43,218 nucleotides of DNA from a virus. The notes below the pieces were generated by a model that saw nothing but the letters and a program-made list of their open reading frames with translations, was not told the origin of the DNA and ran no database searches. The position numbers were made by a program, and so were the translations under genes. Location of the stretch: IMG/VR virus record IMGVR_UViG_3300029882_000050, positions 1-43,218 of that record. One strand, given 5' to 3'. Positions 1 to 43,218 of the stretch are shown piece after piece; the stretch's first letter is position 1; the number at the start of each line of letters is the position of its first letter.

Positions 1-144
1 CACGGAATCGGTAACGGCAGCCGTCTCCGCCGTCTGCGCGAACGAGGCGAGGCCGGTAATCATACTGCTGGTCGCCGTGGACTGCTGATTGAGCGTCCCC
101 AGAACGTCGGACAACGTGTACGGGCGGTACACCCCAGATGCCAC
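1..144 (-). CDS. Tail-region protein, N-terminal part only (cut by window edge)
   Basis: Only the first 48 codons are in the window; the rest lies beyond position 1. The reading frame opens with GTG at 144 and reads MASGVYRPYTLSDVLG, followed by Ser/Thr/Ala-rich sequence. An AGGAGG Shine-Dalgarno lies 5-10 bases before the GTG and overlaps the stop codon of the upstream gene at 154, so the two are translationally coupled. Its place directly after the hub-like gene in the late operon suggests another minor tail or baseplate protein. No domain can be recognised from 48 residues. Confidence 0.7.
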   Translation of the reverse strand, partial: MASGVYRPYTLSDVLGTLNQQSTATSSMITGLASFAQTAETAAVTDSV

Positions 145-153
145 GGGCTCCTC

Positions 154-1551
154 CTAGATGCGGACAGCGGTGATCTCGGCGACACGGTACCCGCCGTCTG
201 AGAAGGTGATGGAATTGGAGATGACAATGAACGTGTCATTGATCCCCGGGTTGTAGCTGTTCTGCGAATCGGGAACGAAGCTGTTGATGACCGTGCACGT
301 CTGACCCGCACGCACCCACCCCAGGAACTCCTGCGTGGTGTTGAAGGTGATGCGCTCTACAGCGTACGCGTACTCTGTAGTCTCCCGCTGCGCGCGGGCG
401 AGTGCCATGGGAACCGTGGTCAGTGATGTGTCGTTGATGTACTCTGCATACACACCGCTGTTCGGGCCCGTGTAAAGGGTCTGCGAGGCGTAGTCGCTGG
501 ACGCGGCGACCACAGGGACCTGGTAGGAGTACCATATCTTGATAGAGGTACCGGCTGCCGGAGCGCCCGTGGTGGAGGTGAGGAAGAACCCTCCTACGGC
601 ATTCTGCTGAATTTGCCACTGCCCTGTGCCGGTGTCGCCCGCAGCCACGGTGGTGACCGTGACGGATGCCCCGTTGATGTACAGGGTCGGGGATCCGGTC
701 ACGGTGTACCGCAGGGGCCAGGACGTCTGCGCCCCGTCACCCCTCCAGGTGTCGGTGGGTGTGCCCGAGGTAGGGCCTGCGGGGATCGTCTGGTTGGCCC
801 CCTGGACCAGGACCCTGTTGTGGATTGTGGTTCCGTCCCACTCGTACCCGAACTGTGTGTCCTGGGAGAAGTGGCCTTCCGTGATCGAACCCCCGCCGGA
901 GGTGGTGGGGGACGTCGTGAACGTGACACCACTGCTGATTGCCGTGGTGGCGTCGTAGAAATGGAGCGCCCGGTTCTGGTCCACATACCATCCGTAGGGC
1001 GTGATCTGGCCCGCCAGCTGAGCGAGGTTCTTCCATGCGTTGGACAGGGAGTCGTAGTTCTGCACGAAACTCGCCAATGTCGGCCCAGGAGCGACGAACC
1101 CGCCGTCCTGAACCGTGGCCGCACTGATTCCGCAGCTCGCCTGTTCGGTCAGTGCGACCACGATCTGATCCACGGTGTACCCATTGAACGTCCCCTGGAC
1201 AATAGCGTTGTCCGCGTAGAACGTATAATCAGTGCAATTCAGGTCCCATTCGTTCTGGGTAGGACCGACCATGGTGAAGACAGGATCGTTCACCACTCCC
1301 GCGAACAAGTTCTGCGCCGCGATATTGTCGTACAGGGTCACCTGGGACAGGACGGGTATATGGAACGTGGGCCCCGAAAGCCCCTGGTAGTCATCGATCA
1401 ACGGAATAACAGCCGTGTCCCCCTGGCGACCGAAATTCTGCGTGATGGACATCTGCTGATTGGCATTCGCCCACGCCATCTTCGTCGTGTAGGTCGTAGG
1501 GCTCCCGCCGGGGGGCGTGACAGTGAGGGTAAGGCTCGGTGTGGCGACCAT
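154..1551 (-). CDS. Minor tail protein, probable tail-tip hub
   Basis: 465 residues following the tape measure gene, the usual place for distal tail or hub proteins of siphoviruses. The N-terminus (MVATPSLTLTVTPPGG) leads into a beta-rich region on perturbing and sampling a local frame (LYDNIAAQNLFAGVV), as in gp27-like tail hub proteins. A middle part contains VDQIVVALTEQ and SNAWKNLAQLAGQITPYGWYVD, a pattern common in hub domain 2, followed by further beta structure. The start ATG at 1551 has a GAGGTAG Shine-Dalgarno and lies 8 bases after the tape measure stop. I infer a structural role at the tail tip; the hub assignment rests on pattern and position, not on a search. No catalytic motif was seen. 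Confidence 0.75.
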   Translation of the reverse strand: MVATPSLTLTVTPPGGSPTTYTTKMAWANANQQMSITQNFGRQGDTAVIPLIDDYQGLSGPTFHIPVLSQVTLYDNIAAQNLFAGVVNDPVFTMVGPTQNEWDLNCTDYTFYADNAIVQGTFNGYTVDQIVVALTEQASCGISAATVQDGGFVAPGPTLASFVQNYDSLSNAWKNLAQLAGQITPYGWYVDQNRALHFYDATTAISSGVTFTTSPTTSGGGSITEGHFSQDTQFGYEWDGTTIHNRVLVQGANQTIPAGPTSGTPTDTWRGDGAQTSWPLRYTVTGSPTLYINGASVTVTTVAAGDTGTGQWQIQQNAVGGFFLTSTTGAPAAGTSIKIWYSYQVPVVAASSDYASQTLYTGPNSGVYAEYINDTSLTTVPMALARAQRETTEYAYAVERITFNTTQEFLGWVRAGQTCTVINSFVPDSQNSYNPGINDTFIVISNSITFSDGGYRVAEITAVRI

Positions 1552-1559
1552 GGGCTACC

Positions 1560-4500
1560 TCACATCCGGATGTGTACGCCAGCCTGGGGGAGGATCTTGG
1601 TCGCTACGGCGCGGCCGATCTTTCCCACCAGGAGGTTGATGTCGTTGTCGGACATCACCGACGCGCCCCGCAGGTCGACGTAGAGCTCTATCCCCCCGCT
1701 TCCCGCAGCGCCTCCGGAAGTCCCTCCAGGGAGTGCGGAGAGGCCGGACGAGGAGACCGCGAGGGTGCCGCTCACGGCTGTCTTGGCCGTGGCAGTGAGG
1801 CCGCTGGACAGGCCCTGGACGGCCTTGTGCGCCAAGGCTGCGTTGTCGTTGATGCCCTTGGCAATACCCTCGGGGATGGACAGGCCGACTTCGTCGGCGA
1901 ACAACTTCGAGGGCGAATTGATGCCCAGGAAGGATTTCGCTGCCTTGAGCGCGCCGCCAGCGAGGTTCTCCAGGCTGCTGAACAGGGCGCCTCCGGCGTT
2001 CTCGACGCCGCTGATGATGCCGTTGACGATGTCCGAGCCGATCTGAAGGAACCATGAGCCGACGTCCTTCACCGCGTCCCAGGCTTGGTGCAGAGCCCCG
2101 CTGATGGCGGAGACGATGTCCCCGCCGATCTTGACAATGGTCTGCCAGATTTCGGTGATCGGGTCGATGATCGCGAGCTTGATTGCAGCCCAGACCGTAC
2201 TGCAGACGGACTCGATTGTGTGCCAACAACTAGAAAGGAATGACTCAATGTCGTGGATAATCGGCTGGAGCTCCGCCCACACCTGCTGAATCGGTGTGAT
2301 CACGTACTTCTTGAAGAGGTTCCAGGCCGTGTCGGCTGCCGAGGTGATGTCGTGCCAGATTCCGACGAAGAATCCCGATATTGCATTCCAGGTATCCTGT
2401 GCGGCCGACGTGATATCGCCACCGAAATGGTTCCACAGGGCGACCAGCAAAGCGATAGGCGCGGCGAAAATCACGAACAGCAACGGCCACCATTTCTCGA
2501 AAAATCCGGAAATGGCATTCCATACAGTCGACGTCACCGACGCTATCGCGTTCCAGACGGCCTCCAAGGCGTGGCCTACAGCGAGGGCCGCCGCGACCAA
2601 TCCGCTCCAGGCAGCCTCCACCGCGTGGCCTACAGCGAGGGCTGCTGTGACCAATCCGCTCCAGGCAGCCTCCACCGCGTGGACCACGGACATCACAATC
2701 ATCTTGAAGAAGCCGAAGACATCGTTCACGATGTCGCGGAATGTCTTGAAATGCGTGTACGAATAGATCAAAATTGCCACAAGTGCAGCGATAGCGATAA
2801 TCACCAGGGTGACAGGGTCAGCGTCTAGCGCCATGTTGAACAGGTCCACAGCGCCCGTCAGGAGTGCGGTCTGGATTTCCGCCAGCTTCATCATGACCAG
2901 CGCGATACCGATGGCACCCACGACGGACAGGATCAACCCCACCAACTTCTGGTTGTGTGCGATCCACGACACGATGGGCCCGAGGACGTCCGCGATAATC
3001 CCGGCGATCTTCGAGACGACCGGGAGCAGCCGCTGGCCGATCTCGATTCCAGCTGCCTCCACCGTGGACTTCAGCACGTCCATCTTCTGATTGAACGTCC
3101 CCTGGATCGCACTCCAGTTGCTCACGTTCTTGCTCGTGCTGGACGTCGCCTTCCCGACCGTGGCGACGTTCTTCTCGAACGTCCCCAGGTGACCTCCACC
3201 GATCGTCAGGACCGTGGACAGACCTACAGAGCCACCGACCATCTTGGCCATAGCTGCGTTGTATGTCTGGGCGGCAGGGGACCCCGATGTCAAGAGGCTG
3301 TTGAACTGCTTGGTCTGCTCCGCGACCTTGGAGAATGCTTCCATGTTGGCGCGTTGAATGGGGGAGAGGTTGTTCAGTGCGGTGTTGTAGTTCGTCTGCG
3401 AAATCGTGCCGTTCAACACCTGCTGCCCCAGGGACCTCATGGTGGGGTCCATGGCGGACAACAGGGTGTTGGCGTTCTTCGATGCCTGCGCGGCATTGTT
3501 GTAGGTCGAGATCAGCACCTGGCCTCCCTTGGTGTGGGTGGCGATGGCGCTGGTCAACTCCTGAATGGTGCCGGTAAGGCCCTTCTTCCCCAGGTTCTGC
3601 GAGACCGTGTTGGAGTTGAGGCCCATAGCAGCCATCTCCTTGGTCTGCACCGCCGTGGGGTTCTCCAGGGAGCTGATCGTGTGCGCGAGGTCCTGGGTAG
3701 CGCGCTGCGCAGAGATGTTCTGGGACGTCATGGTGGCGATAGCGCCACCGATCTGGTCGAACTGGATCCCCGCAGATGCAGCGATGGCCGCGACATTGCC
3801 CATGGAGGACCCCAGGTCCTCCATCTTCATGTCACCCGCGCCAACGGTAGCGATCAGCCCGTTCATGATCTGGGTGGCCGATAGGTTCTGCTTCTGGAAG
3901 GCATTCATGGTGCCGGTCAGCGCTTGCGCTATGGTGTTGAGGTCGGCCCCACCCACCTTTGCGCCCTGGGCAGCCACGGTGAGGACCTGAATGCCCTGGG
4001 CCCCGTGGAATCCCGCGCTCTCCACGTGGTACATGCCGTTGGCAATATCCGTGGTACTGGTGCCCGTGGACACGGCCAGGGCGAGCATCTTGGACTGCAC
4101 GCCTGCCAGGGCGCTCTGCGACTCCCCCGCGTCGGTCACCAGGTGCTCGGTCAAGGACTGCCAGTTGCCCGCTGCCTTGACGCTCTCGTAACCCACGGCC
4201 GCGATGGCGAGGCCCGTAAGCCCGAACGCCTTGGAGGCCAGACCGGAGCTGGAAGCGGACGCGTCGTTGGCCGCGTCCATCCGCGCCTGCGCAGCCGCCA
4301 CCTCGTCCGTACTGCCTGCGGCCTCCGCGTTGGCTGCGGCCTGGGCGCGTGACGTGGCCTCCTGGCGCTCCTGAGCCTCCGTGGCGACGTCCGTGGCCGC
4401 AGCCGTCTTCTTCTCCGCCGCTGTGAGGGCGTTCGCCGCGTTTGACACATCTGCGGAAGTGACCAGGGCCGACTGCCGTGCCTGGGCGTCCGTGAGCGCC

Positions 4501-5000
4501 GTGGTGGCCACCGTCGCCCGTTCCTGGGCAGCTGTCACCTCCGCCAGGGAGACCGCCAGGGCGTCCTCACTCGCCCCTGCGGCCTTGGCCGACTCCAGCC
4601 CCGCCTGCGCGGTGGAGAGCCGCTCAGTGGCCGCCGCTGCCGCGTCCTGGGCCACCGCCAGGTTCTCCGCAGCTGTGGCCAACTCCTCTTCACTGGCGAT
4701 GTTGGCCTGCGCGTCCAGGAGCTCCTTCTCTGCCGCAGCCTGGCGTTCCGTGGCAGCCGTCAGCTGATCCTGTGCGGCGGACGCACGAGCCGCCGCGAGG
4801 TCCAGTGCGTCCGCTCCGGAGGCGGTCTGCAGCAGTGACTCGTCAATGGCTGCTCCCGCCCGCTCTGCGGACGTGGACGCCTTGTCTGCGGCACCGGAGA
4901 AGGAATCGAGAGCACCGTCGATACGCTCGATCACGCTGGAGATCTTGTCCGTGGCGTCGATCACTGCCATGACGGTGAATCCCTCAAGACCGATTCCCAC
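1560..5000 (-). CDS. Tail tape measure protein (TP901 family)
   Basis: At 1146 residues this sets tail length and is expelled during DNA injection. Residues about 25-250 are an Ala/Glu/Thr-rich coiled coil. Residues about 270-600 match the TP901 tape measure core (ESAGFHGAQGIQVLTVAAQG, LNTIAQALTGTMNAF, MEDLGSSMGNVAAIAASAGI). Two to three hydrophobic stretches follow (VGLILSVVGAIGIALVMMKL; VTLVIIAIAALVAILIYSY), then Trp-rich helical repeats and a Gly/Ser-rich end. A 54-bp tandem duplication sits at 2571-2678. The given start is a GTG at 5000 that overlaps the chaperone frame by 17 bases; an in-frame ATG at 4970 (MAVIDATDK) is an alternative with a weaker GAGGG upstream. Size and position after the chaperone frames fit the family well. 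Confidence 0.95.
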   Translation of the reverse strand: MGIGLEGFTVMAVIDATDKISSVIERIDGALDSFSGAADKASTSAERAGAAIDESLLQTASGADALDLAAARASAAQDQLTAATERQAAAEKELLDAQANIASEEELATAAENLAVAQDAAAAATERLSTAQAGLESAKAAGASEDALAVSLAEVTAAQERATVATTALTDAQARQSALVTSADVSNAANALTAAEKKTAAATDVATEAQERQEATSRAQAAANAEAAGSTDEVAAAQARMDAANDASASSSGLASKAFGLTGLAIAAVGYESVKAAGNWQSLTEHLVTDAGESQSALAGVQSKMLALAVSTGTSTTDIANGMYHVESAGFHGAQGIQVLTVAAQGAKVGGADLNTIAQALTGTMNAFQKQNLSATQIMNGLIATVGAGDMKMEDLGSSMGNVAAIAASAGIQFDQIGGAIATMTSQNISAQRATQDLAHTISSLENPTAVQTKEMAAMGLNSNTVSQNLGKKGLTGTIQELTSAIATHTKGGQVLISTYNNAAQASKNANTLLSAMDPTMRSLGQQVLNGTISQTNYNTALNNLSPIQRANMEAFSKVAEQTKQFNSLLTSGSPAAQTYNAAMAKMVGGSVGLSTVLTIGGGHLGTFEKNVATVGKATSSTSKNVSNWSAIQGTFNQKMDVLKSTVEAAGIEIGQRLLPVVSKIAGIIADVLGPIVSWIAHNQKLVGLILSVVGAIGIALVMMKLAEIQTALLTGAVDLFNMALDADPVTLVIIAIAALVAILIYSYTHFKTFRDIVNDVFGFFKMIVMSVVHAVEAAWSGLVTAALAVGHAVEAAWSGLVAAALAVGHALEAVWNAIASVTSTVWNAISGFFEKWWPLLFVIFAAPIALLVALWNHFGGDITSAAQDTWNAISGFFVGIWHDITSAADTAWNLFKKYVITPIQQVWAELQPIIHDIESFLSSCWHTIESVCSTVWAAIKLAIIDPITEIWQTIVKIGGDIVSAISGALHQAWDAVKDVGSWFLQIGSDIVNGIISGVENAGGALFSSLENLAGGALKAAKSFLGINSPSKLFADEVGLSIPEGIAKGINDNAALAHKAVQGLSSGLTATAKTAVSGTLAVSSSGLSALPGGTSGGAAGSGGIELYVDLRGASVMSDNDINLLVGKIGRAVATKILPQAGVHIRM
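2571..2678 (-). repeat. 54-bp tandem duplication inside the tape measure gene
   Basis: Two near-identical 54-bp units, 2571-2624 and 2625-2678, encode two copies of an 18-residue segment (HAVEAAWSGLVTAALAVG and the same with one Thr to Ala change). A diverged third copy follows in the protein (HALEAVWNAIASV). The unit keeps the reading frame, so each copy lengthens a helix by 18 residues. Confidence 0.8.
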
Positions 5001-5235
5001 GGCGTCCGCCCTTCTTCTGCTGTGCCTGCCTCTGTTGCTGGGCCTGCTCTTCGCGTGCGATCAGCTGGATAAGGAGGACGTAATCCTCAGCTTCCTTCCA
5101 CGGGCGCTTGAGGAACTCCTCCCGCGTCTGCCCCAGCTGCCGGAATATCTCCTTCTCCATCAGGAAGAACGCCAGGCTCGCCGGTCCCGATCCCCCCGAC
5201 CGAATCGCTGCCTGCGCTTTCGACAGGAAACCCAC
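4984..5235 (-). CDS. Tail assembly chaperone, downstream frame (gpT-like part)
   Basis: This frame encodes the short second chaperone domain: LAFFLMEKEIFRQLG, EEFLKRPWKEAEDYVLLIQ and a charged Gln/Arg-rich end, typical of the T part of G-GT chaperone pairs before tape measure genes. It overlaps the upstream chaperone frame (5087-5602) by 149 bases. It has only a GTG (5235) without a Shine-Dalgarno, so independent initiation is unlikely and production by frameshifting from the upstream frame is expected. The frame relation is +1 (equivalently -2), not the more common -1. A six-G run on the minus strand (six C at 5192-5197 on plus), read as GTC GGG GGG ATC in the upstream frame, is the candidate slip site. 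Its stop at 4984 overlaps the tape measure start. Confidence 0.8.
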   Translation of the reverse strand: MGFLSKAQAAIRSGGSGPASLAFFLMEKEIFRQLGQTREEFLKRPWKEAEDYVLLIQLIAREEQAQQQRQAQQKKGGRRGNRS

Positions 5236-5602
5236 GCCGCTCCTCGGGGGACGGCTGGCTGTTGAGCTCGTCCACCTCGGTCCAGAGGGTGTCGAAGACG
5301 GTTCCGGGAAGCCGCTTCACGTTCATGAGGTTGATGTCCCATACCTTCGATGTGCCGTTGGGCAGTTCGTCATCAAAGTTCCAGGCTGCGACCGACGCCA
5401 GGACCATCAGTTGCCGGTACCGTGCGATATCGGGTGTGGGAACGGCACGCCCGTTGTTCACCACGATCTGGGACAGCGCCCGCTCGCTGGCCTCCTTGTC
5501 GCCCTGGGAGACGTTCTCCTTCAGGTCGACCCAGTACTCAGCACCCGGGTGGTTGATCGTGATCCGCTTGACGCCGTCGTACGCGGAGAGAAAACCGGCC
5601 AT
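5087..5602 (-). CDS. Tail assembly chaperone, upstream frame (gpG-like)
   Basis: 171 residues starting at ATG 5602 (MAGFLSAYDGVKRITINHPG). The frame extends further upstream to 5779 but those codons overlap the major tail protein end. Helical chaperone-like body with EYWVDLKENVSQGDKEASERAL and DIARYRQLMVLASVAAWNFDD, as in actinophage tail assembly chaperones between major tail protein and tape measure. It is expected to coat the tape measure protein during tail assembly. The C-terminal 50 residues are Gly/Pro/Ala-rich and overlap the second frame, from which a G-T fusion would be made by frameshift. Family call rests on position, the two-frame arrangement and sequence pattern. Confidence 0.85.
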   Translation of the reverse strand: MAGFLSAYDGVKRITINHPGAEYWVDLKENVSQGDKEASERALSQIVVNNGRAVPTPDIARYRQLMVLASVAAWNFDDELPNGTSKVWDINLMNVKRLPGTVFDTLWTEVDELNSQPSPEERRGFPVESAGSDSVGGIGTGEPGVLPDGEGDIPAAGADAGGVPQAPVEGS

Positions 5603-5672
5603 CGCTGCCTCTTTCCAAGGGAACTTGTACAAGGAGAAGATCCCGGGCACATGTCTGGGATCTGATGTGCGC

Positions 5673-6899
5673 TTAGTACGGGAGGAACACCGAGTTGACC
5701 ACGGTGGCCTGAATGGTGTACTGACTGGCACCCGACAGGGGGCGACTGGCCTCGTAGGTGAGTGTGGACATGACCACATCGTCCATCTTCAGATCATTCG
5801 CGTACTTACTGAGGACGATCTGGGGCTGCGAGATGGTGATAGTGCCTGCGCTGGCCGGGTGTGTCAGCGTGAACGTGTAGGCACCGGTGGTACCGTTCGC
5901 CATCCGGGTGAAGTCACCGTACGTGGAATCGTTCAGCGAATCGAAGACGAGGTCGATCGTGCCCGAGGTGTGCAGTGTCACCGGGGTGATGAAGGAGGGT
6001 CCGTGCTGTCCGCTGTACGTGTACGTCTCCTTCAGTCCGTTGTCGATCGACACGGTGGTGTTGGAGACCTCGGACCGCAAGGAGCCGAAGATTGACAGTG
6101 TTGCCTCGGCGAATACGAAAGGGATGTCCGGCGTGAGGACGGAGACCGTGGTGGGAGTGGTGAGGATCGCCACCGACTGGCCGACCATGTTGGCGCTGAT
6201 GGACACGGCCTCATTGCCCGTAGGGGCCTTGAGGTCGAACTTGCCCACCTTGCAACCGGCGAACTGGAGGCTCTGGTAACCACCGATGTTCTTTTCGACC
6301 GTAAGCGAAGAAAGTGTGTTCTGCTCCTGGATCGTGTGCGTGTACGGTGCCACGACACCCACCACTGCCGCACTCGACAGGTGTGCGTAGACCAGCGCTG
6401 TCGAGAAGCTGATCGTCGTACTCACGATGGTGGTGATGGCCCGGCATTCCGCCGTGGTGGTCGGACCGGTGCCGTTGACATCGATTTGGATCACCTGGCC
6501 CACGGTGAACCCGGAAGCGGAGGCCACCGTGATGGAGGTGGCACCGATCGACACGCCTGCGGACAGTGTGGTGGACCCGGTTCCCGCAGCGCCGGTGACA
6601 CCCGCTCCGGCGAGGTTGTCCGCCCCGATGGACGAGACCAGGAGTTCCATGGCGTTGGCGGGGAACAGGGGGCCGTCAATGGCACCTGTGTAGTGCGCCT
6701 CGCCGTACAGGTTGTACACCTGCAGGTCGCGTAGGTTCTGCATCAGATGGGGTGCGAACCAGCCCGGGTCCTCCTCCATGGTGTTCCCGGTCATCGGAAG
6801 GAACGTCGTGGCCGCAACCGGAGTGCCGAAAGTCGCCTCCTTTGCGAGTCCGGTGGCGCTGAGGGATCCATACTTTTCTGTGATCGTGGGAAACGCCAC
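5673..6899 (-). CDS. Major tail (tube) protein
   Basis: 408 residues beginning with GTG at 6899 behind an AGGAGGAG Shine-Dalgarno. The N-terminal half carries the tube-protein signature seen in many actinophages: a mention of entry TGLAKEATFGTPVAATTFLP, GNTMEEDPGWF and a MELLVSSIG segment. Residues about 100-160 are a Ser/Thr/Gly-rich beta insert (TTLSAGVSIGATSITVASAS) that looks like an Ig- or Hedgehog-linker-like surface loop domain. The C-terminal half has FEVQ-like beta strands including TPVTLHTSGTIDLVFDSLND. It lies just before the chaperone frames, the standard site. It forms the stacked rings of the tail tube in the virion. Confidence 0.9.
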   Translation of the reverse strand: MAFPTITEKYGSLSATGLAKEATFGTPVAATTFLPMTGNTMEEDPGWFAPHLMQNLRDLQVYNLYGEAHYTGAIDGPLFPANAMELLVSSIGADNLAGAGVTGAAGTGSTTLSAGVSIGATSITVASASGFTVGQVIQIDVNGTGPTTTAECRAITTIVSTTISFSTALVYAHLSSAAVVGVVAPYTHTIQEQNTLSSLTVEKNIGGYQSLQFAGCKVGKFDLKAPTGNEAVSISANMVGQSVAILTTPTTVSVLTPDIPFVFAEATLSIFGSLRSEVSNTTVSIDNGLKETYTYSGQHGPSFITPVTLHTSGTIDLVFDSLNDSTYGDFTRMANGTTGAYTFTLTHPASAGTITISQPQIVLSKYANDLKMDDVVMSTLTYEASRPLSGASQYTIQATVVNSVFLPY

Positions 6900-7049
6900 C
6901 TTGATCTCCTCCTGAGAACTGTGGTAGAATTCGGCATTAAAGCGCTTAAGAGGCGCGGCCTTATGTCCGAGGACTACGGAAACTTGTTAGACCTTCAAGG
7001 CGAGGTCTGCGCTGCTTGTCGTGGGATCCCGACGTTCTCCTGAGCGTGA
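6900..7049 (-). other. Intergenic gap before the major tail gene
   Basis: 150 bases without a convincing gene, the largest gap within the tail module. Near 6899 it carries the AGGAGGAG Shine-Dalgarno of the major tail gene. Around 6936-6948 there is a short AT-rich near-palindrome, AAAGCGCTT. I could not identify a good -35/-10 pair on the minus strand. A separate promoter for the highly expressed major tail gene would fit here but is not demonstrated. Confidence 0.3.
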
Positions 7050-7313
7050 TCAGCTGCCCGGCGTCTCCTCCTGCTCGGACACGGTGGGAAGACCAGCTGA
7101 TGAGGCTGTGTCAGGAGTGTCTTCGGACACAGCCTCATCAGCTTTCACCGGCCTGCGCCGTGGCGGTGCTTCCTCGGTTACCTCGGAGATGTCCGCACGG
7201 ACGAGAAGACCGGTAGTCGCCTCGTCCGACACCTCGAATTCGTCCCCCGGACTGACACTGATTCCGAGGGACATGAAAGTGACCGGGAGTGCCCCGGTGT
7301 AGAGCAGCCTCAT
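7050..7313 (-). CDS. Small protein of the head-tail/tail module, function unknown
   Basis: 87 residues, ATG at 7313 with AAGGGG upstream. The first 45 residues look like a small beta-barrel (LLYTGALPVTFMSLGISVSPGD, then FEVSDE and GLLVRADISEV). The remainder is an acidic, low-complexity tail rich in Pro, Glu, Ser and Thr. Such a gene is often found next to the major tail gene in actinophages but its role is not established. The tail is encoded over an 18-bp perfect inverted repeat (7095-7112 with 7126-7143). About 150 bases of non-coding DNA separate it from the major tail gene. Confidence 0.75.
   Translation of the reverse strand: MRLLYTGALPVTFMSLGISVSPGDEFEVSDEATTGLLVRADISEVTEEAPPRRRPVKADEAVSEDTPDTASSAGLPTVSEQEETPGS
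7095..7143 (-). repeat. 18-bp perfect inverted repeat inside a coding region
   Basis: AGCTGATGAGGCTGTGTC at 7095-7112 is the exact reverse complement of 7126-7143, with a 13-base loop. On the late transcript this makes a very stable hairpin 45-90 bases before the stop codon of the 87-residue protein and upstream of the major tail gene. It lacks a following T tract. Confidence 0.75.
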
Positions 7314-7322
7314 ATAAGCCCC

Positions 7323-7793
7323 TTATTCGAGGAACTGCGCTTCAACAATGTCCGAGAACGTCTGCTGGATGTACGAGACCATGGGGGTGACAGCGCGTTC
7401 CGGGAAGTCGTTGGGCTGCGTTCCCGGATGGTTGACCTGCTTTCGGAACATGATCTGACCCTGGCCCGCAAACCGCAGGAAACGAGCGTTCCGGTAGCGG
7501 ATGATGTGCGGCTGCGTTCCGTCGATGACGTACCCGGCGTAAGGGACCGTGGAGTAGATCAACAGCTGCGCCGACCCCGCGCCCACACTTCGCTGGTAAC
7601 GGATGGACTTCTTCAGCCGCCCCCCCTCCGGGGAGACCAGGGTGGCGGGAGCCACAGGGGATTCGTCCTTGACCGCGTCCCGGATGACGGGTCCCACCTC
7701 GTCCGCCCATTCGGCAGCGGCCGTCATCCAACTGAATGCCTGGAGGCTGTCCCGTATCTGGTCCAGCCCACCGACGGTAAGTTCGAACGTCAC
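7323..7793 (-). CDS. HK97 gp10-like head-tail connector / neck protein
   Basis: 156 residues, GTG at 7793 overlapping the stop of the upstream gene (GTGA). The sequence follows the HK97-gp10-like pattern: an N-terminal helix with DEVGPVIRDAVKDESPVAPATL, then GRLKKSIRYQRSVG, and YAGYVIDGTQPHIIRY followed by FPERAVTPM. This family sits at the neck between capsid connector and tail terminator, or helps complete the head. Position between the putative tail terminator and the tail genes agrees. Confidence in the fold is higher than in the exact role. Confidence 0.8.
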   Translation of the reverse strand: MTFELTVGGLDQIRDSLQAFSWMTAAAEWADEVGPVIRDAVKDESPVAPATLVSPEGGRLKKSIRYQRSVGAGSAQLLIYSTVPYAGYVIDGTQPHIIRYRNARFLRFAGQGQIMFRKQVNHPGTQPNDFPERAVTPMVSYIQQTFSDIVEAQFLE

Positions 7794-8293
7794 GCCTGCA
7801 CCGCCTCGTAGATACTGAGCCCGAGGCGTCCTCTGAAATACAGCATGCGCAGGGTGGCCGGAGCGCGGGCTGGTGGTGTTTCGAGGTCGAATTCTTCACC
7901 GATCTGAAGAATCTGCGTCTGCAGTCCGGTCGTGAGATCCTCGATGTACCAGGGCATGGCCGTGGTCCAGTAGGCGAGCATGATGGCGTCCGCGATCACC
8001 GCAAACTCCTGGTCCACGGTCTGGGTGTCGGCGTTGGTCTCGTACGCGAGGTGGACGTCTACGTACCAGTCAAGGCGCTTGAAACCGGCCGTGGTCGGTG
8101 AGGGCGCGGAGCTGATGCGCGGGGCGGTCTGCCGCTTCCCGCGCATCCGGGACGCCTGCACGATGGCGATCGGGCCGTCCAGGTTCTCCACAGCGTCAGG
8201 GATCGTATGGGCAATCAGTGGTTGCGGGATGCCGGGAATCTGCAATCCGTCAATGATGCCCCGGCAGTACTGCTGGACCGAATTCATTGGCAC
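7790..8293 (-). CDS. Probable tail terminator / tail completion protein
   Basis: 167 residues starting with GTG 8293 or ATG 8287 (MPMNSVQQYCRGIIDGL). The layout, an N-terminal helix, a central DWYVDVHLAYETNAD strand region and a C-terminal RMLYFRGRLGLSIYEAV strand, resembles gpU-like tail terminators that cap the tail tube. It is placed between the head-tail adaptor and the gp10-like protein, where terminators commonly lie. Assignment is from position and pattern only. Confidence 0.6.
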   Translation of the reverse strand: MPMNSVQQYCRGIIDGLQIPGIPQPLIAHTIPDAVENLDGPIAIVQASRMRGKRQTAPRISSAPSPTTAGFKRLDWYVDVHLAYETNADTQTVDQEFAVIADAIMLAYWTTAMPWYIEDLTTGLQTQILQIGEEFDLETPPARAPATLRMLYFRGRLGLSIYEAVQA

Positions 8294-8298
8294 GGCGG

Positions 8299-8421
8299 CT
8301 ACATCCCTATCCTCGGAATACGCGTCGCCCGCGTGTCCGTCTTCACGGACTTCTTCCGCTTGTCCACAGCTGCTTTCTTGGCCATGGCTGCGGAACTGCG
8401 CCTGACCTTTCCTTTGGCCAT
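8299..8421 (-). CDS. 40-residue basic protein, unknown function
   Basis: A short frame from ATG 8421 to TAG 8299 preceded by a good GGAGG Shine-Dalgarno. It encodes a very basic peptide, MAKGKVRRSSAAMAKKAAVD then KRKKSVKTDTRATRIPRIGM, with about one third Lys/Arg. It fits neatly between the adaptor gene (ends 8435) and the terminator-like gene (starts 8293). The charge suggests DNA or capsid-interior contact, but that is a guess. Confidence 0.6.
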   Translation of the reverse strand: MAKGKVRRSSAAMAKKAAVDKRKKSVKTDTRATRIPRIGM

Positions 8422-8434
8422 AGAGGACCCTCCG

Positions 8435-9373
8435 TCAGATCACGCGCCGGTAAGGCTTCAGGAGTTGCTGGTACTGCAGTTCAAGATCGCTGACGCCGTG
8501 TCCTCCCGTGGTCATGGAGCCCGGGAGGTTCTGAATGGCGATGGCGGTAATGCCCGACTCCAGGGCCTGGGTCGCGGAGGCCAGGACAGCGGCCCACAGG
8601 ATGTCCTGGGGCAGGCTGGAGACGACCGTGCCGATACTGTGGCCAGCCGTGAGCGGAGAGGCCAGGGAGAGCGTCCCAGGACCCGCCTGGGCCGTTCCTC
8701 CGCTGTTGGGCAGCACGAGGGGCGTGGACGCGTCGGTGGCGTTCGCCACGACCGTCTCCGTGTTCGCCCCGTCGTACACGAACGCAGCCGCGCCCGTGAA
8801 CCCTGTGACGTCGTCCACGGTGAGCGTCGTGTCACCCGTCGTCGCAGCTGCGGTGAGCGCGGTGTGCGGCCAGCCGTTGACGTACGAGACGGCCAGCCGG
8901 TAGCCCTCGCGGCCCAGGCCCCAGCTCATGTACCCGGGGGCGACCAGGATGGACTGACCCCCGTCACCGGCGGCAGAGGGCGAACTGGTGCCGTAGATCC
9001 CGATGGTGGGGTGCTCGATGTCGTACATGCCCGAGGGCACGTTGGTCCACTGCCGGGGGAACACCGCGTTGGAACAGGTCTGCACAGCGAGGATCCCGGT
9101 CACCGGCCATCGCGACATGATCGCACGGACGTTCCCCGTGGCCTGCTGCATGTTGACCCGGAAATTTCCGGGTCCGGACAGCGTCTCGTTATCGACCGTG
9201 GCACGGAGTACCTGATTGCAGTAGGCGTCCACGATGCCCGTGGCCCGCCAGCAGATGTTCAGCTGCTCCGCGTACTGCTCTGCTGTGGAACTCTTCGGGA
9301 ACGGAATGATGTTCCAACTGATGCCTGTGGGAGCATTGGCGATCATGCTCGGTGTTACGTAGGGGGTTGCGAT
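8435..9373 (-). CDS. Head-tail adaptor protein, apparent ATC start
   Basis: The open frame runs back to 9451, but the first 26 codons overlap the upstream zinc-finger gene in another frame. Families of actinophage adaptors begin with Met-Ala-Thr-Pro-Tyr-Val; here the matching residues are IATPYVTPSM, with ATC at 9373 seven bases behind a GGGAGG Shine-Dalgarno. The next ATG (9346, MIANAPTGISW) has no site at the right distance. So initiation at ATC is likely, giving 312 residues. The body has an N-terminal helical part (EQYAEQLNICWRATGIVDAY), an inserted beta domain around residues 175-230 (GDTTLTVDDVTGF) and a C-terminal helix. It is expected to join the portal to the neck. Adaptor identity is by position and pattern. 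Confidence 0.7.
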   Translation of the reverse strand: MATPYVTPSMIANAPTGISWNIIPFPKSSTAEQYAEQLNICWRATGIVDAYCNQVLRATVDNETLSGPGNFRVNMQQATGNVRAIMSRWPVTGILAVQTCSNAVFPRQWTNVPSGMYDIEHPTIGIYGTSSPSAAGDGGQSILVAPGYMSWGLGREGYRLAVSYVNGWPHTALTAAATTGDTTLTVDDVTGFTGAAAFVYDGANTETVVANATDASTPLVLPNSGGTAQAGPGTLSLASPLTAGHSIGTVVSSLPQDILWAAVLASATQALESGITAIAIQNLPGSMTTGGHGVSDLELQYQQLLKPYRRVI

Positions 9374-9537
9374 GACTCTTCCTCCCTCTTGATCCGGAGG
9401 CACCGGGAACAGAGCCAGCGGCTTTCCGACCACAGGTAGTGCAGGAGGCACGTGGGTTTCCCGCAGGTCCAGCAGTCACCCACGGGGTCGCCCCGACGTT
9501 TCGTACACAAATGACAGGTAGGACGACCCCGACGCAC
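9355..9537 (-). CDS. 60-residue zinc-binding protein (eight Cys/His ligands)
   Basis: Starts at GTG 9537, with AGGGAG overlapping the stop of the preceding gene, and ends at TAA 9355. Four metal-ligand pairs can be seen: C8/C11 (CHLC), C22/C25 (CWTC), C30/H33 and C43/C46 (CSRC), enough for two zinc sites. The C-terminus is charged. Its 3' end overlaps the Shine-Dalgarno and apparent start of the adaptor gene, implying translational coupling. No family is recognised. It belongs to a run of zinc-ribbon proteins in this head module. Confidence 0.7.
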   Translation of the reverse strand: MRRGRPTCHLCTKRRGDPVGDCWTCGKPTCLLHYLWSESRWLCSRCLRIKREEESSQPPT

Positions 9538-9545
9538 AGTGCTCC

Positions 9546-10199
9546 CTACTGCTGGGCCGCCCGGATGAGGGCGATCTGGTCCTCGCGAGAGCGTGTCGTC
9601 CTGACACCGAGCCCTGCAGCCATGTCGCGGAGCTCCGGCAGCGTCATCGACTCCAGGTCCGGCGCTGTGGACAGCTCCTTGAACGGGTTGGGGTCCTCGT
9701 GGCCCACAGCAGGGGCCGTCAGGGCGGGTCCCCGGCTGCTCGGGACGCCCTTGGCCAAGGAGGTGCCGCAGGTGCCGCAGAAGGCCCCTGTAGCAGCGTT
9801 CCGGTGCCCGTTGCCGCACAGGAGGTCCATGGTGTCTGCGGGGGCCGCCGTGAGCTGCCCCGCCATGATCTTGGCCAATTGGCTGATCGCTTCCGGGAGG
9901 TTGCCCAGCTTGGCCAGTTCACTTAGTGCGAGGGCGGTGGCGTCGCCCTGCTCCCGCTGCCCGCGCTTCTCCTGGTCCTCGCGCTGGATCTTCTCATCGT
10001 GGGTCTCGGGGATCTCGGAGATTGTGGACGACCAGAGCGCGTCGTGGCGCAGGAAGTCTTCGCACCCGTTGTGGCAGGTGAGCGCCCACAGCTTGGCGGG
10101 CGCGCCCTTGACCACAGGTCGGGAATGCGAGTCTCCGCACCCTCCGTGATCACGGGAAATGCCGACGTACACGACGTCGCTGGCTGCGTAAATGGTCAT
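9546..10199 (-). CDS. Head-module protein with zinc ribbon and SAP/HeH-like C-terminus
   Basis: 217 residues, ATG at 10199. The N-terminal 60 residues contain possible ligands (GGCGDSHS, LTCHNGCEDFLRH). A charged helix (DEKIQREDQEKRGQREQ) follows, then a helical region, a zinc ribbon (CGNGHRNAATGAFCGTCG, residues about 128-145) and a C-terminal 30-residue helix-extended-helix (MTLPELRDMAAGLGVRTTR, ending IALIRAAQQ) resembling SAP/HeH DNA-binding folds. In other phages SAP-like tails occur on head-tail connection proteins. Location suggests a virion or head-completion role, unproven. Confidence 0.65.
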   Translation of the reverse strand: MTIYAASDVVYVGISRDHGGCGDSHSRPVVKGAPAKLWALTCHNGCEDFLRHDALWSSTISEIPETHDEKIQREDQEKRGQREQGDATALALSELAKLGNLPEAISQLAKIMAGQLTAAPADTMDLLCGNGHRNAATGAFCGTCGTSLAKGVPSSRGPALTAPAVGHEDPNPFKELSTAPDLESMTLPELRDMAAGLGVRTTRSREDQIALIRAAQQ

Positions 10200-10226
10200 G
10201 GCGACCCTTTCGTTTTTGGTGAGGTA

Positions 10227-10505
10227 CTACACGGGGGCGGTGTCGCCCCCGCACCTGGGGCACTGCTTGCTCCACACGTTCCAGACACGTGCGCAGGCAG
10301 AGCACTCCCGCCCTTTCTTTGTACCGAAACTCACCGCGCCGTCTGCACGGACGAGTCCGGTGTCCCCGAACTGTCCCGAATTGATCGCCTTGGCATGCCG
10401 GGAGGACACCTCGATCGTCCCGCCGGGCTTTGCGGCGGTGTACTTGGTGCCGTCCTTGCAGTCGAAACCGGAGCAGCCCGGCGGGAGGTTGACCTTGGTG
10501 CCCAT
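10227..10505 (-). CDS. Small zinc-ribbon protein of the head module
   Basis: 92 residues, ATG at 10505. Early Cys pair (GCSGFDCKDG) then TKYTAAKPGGTIEVSSRHAK, a pattern seen in short phage proteins near capsid genes. The C-terminal CSACARVWNVWSKQCPRCGG forms a classical CxxC...CxxC ribbon. Coding lies between the decoration/fibre genes and the SAP-like gene with short gaps. Function unknown; it may be structural. Confidence 0.65.
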   Translation of the reverse strand: MGTKVNLPPGCSGFDCKDGTKYTAAKPGGTIEVSSRHAKAINSGQFGDTGLVRADGAVSFGTKKGRECSACARVWNVWSKQCPRCGGDTAPV

Positions 10506-10515
10506 GGGCGACCCC

Positions 10516-10794
10516 TTATGAATCCGTGCTGATCAGCCAGCTGGCGGTGCCGGTGATGGAGCCGGAACCCGCGATGATGTTGAGCTGAATTCCGGCGGAG
10601 TTCCGGAACTGAGTGAGGTGGAAGAGCGTGCCCGTGGGTACCTCGAAACCATTGGACGTCGTCACGGCATTGGGGCCCCCGATGAACACGTTGACGCCAC
10701 TGGAGTTTGAGATGACGATGTCGCTGGGTCCCGGTGGCACGTCGAAGAACGCAGCCGAACTGGTGGTCGGTGTAACCTGGCCCGCTGTCAGCAT
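10516..10794 (-). CDS. Small beta-rich structural protein, decoration-like
   Basis: 92 residues. ATG at 10794 overlaps the stop of the previous gene by one base (TAATG), so it is translated by coupling. The protein is Ser/Thr/Gly-rich and beta-predicted (DIVISNSSGVNVFIGG, GTLFHLTQFRNSAGIQLNII). A pattern of this kind is common in phage surface add-on proteins. It resembles the 111-residue decoration protein upstream (VTIINTGSVTVYLG versus IVISNSSGVNVFIG), suggesting shared fold or ancestry. Confidence 0.65.
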   Translation of the reverse strand: MLTAGQVTPTTSSAAFFDVPPGPSDIVISNSSGVNVFIGGPNAVTTSNGFEVPTGTLFHLTQFRNSAGIQLNIIAGSGSITGTASWLISTDS

Positions 10795-11579
10795 TAGTTC
10801 AGTCCCACCCAGTACGCGTACGCACCGGTCGCGGTGTTGCTGGACATGGTGATGGACGTGGGCATGGCGGTCGTCAGCGAACCGGTGGCGGAGACCGAGA
10901 ACGGGTACTTCGCGGCGGTGCTGCCGAACGTGGTCGCGGAACCGAAGTGCGCCACGCTGGTCGTCACCGTGACCTGGCCACCGAAGCAGGTGAGGACAGG
11001 CTGGGTAGCCGCGTTGAAGAAGAAGCCCACGTAGTAGTTGCCGCCCCCCGACGGAACTGTCCACGTGGTGGACAGGGGGGCCTCGATCGGCCCCGTGTTG
11101 GTGCCGATGGCGGTGGACAGGTCCGCCGTGGTGGCCACCAGCGCGCCCGCAGAGGTATAGATCCCGCCGAAGTTCTCGCCCGTGGTCGGTGTGGCTGCAG
11201 CCGTGGCGATCGAGAACCACAGGTTGGTCACCACCGTGCCGCCCGTCAAGGGCACCTTGGCCAGGTAGAGCGCACCGGCGGTGGTGAGAGCGGAACCCGT
11301 GTTGGTGCCGTTGACCGCGTACAGGTACGGGAAGTTGAAGGCTGCCAGCCCGTAGGAGCTGGGTGAGATGGCCTCAGTGAGGTCGTTGATGGGGGCTGCG
11401 CCGAAACTGGGACTGCCGTTGAAGGTCGTCGTCCCGTTGAAGACGGCTGTGGCGTTCGTGTCGATAGTGAGCTTCGAACCGGAACGGTAGTGGGTCGAAC
11501 CGTCCTTCCACTCATCCGCCAGACTGAGTGTCGTACCGTACGGGGCGAGGGTGCCGAAGTCTGATCCGCCCACGGGCAT
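10794..11579 (-). CDS. Fibre-like structural protein with C-terminal receptor-type domain
   Basis: 261 residues, ATG at 11579. N-terminal 80 residues are a beta region with GTTTFNGSPSFG, suggestive of a shaft or attachment part. The C-terminal about 170 residues follow the pattern of the last part of the protein at 25838-26854: NFGGIYTSAGALVATTADLS and NYYVGFFFNAATQP there match NFVGLYNSSGTLLASSADQT and YYVAFLFNG, and both end in WVGLN/WVGLS. Placed among capsid decoration genes, it could be a head fibre. Role inferred. Confidence 0.6.
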   Translation of the reverse strand: MPVGGSDFGTLAPYGTTLSLADEWKDGSTHYRSGSKLTIDTNATAVFNGTTTFNGSPSFGAAPINDLTEAISPSSYGLAAFNFPYLYAVNGTNTGSALTTAGALYLAKVPLTGGTVVTNLWFSIATAAATPTTGENFGGIYTSAGALVATTADLSTAIGTNTGPIEAPLSTTWTVPSGGGNYYVGFFFNAATQPVLTCFGGQVTVTTSVAHFGSATTFGSTAAKYPFSVSATGSLTTAMPTSITMSSNTATGAYAYWVGLN

Positions 11580-11607
11580 GAAGGTCTCCTAGGTGTACGA
11601 AGAGTGC

Positions 11608-11633
11608 GGGGCCGGTACTGCGGTACCGGCCCC
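11608..11633 (-). terminator. GC-rich hairpin between decoration and fibre-like genes
   Basis: GGGGCCGGTAC at 11608-11618 pairs perfectly with GTACCGGCCCC at 11623-11633, with a four-base loop (TGCG). It lies between the stop of the decoration gene (11641) and the next start (11579). No T tract follows, as is usual for actinobacterial terminators. It may partially terminate transcription or stabilise the abundant capsid-module mRNA. Confidence 0.55.
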
Positions 11634-11640
11634 GTGCGGA

Positions 11641-11976
11641 TCAGACGTTGGCATTGACCGTGGCGAGAGCGGCCTCGGTCGTGGTGGTGCCGGACGACGT
11701 GATGCCGTAAATGTCGTTCGTGGTCGTACCGGTGGTGGCCACGTAGCCGTTGTAGGTGAGCTGAGCACCGGACGGCAGGGCGAGACCAGTTGCGGCGGTC
11801 ACACTGGAGGTGCCCAGGTAGACCGTGACCGAACCCGTGTTGATGATGGTCACGTCATGGACCGTAATGGCGGGGCTGAGCGCCGCCAGAGCGGTGGAAT
11901 TGGCCGTCCACACGAGGTGGGCGGAAGAGGTGACCGTGTTGGTCTGGAGTGCGATCCCGGTACCGAAGATAGCCAC
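11641..11976 (-). CDS. Capsid decoration-like protein
   Basis: 111 residues from GTG 11976, which has AGGAG 5-9 bases upstream; the frame also contains earlier codons but those have no Shine-Dalgarno. The sequence is a small Ser/Thr/Ala-rich beta protein (HDVTIINTGSVTVYLGTSS, LALPSGAQLTYNGYVATTG). This is the layout of head decoration or fibre-base proteins that lie directly downstream of the major capsid gene. Flanked by strong hairpins on both sides, which suggests separate mRNA control of this likely abundant protein. Confidence 0.7.
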   Translation of the reverse strand: MAIFGTGIALQTNTVTSSAHLVWTANSTALAALSPAITVHDVTIINTGSVTVYLGTSSVTAATGLALPSGAQLTYNGYVATTGTTTNDIYGITSSGTTTTEAALATVNANV

Positions 11977-12000
11977 GGGAGCTCCTTTCAGGGCGTGAGA

Positions 12001-12029
12001 AAGCCCCGCCACTGATGTGGCGGGGCTTT
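12001..12029. terminator. Hairpin upstream of the decoration gene
   Basis: AAGCCCCGCCAC (12001-12012) pairs with GTGGCGGGGCTT (12017-12028), a 12-bp perfect stem with a four-base loop. It lies just before the decoration gene Shine-Dalgarno in the late direction. Could be a terminator or an mRNA processing and stability element. Confidence 0.55.
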
Positions 12030-12048
12030 CGAGTTCTGTGAGTCCAGG

Positions 12049-12126
12049 CTAGACAGCGGGGGCCTCTGCGCGCTTGACCCGGGACTCTTCCGTCCAGCCT
12101 TTGCGCGCACTTTCGCTTGTACCCAT
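12049..12126 (-). CDS. Possible 25-residue peptide after the capsid gene
   Basis: ATG 12126 to TAG 12049 encodes MGTSESARKGWTEESRVKRA then EAPAV, a charged peptide. GGGGGA lies a few bases before the ATG, but that segment is the 3' arm of a 20-bp hairpin on the late mRNA, which would mask it. The peptide resembles nothing I recognise. Its coding status is uncertain; it is the only frame with a plausible start in this gap between capsid and decoration genes. Confidence 0.35.
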   Translation of the reverse strand: MGTSESARKGWTEESRVKRAEAPAV

Positions 12127-12128
12127 CG

Positions 12129-12178
12129 CAGGTCCCCCTTCTGATCCCAGGAATATTCGGGATCAGAAGGGGGACCTG
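12129..12178. terminator. 20-bp perfect hairpin after the major capsid gene
   Basis: CAGGTCCCCCTTCTGATCCC at 12129-12148 is the exact reverse complement of 12159-12178, with a ten-base loop (12149-12158). It starts 22 bases after the capsid stop codon. No T tract follows on either side. It probably acts as a (partial) terminator or 3' stabiliser for capsid mRNA. Confidence 0.7.
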
Positions 12179-12199
12179 ACACAAAGCAGTGTCAATGAC

Positions 12200-13532
12200 C
12201 TACGAAAATGGCGTGGTGTCCGATACCTGGAGGCCCTGGAGCAGGCCCGAGTAGAACGGCGCGTGGGAGACAAGCGCTCCGTATGCGAAGATGCTGTAGC
12301 GGAACGTGGCGTCGATCACGGGCCACGCGATGCTCATGTAGTCCTGGACCATCGTCATTTCCCAGGCGTTGGCCACATTGGTCCACGTCTGGGGGAGCTG
12401 GTAGGTCATGAGCGCGGCAGTGCCCTGGGTGAGCCACGGGTGGACCACCAGTTTGAGGACGGACCGGGTGATCGGGTTCTGGAACTCACTCACCGCGCCG
12501 CCGACACGCATGCCGGAGACGTCACTCTGATCCATGAACAGCCGGTAGTTCGTGGCCGCGCCCTGGCTGATGACGTCGTTGGACAGGCGCATGATGTCGC
12601 CACCGTCGCCAACGAGTTCCGCAGGGTCGGCCTTGAACGCGCCGGGGTTGTTGGAGCTGTTGTTCTCCCACAGGGCGTCCAGCGCCGTGTAGATGACGTT
12701 GTAGCTCAGGTGGGTGCCCACGGCCCCGTTGTAGTAGCCGCCCTGCCAGTTGGCCGGGTACACGCCGGAGGTGGCCGACTTGCCCGCGAGGGTGGGTATG
12801 ATCCCCTCCATGCGGGTGCTGGCACCGGTGCCGGTGTCGGTGGCGGGCGGTGTGACTGCGGTCGGCAGGGTGCTGAAACCCTGCAGGGTGTACTTCGAAC
12901 CGCCGACACCCGTGGCAAGCAGGTAGTAGCTGGAACCGCTGGTGAAGCCGTAGATGTTGTACGTCATCGCGCCCGCAACAGTCGGGATGGTGACGTCCAC
13001 GACCTGGCCCGAGGACACGGCGAACGTGCTCGACGCGACGGACACAGGCGTGCTGCCGTAGTAGTTCACGGCTGAGACCTTGACCGCCGTGAAGGCGGTG
13101 TTCAGCGCGGTCTCGTTGGACCCAGCGGTGCGGACCGTGGCGGTCGGAGTACCCGGGGTGGCGAGGTTCGTACTCGTGCCCGCGAGCATCTGGTATTCCT
13201 CACCGAGCATCATTTCCTGAAGCAGGATGAGGTTGGCGAGGGCCGAAACATCTTCGAATCCTTGGCCTGCGAACTGTGCAAGCCACGAAAGCGACTCGGT
13301 GAGTCCGAAGAAGCGATACGGGACATTCAGGGTGACTTCGGTCTGCGAACCCGACTGCGGCAGGTTGAGCGGCCACGAAGTACCGGCAAGCGTACCCGCG
13401 CTCTCGACAAGCTCGGGAATCGAGATGTCGAGGACGCCCTGACCACCGGTCTGGGAGCCGGAGATGCCGGTGAACACCTTCTCCATGCGGCTCGTACCCT
13501 GACCGGCAGGTCGGGGCAGCTTGTTACGGAAG
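12200..13532 (-). CDS. Major capsid protein, exon 3 (C-terminal part)
   Basis: The last 444 codons (incl. stop) of an HK97-fold major capsid protein, joined by RNA splicing to exons at 14670-14743 and 15059-15463; the full product is predicted at 603 residues. The exon opens with C completing Val, then FRNKLPRP, GTSRMEKVFTGISGSQTGG. This directly continues YPMYTV of exon 2, a run typical of actinophage capsid proteins. An inserted beta domain (about residues 285-380 of the full product, VSVASSTFAVSSGQVVDVTI) looks Ig-like or surface-exposed. The C-terminal part, GDIMRLSNDVISQGAATNY to the end, is the A-domain. An ATG-initiated frame from 13486 exists but would lack the N-arm and E-loop parts, so a free-standing gene is improbable. 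Confidence 0.88.
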
Positions 13533-14669
13533 CGATCTGTTACCTCTCGCTACTGCCATCACCGTCGATCGGTGTGGGAGCGAGCGGATCGGTCATTTCT
13601 GCCGACCTCTGCATGTCCTCACGTGGTCCATGCAGACCGGACTGTATCATAATCTGTCGTTCTTGCTCTCTTCGCTTGCGTTGACCGGCTCGTAGGTTGG
13701 CTACCCAGTTAGCTCGCCATTCTGGGTCATCACGGAGATTGTTCATCCGCTCACCGAAGGCTTGCTTGTCACTGCGCTCAGAAAATGTCGGAGCTGATTC
13801 TGGGGTAAGACCAACCTCTGCGATCAATCGCCGCACGCACTCATCCGGATCAGCATCAATGTCTCGGTAATCGAACCTGAACACCTCATAGCCAGCGGCA
13901 GTGAGATCATCCGTACGTTGGGCGTCATACGCTTTCGCACTGTTGAGATAGTGGCTGCTGCCATCTGCCTCGATGATAATCTGCTTTTGACTGATGAGGA
14001 TGTCCACGACGTATCGACCATCGAGAAGCACCGCGTTTGCCTTGAAGGAGATGTGCGCCTTGCGAAGAGCTTTGTGCAAGAACCTCTCAGGAGGTGAGAT
14101 GCCACCCGTACCACGAATGGTTGGCAGCCGCTCAAGCCATTTGCGTCGCTGTTCTTGTCGCCAAACCGGATCATCCCAGTTCTTGGCACTTGCCTCTCGC
14201 CAAGAATCTGTCTTTTTCTGACCTTTGAGATGACCACGCGGTCGTAGTTGAATACCACGGCGGTTTAGCTCACTGTAGGTGATCTTTTCGGTGGTGTGGA
14301 GCCGTCTGGCGACAGCTGGAACAGACTGAAGTTCTTGGTAGAGTTCAACGAGTCCAGACCAGTCGACATCACCGACGCGGGTGTGCTTGATGATGCCCTG
14401 GCGTTTCATCTCCATGGACATCTCAGGTGCACTGACACCGTAGCTCTTAGCCAGATCACGTACACTGTGAACAGTTTTGCAGACCTCCACAAGATCACTC
14501 ATGTTGACAGACTCACCCCGTGCAGTCTCTACGGAGTCCCCAGGCTTTGGGGTTCCCTCGGTATTGCCCTCGTCCATAGGGATATTATCCCATATGTTGT
14601 GAAGGGGATCCACCGATACAGGGGTGTTTTCACCCACTCATCGCTGAGTGAGGCCGCCCATGTTAGTTG
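13533..14669 (-). ncRNA. Group I intron 2 in the capsid gene, with endonuclease gene
   Basis: 1137-base predicted intron. The 5' exon ends in T (ACACCGT) and can pair with GCGG of an internal guide 16-19 bases inside the intron, giving the U-G pair at the splice site; the intron ends in G (13533). Core elements are visible on the minus strand: GGCAATACCGAGG near 14575-14556, GTAGAGACTGCACGG (R-like) at 14532-14518 and GATACAGTCC (S-like) near 13648-13639. The endonuclease gene sits between R and S and runs through S. Splicing restores the capsid reading frame exactly. The 3' part shares GGCAGAAATGACC with intron 1. Exact boundaries could shift by a few bases. Confidence 0.78.
13540..14502 (-). 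CDS. Intron-encoded homing endonuclease, EDxHD (Vsr/DUF559-like)
   Basis: 320 residues from ATG 14502; the frame is open to 14637 but the extra codons cover the intron core. Two N-terminal helix-turn-helix-like repeats (residues 1-37 and 47-83; each ending in RQGI/RRGI) probably bind DNA. The nuclease domain (about 130-235) carries E139 (SPPER), D167 (YVVDIL), E178-x-D-G, H184 and D193, the EDxHD set known from I-Bth0305I-type homing enzymes and the Vsr/PD-(D/E)XK fold. The C-terminal basic part has DDPEWRANW and QRKRREQERQ, DNA-binding-like. It likely cleaves intronless capsid genes at the exon 2/exon 3 junction and spreads the intron. Its final about 35 codons double as intron core sequence. 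All key residues appear intact. Confidence 0.85.
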   Translation of the reverse strand: MSDLVEVCKTVHSVRDLAKSYGVSAPEMSMEMKRQGIIKHTRVGDVDWSGLVELYQELQSVPAVARRLHTTEKITYSELNRRGIQLRPRGHLKGQKKTDSWREASAKNWDDPVWRQEQRRKWLERLPTIRGTGGISPPERFLHKALRKAHISFKANAVLLDGRYVVDILISQKQIIIEADGSSHYLNSAKAYDAQRTDDLTAAGYEVFRFDYRDIDADPDECVRRLIAEVGLTPESAPTFSERSDKQAFGERMNNLRDDPEWRANWVANLRAGQRKRREQERQIMIQSGLHGPREDMQRSAEMTDPLAPTPIDGDGSSER

Positions 14670-14743
14670 ACGGTGTACATCGGGTAAATCAGGCGGGAAG
14701 GTGCAAGAAGGTCAAAAGGGACAAGTCCACTGACGGTACCAAT
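14670..14743 (-). CDS. Major capsid protein, exon 2 (74-base middle exon)
   Basis: Only 24 codons plus two bases, encoding IGTVSGLVPFDLLAPSRLIY then PMYT and the first two bases of Val. This is a conserved segment of actinophage HK97-type capsid proteins (GLVPFDL..PSRLI.P) and is missing from both neighbouring frames. Unspliced, the frame stops at TAA directly after GTC AAC. Joining to exon 1 (ending NLG) and exon 3 (starting with the third base of Val, then FRNKLP) keeps frame and sense. It has no start codon or ribosome site of its own. Confidence 0.82.
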
Positions 14744-15058
14744 CATTGTTGTTACTCACCGCCGGGGCGGTGGGCCAGGTCATTTCTGCCTGGCTCCTGC
14801 ATTCTCATACAGGATCGGACTCTACCTTAGTCTGGTCTCTCGATGCGTTAGACCAGACTCCACGTACCGAGTCTCTGAACCTTCCCCCTGGTCTTGCAAC
14901 TGTAGGGGCTCGGCTGCTGATTACCTCTACCCTCAAACTTTTTGGACCATCACGCTCGCTTTTTCAGGCCACGTTGTGGTGTTGAGGTCTAGCAAGGCTT
15001 TCCAGCAATTCTCGTGGTTTTCACTGACGAATCACTCCGTCAGGCGGCGTTGTTACTC
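14744..15058 (-). ncRNA. Group I intron 1 in the capsid gene (no ORF)
   Basis: 315-base predicted intron. Conserved core blocks are clear on the minus strand: AATCAGCAGCCGAGCCCC (P/Q) at 14922-14905, GTTCAGAGACTC (R) at 14880-14869 and AAGGTAGAGTCC (S) near 14828-14817. Exon 1 ends CGGT and can pair with GCCG 11-14 bases inside the intron, with U-G at the splice site; the intron ends in G at 14744. It carries no open frame. A 14-base direct repeat, CGGTGAGTAACAAC, spans both ends (15049-15062 and 14748-14761). A 3' hairpin (CCAGG CAGAAATGA CCTGG) resembles one in intron 2. Confidence 0.82.
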
Positions 15059-15463
15059 ACCGAGGTTACCGGCAGTGAAGCTACGGGTCAGATCAGCACC
15101 AGCAACCCCACCCAGGACCTGCTGCAGCTGCTCACCGATGCTGGGCATCGTGAGTGCCGTCTTGAGGTACCCGAACTGGTTCAGGAAGCCGTCGTTGAGG
15201 CCCTTCACGACCTCAGCGCGGTTGTGGTATCCCTGCTGGGTCGCTACGCGCAGGTCCATGGTGGCCTGGTGCGCCTTGGTCGCGATCTGGACGGGGTCGG
15301 AAAGGGCAGCATTGCCCTCCACATAACCCGCACCCTTGACCATGTAGGGCATGCGCGCCTTGAGCATGTCGCCCGTGCGGTCGTGGCGTGAAGCTTCCTT
15401 GCCTGCCTCACGAGTGACCTGTCCGGGCGTCGGGGAGTCCAGGGTGTTGAGAATGTCAGCCAT
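15059..15463 (-). CDS. Major capsid protein, exon 1 (N-terminal part)
   Basis: 135 codons from ATG 15463 behind AAGGAGGGG; an upstream GTG-type start at 15481 is less likely as it overlaps that site. The product begins MADILNTLDSPTPGQVTREA and continues through a helical N-terminal region (GDMLKARMPYMVKGAGYVEG) to LTRSFTAGNLG, the typical lead-in to the capsid E-loop and spine. Without splicing translation would end one codon later (GAG TAA). It follows the protease/scaffold gene, the standard order. The N-terminal helix-rich part probably acts as scaffold-binding arm or is cleaved by the protease. Confidence 0.85.
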
Positions 15464-15504
15464 GGATGCCCCTCCTTTCACTGAAAGTACGGAACGTTTG
15501 CGAA

Positions 15505-18324
15505 CTACTTACCACCGAAGCCACTCAACTCCATGTACGACTTCCAGTAGCGTTCCCGGCTGGCCGGATCCGTCTCACTGCGCCAGTCGTCGTACATGAC
15601 CTGCGCGGCCATCTGTCGCTGCGTCCGCTCCGCGTTCTCAGCAACACTCTTGGCTCCCTCCGGGAGCCCTACGCCCTTGTTCGCCTGCTGTGCCACGCCC
15701 TTGAACGGGGCTGTGGCGGGGTCGGGAAGATTCCCGAGTGCGTCAATCTCCTCCTGCAGCTGATCAGCGCGCTTGGTCTGCGCCTTCAGGCTCTTGGTGA
15801 TCTCGGCAAGCTTGGTGTCGTACTGCGCGAACAGCTCCGCGACCTTGTCCACCTGGGGCACTCCGGCCGTTGCCGCCTTGGCGACCTCGGACGGCTCCAC
15901 CGTCTTCGCCACCTCGGTGTCGATCGAGTCCAGTCCGAGCTCCGCCCGGACCGCGTTGATCGACTTGTTCAGCTTGGCCAACCGCTTCGCGGCCTTCTTG
16001 GTATCCACGGACTTGGCAGCCGACACGGTGTCGTCACCCTTGCCCATCCCCTGGGGGAGCGGCACGGGGCGCTGTCCGATGGGCGGCTCTCCGCCCATGC
16101 CGGGACCGGTCATGGAGCAGATGTCCGGGAACGTGGACGCGATGTGGTCATGCATGGCCTGCATGGCGGTGCGGGCCGATTCGCGCTGGACGTTGGTGTA
16201 GTGGGTGCGTCCCATGCCCGGAGGCACCGGGGCTGCCATGATGGCCGGGGCTACACCCTTGTTGCCTGGACTGTCGGCCTCGTGACCTGCGGTGAGCGGG
16301 CCACGAGTGAACTGGTCGCCCGCGATGTGGCCAGACGGGACAGGCCCCGTGTTGGGCGCGCCGTAGCTGGTGGACGGGGCCGCATGCCCGGGACGGAGGT
16401 AAGGACGCCGGAACTGCTGCGCGGACAGCTCTGTGGGCGTGGGGAAGTTCGCCGGGCCAGGGTTGGCGTCAGTGAACGACTTGTGGGCCTCGTACCGCAG
16501 GTCGGTGACGACCTCGGGATCCGTGGACTTGAGCGTGGTCGCTGCCGTCCACAGCTCCGCCGACTTCGCGGCCTCCGCGAGGGGCGCGCTTGCCGCCGCG
16601 TCCAGCGCCTTGCCCATCCAATACGAGACGTCCAGTGTGGCGAGGCCCTCGTTCGGGTAGCACTTGTCCGCCATGGCCGGGTGGAATGCGGGGCACAGGA
16701 CATCGTGCAGAGCACCGAGGGAGACCGGCGCGCCCACCGACTTGAGCCGGGTGCGGGCCTTCATCTCGGTCTCGTACGGGCCGTCCGGCACCGTGGGGAG
16801 CCCCGCGTCGTGCTCGAACGCCTCGAAGTACGGGCCGTCCGGCTCACGGTGGCCCGGGACAGCCTCGGTGGCAGCCGCTCCGGCCCCCACGACGCCTTCC
16901 CCCACGGTGGGCTTGGACGACTTCTCCGCGTCCGCTGACAACGCCTTCTTGCCGCAGCCGGAGCAGAACGCGTCACCGTCGCCCATGGACTTGTCGCAGC
17001 CGGAGCAGCACATGCCGCCACTCTTGGTGGCGGTCTCCGTGTCGTCGCCCTTGTTGGCCACGGGGAGCTTGTCGCCGCAGTTCTCGCAGTTCTTCATCTT
17101 GGAGTCCGCGTGGTACTCCTTGCCGCAGCCCTTGCAGTCCTTCATGCCCTTGGTGGTGTCGGGCTTGGCCTCGGCGTCCGTGTCGTCCACGTCCTTACCG
17201 TCCCCATCCGAGTCCTTGCCGTCGGCGTCCTCGGCACCGAACGGCTCCTTGGCCCCGGGGAACGGCTTCTTCTTGGCCTTCCCCTTCTTGGCCTTGAGGA
17301 CTGCCGCAGTGATCTGCTCCACCAGCTGCGCCATGCTCTCGTCGGTCATGACCGTGCTGCCCTTGAGGTCGAGGTCCACGGTCATCCCCTTCTCACTACC
17401 GCTCATCTCGTCCTTCCAGGACTCGGGAAGTTCAGCCACGAATGCGGCACCCTTGCGCTTGGCAATGCGGATGATGTTGGCCTTGAGCTGGTCGGACGTG
17501 TAGTTGTCGTCACCTGCGCGGCCGATCGAGGACGCCGCGTCAGAGACGTCGCCCGGGGTGACGATGGGGAAGGAGCGGTCCTTGCCCGCGAAATCCTCTG
17601 CGGGGACCGTGTCCCGGTCCGTACCGCCTCCGACGTCGGGGTCCATCTGCCGCTTCTCGGCGATCCGGCGATGTTCCAGCAGCTTGGCGAGGTCGCCCGG
17701 GGAAAAGGTAGACGAGCCCTTCGTCAGAAGGGATCCACCGAACACCTTGCCGCTGAACTCCATCCGGCCGTCAGCAGCGCTCTTGACCAGCTGGATCCCG
17801 CAGTTCTTGTTGGCAGGGCGATCCACCAGGCTGATCTCCACCAGCTCCCCGCCGACGATCCGGCCCCCGCGCGCCACGGCATCCCGAATGATCTTGGGTC
17901 GTGCGATCCCCACGGAGTAGGCGCGCAGTGCTCCGCCCTTGACCAGGCGCTTTGCCTCGGACTCGATCACCCGGGACTTGACGTAGGTCTCACCATCGGG
18001 ACCGGTCTCCATGGACAGGCCGACACCGGCGGGGTCGCGCTGCGGGTTGTGCTGGACCCGGACGTTGGGGCCTGTGTCCAGCCAGTCCTGCACGGCCTTG
18101 GCAGCCCAGTCGGGGTCCACGATCTGCTCATCAGAGTCCACGGATCCATCGGTGGCCTTGCCGTAGACCAGCAGGTTCCCATCCGCGTCTTCCTCGGTCT
18201 TGAGGATGGGGAAGCTGAAGTAGGAGGTGGTCAGCTCACCATCAGTGGTCAGAGTGGCAGCCACATTCAGCTCCCTGGGGTCGTGAGGAAAGTGGGATAA
18301 GCGCAGGTCAAAGGGTGTGGACAC
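15505..18324 (-). CDS. Capsid maturation protease fused to a long scaffold-like region with zinc ribbons
   Basis: 939 residues, GTG at 18324. Residues about 25-185 are an HK97-class (S78/U35-like, XkdF-related) prohead protease: H92 in VQHNPQ, S137 in RAYSVGI, and ELVEISLVDRPANKNCGI. Residues 270-305 carry a helical YTSDQLKANIIRIAKRKGAA motif. Residues 397-416 (CKGC...CENC) and 440-457 (CSGC...CSGC) form two zinc ribbons in an acidic/basic linker. The region to about 740 is Pro/Gly-rich. Residues about 775-865 are a coiled coil, as expected for scaffold domains. The protein should template the procapsid, cleave itself and capsid parts, and leave. An 18-bp operator-like palindrome covers the start codon. 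The zinc ribbons and length are unusual for the family. Confidence 0.85.
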   Translation of the reverse strand: MSTPFDLRLSHFPHDPRELNVAATLTTDGELTTSYFSFPILKTEEDADGNLLVYGKATDGSVDSDEQIVDPDWAAKAVQDWLDTGPNVRVQHNPQRDPAGVGLSMETGPDGETYVKSRVIESEAKRLVKGGALRAYSVGIARPKIIRDAVARGGRIVGGELVEISLVDRPANKNCGIQLVKSAADGRMEFSGKVFGGSLLTKGSSTFSPGDLAKLLEHRRIAEKRQMDPDVGGGTDRDTVPAEDFAGKDRSFPIVTPGDVSDAASSIGRAGDDNYTSDQLKANIIRIAKRKGAAFVAELPESWKDEMSGSEKGMTVDLDLKGSTVMTDESMAQLVEQITAAVLKAKKGKAKKKPFPGAKEPFGAEDADGKDSDGDGKDVDDTDAEAKPDTTKGMKDCKGCGKEYHADSKMKNCENCGDKLPVANKGDDTETATKSGGMCCSGCDKSMGDGDAFCSGCGKKALSADAEKSSKPTVGEGVVGAGAAATEAVPGHREPDGPYFEAFEHDAGLPTVPDGPYETEMKARTRLKSVGAPVSLGALHDVLCPAFHPAMADKCYPNEGLATLDVSYWMGKALDAAASAPLAEAAKSAELWTAATTLKSTDPEVVTDLRYEAHKSFTDANPGPANFPTPTELSAQQFRRPYLRPGHAAPSTSYGAPNTGPVPSGHIAGDQFTRGPLTAGHEADSPGNKGVAPAIMAAPVPPGMGRTHYTNVQRESARTAMQAMHDHIASTFPDICSMTGPGMGGEPPIGQRPVPLPQGMGKGDDTVSAAKSVDTKKAAKRLAKLNKSINAVRAELGLDSIDTEVAKTVEPSEVAKAATAGVPQVDKVAELFAQYDTKLAEITKSLKAQTKRADQLQEEIDALGNLPDPATAPFKGVAQQANKGVGLPEGAKSVAENAERTQRQMAAQVMYDDWRSETDPASRERYWKSYMELSGFGGK

Positions 18325-18334
18325 GGATGTCCAC
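18317..18334. promoter_or_regulatory. Operator-like palindrome at the protease start
   Basis: GTGGACACGGATGTCCAC fits the repeated GTGGACA-N4-TGTCCAC element found at four accessory-gene promoters. Here it overlaps the GTG start (18324) of the protease gene. No good -10 at 17-18 bp is visible on either strand (nearest on plus is TACTAC at 15 bp), so it may be a pure binding site, possibly acting as a transcription roadblock for late genes. Confidence 0.5.
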
Positions 18335-18403
18335 GGGATACTACTCTTTTCTCACCAGCAGGAAGCGACCTACCCGGCGTACAAGAGGGCCCAGCTCTCC
18401 TGA

Positions 18404-18595
18404 TCAGCTGTGGGCCGAGTCATTGATCTTCAACTTCGCGGCCCACACGCCGTCCGGGCCCTGCATTACGTACCCATGGTCCGTGAGGACCGCGCGGTAC
18501 TGCAGGGAGAGATTCACATCCATGTCCCGCAGCTGATTGAGATCAGCTGCGATACGTGAGAGGAGTACTGTTGGAGACGTCCTAGTGTCCGACAC
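18404..18595 (-). CDS. Small hypothetical protein after the portal gene
   Basis: 63 residues if started at GTG 18595, nine bases behind GGAGG; a GTG at 18604 is too close to that site. It overlaps the portal C-terminus by 14 bases. The product has an amphipathic helix (LLSRIAADLNQLRDMDVNLS) followed by YRAVLTDHGYVMQGPDGVWA, a strand pair. No family recognised. A GGCCCAGCT...AGCTGTGGGCC stem overlaps its stop and may end or pause transcription. Confidence 0.6.
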   Translation of the reverse strand: MSDTRTSPTVLLSRIAADLNQLRDMDVNLSLQYRAVLTDHGYVMQGPDGVWAAKLKINDSAHS

Positions 18596-21500
18596 AGTCG
18601 TCACCCTCCGTCCCCGGAGGGATCTTTCCGCCGTCCGTGTTCAGCTTATTTTCGTTCATGGTCTTGCCCCACGGTCCCGTAGCGGTCGTTACCGTGCCGA
18701 TCCACGCCCGGATGGAGGTCTGCTTGGCCTTCTCGAACGCCAGCGTGCGATGCCACCCATCCGCGATCTCGTACTTTCCGTTGCCCGGGGTGTCCACCAG
18801 GACCACCGGGTGGGTGGGTGGCGTACCATCCTCGATGGAGCGCACCATGGCGTCCACCTCCGGCATGTCCCGTGCCCCTCCGGGACGCCTGGCCATGTCG
18901 ATGCCGGACAACGGGACTTCGGTCGGGCCGTGCCAGTGGGCCTCCTTGACCCATTCCAGCACGTCCTGCGGGTAGTTCTTCAGCAAATACGCGTACACGT
19001 CCGCAGCGGTACCCCCGCCATGTCCGTGCTCGTTCTTGAGCGTGGCCTGGTCATCGGGTGTCGGGATGCCGTTGGCGTCGTGGGGGTACAGGGTGGGACC
19101 ACCCCCGCCTGCCGGGATGTACGGCAGTGACGTGGCCTGGGGACTGGTGTCCCACATGATCTGACCGCTGATGTCCACGATCCGGCGTCCCCGGAGCTGC
19201 GCCACGGCCTCTTCCGGTGTGGCCCTCCCCTTAATGGACAGGGCGACCTCCACCAGCTCCATACTGGTGAGGTGGCGCGGGGACCAGGTGGCCAGGTCGC
19301 GCCCCTTGTTGAGGTGGCGCGCCAGGGCCTCCAGCTCTGCCAGCACGGCGCGTGTCTTGCTCGCCCCGTGCAGCATGGCCTCTTCCAACTGGTCCGCCGT
19401 GATGTCCCCGGGCTCCACCGAGATGCCCTGGTACCCGCCACCGGCACGGATCCGCGCGTTGAGCAGGTCGGCAAGCTGCTGCCGCATGGCATCACGCGCC
19501 GCTGCACGTGCTGCCGCATCGGTCGGCATGGTCGCCAGGTCGTCCGCACGAAACTGCTGGATGTCCTCGCGCTGCTGACTGATGTCCGCCAACTGCTGCT
19601 GATAGTAGGGAATCGACTGGCCGCGCCCCGGGTTGGTCCCGGTGGCGACGTCCTCACCCTCCTGGACATACGTCAATGAACACGCGCAATTCGGACCGCC
19701 CGCGCAGATGTCCCCGAACCCTCCGTCCCCAGGGTAGCCCGGGAGGGTGTGGAACGTGAACAGCTTGCCCGCGCGGTCCAGGCACGGCCTGCAGTGGTCC
19801 GCCGCGCCCAGCTCCCACCTGATCTGGTAGTCCTGGCCGCCCTCCGTGCGCACCGTGGTGCCGTACGCCGCGTTGTACGCCGCGTTGACGGTGTTGCCGT
19901 ACATGGCAAGCCTGTTGGCCAGGTCGGCAAGCATGCCGACCGTGAGCACGGTGGACAACAGCCCGATGAGGAAGCCGCGCTGGTTCTCCGCCCGGGTGGC
20001 CGCGTCAGCGGTGACGGAATCGTCGTCTGACGGGTCCTCGTTCCCGTCGTCCTCGGACAGGCTGTCGTCCGAGGCACGGAACCCGTGGTCGGCCCTGGCG
20101 TCCTTGGCCGCATGGGTCATCGCCGTGCGGTAGCCGGACGCAAGGAGCGCCACAGCCGTGTCGGTCGCCTGCGGGACCGTGGTGCGGCCGTCCTTGAGCG
20201 AGGCGCAGACGTCGGTGAGCCGCGCGGTGACGTGGTCCACGGTGGCCTGCACACGACTGTCCCGCCGCGCCTGGTGCGCAGCCCCTTCCGGGCTGCGTTT
20301 GTCCGCCTTGCCCGTCGCCGGAGCGGCAGGCTTCTTGGCGGAAGTCGCCAGGGACGAGGATCCTCCGGGCTTGGAGGCGGTGGCATTAGCGCCCTCGGCC
20401 GCGTCGTGCCCCGGGGACTGCCCTGCGTTGCCCGTGACGGGCTTGGCAGGCTTCGCCGGTCCCGGAGTGCCACCGGACGCCGGAGCGGCTCCAGGAGCCC
20501 CGCCAGGGGGGATTGCGGCCTGCTGCTGGGCAGGGGTGACGCCGGGGGGCAGTTCGAGCAGCGGCCCGTTGACGAGGTTGGTAGCCCGTGCCTGGGACGC
20601 CTCCGTGAGGGGGACCCAGCCACCGGCCACGGTCGCCCACCCGGGATCCGAGGTCTCCGGCAATCCCCACGGCTGCAGGCCCAGTTCGTCCCGCGCCTCA
20701 TCAATGGAGCGGAAGGCCGCGCCCACCTGCCCGATCAGCATGGTGGTCTTGGTGGCCTCGTCCTCCTGCTCTTCGAGGCCCTCGAACACGAACCGCATGT
20801 CGTCCTGGCCGCACACGTCCTGCAGGACGGCCGTCATGATGTCGGCAATGAACGTCAGCATCGGCTTCGTCGCCTTGCGCTGCTGCACGCTCTGCGACGC
20901 CTTGGCCATTTGATTGGACGCGCCGGGACTGACCGTGGTGGAGACCTTGGGCGAGATGCCCAGTTCCATCGGTTGAATATCGAATGCCATGCAATTCATT
21001 TGTGCACCACCCGTTGTGAAGTACGAGTGGTCCTCCTGCACATTCAGGTTCCAGACAACCTGATCCGTGTAGTCGGAGGCTTCGTTCGCCTGCACGGCGC
21101 TGGTGAGGTAGCCATCCTCCAGCTTGTAGCTGTTCGGCTTCTGGGAATCCGTCACCCACTGCACAACATAGATGAATCCCTGACCACCCATTTTGCGGCC
21201 ACCGAAGGACGTCTCCGGCTGCTTCTGCGTACGGATGCCCGCAGCGTGCCCGCACATGGCCGCAACGAGGCGCATCTGCCAAGCGAGGCTCTTACTGGCG
21301 GTGTAGCCCCTGAATCCGTTCGACGTCGTACAGCCGTCGCCGTTGATCCAGCCTTCGAGCAGCCCTTCGAAGAACTCCCTCGAACCGTCCCAGGCCCATT
21401 CTGGCAGCACTTTATCGACCGCAGTACCACACGAGAACAGGTCTCCCAATGCCGTGCTGTACGCCTCTACATACACAACTTCGGTACCCGCTTGGGCTCG

Positions 21501-23333
21501 ACGGACTGTGTCTATCCCAAAGATGTCGGATACAGCCTTGGATACCACGTCGTGGTAGTCGGCCTCCTTTTTGTGGAAGGACCAGACAATACGCCCCCGA
21601 CTGTACGACCCCTCAGCCATGTAATACCCTAGCAGCAGGCCGAGCTGTCGATCCATGCAGATGTACGTTGGAAGAGACTTGGCCTTGGGGGAATAACTGC
21701 GTGGCAGCCATTCGGAAACGTCCAGCTTGGCGTCATTGGACCCGAGCTCTGGAATGGGCATAGTGACGCTGTCGAAATCACCACGAGATTTTTTAGCTTT
21801 GATCTCCTCGGCCGGAACCCAGGAAACCTCCTTGAGGAAACTCTTGTGGCTGGCAGTCTGCCCCTTGCGGGCTGACCAGAACTTGTGGTTGTCGGTCACC
21901 TCGATCGTGTCGAAGCCCCGAGCGGACACCTTGCGTACCGGGCGATCGCCCCGCTCGTTCTTGAACTTGGCCAGGACAGGACGCCAGCGGTTCCGGTGCG
22001 TCAGAACCTGGTCGCCCACCTCGATATTCTCGACAGCGACCAGACCGCGCTTCGTCAGGATCTCGGTGCCGGGGACGACGCACACCTGATTCATGACGAT
22101 CTCATCGAATTGGTCTGCGATCTGGGGGGACTTCTGCGGGTCCACCTTGGAGTCTGCTGGAAGTACGATGATCTTGTGCTTCCACGCAGGGTCCCCCGCA
22201 ATGGCGTTCAGCGCGTCCTGCAGCTCCCGAATCTGATTGGGCGTCATATTCGCGTTGACACCGCCCGGGGAGACGAAGACCGCCGGAACAGTTCCCTCGC
22301 GGAAGTAGTCCAGTTGGTACCCCTGCTTTTGCAGGCCCGACATGACCGGGATCAGCGCACGCTCAATCGGCGGGAAGCCGTAGGGCGTCCACCGGCGCGG
22401 GGTCATGGGGAGGTAAAGAAGCTGATCCGCCTTGTAGCGGTTCATCTCCGCGCCCTGCAGGCCGCCCTCTTCGATGTCCCGCTCGTTGATCAGCGTCATC
22501 AGGTCGCAGCGGGGCACACCGTACAAGTACTGCTGGTACGCGGGCGCGGGGGGGCGCGGGCGCTCCCCGTGCAGTCCGAGAAGGGGCCGAATGGTGGGCC
22601 CGTTGATCAGGGACAGGGAATCCAGGTCAGACCCCAGCAGCCCTTTCCCCGTGCCCTTCTTCGTGCTCTTCGCCCACTTCTGCCGGAACAGCAGGGAAAG
22701 GGCGTCGAACACCAGGATCTCTTCCAGGAACGCGTCAATGAACGTGTTCCACGAGAAGTAGTCGGGGTCCGGCTTGCGGAAGAACTTGACAGCCTCCGCA
22801 CGCCTGCTGCCGAAATCCTTCATTGCGCCACGGTCACCGCGCATCGTCTTCGCCGCATCGAGGCTGGGCATGATGTCCCATTCGATACCGCGTACCTCTG
22901 CCTTGCGCAGCTGAATGCACGCACGGGCCACCGAGTACAGGTCTGCCAGGGTGCGCAGGGTGTTGAAGTCGCACAGCTTGATGCCCTCGGAACCGGGCTG
23001 CCCGGTCGGGAGGTTGTACCCCGGTTCGTACTGGAACAGTCGCGGGTCCGGGAACTCCGTGCCCTGGGCCGGAGCGTCCACCGGAACAGGCAGGATGGGG
23101 CTGAACGGCCCGAACGCACCGTTGGTGAAGGTCTCCGTGGGACGCGGCAGGTAGCCCTGGTACGCGCCCCCCCACGTGGCTGTAGCACCCCCGCTGGTCA
23201 GCTCCTGGGCCAGCGGGGAGAAGCTTCCGTAGCCCGGGGCTGTGGCGAGTCCCTGGGGAGCAGGGGTGGGTCGTGCTCCGCCGGGAATGCTCTTCGCGCC
23301 CATGATGATGCTGCCGCGAGATGCCACGGTCAC
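18582..23333 (-). CDS. Portal protein fused to MuF-type and ParB-like domains, interrupted by an intein
   Basis: 1583 residues as translated, about 1220 after intein removal. Residues about 100-417 and 781-900 form the portal (RTLADLYSVARACIQLRKAE, YGFPPIERAL, YFREGTVPAVFVSPGG, QPMELGISP), the dodecameric DNA gate. An Ala/Pro/Gly linker follows. Residues about 1120-1225 are a MuF-like head morphogenesis domain with CRPC and CAGGPNCACSLTYV. Residues about 1465-1550 look ParB/Srx-like (MPEVDAMVRSIEDG, ADGWHRTLAFEKAK). Fusion of portal and MuF is known; a third ParB-like part is rarer. GTG at 23333 starts it. Intein residues are 418-780. After splicing, NQV joins CMAFDIQ. The portal call is firm; the C-terminal fold is by motif. 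Confidence 0.9.
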   Translation of the reverse strand: MTVASRGSIIMGAKSIPGGARPTPAPQGLATAPGYGSFSPLAQELTSGGATATWGGAYQGYLPRPTETFTNGAFGPFSPILPVPVDAPAQGTEFPDPRLFQYEPGYNLPTGQPGSEGIKLCDFNTLRTLADLYSVARACIQLRKAEVRGIEWDIMPSLDAAKTMRGDRGAMKDFGSRRAEAVKFFRKPDPDYFSWNTFIDAFLEEILVFDALSLLFRQKWAKSTKKGTGKGLLGSDLDSLSLINGPTIRPLLGLHGERPRPPAPAYQQYLYGVPRCDLMTLINERDIEEGGLQGAEMNRYKADQLLYLPMTPRRWTPYGFPPIERALIPVMSGLQKQGYQLDYFREGTVPAVFVSPGGVNANMTPNQIRELQDALNAIAGDPAWKHKIIVLPADSKVDPQKSPQIADQFDEIVMNQVCVVPGTEILTKRGLVAVENIEVGDQVLTHRNRWRPVLAKFKNERGDRPVRKVSARGFDTIEVTDNHKFWSARKGQTASHKSFLKEVSWVPAEEIKAKKSRGDFDSVTMPIPELGSNDAKLDVSEWLPRSYSPKAKSLPTYICMDRQLGLLLGYYMAEGSYSRGRIVWSFHKKEADYHDVVSKAVSDIFGIDTVRRAQAGTEVVYVEAYSTALGDLFSCGTAVDKVLPEWAWDGSREFFEGLLEGWINGDGCTTSNGFRGYTASKSLAWQMRLVAAMCGHAAGIRTQKQPETSFGGRKMGGQGFIYVVQWVTDSQKPNSYKLEDGYLTSAVQANEASDYTDQVVWNLNVQEDHSYFTTGGAQMNCMAFDIQPMELGISPKVSTTVSPGASNQMAKASQSVQQRKATKPMLTFIADIMTAVLQDVCGQDDMRFVFEGLEEQEDEATKTTMLIGQVGAAFRSIDEARDELGLQPWGLPETSDPGWATVAGGWVPLTEASQARATNLVNGPLLELPPGVTPAQQQAAIPPGGAPGAAPASGGTPGPAKPAKPVTGNAGQSPGHDAAEGANATASKPGGSSSLATSAKKPAAPATGKADKRSPEGAAHQARRDSRVQATVDHVTARLTDVCASLKDGRTTVPQATDTAVALLASGYRTAMTHAAKDARADHGFRASDDSLSEDDGNEDPSDDDSVTADAATRAENQRGFLIGLLSTVLTVGMLADLANRLAMYGNTVNAAYNAAYGTTVRTEGGQDYQIRWELGAADHCRPCLDRAGKLFTFHTLPGYPGDGGFGDICAGGPNCACSLTYVQEGEDVATGTNPGRGQSIPYYQQQLADISQQREDIQQFRADDLATMPTDAAARAAARDAMRQQLADLLNARIRAGGGYQGISVEPGDITADQLEEAMLHGASKTRAVLAELEALARHLNKGRDLATWSPRHLTSMELVEVALSIKGRATPEEAVAQLRGRRIVDISGQIMWDTSPQATSLPYIPAGGGGPTLYPHDANGIPTPDDQATLKNEHGHGGGTAADVYAYLLKNYPQDVLEWVKEAHWHGPTEVPLSGIDMARRPGGARDMPEVDAMVRSIEDGTPPTHPVVLVDTPGNGKYEIADGWHRTLAFEKAKQTSIRAWIGTVTTATGPWGKTMNENKLNTDGGKIPPGTEGDDCVGH
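20994..22082 (-). other. Intein in the portal gene, LAGLIDADG (DOD) endonuclease type
   Basis: 363 residues in frame with the portal. Block A: CVVPGTEILTKRGLVAVENI with Cys1. Block B: EVTDNHKF with the TxxH motif. Endonuclease blocks C and E: LGLLLGYYMAEGS and FFEGLLEGWINGDG, so the first acidic site is Glu and the second Asp. Block F: VWNLNVQEDHSYFTTGG. Block G: AQMN before Cys+1, so the terminal Asn is present but the usual penultimate His is Met. Inteins with non-His at this place are known to splice, sometimes more slowly. Insertion is at the conserved NQV/CMAFD of the portal core. Domain order and nucleophiles look intact, so splicing is probable. Confidence 0.92.
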
Positions 23334-23373
23334 CCCCTTCTGTTGCCGGATGTTCTGCTGTAACCTGTGGAGC

Positions 23374-23416
23374 CCAGGTGCGCCCGCTACCCCTCACCGG
23401 TGGCGGGCGCACCTGG
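23374..23416 (-). terminator. GC-rich hairpin between coiled-coil gene and portal
   Basis: CCAGGTGCGCCCGC at 23374-23387 pairs perfectly with GCGGGCGCACCTGG at 23403-23416 (14 bp, 15-base loop containing CACCGGTG). It lies in the 98-base gap between the stop at 23432 and the portal start at 23333. Strong enough for a terminator or attenuator, but without a T tract. Confidence 0.6.
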
Positions 23417-23431
23417 AGTTGCGGGGCGGTA

Positions 23432-25288
23432 CTAGACGATCACCGCTGAGTCACGGCGGTTCCGCTGGATGTTGCGGTCGTCGTCACGGTTGCTGTCGTT
23501 GATCCGGATGTTGATTGGCGGGGTGGTGTCACGTCCGCACGGGTCACAGGAGCGTCCGCACGGGTCACAGGAGCGTCCGCACGGGTCCGCCTTGGCACAG
23601 GTCGCCTCAAGAATGTCGATCTTGGTGTGGAGCTGGGTCTCCAGCGCCGTGTGGCGGATGAGGTCCCGCTCCCCCCGCAGGTCGTCCTTGTGGTTGACCA
23701 GGTTGCGGGTGCGGTCGTGGTCGTCCCGGTCGCGGCGCTCGAAGCTCTGCATCTCGGACAGGTTCCGGTCCGCCAGCTGGCGGATCAGGTCATGAGTGCG
23801 GTCCTCACGGTCCCGCAGGTAGAGCCTGGTCTCCAGCTCACCGCGCTGTCCCGCCTCACGGGTGAGAAGGGCCTCCGAGGTGACGTCGTGCGCCAGACCC
23901 GTCAGGCGGACCTCGTTGCGGCGGTCGGCAGCGACAGCGTCACGTGACAGCTCCTCATAGAGGTGCCGCTGCTCCGTCTCGATACGACGCTCCGCCGCGT
24001 CGACACGGTTGTCAAGACGACGCTCCACGTCGTCCGCACGGACATGAAGGCGGCGCTCACTCGCGTCAAGGTCACGCTCAAGGCGCGTGACACCGTGATC
24101 CACGTTGCGGTCACTGACCGCCTGCCCCAGCTCCACGCGGCTGAGGTGATCACTGGTGCGGGCCGCCTGGTCGTCAATGTTGCGGTTGATCCCAGCCTGT
24201 CCCAGCTCCACACGACCGAGGTGGTCACTGGTCTGGGCTGACTTGCCGTCAATGTTGCGGTTGGTCTCGCACAGTTCGCGCTCGACCTGGCGGAATCCGT
24301 CACTGGTCCGGTCGTCACTCAGTCGCTGGCCGCGCTCGGTGGCGAAGAAGCCCCGGTCCATGTCCCGGGTGAGTCCCGCCTGTCCACGCTCCACCCCGAA
24401 GAGGCCCTGAGAAGTGTCCCGACGCACCGCATCGACATCCCGCTCCACTCCACGGAAACCGTCGCTGGTCCGGTCGTCACTGAGACGCTGACCGCGCTCC
24501 GTGGCGAAGAACCCCTGTGCCGTGTCCCGCCGGACCGCGTCCGTGTCCCGAACGGTGCCGAGAAACCCGCTGCTGAGGCGGTCGTCCGTGTCCCGCTGGC
24601 CCCTCTGCACACCGGTGAAACCCTGCAGGACGTCCTTGTCGACGTCGTAGATCTCACGGTCCACACCACGGAAACCGGCGTCCACATTCCGGTCCGTGGA
24701 CGCCTGGCCCTGGGTGAGGCCCAGCGTGGCCTGCGCGAGGCCCTTGTCCGAATTGGCCTGGCCCTGCGCCAGACCCAGGACACCCTGCGTCACGATGTTG
24801 TCGGTGTTGGCCTGCCCCTGCGCAAGGCCGAGCGTGGCCTGGTCCACACCGCGATCGGTGTTGGCCTGCCCCTGGACGACGCGGGCGAAACCACTGTTGA
24901 TATCCCGGTCGATATCACTCTGACCACGCTGGACGTGCTGGAAGTTGCGGTCCGACTGGGCGTCGAGGAACATGGCGTCCTCGTTGAGCTGGCGCGCAGC
25001 CCCGAGGAAGCCGTTACTGATGTTCTGGTCGAGGACACGCTGCCCGCGCTCCTCGAACAGCGTGTCGTCCTTCCAGTCCCAGCCGCGCGGCGACTGGTCG
25101 CGCATGGTGGTGACAACAGGGAGCATAGGTGTTGAAGACGGCTCGGTCATTCCATTGTCCTCTTGTGGAGTTTCTTCCCCGGCCTCGTGACCGGATTCCA
25201 TAAGGGGCTTCGGTGAGGTACTGCCCTGTACTTCGTTGTCTACAGTGCCTGGGTCGTCCTGGGGTGTTGGAGGACAATTCACGCACAT
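23432..25288 (-). CDS. Long coiled-coil protein with 18-residue repeats
   Basis: 618 residues, ATG at 25288 behind GGAAGGA. N-terminal 75 residues are acidic and disordered, with CVNC at the very start. From about residue 75 to 330 the sequence repeats every 18 residues, for example RRDTAQGFFATERGQRLS and DDRTSDGFRGVERDVDAV; 18 equals a heptad plus a hendecad, so a near-straight coiled coil is expected. Two 25-residue units (about 338-387) and a highly charged helical part follow. Residues about 575-595 hold (CGRSCDP) repeats; the end is charged. Position between terminase and portal is unusual for a fibre. It could be a head fibre, an internal head protein or scaffold aid; family unknown. 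Confidence 0.8.
   Translation of the reverse strand: MCVNCPPTPQDDPGTVDNEVQGSTSPKPLMESGHEAGEETPQEDNGMTEPSSTPMLPVVTTMRDQSPRGWDWKDDTLFEERGQRVLDQNISNGFLGAARQLNEDAMFLDAQSDRNFQHVQRGQSDIDRDINSGFARVVQGQANTDRGVDQATLGLAQGQANTDNIVTQGVLGLAQGQANSDKGLAQATLGLTQGQASTDRNVDAGFRGVDREIYDVDKDVLQGFTGVQRGQRDTDDRLSSGFLGTVRDTDAVRRDTAQGFFATERGQRLSDDRTSDGFRGVERDVDAVRRDTSQGLFGVERGQAGLTRDMDRGFFATERGQRLSDDRTSDGFRQVERELCETNRNIDGKSAQTSDHLGRVELGQAGINRNIDDQAARTSDHLSRVELGQAVSDRNVDHGVTRLERDLDASERRLHVRADDVERRLDNRVDAAERRIETEQRHLYEELSRDAVAADRRNEVRLTGLAHDVTSEALLTREAGQRGELETRLYLRDREDRTHDLIRQLADRNLSEMQSFERRDRDDHDRTRNLVNHKDDLRGERDLIRHTALETQLHTKIDILEATCAKADPCGRSCDPCGRSCDPCGRDTTPPINIRINDSNRDDDRNIQRNRRDSAVIV
23532..23587 (-). repeat. 21-bp tandem repeat encoding CGRSCDP
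   Basis: Two full 21-bp units (23532-23552, 23553-23573) and a partial third encode repeated Cys-Gly-Arg-Ser-Cys-Asp-Pro near the end of the coiled-coil protein. Six Cys in about 20 residues could bind metal or form cross-links. Confidence 0.75.
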
Positions 25289-25305
25289 GGTGGTTCCGTC
25301 CTTCC

Positions 25306-25572
25306 CTACTCCTCGGAAGAACTGTCGGGTGGGACGGTCTGGGGGGATTGGAAATCAGGCCACTGAGACACGTTGACCTCAGCGGGATCAAACCGTCCGA
25401 AAGCCCAGGAGGCTTCGCAGTACCGCTCGAAGTGCTCTGCGAACACGTCCAGCTGTTCCCTGGTCCCCCACGGGAAGGGGGGTGTCAGCTTGACCTCGGT
25501 CCGGGTGGCGGGGTTGAGCGCGAGGAAGACGCGCGCGCCTCCGCCTGGCGTCAGGTCGCAGACGAATCTCAC
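25306..25572 (-). CDS. Small hypothetical protein, late operon
   Basis: 88 residues from GTG 25572, overlapping the stop of the preceding gene (GTGA), so translationally coupled. It begins MRFVCDLTPGGGARVFLALN and continues with PFPWGTREQLDVFAEHFERY, then an acidic Ser/Glu end. This pattern of a short beta-hairpin and a helix is not known to me. It lies between the small zinc-like gene and the coiled-coil gene. Confidence 0.65.
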   Translation of the reverse strand: MRFVCDLTPGGGARVFLALNPATRTEVKLTPPFPWGTREQLDVFAEHFERYCEASWAFGRFDPAEVNVSQWPDFQSPQTVPPDSSSEE

Positions 25573-25856
25573 GTGTCGGGGTCCTCTTCGTAGGCTTCGG
25601 CGGGGAATACCACGTCGGATTCCCACGATCCGTTCTGCCAGTACTCCACAGCGATGCGGGAGCCGTCTGGGTGGTGCTCGATGCGTTTGATGCGCGGGCA
25701 CGGCTGGCGGTCCATGGGGAGCTTGGCCACATGGTAATGAATGCCCGCGCAGTGGTGGCATGCCGTGCGGCCCTCAATGCGACCCTCGAAGATGGCCTGT
25801 GCGTCGGCCTTCTGATCCGGCGTCAGTTCGTGATCGTTCAACTCAGGCCCACCCAC
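25569..25856 (-). CDS. Small Cys/His-containing protein, late operon
   Basis: 95 residues if started at GTG 25856; a TTG at 25841 overlapping the previous stop (TTGA) is an alternative giving 90 residues. Sequence LTPDQKADAQAIFEGRIEGR is a helix, followed by possible metal ligands CHHC...H.H and QPCPR, then RIAVEYWQNGSWESDVVFPA, a beta part. Function unknown. Coupled at both ends to its neighbours, so co-expression is sure even if the start is not. Confidence 0.6.
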   Translation of the reverse strand: MGGPELNDHELTPDQKADAQAIFEGRIEGRTACHHCAGIHYHVAKLPMDRQPCPRIKRIEHHPDGSRIAVEYWQNGSWESDVVFPAEAYEEDPDT

Positions 25857-26854
25857 TGACTGTTGAACGGGGCCGGAGTAGTCATACTGGACAGGGTGAC
25901 GTTCGTCAGCGACGTCGCTGTCCCCGTGATGACCCCGTACCGCATACTTGCGCCTGTCTGGCCCGCGTTGGACGTCGTGCCGCCTCCGGTCGCCTTGAAG
26001 TTCAGCGCGGCACCCGAGACAACGCCGTTGAACAGGAAGGCCACGTAGTAGCGTCCTGCAGCAAGCTGCTCCGGGAACGGGGAGAGCAGGGGGATGACAT
26101 TGACCTTCTGGTCGGCTGCCGTGGACCATATAGTAGTCTGGTCCGCCGATGACGCGAGCAGGGTACCGGACGAGTTGTAGAGGCCCACAAAATTCGCATT
26201 GGACGTCAGCCCGGTGAGCTGCGCGCCGGAGAGTCCGTACACGATATTGGTAACGGTGGCCGCTTCGCGCAGAATGATTCCCGTCAGGAAGATGTACCCG
26301 TTCACGCCTGTTGTGGGAACAAATGTCGTGCCCGCACTGGACGGATCGTAGTTCCACGCCACAAGCCCCTGATCGGAGGGCATCCATTCGTACGCGGGGT
26401 GCGTGTGGCCCGCATCCGCCACCTTGCCCGTGCTACCGGCACCGAGAGTGCCCAGAGGTTGGATGTCCGTGGCCGTGGCGTCGATGAGCGGAATCTGGCC
26501 GAACGCAGCCGCGTCCTGGGCACCGGAACCGTTGGCGACACTCGTGATCTTCTGGCTGTTGTTCGACCATGCGGCTGCGGGGGGTCCGTCTGCCGCGACC
26601 ACGTCCAGCGTGTTGGCCTTGATAGTCAGCGCGCCCCCGCTGCCTCCGATGACCACGGAGGTGTTGGCCGCTGTCAGCGTGGCCAGTTCGCCGTTAGAGA
26701 TCGGGGAGCCCCAGGAGCCGTTCGTCTTCGGGCCGTAGTAGAACCCGACATTGGTGGTGTCCTGGTAGTAGTCGCCGTTGTTTCCCAGGTCCCCGGGAGG
26801 TGCGCCGATGCCGACGCGCATCACGGATCCGAACATGGTCGACTGCTGGATCAC
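25838..26854 (-). CDS. Phage fibre-like protein with receptor-type C-terminal domain
   Basis: 338 residues, ATG at 26854. The N-terminus has VGIGAPPGDLGNNGDYYQDT and GFYYGPKTNGSWGSP, a repeat-like unit common in phage fibres. GSTGKVADAGHTHPAYEW (about residue 140-157) is a typical fibre collar motif. The C-terminal about 180 residues (NYDPSSAGTTFVPTTGVNGY, ANFVGLYNSSGTLLASSAD, RYYVAFLFNGVVSG) form a beta domain shared with the protein at 10794-11579. Expected to be on the virion surface; gene position near terminase suggests a head-linked or tail fibre made early in the late operon. Receptor binding is inferred. Confidence 0.7.
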   Translation of the reverse strand: MIQQSTMFGSVMRVGIGAPPGDLGNNGDYYQDTTNVGFYYGPKTNGSWGSPISNGELATLTAANTSVVIGGSGGALTIKANTLDVVAADGPPAAAWSNNSQKITSVANGSGAQDAAAFGQIPLIDATATDIQPLGTLGAGSTGKVADAGHTHPAYEWMPSDQGLVAWNYDPSSAGTTFVPTTGVNGYIFLTGIILREAATVTNIVYGLSGAQLTGLTSNANFVGLYNSSGTLLASSADQTTIWSTAADQKVNVIPLLSPFPEQLAAGRYYVAFLFNGVVSGAALNFKATGGGTTSNAGQTGASMRYGVITGTATSLTNVTLSSMTTPAPFNSQWVGLS

Positions 26855-26873
26855 GGGGGACTCCTGGGAGGTG

Positions 26874-27239
26874 TCAGGGTGCCGCTGCGGGCTGGACGTA
26901 GAACAGGCCGACCACGACGGCGGTAGCGTCGGTGTCCCCGGGATCCATCCACAGCGTGAGCGCGTACGTACTGCCCGGGGTGAGCGCGGTGGTGGCCGTG
27001 GGGGAGAGCACGGCGGTCACGGTCACCGCGCCTGTGTTGACCGTGACCGAGCCGGACGATGTGGGCGCGGTGGAACTGACAGTCGCTGCGGGTGTTCCCG
27101 TGGACGCGGGGGCGTCACGAAGGACCAGTTCGAACACCTTGCCCGCGATGGACGCGGGCAGCCCGTTGGCGGTGGTGAACACGTACGTCCACTGGCTGCC
27201 CGCAGGGACCAGCGTGGTGAACGGCAGGGGAAAGCTCAT
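26874..27239 (-). CDS. Beta-rich structural protein, Ig-like
   Basis: 121 residues, ATG at 27239 overlapping the previous stop (ATGA). Pattern: SFPLPFTTLVPAGSQWTYVF, GKVFELVLRD, then VTVNTGAVTVTAVLSPTATT and STYALTLWMDPGDTDATAVV. This alternation of strands with a late PG-x-Y is typical of small Ig-like or baseplate-accessory domains (BppU-N-like). It precedes the fibre-like gene and may be its partner. Function inferred only. Confidence 0.65.
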   Translation of the reverse strand: MSFPLPFTTLVPAGSQWTYVFTTANGLPASIAGKVFELVLRDAPASTGTPAATVSSTAPTSSGSVTVNTGAVTVTAVLSPTATTALTPGSTYALTLWMDPGDTDATAVVVGLFYVQPAAAP

Positions 27240-27469
27240 CGCAGTTTCCTCCCCAGGACCTGCTCCGCCATGGAGGACGCCTCGCAGAGTGTCTGGTGGG
27301 CCTTCCGCGCCTCGGTGTACTCCGTGTACCGCTCCCACGTGTTCGCCACCCAGGCGCGCCCGCAGCGGTACTCCGGGGTGGCGTGGCACAGCAGGACGCG
27401 GGGGAGCTTCACCGGGGCACCCACGTACGGCCGGTCCGCCAGGTCGTGGGGTGTGGACTTGACGCTCAT
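27236..27469 (-). CDS. Small hypothetical protein, late operon
   Basis: 77 residues from ATG 27469, which overlaps the stop of the gene before it and has GGGGG upstream; the open frame extends to 27496. It reads MSVKSTPHDLADRPYVGAPV and has a basic-helical end (EARKAHQTLCEASSMAEQVL). Two Cys and His residues (LLCHATPEYRCG) could bind metal. Not recognised. Confidence 0.6.
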   Translation of the reverse strand: MSVKSTPHDLADRPYVGAPVKLPRVLLCHATPEYRCGRAWVANTWERYTEYTEARKAHQTLCEASSMAEQVLGRKLR

Positions 27470-27594
27470 GCATCCCCCGTGGGAGTGTCGGGGCACCAGC
27501 AGGACCCTGTGAGGCAGTCGGAGCAGTGCTCATGGGGCGTCAGCGACTCCCAGTCGGTCTCGGGGAGGTCGCGGGTCAGCAGTGTTTCAGTCAC
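27466..27594 (-). CDS. 42-residue Cys-rich peptide after terminase
   Basis: GTG 27594 lies inside the last codons of the large terminase gene and the stop (TGA 27466) overlaps the next ATG, so the chain of three genes is coupled. The peptide has an acidic first half (MTETLLTRDLPETDWESLTP) and HEHCSDCLTGSCWCPD, with four Cys and two His in 14 residues, suitable for one zinc ion. Function unknown. Confidence 0.6.
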   Translation of the reverse strand: MTETLLTRDLPETDWESLTPHEHCSDCLTGSCWCPDTPTGDA

Positions 27595-29059
27595 GGTCTT
27601 CCGGTGGTTCTACGGGCGCACGGCAGTGCGGGCAACGGGTGCGCAATTGTTTCGTGGACGGGTCCTCGATGAGGAATCCCTTCCGGCAGTGGGTGCAGTT
27701 CACGGTCCCGTACGCACTGGCCCATGAGCCCATGGACAGCCCCTTGAGTTCCACGACGGCCCAGACCAATGCATCGAGTCTATCGGGGCTTTTGGTCCCT
27801 GAGACGGCTGTCCACGTGCAGAGTTGATCTTCGAGTTCCGGAAAGGACCCCACATGATGGACACGGTGCTGTGAGTACAGCGCCGCAACAGGTTCCGCAC
27901 GGATCACCTTGCCCCGGGACGCCCGAACAGCCCGATAGGGCACATTGGGGTCCACCGTGCGCAGCAACGATCCGATGTAGTCCCCGCCGTTGTTGACTTC
28001 ACCCACCACACAGTCGGCGTTGTGGGTCTTGTACGCCTGGACGACACGCAGCATGGTTTCGTGGGGCGTACCCTGGAACGAGTAGTCAGCCAGCACGTAG
28101 CCCTGTCCTTGGCCGTCCTCGCCTGCCACCACGATGCCGGTCTCATCACTGTCCTCGTTGGACGTGACAGCGGGGTCGATGGCGACCACGATCCGTACCA
28201 GGTCGGGGACATCCTCGGGGCGGATGCGTGTCGCGTCGATGTCCGACCGCTGCCACAGGGAGCCCTCGATGTCCTCCAGGAGCTCACCTTCAAGCTCCTG
28301 GCGACCCAGGCGCGTGCCCTCGTACCGGCGCTTGAGCTCCGCGAGGGCCGTGGCCGACAGGTTCGCGGAATTCTCCCACGTAGATCCACGGGTGACGTGG
28401 ACCGAGCCGTCGTTGCGGTTGATCAGGTCCCGGATAAGGACCGTGGGTCGCGGCGTGGTAGTGACGACGATCCTGGGGTTCTCGCCCTTGCGGAGCGCGG
28501 GGACCAGACCTTCATGCCAGGTCTGCTCGTATCGCCAGCTCCCGAGTTCCTCGCACCAGGCACCCCACAGGTTGGCACCACGGGCACGCTCGGGCTGGTC
28601 AGCCGAGTAGCCGTAGATAGTCGCGCCGTTGGAGAGGACGATCTGCAGTTCGTTGCGGCGGTACTGGTGGAGTTCACCGGGCTGCATGGCTGCGAGGATT
28701 CCCGTGGATCCCTCAATGCAGACCTTGCGGGTGTCACGGAACGTCGGGGCGAAGACGGCCCACTCACTGTCCGGGTTCGCCATGGCCTGGTGGACGATCC
28801 AGTTGGATCCTACCAGGGACTTGCCGAATCCGCGCCCTGCCATGAGAAGCCAGATGTTCCACGTGTCGTCGTTCCGGCCGCAGCCGCAATCGTGACGCGG
28901 ATCGTCAGGGGCGAGTTGCTTGGGACGTGCCGTGGGCAGGTACGTGCGCGGAACCGGGCGCTTGCGCAGCTCGTCCTTGCGGTGCTGCAGGTGGCGCAGG
29001 TACTTGAGCCGCTGGAGTTTGAGTTCAGCCAGGGACCTCGGCTCGCCCTCAGCTGGCAC
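27587..29059 (-). CDS. Terminase large subunit
   Basis: 490 residues, GTG at 29059 overlapping the small subunit by 11 bases. It is the ATPase-nuclease that packages DNA through the portal. Walker A is MAGRGFGKS (73-81), Walker B NLWGAWCEEL (163-172) with the catalytic Glu, coupling motif VVTTTPRP (198-205). The RNase H-like nuclease has D295 (VVAIDPA), E354 (VVGEVNN) and D429 (DRLDA). A C-terminal zinc ribbon, C455/C458 and C476/C479, is an add-on not present in most large terminases. The first 45 residues are a basic helix (LQRLKYLRHLQHRKDELRKR) that may contact the small subunit. All catalytic residues are present. Confidence 0.96.
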   Translation of the reverse strand: MPAEGEPRSLAELKLQRLKYLRHLQHRKDELRKRPVPRTYLPTARPKQLAPDDPRHDCGCGRNDDTWNIWLLMAGRGFGKSLVGSNWIVHQAMANPDSEWAVFAPTFRDTRKVCIEGSTGILAAMQPGELHQYRRNELQIVLSNGATIYGYSADQPERARGANLWGAWCEELGSWRYEQTWHEGLVPALRKGENPRIVVTTTPRPTVLIRDLINRNDGSVHVTRGSTWENSANLSATALAELKRRYEGTRLGRQELEGELLEDIEGSLWQRSDIDATRIRPEDVPDLVRIVVAIDPAVTSNEDSDETGIVVAGEDGQGQGYVLADYSFQGTPHETMLRVVQAYKTHNADCVVGEVNNGGDYIGSLLRTVDPNVPYRAVRASRGKVIRAEPVAALYSQHRVHHVGSFPELEDQLCTWTAVSGTKSPDRLDALVWAVVELKGLSMGSWASAYGTVNCTHCRKGFLIEDPSTKQLRTRCPHCRAPVEPPEDRD

Positions 29060-29561
29060 CGAGAACTTCCCGCTCCAGCTTGGCGATCTCGGCGTCGATC
29101 ACGTCGATGGTGACTACCTCAATCTTGGTGGAGGCGTCCAGTCCTAGCATCTTGGCACGCCGTTCCTTGACCCTGATGATGCGGTCAAGCACCTTCAGCG
29201 GGTACTCCATGTCGGCCATGGGCTGCCCGAGGTCGTTCCGGATGACCTTGCCGTGGCTGACCATGATGTGGCCTTTACGAAGCATCTTCCATGCCTCGTA
29301 CTCCAGCTCGTCCAGGGACCGGAGCTCCATGAGCTTGGTCTCATCTCCGGCGAACCGTGCCATCTGCGCGGTTGCCCGGCGGATTGCGGCAGCGACGAGG
29401 CGCTCATCGTCCCCGAATTCGAGGTGCGCACCGATCTCTTCCAGCGTCCAGCCGATGGCCTTGAGCCGCGCGGCCTCGCGGTCGCGGCTCTTCCCCCGGG
29501 TGATGTCGGCCCCGGGTGCAGGCATGGGGAGCAGGTTGTTCCCGTTGTTCCAGTCAGTCAC
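29049..29561 (-). CDS. Terminase small subunit (probable)
   Basis: 170 residues, GTG at 29561 with GGAGG five bases upstream. Residues 20-60 form a helix-turn-helix-like part (RDREAARLKAIGWTLEEIGA), the usual DNA-recognition element. The middle contains LDELEYEAWKMLRKG and LKVLDRIIRVKERRAKMLGLD, a long helical oligomerisation region seen in phage small terminases and in Terminase_5-like proteins. It is the first gene of the late minus-strand block and overlaps the large subunit gene, as expected. It should bind the packaging site and load the motor. Confidence 0.85.
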   Translation of the reverse strand: MTDWNNGNNLLPMPAPGADITRGKSRDREAARLKAIGWTLEEIGAHLEFGDDERLVAAAIRRATAQMARFAGDETKLMELRSLDELEYEAWKMLRKGHIMVSHGKVIRNDLGQPMADMEYPLKVLDRIIRVKERRAKMLGLDASTKIEVVTIDVIDAEIAKLEREVLGAS

Positions 29562-29613
29562 GGGGACCTCCGTGTGTACGTTCGCGCCGCCTTCACCGTA
29601 GGCGAGAATGGGT

Positions 29614-29649
29614 GAGGGGATACCTCAACGCAGGTACAGGTATCCCCTC
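29614..29649. repeat. 12-bp hairpin in the divergent control region
   Basis: GAGGGGATACCT (29614-29625) pairs with AGGTATCCCCTC (29638-29649), 12-base loop. Located between the start of the late operon and the first plus-strand gene, inside the predicted leader of the late transcript. Possible operator or 5' mRNA structure. Confidence 0.5.
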
Positions 29650-29655
29650 GGCACC

Positions 29656-29683
29656 AATATACACAACAATCGTCCGTGTGCAA
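29656..29683 (-). promoter_or_regulatory. Candidate late-operon promoter
   Basis: On the minus strand TTGCAC and TATATT are separated by 16 bases, about 95 bases before the small terminase start. This is the most AT-rich spot between the two divergent gene blocks. It is the best sigma70-like match before the late genes, but has no second copy to support it. Confidence 0.4.
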
Positions 29684-29717
29684 ACCCGGGAAGGAAAGAA
29701 TTTTCTGAGAGGTGGGG

Positions 29718-29746
29718 TTGACACCGGTGTCCACACCCCGTAGCGT
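29718..29746 (+). promoter_or_regulatory. Promoter with palindromic operator, before gene at 29791
   Basis: TTGACA at 29718-29723 and TAGCGT at 29741-29746, spacer 17. The element GTTGACACCGGTGTCCAC is a one-mismatch copy of the GTGGACA-N4-TGTCCAC palindrome; its left arm is the -35 box. Downstream, GTCAGCACGAGGAAGCGACG matches the leader element seen at other copies. Confidence 0.7.
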
Positions 29747-29790
29747 CCTCACTGTCAGCACGAGGAAGCGACGAGAGAAGCGGAACGATC

Positions 29791-30105
29791 ATGGACAAGC
29801 TCATCAGGCTGCAGCCCTCCCCGCGCGTGGACAACATCGTGGACGGCAGGGAAATGTACCAGCTTCCCTACCCGTACACGGTCGCCGAGGACGGCAAGAT
29901 CGCGAATCAGGACTTCTGGCAGGGCGAGATGTTCGCTGTCATCGGGTTCCAGCAGGACCCCGCTGTCCAGAGAATCGACCTGTGGTGGAAGGACGCGGCC
30001 GAGGACCCGCAGAAGGCCGTGGGCATGTACCTCGTCACCACCAGCAGGGCCGGAAACTGGAGTGTCCACGACACGGCGATCCGTGACGCCGAGGTGCTGG
30101 CGTAG
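29791..30105 (+). CDS. First accessory gene, hypothetical
   Basis: 104 residues, ATG at 29791. It reads MDKLIRLQPSPRVDNIVDGR and EMYQLPYPYTVAEDGKIANQ, then a DLWWKDAAEDPQKAVGMYLV helix-strand part. Its promoter with operator palindrome is directly upstream and it starts the plus-strand block. No domain recognised. The stop codon overlaps a GTG of the next frame, but a better start of the next gene lies at 30126. Confidence 0.7.
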   Translation: MDKLIRLQPSPRVDNIVDGREMYQLPYPYTVAEDGKIANQDFWQGEMFAVIGFQQDPAVQRIDLWWKDAAEDPQKAVGMYLVTTSRAGNWSVHDTAIRDAEVLA

Positions 30106-30125
30106 TGAACGACAAGGAGAGGACC

Positions 30126-30497
30126 ATGGAAAGGACCGCACAACCGCCCAAGCCCCCGTACGGGGTACGGCTCAAGTACGACGACCAGGGGAACCTGTGC
30201 GTCGGGGCGCTGTGGCAGAAGTGGCGCGCACCAGTGTGCGAGGTGTCCATTGAGGCGCGCGACCACACCGGACGCCGCTATACCGTCACGCGTATCCTGG
30301 CCGGGGGCATCCTGGCGTTCGGTGCGAAGAAGCGCACGGGCTTCGTGACGCTGCTCTTCGTGACGCCTTACGGCGCTGTGAAGACGCACCGGGTCAAGGC
30401 ACCTATGGCGGACCGGGTGTTGGACTGGGCCGCCGCGTTCAACTTGTGGAACGGCATGTCCGCAGGAACCGTTCCGGAACAGAGGAGAACAGCATGA
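30126..30497 (+). CDS. Hypothetical protein, possible PH-like domain
   Basis: 123 residues from ATG 30126 with AAGGAG five to ten bases upstream. Residues 40-100 alternate strands ending in a helix: EVSIEARDHTGRRYTVTRIL, AGGILAFGAKKRTGFVTLLF and ADRVLDWAAAFNLW. This strand-strand-terminal-helix pattern is like that of bacterial PH-like domains, a weak resemblance only. Coupled by ATGA overlap to the TerD gene, so it may act with it. Confidence 0.6.
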   Translation: MERTAQPPKPPYGVRLKYDDQGNLCVGALWQKWRAPVCEVSIEARDHTGRRYTVTRILAGGILAFGAKKRTGFVTLLFVTPYGAVKTHRVKAPMADRVLDWAAAFNLWNGMSAGTVPEQRRTA

Positions 30498-31084
30498 TCG
30501 AACTTCGCAAGGGGCAACCGGCCGTCACCCTGGCCAAGGTGCCCATCCTTCATGCCACGGTCGCGTGGCCGGACGTCACCGACTACGACGTGTTCGCCGT
30601 GGTGCTGTACGCAGACGGGACGTCGGAGGACGTCAGCGCGTTCGGTGCGCACCGTCGCCGCGCCAAGATGGCCACGGACGACGGTGCGGTGAAGCACCTG
30701 GGGGACGTGCGGCGCGGGGACGGCTCCATGGCGGAGGAGACGGTGGAGATCCGCCTCAACGACCGGATCAGGGCGGTGGTGCCGGTGGCCTACAGTGCCC
30801 AGTCCAACGGGCAGGGCTCGTTCCGGCGGCACCAGGTGTCACTGATCGTGGACACAGGTGATCCGGAGACCACGGTGCGTGTGGGATCGGCCAACGCCAG
30901 TGACAACGACCAGGTGTACAGCTGCGCCATCGCGGTGATCGAGAACACGCCGGACGGCATTGTGGTCCACGGGTTGGAGGAGTACTCGCGGCCCCGGTCG
31001 GAGAACAGGCCCGAGGTGCGCCTGACCAACGGTTCCGTGGACGTTCGCATGGACGCAGGGCCGCGCAACGACTACAAGAAGTGA
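30494..31084 (+). CDS. TerD-family protein
   Basis: 196 residues from ATG 30494 (ATGA overlap with the previous gene). It follows the TerD pattern: MIELRKGQPAVTLAKVPI, DVTDYDVFAVVLYADG, TDDGAVKHLGDVRRGDGSMA, EIRLNDRIRAVVPVAYSAQ, SLIVDTGDPETTVRVGSANA and a MDAGPRNDYKK end. TerD proteins are Ca2+-binding beta proteins of tellurite-resistance and stress operons; phage copies are common in actinophages and are linked to phage exclusion or stress response, with no proven reaction. A VWA-domain gene 7 kb downstream resembles the usual Ter partner. Family call is strong, role unknown. Confidence 0.85.
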   Translation: MIELRKGQPAVTLAKVPILHATVAWPDVTDYDVFAVVLYADGTSEDVSAFGAHRRRAKMATDDGAVKHLGDVRRGDGSMAEETVEIRLNDRIRAVVPVAYSAQSNGQGSFRRHQVSLIVDTGDPETTVRVGSANASDNDQVYSCAIAVIENTPDGIVVHGLEEYSRPRSENRPEVRLTNGSVDVRMDAGPRNDYKK

Positions 31085-31126
31085 TCACAGCCGTGGTACA
31101 CTGGTGGGAAGAAACACGAGGGAGGA

Positions 31127-31243
31127 ATGACCGTGGCGAAGAGGATTGCTGACGCGCTGGGATGGATGTGTCCCTGCGGGTTCGAGAGCCGCATCCCGTA
31201 CCGGCCGCACGTCTGCTACAACGGCGGGAGGAAGGGCAAGTGA
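31127..31243 (+). CDS. 38-residue Cys/His peptide
   Basis: ATG 31127 with GGGAGGA directly upstream, stop at 31241-31243. Product MTVAKRIADALGWMCPCGFE then SRIPYRPHVCYNGGRKGK has CPC and HVC, suitable for one zinc ion. GTGA overlap couples it to the next zinc-ribbon gene. Unknown function. Confidence 0.6.
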   Translation: MTVAKRIADALGWMCPCGFESRIPYRPHVCYNGGRKGK

Positions 31244-31365
31244 CAAGGGCTCAACGCGGCATCCTGGCGCAGTGGGTCTGCCAGTGGTGCGGCTACGCAC
31301 GGTCCGGCTTCGGCTCGTCTATCAAGACGTGCGGCGGCTGCGGCAAGGTCGGCAAGGGCCGTTGA
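31240..31365 (+). CDS. 41-residue zinc-ribbon protein
   Basis: GTG at 31240 inside the stop of the previous gene. The product has two CxxC pairs: WVCQWCGYA and KTCGGCGKV, spaced by about 14 residues, a minimal zinc ribbon, and a basic end. Size and position in a coupled chain suggest a small regulator or subunit; no family assigned. Confidence 0.65.
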   Translation: MTRAQRGILAQWVCQWCGYARSGFGSSIKTCGGCGKVGKGR

Positions 31366-31369
31366 CAGG

Positions 31370-31825
31370 GTGGGAACGCGTCGTAGGGCATGGGTTTTCG
31401 ACATGGACGGGACACTCTGTGACGTGTCGGGGATCCGGCACCTGGTCACGGGTCCTGTGCGCAACTTTGACGCGTTCCACCGCGCGTCCCTCAGCTGCCC
31501 GCCCCATGACTGGGTGGTGGACGCGGCACGGGAGAAGGCCGATCAGGGGCTCGATGTCCTGATCGTCACCGCGCGGAGTTTCAGGTACCAGCGTGTGACA
31601 GGCTTCTGGCTGGCGCTGCACGATGTGCCGTCCGCAGGCGTGTGGCTGCGTCCTGATGGTGACTACCGGCCGGACGCCGAGGTCAAGCGGGACATTTTCA
31701 CCCACCTGATGACCTGGTGGGACATTGAAGGAGCGCACGACGACAACCCGTCCGTGCTGGCTCTGGAAGAGGACTTGGGCATCCCGACCGTACGGGTGCC
31801 CGGATGGGAGGAGCAGTGGACATGA
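31370..31825 (+). CDS. HAD-family phosphatase (polynucleotide 3'-phosphatase-like)
   Basis: 151 residues, GTG at 31370. Motif I is FDMDGTLCD (D11 nucleophile, D13), motif II VLIVTAR, Lys of motif III in DAEVKRDIF, and acid motif in SVLALEEDLG. Arrangement is like the phosphatase half of T4 polynucleotide kinase/phosphatase and related HAD proteins found in phages. Likely hydrolyses phosphate from nucleotides or RNA/DNA ends; with phage tRNAs nearby, tRNA end repair is possible but speculative. There is no kinase part. Its stop overlaps the next ATG (ATGA). Confidence 0.8.
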   Translation: MGTRRRAWVFDMDGTLCDVSGIRHLVTGPVRNFDAFHRASLSCPPHDWVVDAAREKADQGLDVLIVTARSFRYQRVTGFWLALHDVPSAGVWLRPDGDYRPDAEVKRDIFTHLMTWWDIEGAHDDNPSVLALEEDLGIPTVRVPGWEEQWT

Positions 31826-32016
31826 CGGACAGCGGACCACCGGGCCGCACATGGGGTGTCAAGAGCCTTCTGAGGGCTGCTGCGGGGGGCCTATGGCTCC
31901 TCTGGGACGTCGTCAGGGACGCCGTGACAGTCATTGGTGCCCTGGCTGCGGGGGCTGCACTAGGCGTCCTGTGCGCCTACTTCATCCTGCGCCTGATGAT
32001 CGCCTACGTCTTCTGA
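31822..32016 (+). CDS. Small membrane protein
   Basis: 64 residues from ATG 31822 (GGGAGGA upstream; ATGA overlap). After a short polar start (MTDSGPPGRTWGVKSLLRAA) one long or two short hydrophobic segments follow: AVTVIGALAAGAALGVLCAY and FILRLMIAYVF. Topology likely N-in. No holin or lysin partner is seen here, so a holin role is not claimed. Confidence 0.65.
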   Translation: MTDSGPPGRTWGVKSLLRAAAGGLWLLWDVVRDAVTVIGALAAGAALGVLCAYFILRLMIAYVF

Positions 32017-32037
32017 CGCAGGATGCGGGCGATAGTG

Positions 32038-32066
32038 TGGACAACGGGGGAGCCGCCCGCTAGGGT
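32038..32066 (+). promoter_or_regulatory. Promoter before gene at 32105
   Basis: TGGACA (32038-32043), 17-base spacer, TAGGGT (32061-32066). Same -35/-10 type as the operator promoters but without the right palindrome arm. The leader has GGCACAAGGAAGCGACG, the shared downstream element. Places the next gene and perhaps the tRNA region under this promoter. Confidence 0.6.
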
Positions 32067-32104
32067 GGTTCCCACGGCACAAGGAAGCGACGGAAGGAGC
32101 GACG

Positions 32105-32281
32105 ATGCCGAAGCACCCCGGGGACGACGACAGTCCCGAGATGCGCAAGTACCGGGAGAAGCTGGTTCGGGCAAGGGCCACGAACCAGCCGCCCGCCAGT
32201 GGCGGAGGTTGCGGAGGGGCCGCGATGATGCTGGTCACCCTTCTCCTGCTCATCGGCTCTGTGGCCTACCTGCTCAGTTGA
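32105..32281 (+). CDS. 58-residue single-pass membrane protein
   Basis: ATG 32105 with GGAAGGAG upstream. Polar, charged N-terminus (MPKHPGDDDSPEMRKYREKL), Gly-rich hinge (ASGGGCGGAA) and C-terminal membrane helix (MMLVTLLLLIGSVAYLLS). Tail-anchor-like layout. Unknown function. Followed closely by a terminator hairpin. Confidence 0.65.
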   Translation: MPKHPGDDDSPEMRKYREKLVRARATNQPPASGGGCGGAAMMLVTLLLLIGSVAYLLS

Positions 32282-32285
32282 GACT

Positions 32286-32332
32286 CCTCTGCCACCGGTA
32301 CGACCCAGGGGTGGGAGCCCCGGTGGCAGAGG
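32286..32332 (+). terminator. Terminator hairpin
   Basis: CCTCTGCCACCGG (32286-32298) pairs with CCGGTGGCAGAGG (32320-32332), 13 bp with a 21-base loop, just after the stop at 32281 and before the tRNA-like gene. A short ATTT follows. Confidence 0.65.
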
Positions 32333-32335
32333 CAT

Positions 32336-32416
32336 TTCCCGGAAGTCGCCGGGCGCGGCAGCCGTACGGGTAGCCCCCGTACGGACAAGGCGGGTTCGAG
32401 TCCCGCCCGGGAAGCC
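32336..32416 (+). tRNA. tRNA-like gene with an 8-bp anticodon stem
   Basis: Acceptor TTCCCGG pairs with CCGGGAA; T arm GCGGG-TTCGAGT-CCCGC is regular; D stem GTCG/CGGC has a short loop. The middle arm is CCGTACGG (32362-32369), seven-base loop GTAGCCC, CCGTACGG (32377-32384): eight pairs where tRNAs have five. With U at loop position 2 the anticodon would read AGC (Ala), but C follows it and Ala identity signals are absent. CCA is not encoded. Either a degenerate tRNA or a tRNA-like RNA with another job. Confidence 0.55.
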
Positions 32417-32461
32417 CGACTGCAGCAATCCGCTGCGGTTCAGGAAGGAAGAGGAAACGAC

Positions 32462-32929
32462 ATGTACCCCGAAGTTCGGACGTACCTGGACGCCGTGACA
32501 GCTGCCCGGAACACCCACGACAAGGACCGCAGTGACCTGCAGTCGCGCCGGTCCGAGTACGAAACGCAGGGAACCCCGTGTACCGGGTGCGGCTCCTCGC
32601 ACAGTGGTGTCATCTCGGGCGAGTACTACGAGAAGCAGCGGGATATCTTGGCCACGTACAATGCCAGGAAAAGTGCCGCGTGGCTGGCACTGAAGGACAC
32701 CAGTGCGGACCCGCTGGTCGGGTTCATCGTGGACAACTGCGGGGAATGGAAGGATCAAGCGCTGCTGATCTTGAGTGCGCTCCCTGCCTCCGTGGAGGAG
32801 TTGTGCCGGATCGCCGACGACGGCGAGTGGTGCAGCGTGTGGGACGGGTTCCTCGCCAGGGCACGGAACGCTGGCGTGCTGCCGGGCAGTGTGCTGCTGT
32901 CCCCGGAGCGCGTGGAACTCCTGTACTAG
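32462..32929 (+). CDS. Paralogue A (first of tandem pair), ended by in-frame TAG
   Basis: 155 residues from ATG 32462 with AGGAAGGAAGAGG upstream. Shares most of its length with the gene at 33201 (LQSRRSEY, DPLVGFIVDNC, LILSALPAS, NAGVLPGSV). Four Cys (CTGC, C, C) may matter. At 32927-32929 a TAG sits where the paralogue has Trp (TGG); downstream the same frame continues for 33 more codons of conserved-like sequence to TGA 33034. So the copy is either truncated by one G-to-A change or read through. Family not known to me. Confidence 0.7.
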   Translation: MYPEVRTYLDAVTAARNTHDKDRSDLQSRRSEYETQGTPCTGCGSSHSGVISGEYYEKQRDILATYNARKSAAWLALKDTSADPLVGFIVDNCGEWKDQALLILSALPASVEELCRIADDGEWCSVWDGFLARARNAGVLPGSVLLSPERVELLY

Positions 32930-33034
32930 TGTCGCGACTACGATCTAACCAGGGAGGGCCTGCGCAAGTTCACGGCACTGCTGGACGCCGTCGTAGCTGC
33001 CGAATCCAACCCCGTTGCTGCTGACGGTAGTTGA
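32930..33034 (+). pseudogene. In-frame 3' remnant or read-through extension of paralogue A
   Basis: Following the TAG, the same frame reads CRDYDLTREGLRKFTALLDA and VVAAESNPVAADGS, then stop. It aligns with the end of the paralogue (FRNQVTS..YRRTLLTMVDA, VVAESTATPADAA). No frameshift or deletion beyond one residue is needed. Preservation of the coding sense after the stop argues for a recent nonsense change or for read-through. Confidence 0.6.
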
Positions 33035-33059
33035 CGACGCGTGAGGTCCACAGTACTGT
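33031..33059 (+). promoter_or_regulatory. Promoter inside a palindrome before tRNA-Thr
   Basis: TTGACG (33031-33036), 17-base spacer, TACTGT (33054-33059). A 10-bp inverted repeat, GCGTGAGGTC (33039-33048) with GACCTCACGC (33061-33070), wraps the -10, and its loop is itself palindromic (ACAGTACTGT). Directly followed by the tRNA at 33073. Confidence 0.55.
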
Positions 33060-33072
33060 AGACCTCACGCAA

Positions 33073-33146
33073 GCCCCGGTAGCTCACCAGGCCAGAGCAC
33101 CGCCCTTGTAAGGCGGAGGCAGCGGGTTCGAGTCCCGTCCGGGGCA
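33073..33146 (+). tRNA. tRNA-Thr (anticodon TGT)
   Basis: Full cloverleaf: acceptor GCCCCGG/CCGGGGC, D stem GCTC/GAGC, anticodon stem CCGCC/GGCGG with loop CTTGTAA (anticodon TGT), T arm GCGGG-TTCGAGT-CCCGT, discriminator A. CCA not encoded. Reads ACA, a rare codon in high-GC hosts, so it may aid translation of phage genes. Confidence 0.9.
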
Positions 33147-33200
33147 CTGCACCACCCCACGACAGTCAGCCGTGGGCCAGGAAGAGGGAAGGAACGACAC

Positions 33201-33779
33201 ATGTACACTGAGGTTGAGGCGTTCATCGCTGCGCGTGACGAGGCGCTTTGCGTGTACGACGAGAAGCTGCGTGACCTGCAGTCGCGCCGGTCCGAGTACA
33301 TGACGTCCGGAAACTGCGGCTGCAGCAACAGCGAGTGCCTCCAGGGCGGAGTTTCCCCCGAGTACACCACACTGTCGGGTGGCATCCGCACGGAGCAGGA
33401 CGTCACGGTCAACACCGCGTGGAACCGCATGAAGCTGGACAGCGCTGACCCGCTGGTGGGCTGGATCGTGGACAACTGCAAGGACTACCAGTCCGAGGCC
33501 CTCGTCATCCTCAGTGCGCTCCCGGCCTCAGCGGAGGAGCTGGAGCAGATTGGCAATGACCAGAGCTGGTGCCACATCTGGACCCAGTTCCTGGAGCAGG
33601 CGCAGAATGCGGGTGTGCTGCCGGGCAGTGTACCACTGTCCCCGGCGCGCCAGGAGCTGGTGACCTGGTTCCGGAACCAGGTCACCAGTCACGCACCGTA
33701 CCGGCGGACGCTGCTGACGATGGTGGACGCCGTCGTGGCGGAATCCACGGCCACGCCTGCGGATGCCGCTGCGGAGTAG
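33201..33779 (+). CDS. Paralogue B (second of tandem pair), hypothetical
   Basis: 192 residues, ATG at 33201 with GGAAGGAA upstream. Helical N-terminus (VEAFIAARDEALCVYDEKLR), Cys motif NCGCSNSEC (residues about 37-45), then DPLVGWIVDNCKDYQSEALV, ALPASAEELEQIGNDQ and a helical end (TLLTMVDAVVAES). About half the positions match paralogue A. The two lie either side of the tRNA-Thr gene, suggesting duplication of a gene-plus-tRNA unit. Function unknown; a small regulator binding nucleic acid or metal is possible. Confidence 0.7.
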   Translation: MYTEVEAFIAARDEALCVYDEKLRDLQSRRSEYMTSGNCGCSNSECLQGGVSPEYTTLSGGIRTEQDVTVNTAWNRMKLDSADPLVGWIVDNCKDYQSEALVILSALPASAEELEQIGNDQSWCHIWTQFLEQAQNAGVLPGSVPLSPARQELVTWFRNQVTSHAPYRRTLLTMVDAVVAESTATPADAAAE

Positions 33780-33786
33780 CGGACCG

Positions 33787-33812
33787 GGGGTCCATGCGGT
33801 ACTATGGACCCC
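33787..33812 (+). promoter_or_regulatory. Palindrome with TACTAT -10 before second tRNA-Thr
   Basis: GGGGTCCAT (33787-33795) pairs with ATGGACCCC (33804-33812). TACTAT (33800-33805) in its loop is a good -10, five to ten bases before the tRNA at 33817; the -35 is weak. Position and form echo the palindrome before the first tRNA-Thr. Confidence 0.45.
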
Positions 33813-33816
33813 ACAT

Positions 33817-33889
33817 GCCCCCGTAGCTCATCGGGTAGAGCACCGCTCTCGTAAAGCGGAGGTGACAGGTTCGAGACCTGTCGGGGGCC
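33817..33889 (+). tRNA. tRNA-Thr (anticodon CGT)
   Basis: Acceptor GCCCCCG/CGGGGGC, D stem GCTC/GAGC, anticodon stem CCGCT/AGCGG with loop CTCGTAA (anticodon CGT), T arm ACAGG-TTCGAGA-CCTGT. CCA not encoded. It reads ACG, frequent in GC-rich genes. Similar to the tRNA-Thr at 33073, probably a duplicate with changed anticodon. Confidence 0.9.
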
Positions 33890-33958
33890 CACGTCACCCA
33901 GGACAGGGGTTCTGTCGAACCGGTGAGGGCTTGCCGTAGACGTGAAAAAGCCTGGTTA

Positions 33959-34029
33959 GCTCCTGTCGTCCAATGAGGGCACGCGCCTACCGGAGGTGCG
34001 GGATACGGGTTCAGCGCCCGTCAGGAGCA
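33959..34029 (+). tRNA. Short, odd tRNA (anticodon CCG, Arg-like?)
   Basis: Acceptor GCTCCTG/CAGGAGC and T arm ACGGG-TTCAGCG-CCCGT are clear. D arm GTCC-AATGA-GGGC has only a five-base loop. The anticodon stem GCGCC/GGTGC leaves loop TACCGGA, so anticodon CCG, but base 33 is A, not the near-universal U. Pairing CGCGC/GTGCG instead leaves a nine-base loop. The T loop lacks the usual A58. At 71 bases it is short. It may be non-standard or decaying. Confidence 0.55.
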
Positions 34030-34145
34030 CGGTTGGTGCCTGCGGAAACCCTTACTCCGCCACGGCGTTGACATCCTGGGAGGAACAATGGGTCGACTGA
34101 TCTGCATACCACGGCCCCACGGCGGGGCGGGTAGGAGAGGTCGCC
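34030..34145 (+). other. 116-base gap between odd tRNA and next gene
   Basis: Contains TTGACA at 34068-34073 without a matching -10, and a GGGAGGAACA site before ATG 34088 whose frame fully overlaps the 57-residue gene starting at 34146. The 34088 frame looks non-coding in composition. No other structure supported. Confidence 0.3.
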
Positions 34146-34319
34146 ATGGTCAAGTCGTCACCCCACACTCAGTGGAAGAAGGGCTGTCCGTTGTGCAGTA
34201 TGCACAAGGGCAACCGGAACGGGGATACGGTACGGACCCCGTGGGCGGTCCTGCGGCAGTTCGGTGTCAAGCGCCGGTACAGCCGCAACCGGCTGACACG
34301 GGAGCAGCGGGACGAGTAG
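34146..34319 (+). CDS. 57-residue basic protein with CPLC motif
   Basis: ATG 34146 with AGGAGAGG upstream, stop TAG 34319. Reads MVKSSPHTQWKKGCPLCSMH then KGNRNGDTVRTPWAVLRQFG and a very basic end (VKRRYSRNRLTREQRDE). CxxC plus nearby His could bind one metal. The charge suggests RNA or DNA binding; no family known to me. Confidence 0.65.
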   Translation: MVKSSPHTQWKKGCPLCSMHKGNRNGDTVRTPWAVLRQFGVKRRYSRNRLTREQRDE

Positions 34320-34431
34320 TATGCGGGACACGGGACGTACGATCTCATACATCGTACTGCTCCTGACGCCCTCACCAGGGCGGGACGCGCAAGAGACGGA
34401 CCGGTGGTGGCCGGAACGGTGAGCGCGGTTC
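34320..34431 (+). other. 112-base gap before tRNA-Phe
   Basis: Holds a 33-codon frame from ATG 34321 (MRDTGRTISYIVLLLTPSPG...) with only a weak ribosome site; it has a short hydrophobic run but I do not call it a gene. No promoter recognised. Confidence 0.3.
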
Positions 34432-34504
34432 GGGACTGTAGCTCAGCCGGAAGAGCACTCGTCTGAAACACGAGAGCGCGCAGGTTCGACCCCTGCTGGT
34501 CCCA
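34432..34504 (+). tRNA. tRNA-Phe (anticodon GAA)
   Basis: Acceptor GGGACTG/TGGTCCC (with G-T pairs), D stem GCTC/GAGC, anticodon stem CTCGT/ACGAG, loop CTGAAAC (anticodon GAA), T arm GCAGG-TTCGACC-CCTGC, discriminator A. CCA not encoded. All conserved positions present. Confidence 0.9.
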
Positions 34505-34551
34505 CGCGTAGTACAGTAATCCAGGAAGAGGCCACGAGAGGAAGGAGGATC

Positions 34552-34914
34552 ATGGACTACGTCAAGAACCAGCTTGTCCTGCGTGGCTCGAACCGTCGGA
34601 TCCGCATCGAGTCGGGACCGTGGACTACACGTCACGCTGATGACGAGTGCGGCGTTACCCGCCAGGAGCGGTACTTGGTGGAGGTGCTCGACAACAGCGA
34701 GTACCGGTTCATCGCGACGGACGAGCTCTTCCCGCTGGAACCCGTGGTAGGCAATCGGGTGATGCGCAGCGATTCCGCCTGCGTCTACATCATTCGTTAC
34801 GTGAGCGATTACAACATTCTCGTGGAATCGCAGGACGGACAAGTGTTTACCTACTCACGTGTCGCCTGGGAATGTAGCCTCGCTAACGGTTCCGTTGCCG
34901 TGGTTATCTCGTGA
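34552..34914 (+). CDS. Hypothetical protein, beta-rich
   Basis: 120 residues, ATG 34552 with AAGGAGGA upstream. Strand-rich: RIRIESGPWTTRH, ERYLVEVLDNSEYRFIATDE, SACVYIIRYVSDYNILVESQ and GQVFTYSRVAWECSLANGSV. It looks like a small barrel, possibly SH3- or Tudor-like, but not recognised. Coupled by GTGA to the next gene. Base use is somewhat less GC-rich at its 3' end than neighbours. Confidence 0.65.
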   Translation: MDYVKNQLVLRGSNRRIRIESGPWTTRHADDECGVTRQERYLVEVLDNSEYRFIATDELFPLEPVVGNRVMRSDSACVYIIRYVSDYNILVESQDGQVFTYSRVAWECSLANGSVAVVIS

Positions 34915-35231
34915 ACGCTGCCACCGGACCCATCCCCGCCATCCCGTTGACCAAGGAGACCACCGTGAGCGCGAACGTCAGCAACTACCCGGGTGGACGT
35001 ACCGTCGTCATGCGCCGCATCGAACGGCCCGTCCTGCTGAACGTGCCCTACGGCAATACCAGTACCGGGACTGCCGACCAGATGCGGGCCGCGCTGGACT
35101 CCACCGAAGCGGCGTACCGCGAGGTCTACAAGCTGGCTGCGACCCAGGCGATTCCGCCGGGTGCGATCCTGGTCACGCCGTCCGACCGCGTCATCACTGT
35201 GCACTTCACGGTGGAGGATTCCGCCTTGTGA
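34911..35231 (+). CDS. Hypothetical protein
   Basis: 106 residues from GTG 34911, overlapping the previous stop. Contains RTVVMRRIERPVLLNVPYGN, a helical SADQMRAALDSTEAAYREVY-like stretch and IPPGAILVTPSDRVITVHFT at the end. An internal GTG at 34965 follows GGAGACCACC and could be the real start (MSANVSNYPGG). No family recognised. GTGA couples it to the next gene. Confidence 0.6.
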   Translation: MNAATGPIPAIPLTKETTVSANVSNYPGGRTVVMRRIERPVLLNVPYGNTSTGTADQMRAALDSTEAAYREVYKLAATQAIPPGAILVTPSDRVITVHFTVEDSAL

Positions 35232-35446
35232 TCCCGCTGCACCTGACAGGCCCTTTCCACCCTACGCTCCTGGCCTTCTGGTGCGCTCACGTGTGGGCTC
35301 CTGTGCCACCGCAGGAGCCGCCTGTGTACGACCCCGAGAAGACAGCTCTCCTGCCCGTCCAGCGGGTGTACGGGCCGGAGACCACCCAGGAGATCCCGAG
35401 AGTTCCCGTGCCACCCATGGTGGACTGGGACGAGGACGACGGGTAG
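35228..35446 (+). CDS. 72-residue Pro-rich acidic protein
   Basis: GTG 35228 within the previous stop. Begins MIPLHLTGPFHPTLLAFWCA, then Pro-rich VPPQEPPVYDPEKTALLPVQ, ending acidic (MVDWDEDDG). The first 25 residues are mildly hydrophobic. It shows no domain; could be an adaptor peptide. Confidence 0.55.
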   Translation: MIPLHLTGPFHPTLLAFWCAHVWAPVPPQEPPVYDPEKTALLPVQRVYGPETTQEIPRVPVPPMVDWDEDDG

Positions 35447-35485
35447 GGCGGGGTCCACCAGGAAGCGGATGAGGAAGGAACAGCC

Positions 35486-35587
35486 ATGGACCACGTCAGG
35501 ACGTGCCATTGTGGACACGAGGTGCAGCCAAAAAGCGTGTACTGCTCGTGGCTGTGCCGCAACGAAGACGACCGTCACGACGACTGA
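35486..35587 (+). CDS. 33-residue Cys/His peptide
   Basis: ATG 35486 behind GAGGAAGGA. Product MDHVRTCHCGHEVQPKSVYC then SWLCRNEDDRHDD has CHCGH and YCSWLC, a compact zinc-knuckle-like set of ligands. Too short for other fold. Unknown function. Confidence 0.6.
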   Translation: MDHVRTCHCGHEVQPKSVYCSWLCRNEDDRHDD

Positions 35588-35600
35588 GAGGAAGATGATT

Positions 35601-35723
35601 ATGGGCGACATCGGGACTGAGAAGAAGACCGTGACGTTCGAACCGTTCCCCGGGACAGCTCCCGAAGAGGCTCCCGCTGCGCCGGTCGAGGTGCCCGCTG
35701 AACCCGTTCCGGTTCCCGCATGA
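35601..35723 (+). CDS. 40-residue Pro/Glu-rich peptide
   Basis: ATG 35601 with GAGAGGAAG upstream (an ATG at 35595 is also in frame). MGDIGTEKKTVTFEPFPGTA continues as PEEAPAAPVEVPAEPVPVPA, low complexity. Its ATGA end couples it to the 307-residue gene, so it might serve mainly as a leader. Composition does not suggest a fold. Confidence 0.5.
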   Translation: MGDIGTEKKTVTFEPFPGTAPEEAPAAPVEVPAEPVPVPA

Positions 35724-36643
35724 GGGGTTTCGGGAGTGACGCGGGGGAGCTCAAGGAGTCCTCCGCCCTGGTGCCGGGGGTCCTGCGCGGGTACCGGCGG
35801 TTCATGTTGCTGGAGGACCCCGCAGGGCGACTTTTGCATTACATGTCATCCATGCCGGATCCTCGTCCCTACCGGATGCCGACCTACGCGGAGTGGCTGG
35901 AGGACCCGAGGATCCTCGGTGCGCCCACGAGGACGACCAACCCCCTCGGGCTCTCCGCCATGGTAGCTCCACGACTGTTCATGCGACCTGGAGAGAACAC
36001 CGCACGGTGCCTCATGACGCCCTACTATGGTAACAGCGCCTGGTCCCACACGGCACCAGGCAACGACTGTATATGCGGGTTCTACGGGTACTACACGCCG
36101 AGACTGATCAATGACACCGGCAACGGCATTGAGAACACTGTGGTGGCTGCAGTCGAGGTGTACGGGAACGTCGTCCTTGGAACCAAGGGGTTCCGTGCGG
36201 AGAAGCTGCGCCTGGTCGCCCTGGTGCGGCCTACAGAGTACGAAGCGCGGGTGCACAGATACGAGAAACTCCAGGTGCAGTGGCGTGCTCTGGTGGAGGC
36301 GTACGGCGTCCCCTGTTTCGACACCGTGGACACGATGTTAGCCACGTACCCGCCACAGGACGTCTCGGAGCTACTGCCCCGGGAGAAGGTGGACCTGGTC
36401 AAGAAGGCGCGTTTCCCGACGATCACCGCACCCTGGGGATCCCTGCACCACTACTCTCCCATGATGCCGTTGATGTATAGCATGTCAGGTTTCTTGAGCT
36501 TCATTCCCGTCACACCGGATCCCGTACCGCAGTGGGTGAGGGACATCGCAACCGCCCACGCCATGGATCCTGCGGACGTGCTCGACGCACTGAAGAAGAT
36601 CGGGATCACACCCGAGGATCCTACTGCACTTATCACATGGTGA
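35720..36643 (+). CDS. 307-residue conserved actinophage-type protein, unknown
   Basis: ATG 35720 (ATGA overlap). Contains NDCICGFYGYYTPRLIND and NTVVAAVEVYGNVVLGTKGF followed by RAEKLRLVALVRP, a combination I associate with hypothetical proteins of actinobacteria and their phages, with a CxCG-YxYY segment followed by beta strands. C-terminus (VPQWVRDIATAHAMDPADVL) is a helical bundle. The longest gene in the accessory block. It lacks recognisable catalytic motifs. Its stop codon lies within a hairpin (36639-36685). Confidence 0.65.
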   Translation: MRGFGSDAGELKESSALVPGVLRGYRRFMLLEDPAGRLLHYMSSMPDPRPYRMPTYAEWLEDPRILGAPTRTTNPLGLSAMVAPRLFMRPGENTARCLMTPYYGNSAWSHTAPGNDCICGFYGYYTPRLINDTGNGIENTVVAAVEVYGNVVLGTKGFRAEKLRLVALVRPTEYEARVHRYEKLQVQWRALVEAYGVPCFDTVDTMLATYPPQDVSELLPREKVDLVKKARFPTITAPWGSLHHYSPMMPLMYSMSGFLSFIPVTPDPVPQWVRDIATAHAMDPADVLDALKKIGITPEDPTALITW

Positions 36644-36685
36644 GAAGAATTTGTGTTTATTGTTCGGACACGGATTCTTCTCACC
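36639..36685 (+). terminator. Terminator hairpin overlapping stop codon
   Basis: GGTGAGAAGAAT (36639-36650) pairs with ATTCTTCTCACC (36674-36685), 12 bp with a 23-base AT-rich loop; the stop TGA (36641-36643) is in the left arm. Confidence 0.6.
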
Positions 36686-36724
36686 GTGTGATGGACACCA
36701 TAGCCGGAAGGAAAGGAAGCGACC

Positions 36725-36913
36725 ATGTTCACCGCAACGAGGATCACCGCACCGACCCAGGATGAGCTCCACACCATCGCCGTGCATGCACAGAAGGTGG
36801 CGTGCACGGCGGACAGCAGCCACCACCTGGTCCAGCAACACGACATTGTGGACGAGGGTGATACACACCTGCAGTGGGGCGTCCACCACGCCGCGCCCGG
36901 CTTCACCGACTAG
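36725..36913 (+). CDS. 62-residue His-rich protein
   Basis: ATG 36725 with GGAAAGGAAG upstream. MFTATRITAPTQDELHTIAV leads to HAQKVACTADSSHHLVQQHD and THLQWGVHHAAPGFTD; nine His in 62 residues, so metal binding is possible. Family unknown. Confidence 0.6.
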   Translation: MFTATRITAPTQDELHTIAVHAQKVACTADSSHHLVQQHDIVDEGDTHLQWGVHHAAPGFTD

Positions 36914-36927
36914 CGAAGAGGTCCTGT

Positions 36928-37386
36928 GTGCCCCGTACCGTGCATGTGGTGGTCACCGGCTCCCGAACGTTCCGGGACCGTACGCAGGTCGCTGAGGCGC
37001 TGGAGGCGTCACGTGAGGGCTATGACGCCATGGTCGTCCTGGTCACGGATGCCGGGGGTGCCGCAGCCGTGGCGCACGAGTACACGGAGCACCTGGGCGA
37101 CACGTCGGTGACGTGCCAGCGGTTCCACCCGGGGTGGGATGACCCGTGCACCCGGGGCTGCAGGCGTGGACATCGCAGGACCCGGGCGGACGGCACCACG
37201 TTCTGCCCGGGGGCCGGTCCACGGTGCCACCAGTGGCTGGTGGACACGGTGGCACGCCATGTCTACGACAAGTCTGTGGTGTGCCTGGCGTTCTACGCCA
37301 GGCCGCGCGACGACCTGGCGGACGACATGGTTCTGCGCGCCACTGCTGCAGGGATCCCCGTGGTGCGGTACGGTGTACCGCGATGA
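36928..37386 (+). CDS. YspA-like SLOG-family protein (DUF2493-like)
   Basis: 152 residues, GTG 36928 with AGAGG upstream. The N-terminus TVHVVVTGSRTFRDRTQVAE is the Rossmann-type nucleotide-sensing start of the YspA/DUF2493 branch of the SLOG superfamily. DAMVVLVTDAGGAAAVAHEY follows the expected pattern. An insert with CTRGCRRGHRR and FCPGAGPRCHQW has Cys/His suitable for zinc. SLOG proteins bind or process nucleotide-derived ligands and often occur in defence or stress systems. What this one binds is unknown. Coupled (ATGA) to the next gene. Confidence 0.65.
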   Translation: MPRTVHVVVTGSRTFRDRTQVAEALEASREGYDAMVVLVTDAGGAAAVAHEYTEHLGDTSVTCQRFHPGWDDPCTRGCRRGHRRTRADGTTFCPGAGPRCHQWLVDTVARHVYDKSVVCLAFYARPRDDLADDMVLRATAAGIPVVRYGVPR

Positions 37387-37622
37387 AGAAGAACGGGCAG
37401 CCGTCCCTTAACAGTGCACGCCCGTTGCCCCCGTACACCGGTGGTACGTGTACGTGCGGTATGTGTGGGTTCGACCAGGCGGATACGATGTTCGTGGCAC
37501 GCGGGAGCATGGGGCGTGTCTACGGGCAGGATTTCCTGACGCCGACAGTCAATCTGCTGCGCCGTACCTGCGGGCGGTGCGGGTACCAGTGGGACGAGGC
37601 AACGGAAGAAGGGGACGCATGA
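37383..37622 (+). CDS. 79-residue zinc-ribbon protein
   Basis: ATG 37383 overlapping the previous stop. Two Cys pairs, TCTCGMCGF and TCGRCGY, separated by about 35 residues (FVARGSMGRVYGQDFLTPTV), form a likely zinc ribbon; ends acidic. Lies in a coupled chain SLOG - ribbon - Cys peptide - membrane peptide, so may serve the SLOG protein. Confidence 0.65.
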   Translation: MKKNGQPSLNSARPLPPYTGGTCTCGMCGFDQADTMFVARGSMGRVYGQDFLTPTVNLLRRTCGRCGYQWDEATEEGDA

Positions 37623-37741
37623 TCTGCGACACGTGCAAGGATGCGGCGGACGGCGTCGAGGGTGGTCAGCACTGTGGGGAGCCGAACGAGGTCACCCAGA
37701 CGTGCACGTGCCAGCACCGTGAGAAGGAGCAGCAGGAGTGA
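37619..37741 (+). CDS. 40-residue Cys-rich peptide
   Basis: ATG 37619 in the previous stop codon (ATGA). MICDTCKDAADGVEGGQHCG then EPNEVTQTCTCQHREKEQQE holds CDTC, HC and CTCQH, enough for one or two metal ions. Couples to the next gene by GTGA. Unknown. Confidence 0.6.
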   Translation: MICDTCKDAADGVEGGQHCGEPNEVTQTCTCQHREKEQQE

Positions 37742-37887
37742 AGCCGATCGACGTGTACCGGCAGCCGGACCGCACACTCGTCCTGGCGTCGCTGGCGGGG
37801 GTCTTCCTGTCCCTGGTGCTGCTCGGAATCGTGGCGCTGGTCGCTGTCGTCAACCCCATGGTGGCGCTGTGGGTGTCCAATTCATGA
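37738..37887 (+). CDS. 49-residue membrane peptide
   Basis: GTG 37738 within the previous stop. Polar N-terminus (MKPIDVYRQPDRT), then LVLASLAGVFLSLVLLGIVA and LVAVVNPMVALWVSNS: one long membrane helix. Fourth gene of the SLOG chain. Function unknown. Confidence 0.6.
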   Translation: MKPIDVYRQPDRTLVLASLAGVFLSLVLLGIVALVAVVNPMVALWVSNS

Positions 37888-37903
37888 CCAAGAGGACCGA
37901 CAC

Positions 37904-38536
37904 GTGAAGAATCTCCATTATGAGATCGTCCTGGACCGCTCCGGGTCCATGCAGCGTATCAAGGCGGACACTGAAGGAGGTCTCGCGGCCTTCCTGGAGA
38001 CGCAGCGGGTGCTGGTGGACATGGATGTGACCGCCTCGCTGCACCAGTTCGATGAATGGTACGAAACGGTGTACGTGGACAAGCATGTGTCCGAGGTACC
38101 CGAGTTCACCCTGGTACCTCGGGGGCTTACCGCACTGCACGATGCGATCGGCCGGACCGTGTCAGGGCTGGAGGCCAGACTCAAGGACTCCCAGCCGGAG
38201 CTCCACCCTGACACGGTCGTCGTGGTGATCGTCACAGACGGCCAGGAAAACAGCTCACGAGAGTTCACAGGGGCGGATGTCAAGGAGCTGATCACGCGTA
38301 AGCGTGCGGACGGGTGGGAATTCCTGTTCATGGGGGCCGACCAGGACGCGGTGACGGCGGGCCGTGACCTGGGTGTGATGGGCAGCAACAGCATCAGCTA
38401 CGACACCCGTCGGGCAGGGAGCACCCAGGTGGCATGGGCCTCCGCTGTCAACAGCACCGTACGCGGAGCGTCGGGGCTCGGGTACGGGTTCACCGAAGAG
38501 GAGCGCGAGGCGACACGCTCCGGCGTCCAGCAGTAG
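37904..38536 (+). CDS. VWA-domain protein
   Basis: 210 residues, GTG 37904. Metal-site motif DRSGSM (D11, S13, S15), T76 in RGLTALHDAIG and D112 in IVTDGQEN complete a MIDAS. Sequence continues FTGADVKELITRKRADGWEF and FMGADQDAVTAGRDLG, as in TerY-like or stand-alone bacterial VWA proteins. Such proteins often act with TerD proteins or AAA+ partners; a TerD-family gene is at 30494. The binding partner is not known. Followed by a terminator-free gap with an operator promoter. Confidence 0.8.
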   Translation: MKNLHYEIVLDRSGSMQRIKADTEGGLAAFLETQRVLVDMDVTASLHQFDEWYETVYVDKHVSEVPEFTLVPRGLTALHDAIGRTVSGLEARLKDSQPELHPDTVVVVIVTDGQENSSREFTGADVKELITRKRADGWEFLFMGADQDAVTAGRDLGVMGSNSISYDTRRAGSTQVAWASAVNSTVRGASGLGYGFTEEEREATRSGVQQ

Positions 38537-38555
38537 AACCGCAGGTCAGCAGCTG

Positions 38556-38584
38556 TAGACAGTAATGTCTACGGCTGCTAGTCT
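38556..38584 (+). promoter_or_regulatory. Promoter with palindromic operator, before gene at 38623
   Basis: TAGACA (38556-38561), 17-base spacer, TAGTCT (38579-38584). The palindrome GTAGACAGTAATGTCTAC (38555-38572) matches the shared operator with compensating changes in both arms, and GCAGC/GCTGC extends it. The leader has ATCAGCACAAGGAAGCGATG. Confidence 0.7.
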
Positions 38585-38622
38585 TTACCTATCAGCACAA
38601 GGAAGCGATGAAGGAGCAGATC

Positions 38623-39114
38623 ATGACGAACACCACGGCCCAGGACTTCCGCGACATGGCCGCAGCTGCGGAGAAGGAGAAGGAGACGTCGTTCGAGCGC
38701 TGCGACACGGACGGTTTCCTGTCCCAGTGGGGCCACGGCATGATGGCGCAGCAGTACCGGTTGCAGGCGGAGATTGAGGAGAACGGCGGTCTGTGGGAGT
38801 ATGCCGCACTGTTCGACCTGCAGGGCAACCTGGTCCCCGCCAAGGAGGTCGAGACCCGGTACGGCTACAGCTGGGCACTCCTGGACCCGCAGAACCCGGA
38901 GGGCAGGTTCCTCGGGTGGTTCAACGAGTCCAACGCCCAGAACGACGCACGCAAGATCGCCACCGACGCAAAGAAAGGCTTCTACGTCGGAGTTGTCAAG
39001 GTGCCAGCCTACGCCAAGCTGGCCGGTGGCAACGCCATGTGCCTGAACGCGGTGGCGCTCCGCAAGGACAACGGGTTCTCCGCTGACGCGATCATCGTGG
39101 ACAACGGAAAGTAG
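38623..39114 (+). CDS. Hypothetical protein under operator promoter
   Basis: 163 residues from ATG 38623, eight bases after AAGGAG; an ATG at 38608 is in frame but poorly placed. MTNTTAQDFRDMAAAAEKEK begins a helical part; then ENGGLWEYAALFDLQGNLVP, RYGYSWALLDPQNPEGRFLG and KGFYVGVVKVPAYAKLAGGN form alternating strands. I know similar hypothetical proteins in Streptomyces phages but no function. Single-gene unit with own promoter. Confidence 0.7.
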   Translation: MTNTTAQDFRDMAAAAEKEKETSFERCDTDGFLSQWGHGMMAQQYRLQAEIEENGGLWEYAALFDLQGNLVPAKEVETRYGYSWALLDPQNPEGRFLGWFNESNAQNDARKIATDAKKGFYVGVVKVPAYAKLAGGNAMCLNAVALRKDNGFSADAIIVDNGK

Positions 39115-39129
39115 CAGGTCAGCGGGGGG

Positions 39130-39159
39130 TGGACATCCGTGTCCACCCCCCGCTAGGAT
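39130..39159 (+). promoter_or_regulatory. Promoter with palindromic operator, before gene at 39206
   Basis: TGGACA (39130-39135), 18-base spacer, TAGGAT (39154-39159). Palindrome GTGGACATCCGTGTCCAC at 39129-39146, itself within a longer G-run/C-run dyad (GCGGGGGGTGGACA...). Leader contains ATCAGCACAAGGAAGAGA. Confidence 0.75.
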
Positions 39160-39205
39160 AGTCCTATCAGCACAAGGAAGAGACCCGGAACCCGAGGAGA
39201 TCGTT

Positions 39206-39544
39206 ATGAGCTACACCAGTGACCTGCGCGCAGCACACAAGCCCGGTGTCAACAAGATCGTGTACTCCAGTGCTCCGTACGAGGGCCACGAGATGGCGTA
39301 CGAGCCCCGTAATCGCCACGACGCCCTTCCCTGGGTCCTGGTGCTGGACGGGACGCGCCGCAGGGGCTACCGCTTCAGCGGGCGCGAGTGCCACCTGCAG
39401 ATGAACCGCTACACGGTCAAGGATTGCGGTCGGTCGTTCGCGGTCGTGGACAACACAACAGGTGAGTACGCCGCTTCCGGGTTCCTCAGCAGGTACGCCG
39501 CTACGGATAAGGCGGAACGCCTGGAGGCATCCCTAGCCAAGTGA
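39206..39544 (+). CDS. Hypothetical protein under operator promoter
   Basis: 112 residues, ATG 39206 with GAGGAGA upstream. Reads MSYTSDLRAAHKPGVNKIVY and RNRHDALPWVLVLDGTRRRG, then FSGRECHLQMNRYTVKDCGR and a helical end (SRYAATDKAERLEASLAK). Compact alpha/beta layout; not recognised. Own promoter with operator. Confidence 0.7.
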   Translation: MSYTSDLRAAHKPGVNKIVYSSAPYEGHEMAYEPRNRHDALPWVLVLDGTRRRGYRFSGRECHLQMNRYTVKDCGRSFAVVDNTTGEYAASGFLSRYAATDKAERLEASLAK

Positions 39545-39568
39545 TCCATTACAGGCTATAGTGTCCCC

Positions 39569-40237
39569 ATGGACCGTATGCATGAGCCCGGAAGCGTCAG
39601 AGCACTGCTCCATGACGCTTCCGGGCTGGTGTGGCGGCTCAATGGACTCTTGGAGGCCATGGTGCCCTGGCGCAGCGGGCAGCGGGACGAGGTGGCACGG
39701 CAGACCAACAAGACCGCGTCCACGCCACCCTGGCAGTCCCAGGCAGCCAACCTGGTCATGGACCTGCACGCCGAAGCCCGGCGTATGGAACGACTGCTGG
39801 TCGTGACTGTGGTCGGCACCCAGGGCAGTGAGCCGCGCGGGGGGTCCAGCGAGAACACCAAGAACGCCCTGGACGCGCTGACCGTACTCACAGAGATCAC
39901 GGACGACACGGATGTGTGGGACATCCTGCGCTCCCTGGAGCGGTGGATCATGCGGGCGGAGGTGGTTTTGGGGTACCGTGAGCCGGTACGACGCCTGCCG
40001 CGTCAACCCGGGGAAGGCGAACCACGGTGTCCGTGGTGCCAGTACCTCACACTGCGCTGTCTTCCAGCGTCGGGCAGGGTGTCGTGTGTGAACCCGGAGT
40101 GCCGCGACGACGAGGGCCGCAAGCCCCGTGCTGTACTCTCGGTGAGCCTGTCCGGCGTGTCGGTGCTCACCTGGCAGGACGGCTGGTGGCAGGACTCCCG
40201 TGGGCACCTGGGGGAAATCGAGGGAGAGGAAGGATGA
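39569..40237 (+). CDS. Zinc-ribbon protein of actinophage type
   Basis: 222 residues, ATG 39569; a TATAGT -10-like box is at 39557-39562, but the nearby ribosome site is weak. N-terminal 130 residues are helical (SVRALLHDASGLVWRLNGLL, SWERWIMRAEVVLG-like). Residues about 155-180 carry a ribbon, CPWCQYLTLRCL...CVNPEC, followed by a strand pair (AVLSVSLSGVSVLTWQDGWW). Such proteins are widespread in Streptomyces phages without known role. Its stop overlaps the next ATG (ATGA), beginning a coupled chain through to 42870. Confidence 0.7.
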   Translation: MDRMHEPGSVRALLHDASGLVWRLNGLLEAMVPWRSGQRDEVARQTNKTASTPPWQSQAANLVMDLHAEARRMERLLVVTVVGTQGSEPRGGSSENTKNALDALTVLTEITDDTDVWDILRSLERWIMRAEVVLGYREPVRRLPRQPGEGEPRCPWCQYLTLRCLPASGRVSCVNPECRDDEGRKPRAVLSVSLSGVSVLTWQDGWWQDSRGHLGEIEGEEG

Positions 40238-40653
40238 CCATGACACGCACAACGTTCGATGTGGACAAGCTCCGTGAGGTGCTTGACAGCGTCGTGGCGC
40301 AGGATCCGGACCACGTGGACCGGCGTCCGGCAGGGAAGCTCCCCCCGCGCTACCTGGACTGCGGGAAGCCCGCGTGCCTGGTCGGTGTGATCCTCGCCCG
40401 ACTCGGCGTCAGCCGGGGACTCCTGCGGGAGCTGGACAAGGAGGGCTCTCCGCTCTGGGCGTCGCGGCACCCGATCCGCAAGCGGTTCACGCCCGAAGCC
40501 TGGGCACTCCTGTCCTACCTCCAGTCATGGAACGACGGACGACGCCCCTGGGGGCTGGTGAGACGTGACGCCTTCCGCTTCCGCGCGGACCCGTACTGGA
40601 CCAGCCCGGGACCCTGGTGCACCGCTGACAATGCCATCGCCAAGGAGGAATGA
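40234..40653 (+). CDS. Hypothetical protein of actinophage type
   Basis: 139 residues from ATG 40234, overlapping the previous stop and preceded by GAGGAAGG. Contains DKLREVLDSVVAQDPDHVDR, PRYLDCGKPACLVGVILARL and RFTPEAWALLSYLQSWNDGR, helical throughout; CGKPAC may hold metal. Similar hypothetical proteins exist in actinophages. Coupled to the nucleotidyltransferase gene. Confidence 0.7.
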   Translation: MTMTRTTFDVDKLREVLDSVVAQDPDHVDRRPAGKLPPRYLDCGKPACLVGVILARLGVSRGLLRELDKEGSPLWASRHPIRKRFTPEAWALLSYLQSWNDGRRPWGLVRRDAFRFRADPYWTSPGPWCTADNAIAKEE

Positions 40654-41330
40654 CCATGGAGAACGTCCTGTTGTCGGGTGTTGTGGGGTCCACAGCCTAC
40701 GGACTGGCCCACGAGGAGTCGGATATTGACCGGCTCGGTGTCTACGCCGTGGACACAAGGGCCCTCCACGGGCTGGAGAAGCCCGCAGAAGCCCATGTCA
40801 CCACAGACCCCGACACCACGTTCCACGAGGCCAGGAAGTACTGCAGCCTGGCACTGAGCTGCAACCCCACGGCCATGGAGCTGATCTGGCTGGAGTCGTA
40901 CGAGACGGCCACGGCTCTGGGCCGTGAACTGGTGGCGATCCGGGACAGCTTCCTCTCGGCGCACCGGGTGCGTAACAGCTACCTCGGGTACGCCAGCCAG
41001 CAACTTGCCAAGATCAAAACCCGTGGGCCGGACGCGCGGATCCGCTCCGAGAAGCACGCACGACACCTGGTGCGGCTCCTGGAACAGGGCACCGTGCTGC
41101 ACCGCACGGGACAACTGACGATCAGACTGCCTGACCCGGAATGGGTCGCGGACATGGGTGTGGAGATCGCTGAGCACCCCGCGCAGGGTGACTCACTGCT
41201 CCGCACCTGCGAAGAGGTGTTCGACCGCCCTGGCGCACTCCCCGAGTCGCCCGACCGCCAGCCCGCTGAGGCATGGCTGCAGCGGGTCCGTGCGGCCCAC
41301 TACACGCCCCAGGAGGCGCTGCGTGGGTAA
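40650..41330 (+). CDS. Nucleotidyltransferase-superfamily protein (COG3541-like)
   Basis: 226 residues, ATG 40650. Pol-beta-type signature GVVGSTAYGLAHEESDIDRLG: G13-S14 and metal-binding D25, D27. A following strand carries a possible third acid. The rest (ARKYCSLALSCNPTAMELIW, RVRNSYLGYASQQLAKIKTR) is the helical C-terminal part seen in phage and bacterial COG3541-like proteins. It likely transfers a nucleotide to an unknown target; with tRNAs close by, RNA end modification is possible. Well-preserved catalytic residues. Next gene starts in its last codons. Confidence 0.82.
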   Translation: MTMENVLLSGVVGSTAYGLAHEESDIDRLGVYAVDTRALHGLEKPAEAHVTTDPDTTFHEARKYCSLALSCNPTAMELIWLESYETATALGRELVAIRDSFLSAHRVRNSYLGYASQQLAKIKTRGPDARIRSEKHARHLVRLLEQGTVLHRTGQLTIRLPDPEWVADMGVEIAEHPAQGDSLLRTCEEVFDRPGALPESPDRQPAEAWLQRVRAAHYTPQEALRG

Positions 41331-41592
41331 GGGCTGGACGTCGGTGGGGCTGCCCGCTGTCGGGGACGACGAGACGCTGTGGACGGTGGCCGAGGCGGCG
41401 TTGCTGCTCGGTCCTCCCGTGCTTCCCGTGACCCGGGTGCGGCAGCTGGTGGCGCTCGCCGGGCTCTCGCCGGTGGGCAGGCGCAAGGTGTCACTGCCCC
41501 GCGCCCCGGGCCGGTACGCCCGGGTGTACCGCGCTGTTGACCTGATCGAGGCATACGACCGGCTTGCCGGAGTGAGGGGCGCGGACGGGTGA
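41323..41592 (+). CDS. Small helix-turn-helix DNA-binding protein
   Basis: 89 residues from GTG 41323 with AGGAGG upstream. ETLWTVAEAALLLGPPVLPV, TRVRQLVALAGLSPVGRRKV and YARVYRAVDLIEAYDRLAG match the MerR/excisionase-like winged helix pattern with a wing of basic residues. A candidate for binding the operator palindromes in this block, purely by inference. Coupled by GTGA to the next gene. Confidence 0.65.
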   Translation: MGKGWTSVGLPAVGDDETLWTVAEAALLLGPPVLPVTRVRQLVALAGLSPVGRRKVSLPRAPGRYARVYRAVDLIEAYDRLAGVRGADG

Positions 41593-41786
41593 GCAGGGCC
41601 CTGCGCCTCACACTGTGGCGAGGGCTGCTGCAGCGGACCAACGACCTGGCCCAGGAGTGGGAGCGCTTGGGGTACCCGCACCTGCCGGAGCAGCCGACAG
41701 GGAATCACAACGCCCTGAACGATGCGCAGTTCAACTACATCCGGGCACTCACCCTGGACGCCTACGCCAAGCAGCAGAGGACATGA
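41589..41786 (+). CDS. 65-residue helical protein
   Basis: GTG 41589 in the previous stop. MSRALRLTLWRGLLQRTNDL, AQEWERLGYPHLPEQPTGNH and NDAQFNYIRALTLDAYAKQQ: two to three helices. Not recognised. ATGA overlap with Tad2 gene. Confidence 0.6.
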   Translation: MSRALRLTLWRGLLQRTNDLAQEWERLGYPHLPEQPTGNHNALNDAQFNYIRALTLDAYAKQQRT

Positions 41787-42079
41787 CCATGGATTTCGGT
41801 GACGCGCTGAGGGAGGTCCGGGGCGGCAACCGGATCAGCCGTACGGGTTGGAACGGTTCCGGGATGTACGTGGTGTACCAGCAGGGGTACCCTGCTGGTA
41901 TCGGGATCAATGCCAACACGGCTTTGGCCACAGGCATCCCCGAGGGCACGCAGTGCGTGTTCCGGCCGTACCTGATGATGTACACGGCCCAGGGTGAATT
42001 CGTGCCGTGGGTGGCGTCACAGACGGATATCCTGGCGGAGGACTGGACGTACCTTCCGCCGTACCCAAGGAAGGAATGA
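41783..42079 (+). CDS. tad2: Tad2 homologue, DUF2829 (Thoeris anti-defence 2)
   Basis: 98 residues from ATG 41783 (or ATG 41789, MDFGDAL). The whole DUF2829 pattern is visible: FGDALREVRGGNRISRTGWN, GSGMYVVYQQGY, CVFRPYLMMYTAQGEFVPWV and ASQTDILAEDWTYL. Tad2 proteins form tetramers that capture gcADPR-type signals made by the ThsB TIR protein, so the Thoeris effector is not activated. Conserved Trp, Pro-Tyr and the VPWxASQxDxLAEDW block are all intact. It lies in a coupled chain of small unknown genes that might hold further anti-defence factors. Family identity is strong; activity against a Streptomyces Thoeris system is inferred. Confidence 0.88.
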   Translation: MTMDFGDALREVRGGNRISRTGWNGSGMYVVYQQGYPAGIGINANTALATGIPEGTQCVFRPYLMMYTAQGEFVPWVASQTDILAEDWTYLPPYPRKE

Positions 42080-42291
42080 CCATGACACGACACCGCAAGG
42101 GCGACGACAAGCCTACAAGCAAGGGCCACGGGGGAACGTTGAGCGAGGACGAGCTGCTCGACAGCATGCCCGCCGCGCCCGACCACGCGAAGAACCCGGG
42201 CATCGACGGGTCTGCGGCAGCTGCCGCACAGTTCGACAAGGACTTCGAGGCATCCCGCCGGAAGTCCCTCAAGAAGCAAAAGGAGAAGTGA
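42076..42291 (+). CDS. 71-residue charged protein
   Basis: ATG 42076 (ATGA overlap; AAGGAAGGA upstream) or ATG 42082. Lys/Asp-rich, likely disordered: MTMTRHRKGDDKPTSKGHGG, then ELLDSMPAAPDHAKNPGIDG and a basic helical end (FEASRRKSLKKQKEK). Immediately downstream of tad2. Unknown. Confidence 0.6.
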   Translation: MTMTRHRKGDDKPTSKGHGGTLSEDELLDSMPAAPDHAKNPGIDGSAAAAAQFDKDFEASRRKSLKKQKEK

Positions 42292-42293
42292 CC

Positions 42294-42560
42294 ATGAGTG
42301 CACTCGGAGATGAGCTCCACAAGCTGCTGAGCCATGTCACCAAGGACAGCGGGATCGCCAAGGAAGACGTAGAGGCGTTCCTGGCCACCCTGGAGGGCCA
42401 GCTGACCCCGTTCGTGACCAACCTGCTGGGCAGCATCCTCAGTGCCTTCAAGACGGACCTTGAGGCCCTGCTGGCGGGCCTCAAGGCGGAGGCACCCACG
42501 GTGGTCAAGGACGTCGAGACCGACGCGGGGACGGTGGCTGAGAAGACCGCTGCTCCGTGA
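42294..42560 (+). CDS. 88-residue helical protein
   Basis: ATG 42294 with AGGAGAAG upstream. MSALGDELHKLLSHVTKDSG, EAFLATLEGQLTPFVTNLLG and SILSAFKTDLEALLAGLKAE are amphipathic helices, followed by an acidic tail. Apolipoprotein- or phasin-like pattern but no family assigned. Coupled to the next gene by GTGA. Confidence 0.6.
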   Translation: MSALGDELHKLLSHVTKDSGIAKEDVEAFLATLEGQLTPFVTNLLGSILSAFKTDLEALLAGLKAEAPTVVKDVETDAGTVAEKTAAP

Positions 42561-42745
42561 GCCTCTGGGAGCTGGACGTCCGCAACAACCTTGACCTTGC
42601 GGCATCGGACCTCAATCTGCTCCAGGGGGACCGTGTGTCAATGGCTACAGTGGAGGCGGTCAGCAGTCTGGCGCAGGCCAAGGCGACGATTGCGGTAGCT
42701 CAAGCGATCATGCACCTGGCGCATGTCATCGGAGGGCAGCAGTGA
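42557..42745 (+). CDS. 62-residue helical protein
   Basis: GTG 42557 in the previous stop codon. MSLWELDVRNNLDLAASDLN then VSMATVEAVSSLAQAKATIA and VAQAIMHLAHVIGGQQ: mainly Ala-rich helix. Not recognised; coupled on both sides. Confidence 0.6.
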   Translation: MSLWELDVRNNLDLAASDLNLLQGDRVSMATVEAVSSLAQAKATIAVAQAIMHLAHVIGGQQ

Positions 42746-42870
42746 CGATCCACGTCACCTGGGAGAGCATCCTCGTGGGGTTCGGGGTGCTGGCACTGCT
42801 CTGGTACCTGGTGCGGTTCCTCTTGGGGTTCGCGCTCATGTGCCTGTTGTGGTTGATGCAGAAGTTCTGA
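42742..42870 (+). CDS. 42-residue membrane peptide
   Basis: GTG 42742 in the previous stop (GTGA). MTIHVTWESILVGFGVLALL then WYLVRFLLGFALMCLLWLMQ and KF: hydrophobic nearly throughout, one or two membrane helices. Last gene of the chain that began at 39569. Function unknown. Confidence 0.6.
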   Translation: MTIHVTWESILVGFGVLALLWYLVRFLLGFALMCLLWLMQKF

Positions 42871-42884
42871 AGGTACGCAGGGGG

Positions 42885-42913
42885 TGGACACTGGTGTCCA
42901 CCCCCTGTAGTAT
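42885..42913 (+). promoter_or_regulatory. Promoter with palindromic operator, before gene at 42947
   Basis: TGGACA (42885-42890), 17-base spacer, TAGTAT (42908-42913). Palindrome GTGGACACTGGTGTCCAC at 42884-42901 is a near-perfect dyad, flanked by G-run and C-run. This copy is the closest to a consensus. Confidence 0.75.
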
Positions 42914-42946
42914 GCGGAAGAGGAACGAGGGGAAGGAAGGAACGAG

Positions 42947-43168
42947 ATGCGTGCCGTACGGATGGTGGGTTGTGAGCTCCTGTGGTGGATGGTGTACCTA
43001 GCTGCGTTAGTGGCCGGGGGCGCTGCGGGTGAGGCGCTCTGCGCCATTCCCTGGGGCAGGGACCCGGTGTGGGCAGTCCTGGTGTGCGTGCTGGCTGCCA
43101 TGGGCGTGCTGTGTGTCGGGAGCTTCCTGGGGCGGTCTCGCTTCAGGGTCAATCTGTGGGATGCTTGA
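42947..43168 (+). CDS. 73-residue two-helix membrane protein
   Basis: ATG 42947 with GGAAGGAA upstream. Helix 1: LLWWMVYLAALVAGGAAGEA; helix 2: VWAVLVCVLAAMGVLCVGSF; a short Gly/Arg/Asp loop between and a polar C-terminus. Holin-like in size but no lysis partner is in view, so function is open. Controlled by the operator promoter just upstream. Confidence 0.65.
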   Translation: MRAVRMVGCELLWWMVYLAALVAGGAAGEALCAIPWGRDPVWAVLVCVLAAMGVLCVGSFLGRSRFRVNLWDA

Positions 43169-43192
43169 GTCCCACGAGGAAAGGAAATGATC

Positions 43193-43218
43193 ATGGGTCT
43201 GTTCGGTAACGACAACCT
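43193..43218 (+). CDS. Start of next gene, cut by window edge
   Basis: ATG 43193 behind AGGAAAGGAAAT, reading MGLFGNDN before the window ends. An ATG at 43187 is also possible in the same frame. Nothing more can be said. Confidence 0.55.

Follow-up and report, generated by a model that had tools for sequence, protein, structure and literature searches.

A probable major capsid gene interrupted by two predicted group I introns in an uncultivated tailed phage

A capsid candidate in three exons

The stretch of DNA analyzed here (hereafter the window) is the 43,218-nucleotide IMG/VR virus record IMGVR_UViG_3300029882_000050. On its minus strand, three open segments (15463–15059, 14743–14670 and 13532–12200) join into a single frame of 603 residues, a candidate for the major capsid gene of the phage. 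They are separated by two predicted group I introns. The introns of this gene in the window and its relatives fall into two classes, A, exemplified by intron 1, and B, a mixed set to which intron 2 belongs. The elements of the locus, with the evidence for each, are as follows:

15471–15475, minus strand: Shine-Dalgarno-like GGAGG, 5′ of the capsid candidate's start codon (sequence)
15059–15463, minus strand: exon 1, codons 1–135, 405 nt (splice-site recovery; colinearity with uninterrupted relatives)
14744–15058, minus strand: intron 1, predicted class A group I intron without an ORF, 315 nt, phase 0 (Rfam RF00028; covariation)
14670–14743, minus strand: exon 2, 74 nt, from codon 136 through the first two bases of codon 160 (frame; colinearity with relatives; splice-site recovery)
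13533–14669, minus strand: intron 2, 1137 nt, predicted group I intron of class B in phase 2, carrying an endonuclease gene at P8 (covariation with eight relatives; without an Rfam match)
14621–14626, minus strand: 5′ strand of intron 2 P3, CACCCC, pairing with GGGGUG at 14514–14519 (structure alignment; covariation)
14523–14527, minus strand: 5′ strand of intron 2 P7, GACUG, pairing with 13640–13644 (covariation)
14514–14519, minus strand: 3′ strand of intron 2 P3, GGGGUG (structure alignment; covariation)
13540–14502, minus strand: DUF559/Vsr-like putative homing endonuclease ORF (PF04480; PDB 3hrl; dN/dS)
13640–13644, minus strand: 3′ strand of intron 2 P7, CAGUC (covariation)
12200–13532, minus strand: exon 3, from the third base of codon 160 through the stop codon, 1333 nt in all (frame; colinearity with relatives)

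Intron 1 separates codon 135 from codon 136 (phase 0), and intron 2 splits codon 160 into GT and C (phase 2); the coding content of exon 2 is IGTVSGLVPFDLLAPSRLIYPMYT followed by the first two bases of V160. T is the last base of either 5′ exon, and G that of either intron. Translation would stop after 136 codons if intron 1 were retained, after 161 if intron 2 were retained and after 137 if exon 2 were skipped. The three-exon coordinates and 603-residue frame of the initial annotation proved exact on re-derivation, and the sequence bears out its description of the preserved frame and of the T and G at the junctions. Its 74-base size for exon 2 also stood, whereas the peptide that it quoted for this exon (GLV...MYT) lacked the first five residues. 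The record, which may be incomplete, carries a single copy of the gene; a second complete capsid gene, which the initial annotation had named as evidence against a split gene, is found nowhere else in it.

An IMG/VR scan returned many relatives in which the gene is uninterrupted and colinear along the entire spliced protein. Across both joins these relatives read SFTAGNLG-IGTVSGLVPFDLLAPSRLIYPMYT-VFRNKLPRP, several of them being identical throughout that stretch, and the closest (L072) shares 83% protein identity and 77% DNA identity. A spliced-alignment program returned the proposed junctions exactly from a profile built only from uninterrupted relatives. With its T/G preference removed, the intron 2 junction stayed the same and that of intron 1 shifted by one base, within its ambiguity. 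The phage collection yielded only remote capsid homologues (about 25–28% identity), and bacterial genome contigs contained no capsid relative. In all 23 interrupted genes, including that of the window, the spliced coding sequence is free of stops. We infer from these sequence comparisons that both window introns are spliced in vivo.

The metagenomic origin of the record would allow for an assembly chimaera that put introns into an intact gene. We assign this a negligible probability, as the frame is exact, canonical splice nucleotides and P1 pairing are present at both ends, and site 160/2, occupied by intron 2 in the window, carries diverged introns in four other contigs.

The gene order in the window is terminase, portal, protease-like, capsid candidate, tail tube and tape measure, which places the candidate between portal/protease and tail genes, as in HK97-fold capsid loci. 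No Pfam or NCBIfam family matched the protein, and among curated families the only match was to phrog_13692 (PHROG 13692), annotated as 'unknown function'. A sequence-family match is usual, yet not obligatory, for a divergent HK97 fold. An AlphaFold model built from 72 relatives was of moderate quality (pLDDT 69, pTM 0.63), an earlier input of 20 sequences having given a poor model. In a Foldseek search with this model, the 16 best PDB matches were all phage capsid proteins, with those of SU10 and Pa223 at the top (best E 6e-5; TM low, about 0.45–0.5).

The lack of a Pfam or NCBIfam match and the uninformative PHROG label would also suit another virion protein of the head gene block, a reading that would leave the intron account unchanged, and a confidently modelled inserted domain (residues about 285–395) does resemble domains of tail and other virion proteins. 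We consider this unlikely given the canonical place of the gene after portal and protease-like genes and before tail genes, and given that all 16 best structural matches are capsid proteins. On the strength of the model and the gene order, we take the gene product to be, very probably, a major capsid protein of the HK97 fold; because no curated capsid family matched, we grade this as very probable and not as established. The HK97-type assignment in the initial annotation thus draws support from gene order and from a moderate model that matches capsids, but is not demonstrable by sequence. The portal-like ORF of the same block is very long (18585–23333, 1583 aa), with a portal match at residues 98–418 and a weak ParB-like match near the C-terminus.

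Two ribozymes and an endonuclease gene

Intron 1 matched Rfam RF00028 over the full model length at 60.7 bits (threshold 50 bits). It contains a P3–P8 and P4–P6 core with the P7 guanosine-binding helix, as well as a P1 in which the exon end CGGU pairs with the internal guide GCCG, and has no ORF. When the named structure was counted on ten introns of its class, paired cells reached 98.1%, compared with 79.1% after shuffling, and on most measures 0 of 500 shuffles did as well.

The core of intron 1 shows distant DNA similarity (about 72–74%) to unannotated stretches of Streptococcus phages, such as Javan129 (MK448675.1:40286–40401), and similarly (about 72–74%) to a stretch of Bacillus phage KLEB27-3 annotated as structural protein (OM634661.1:31847–31943). 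From their sequence, these stretches are likely to be related class A introns. Intron 1 has the 14-base string CGGTGAGTAACAAC at either end, once at 15049–15062 (the 5′ splice site) and once at about 14751–14764 (just before the 3′ end).

Intron 2 had no match in Rfam, which is probably due to the divergence of its class and to the ORF at P8; most of the relatives' introns likewise had no match at gathering level. We aligned intron 2 with eight relatives' introns after taking out the ORF. In the canonical P1–P9.1 structure, paired cells reached 95.9%, compared with 79.6% after shuffling and 32–41% in slid controls. Two-sided changes were present in 31 of 52 pairs, no measure was reached by any of 500 shuffles, and P3 and P7 were 100% paired in all nine aligned sequences. 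The P1 of intron 2 pairs the exon end CCGU with the internal guide GCGG, P1 pairing alone being a weak discriminator (at least 4 bp in 93% of introns and in 51% of shuffles). The classification of both inserts as group I introns in the initial annotation was therefore upheld, for intron 1 by the above-threshold RF00028 score and covariation and for intron 2 by P1–P9.1 covariation with eight relatives; the Rfam search proposed alongside it recovered intron 1 but not intron 2.

Inteins and group II introns were also considered for the two inserts, the lengths of which (315 and 1137) are divisible by three. Stops directly follow both junctions, a group I core is present with covariation, and no group II family appeared among the Rfam results. 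Both candidates were excluded by the in-frame stops and the structure, and we regard them as extremely improbable.

The ORF in intron 2 is counted from an ATG at 14502; its frame stays open further upstream, and this start is presumed. Its product falls in DUF559 (Pfam PF04480, 8.2e-16, above the cut-off) and matches a solved endonuclease-like protein (PDB 3hrl, 1.7e-4). Its dN/dS is about 0.26 relative to its counterparts in contigs L026 and L067, and 0.17–0.27 among closer pairs, with synonymous sites near saturation in most pairs; on these ratios, the gene is under purifying selection. The C-terminal coding region (13540–13650) overlaps the P7 3′ strand, P9 and P9.1, and its TAA stop is the TAA in the conserved GGTAACA tail. 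The C-terminus is thus encoded by the ribozyme's P7 3′ strand, P9 and tail, and the same sequence therefore has both functions. Relatives of the endonuclease beyond these phages are sparse, and a scan of viral contigs returned no match to it. The family and setting of the enzyme suggest that it would cleave the empty site.

If the inserts were instead degenerate or splicing-dead, the capsid gene would be a pseudogene or its product would be made in fragments. The viability of a metagenomic assembly cannot be read from sequence, and splicing itself is deduced, which leaves some room for this reading. However, all three exons are open and conserved, the spliced frame has no stops, neither intron has lost its P3/P7 core, selection on the endonuclease is purifying, and relatives carry intact introns at site 160/2. 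A capsid protein cut at 136 codons would, moreover, probably fail to assemble. We consider dead inserts very unlikely.

Recurrent insertion in relatives of the gene

Additional scans brought the set of relatives to 109 distinct genes, or about 110 with the window. Interruptions were present in 23 of these (window counted), which together hold 44 complete introns and one partial intron at about 24 positions. The positions form three clusters, at codons 135–160, 228–270 and 559–586, with site labels in diverged regions possibly one codon off and the first intron of contig L173 placed by eye. Nine of the 23 complete-intron positions fall inside 81 nt, compared with at most eight in 5000 random draws. 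A GTAACA tail, a feature not used by the splice-site finder, lies at most 30 nt from the 3′ end in all 44 complete introns. Several of the relatives' introns independently match Rfam at lower thresholds, three of them at or above threshold. Two splice-site calls were rejected. For the call at codon 122 in L173, inspection by eye moved the intron to site 145; the other call, at codon 594 in L193, is missing the GTAACA tail.

Internal exons in the relatives measure 16 (L026), 27, 29, 37, 37, 38, 42 and 54 nt, compared with 74 nt in the window. The most interrupted gene (L194:2885–5791) has five group I introns, at sites 150, 231, 559, 572 and 586, with exons of 38 and 42 nt; three of its introns also match Rfam, at various scores. 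Two genes have four introns each (L172, 454–3822; L196, 2–3841). The 16-nt exon (ACCCCGTGTACACCGT; L026:148–163) lies between an upstream class A intron clipped by the contig end and a site-160 intron. Exons of 29 nt (L071:3349–3377) and 27 nt (L056:4783–4809) are each flanked by introns, in genes with three introns. The initial annotation had called a tiny exon between introns in a capsid gene rare, a view that does not hold within this phage group, where tiny exons and the capsid location both recur many times.

Neighboring introns less than 100 nt apart differ in class in eight of nine cases (permutation p 0.02, relatedness ignored), and neighbors across long exons in 7 of 13. This pattern suggests selection for compatible intron pairs. 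In Staphylococcus phage Twort, exon skipping occurs where two highly similar introns flank a 23-nt exon, and it is suppressed in engineered intron pairs once the two ribozymes are made different (PMC10136302).

Third-codon-position GC (GC3) within 10 codons of insertion sites is about 11 points lower than in uninterrupted relatives and returns to normal by about 25–50 codons. In the window, GC3 is 50% in exon 2, compared with 78% in exon 1 (codons 1–134) and 85% in codons 186–603. The drop near insertion sites suggests co-conversion during homing. The footprint was not genome-specific when site sets were permuted among interrupted genomes (58/500), and the lowered GC3 of region 223–275 extends to genomes whose interruptions all lie outside it; other causes, such as earlier occupancy, are therefore possible.

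A tentative explanation, which we hold to be possible rather than probable, is that in this phage group the capsid gene serves as a hot zone for introns, where repeated homing with co-conversion keeps adding them at new positions a few codons apart, while selection against exon skipping sets which introns coexist. Neighbors around micro-exons would then differ in class because ribozymes resembling each other would form chimeric pairings in which the tiny exon is skipped.

Proposed course of splicing and comparison with known systems

The evidence makes it highly probable that two group I introns, independent of each other, split the major capsid gene of this phage and that its transcript is spliced to a 603-codon mRNA, with intron 2 carrying its own homing endonuclease; splicing, cleavage and homing are predicted steps in this account. 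The transcript would fold into two ribozymes, guanosine would attack each 5′ splice site (after ...CUCGGU and ...ACCGU), and the exons would be ligated after the terminal G of each intron, giving the 603-codon mRNA. The DUF559/Vsr-type endonuclease of intron 2 probably cuts intron-free capsid genes in co-infecting relatives, and repair would copy the intron and flanking exon into the cut genes. Intron 1, which has no ORF, may rely on splicing neutrality, on co-conversion with its neighbors or on an endonuclease acting in trans. In this account, the capsid gene of this phage group is a preferred target of such elements, and its micro-exons arose by repeated insertion.

Among the closest precedents is mycobacteriophage LittleE, where RT-PCR and protein sequencing demonstrated removal of a group I intron from the capsid gene (PMC3706429). 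As in the window, a group I intron with an endonuclease ORF lies in the major capsid gene of a phage with a high-GC host. LittleE has a single intron of about 820 nt, in which a LAGLIDADG-like ORF runs antisense (PMC3706429), whereas the window has two introns around a 74-nt exon, its DUF559 ORF is in sense orientation, and no database names its capsid family. A capsid intron in the lactococcal phage Tuc2009 is cited in PMC3706429 as well. Capsid genes of CrAss-like phages in the Delta and Zeta groups likewise contain group I introns, and one such gene in a Zeta phage is in five fragments; these phages belong to another lineage, and the excerpted text of PMC7886860 describes neither micro-exons, nor pairing of intron classes, nor a map of numerous insertion sites. 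Among other virion genes, Twort orf142 (tail tube) contains three group I introns with a 23-nt exon between two of them (PMC10136302, PMC11878797). Its neighbors are highly similar IA2 introns with exon skipping, whereas the neighbors around capsid micro-exons in this phage group are mostly of different classes. The tape-measure gene of Vibrio phage ICP1 has four exons, with several introns of varying endonuclease content in one late gene; it differs in being a tape-measure gene and in its HNH endonucleases (PMC10448857).

In the open-licence papers searched, we found no capsid gene family with so many insertion positions, micro-exons or mixed-class pairing. With about 24 positions, a maximum of five introns per gene and a shortest exon of 16 nt, these genes form a natural series on the accumulation of self-splicing introns, which also serves questions about the survival of very short exons and about possible selection for intron compatibility. 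Standard gene callers easily misannotate or miss the capsid gene of this phage group. Precedents exist for capsid introns, for several introns in one capsid gene or other virion gene and for a 23-nt phage exon, and the window gene is therefore an unusually dense case of a known kind.
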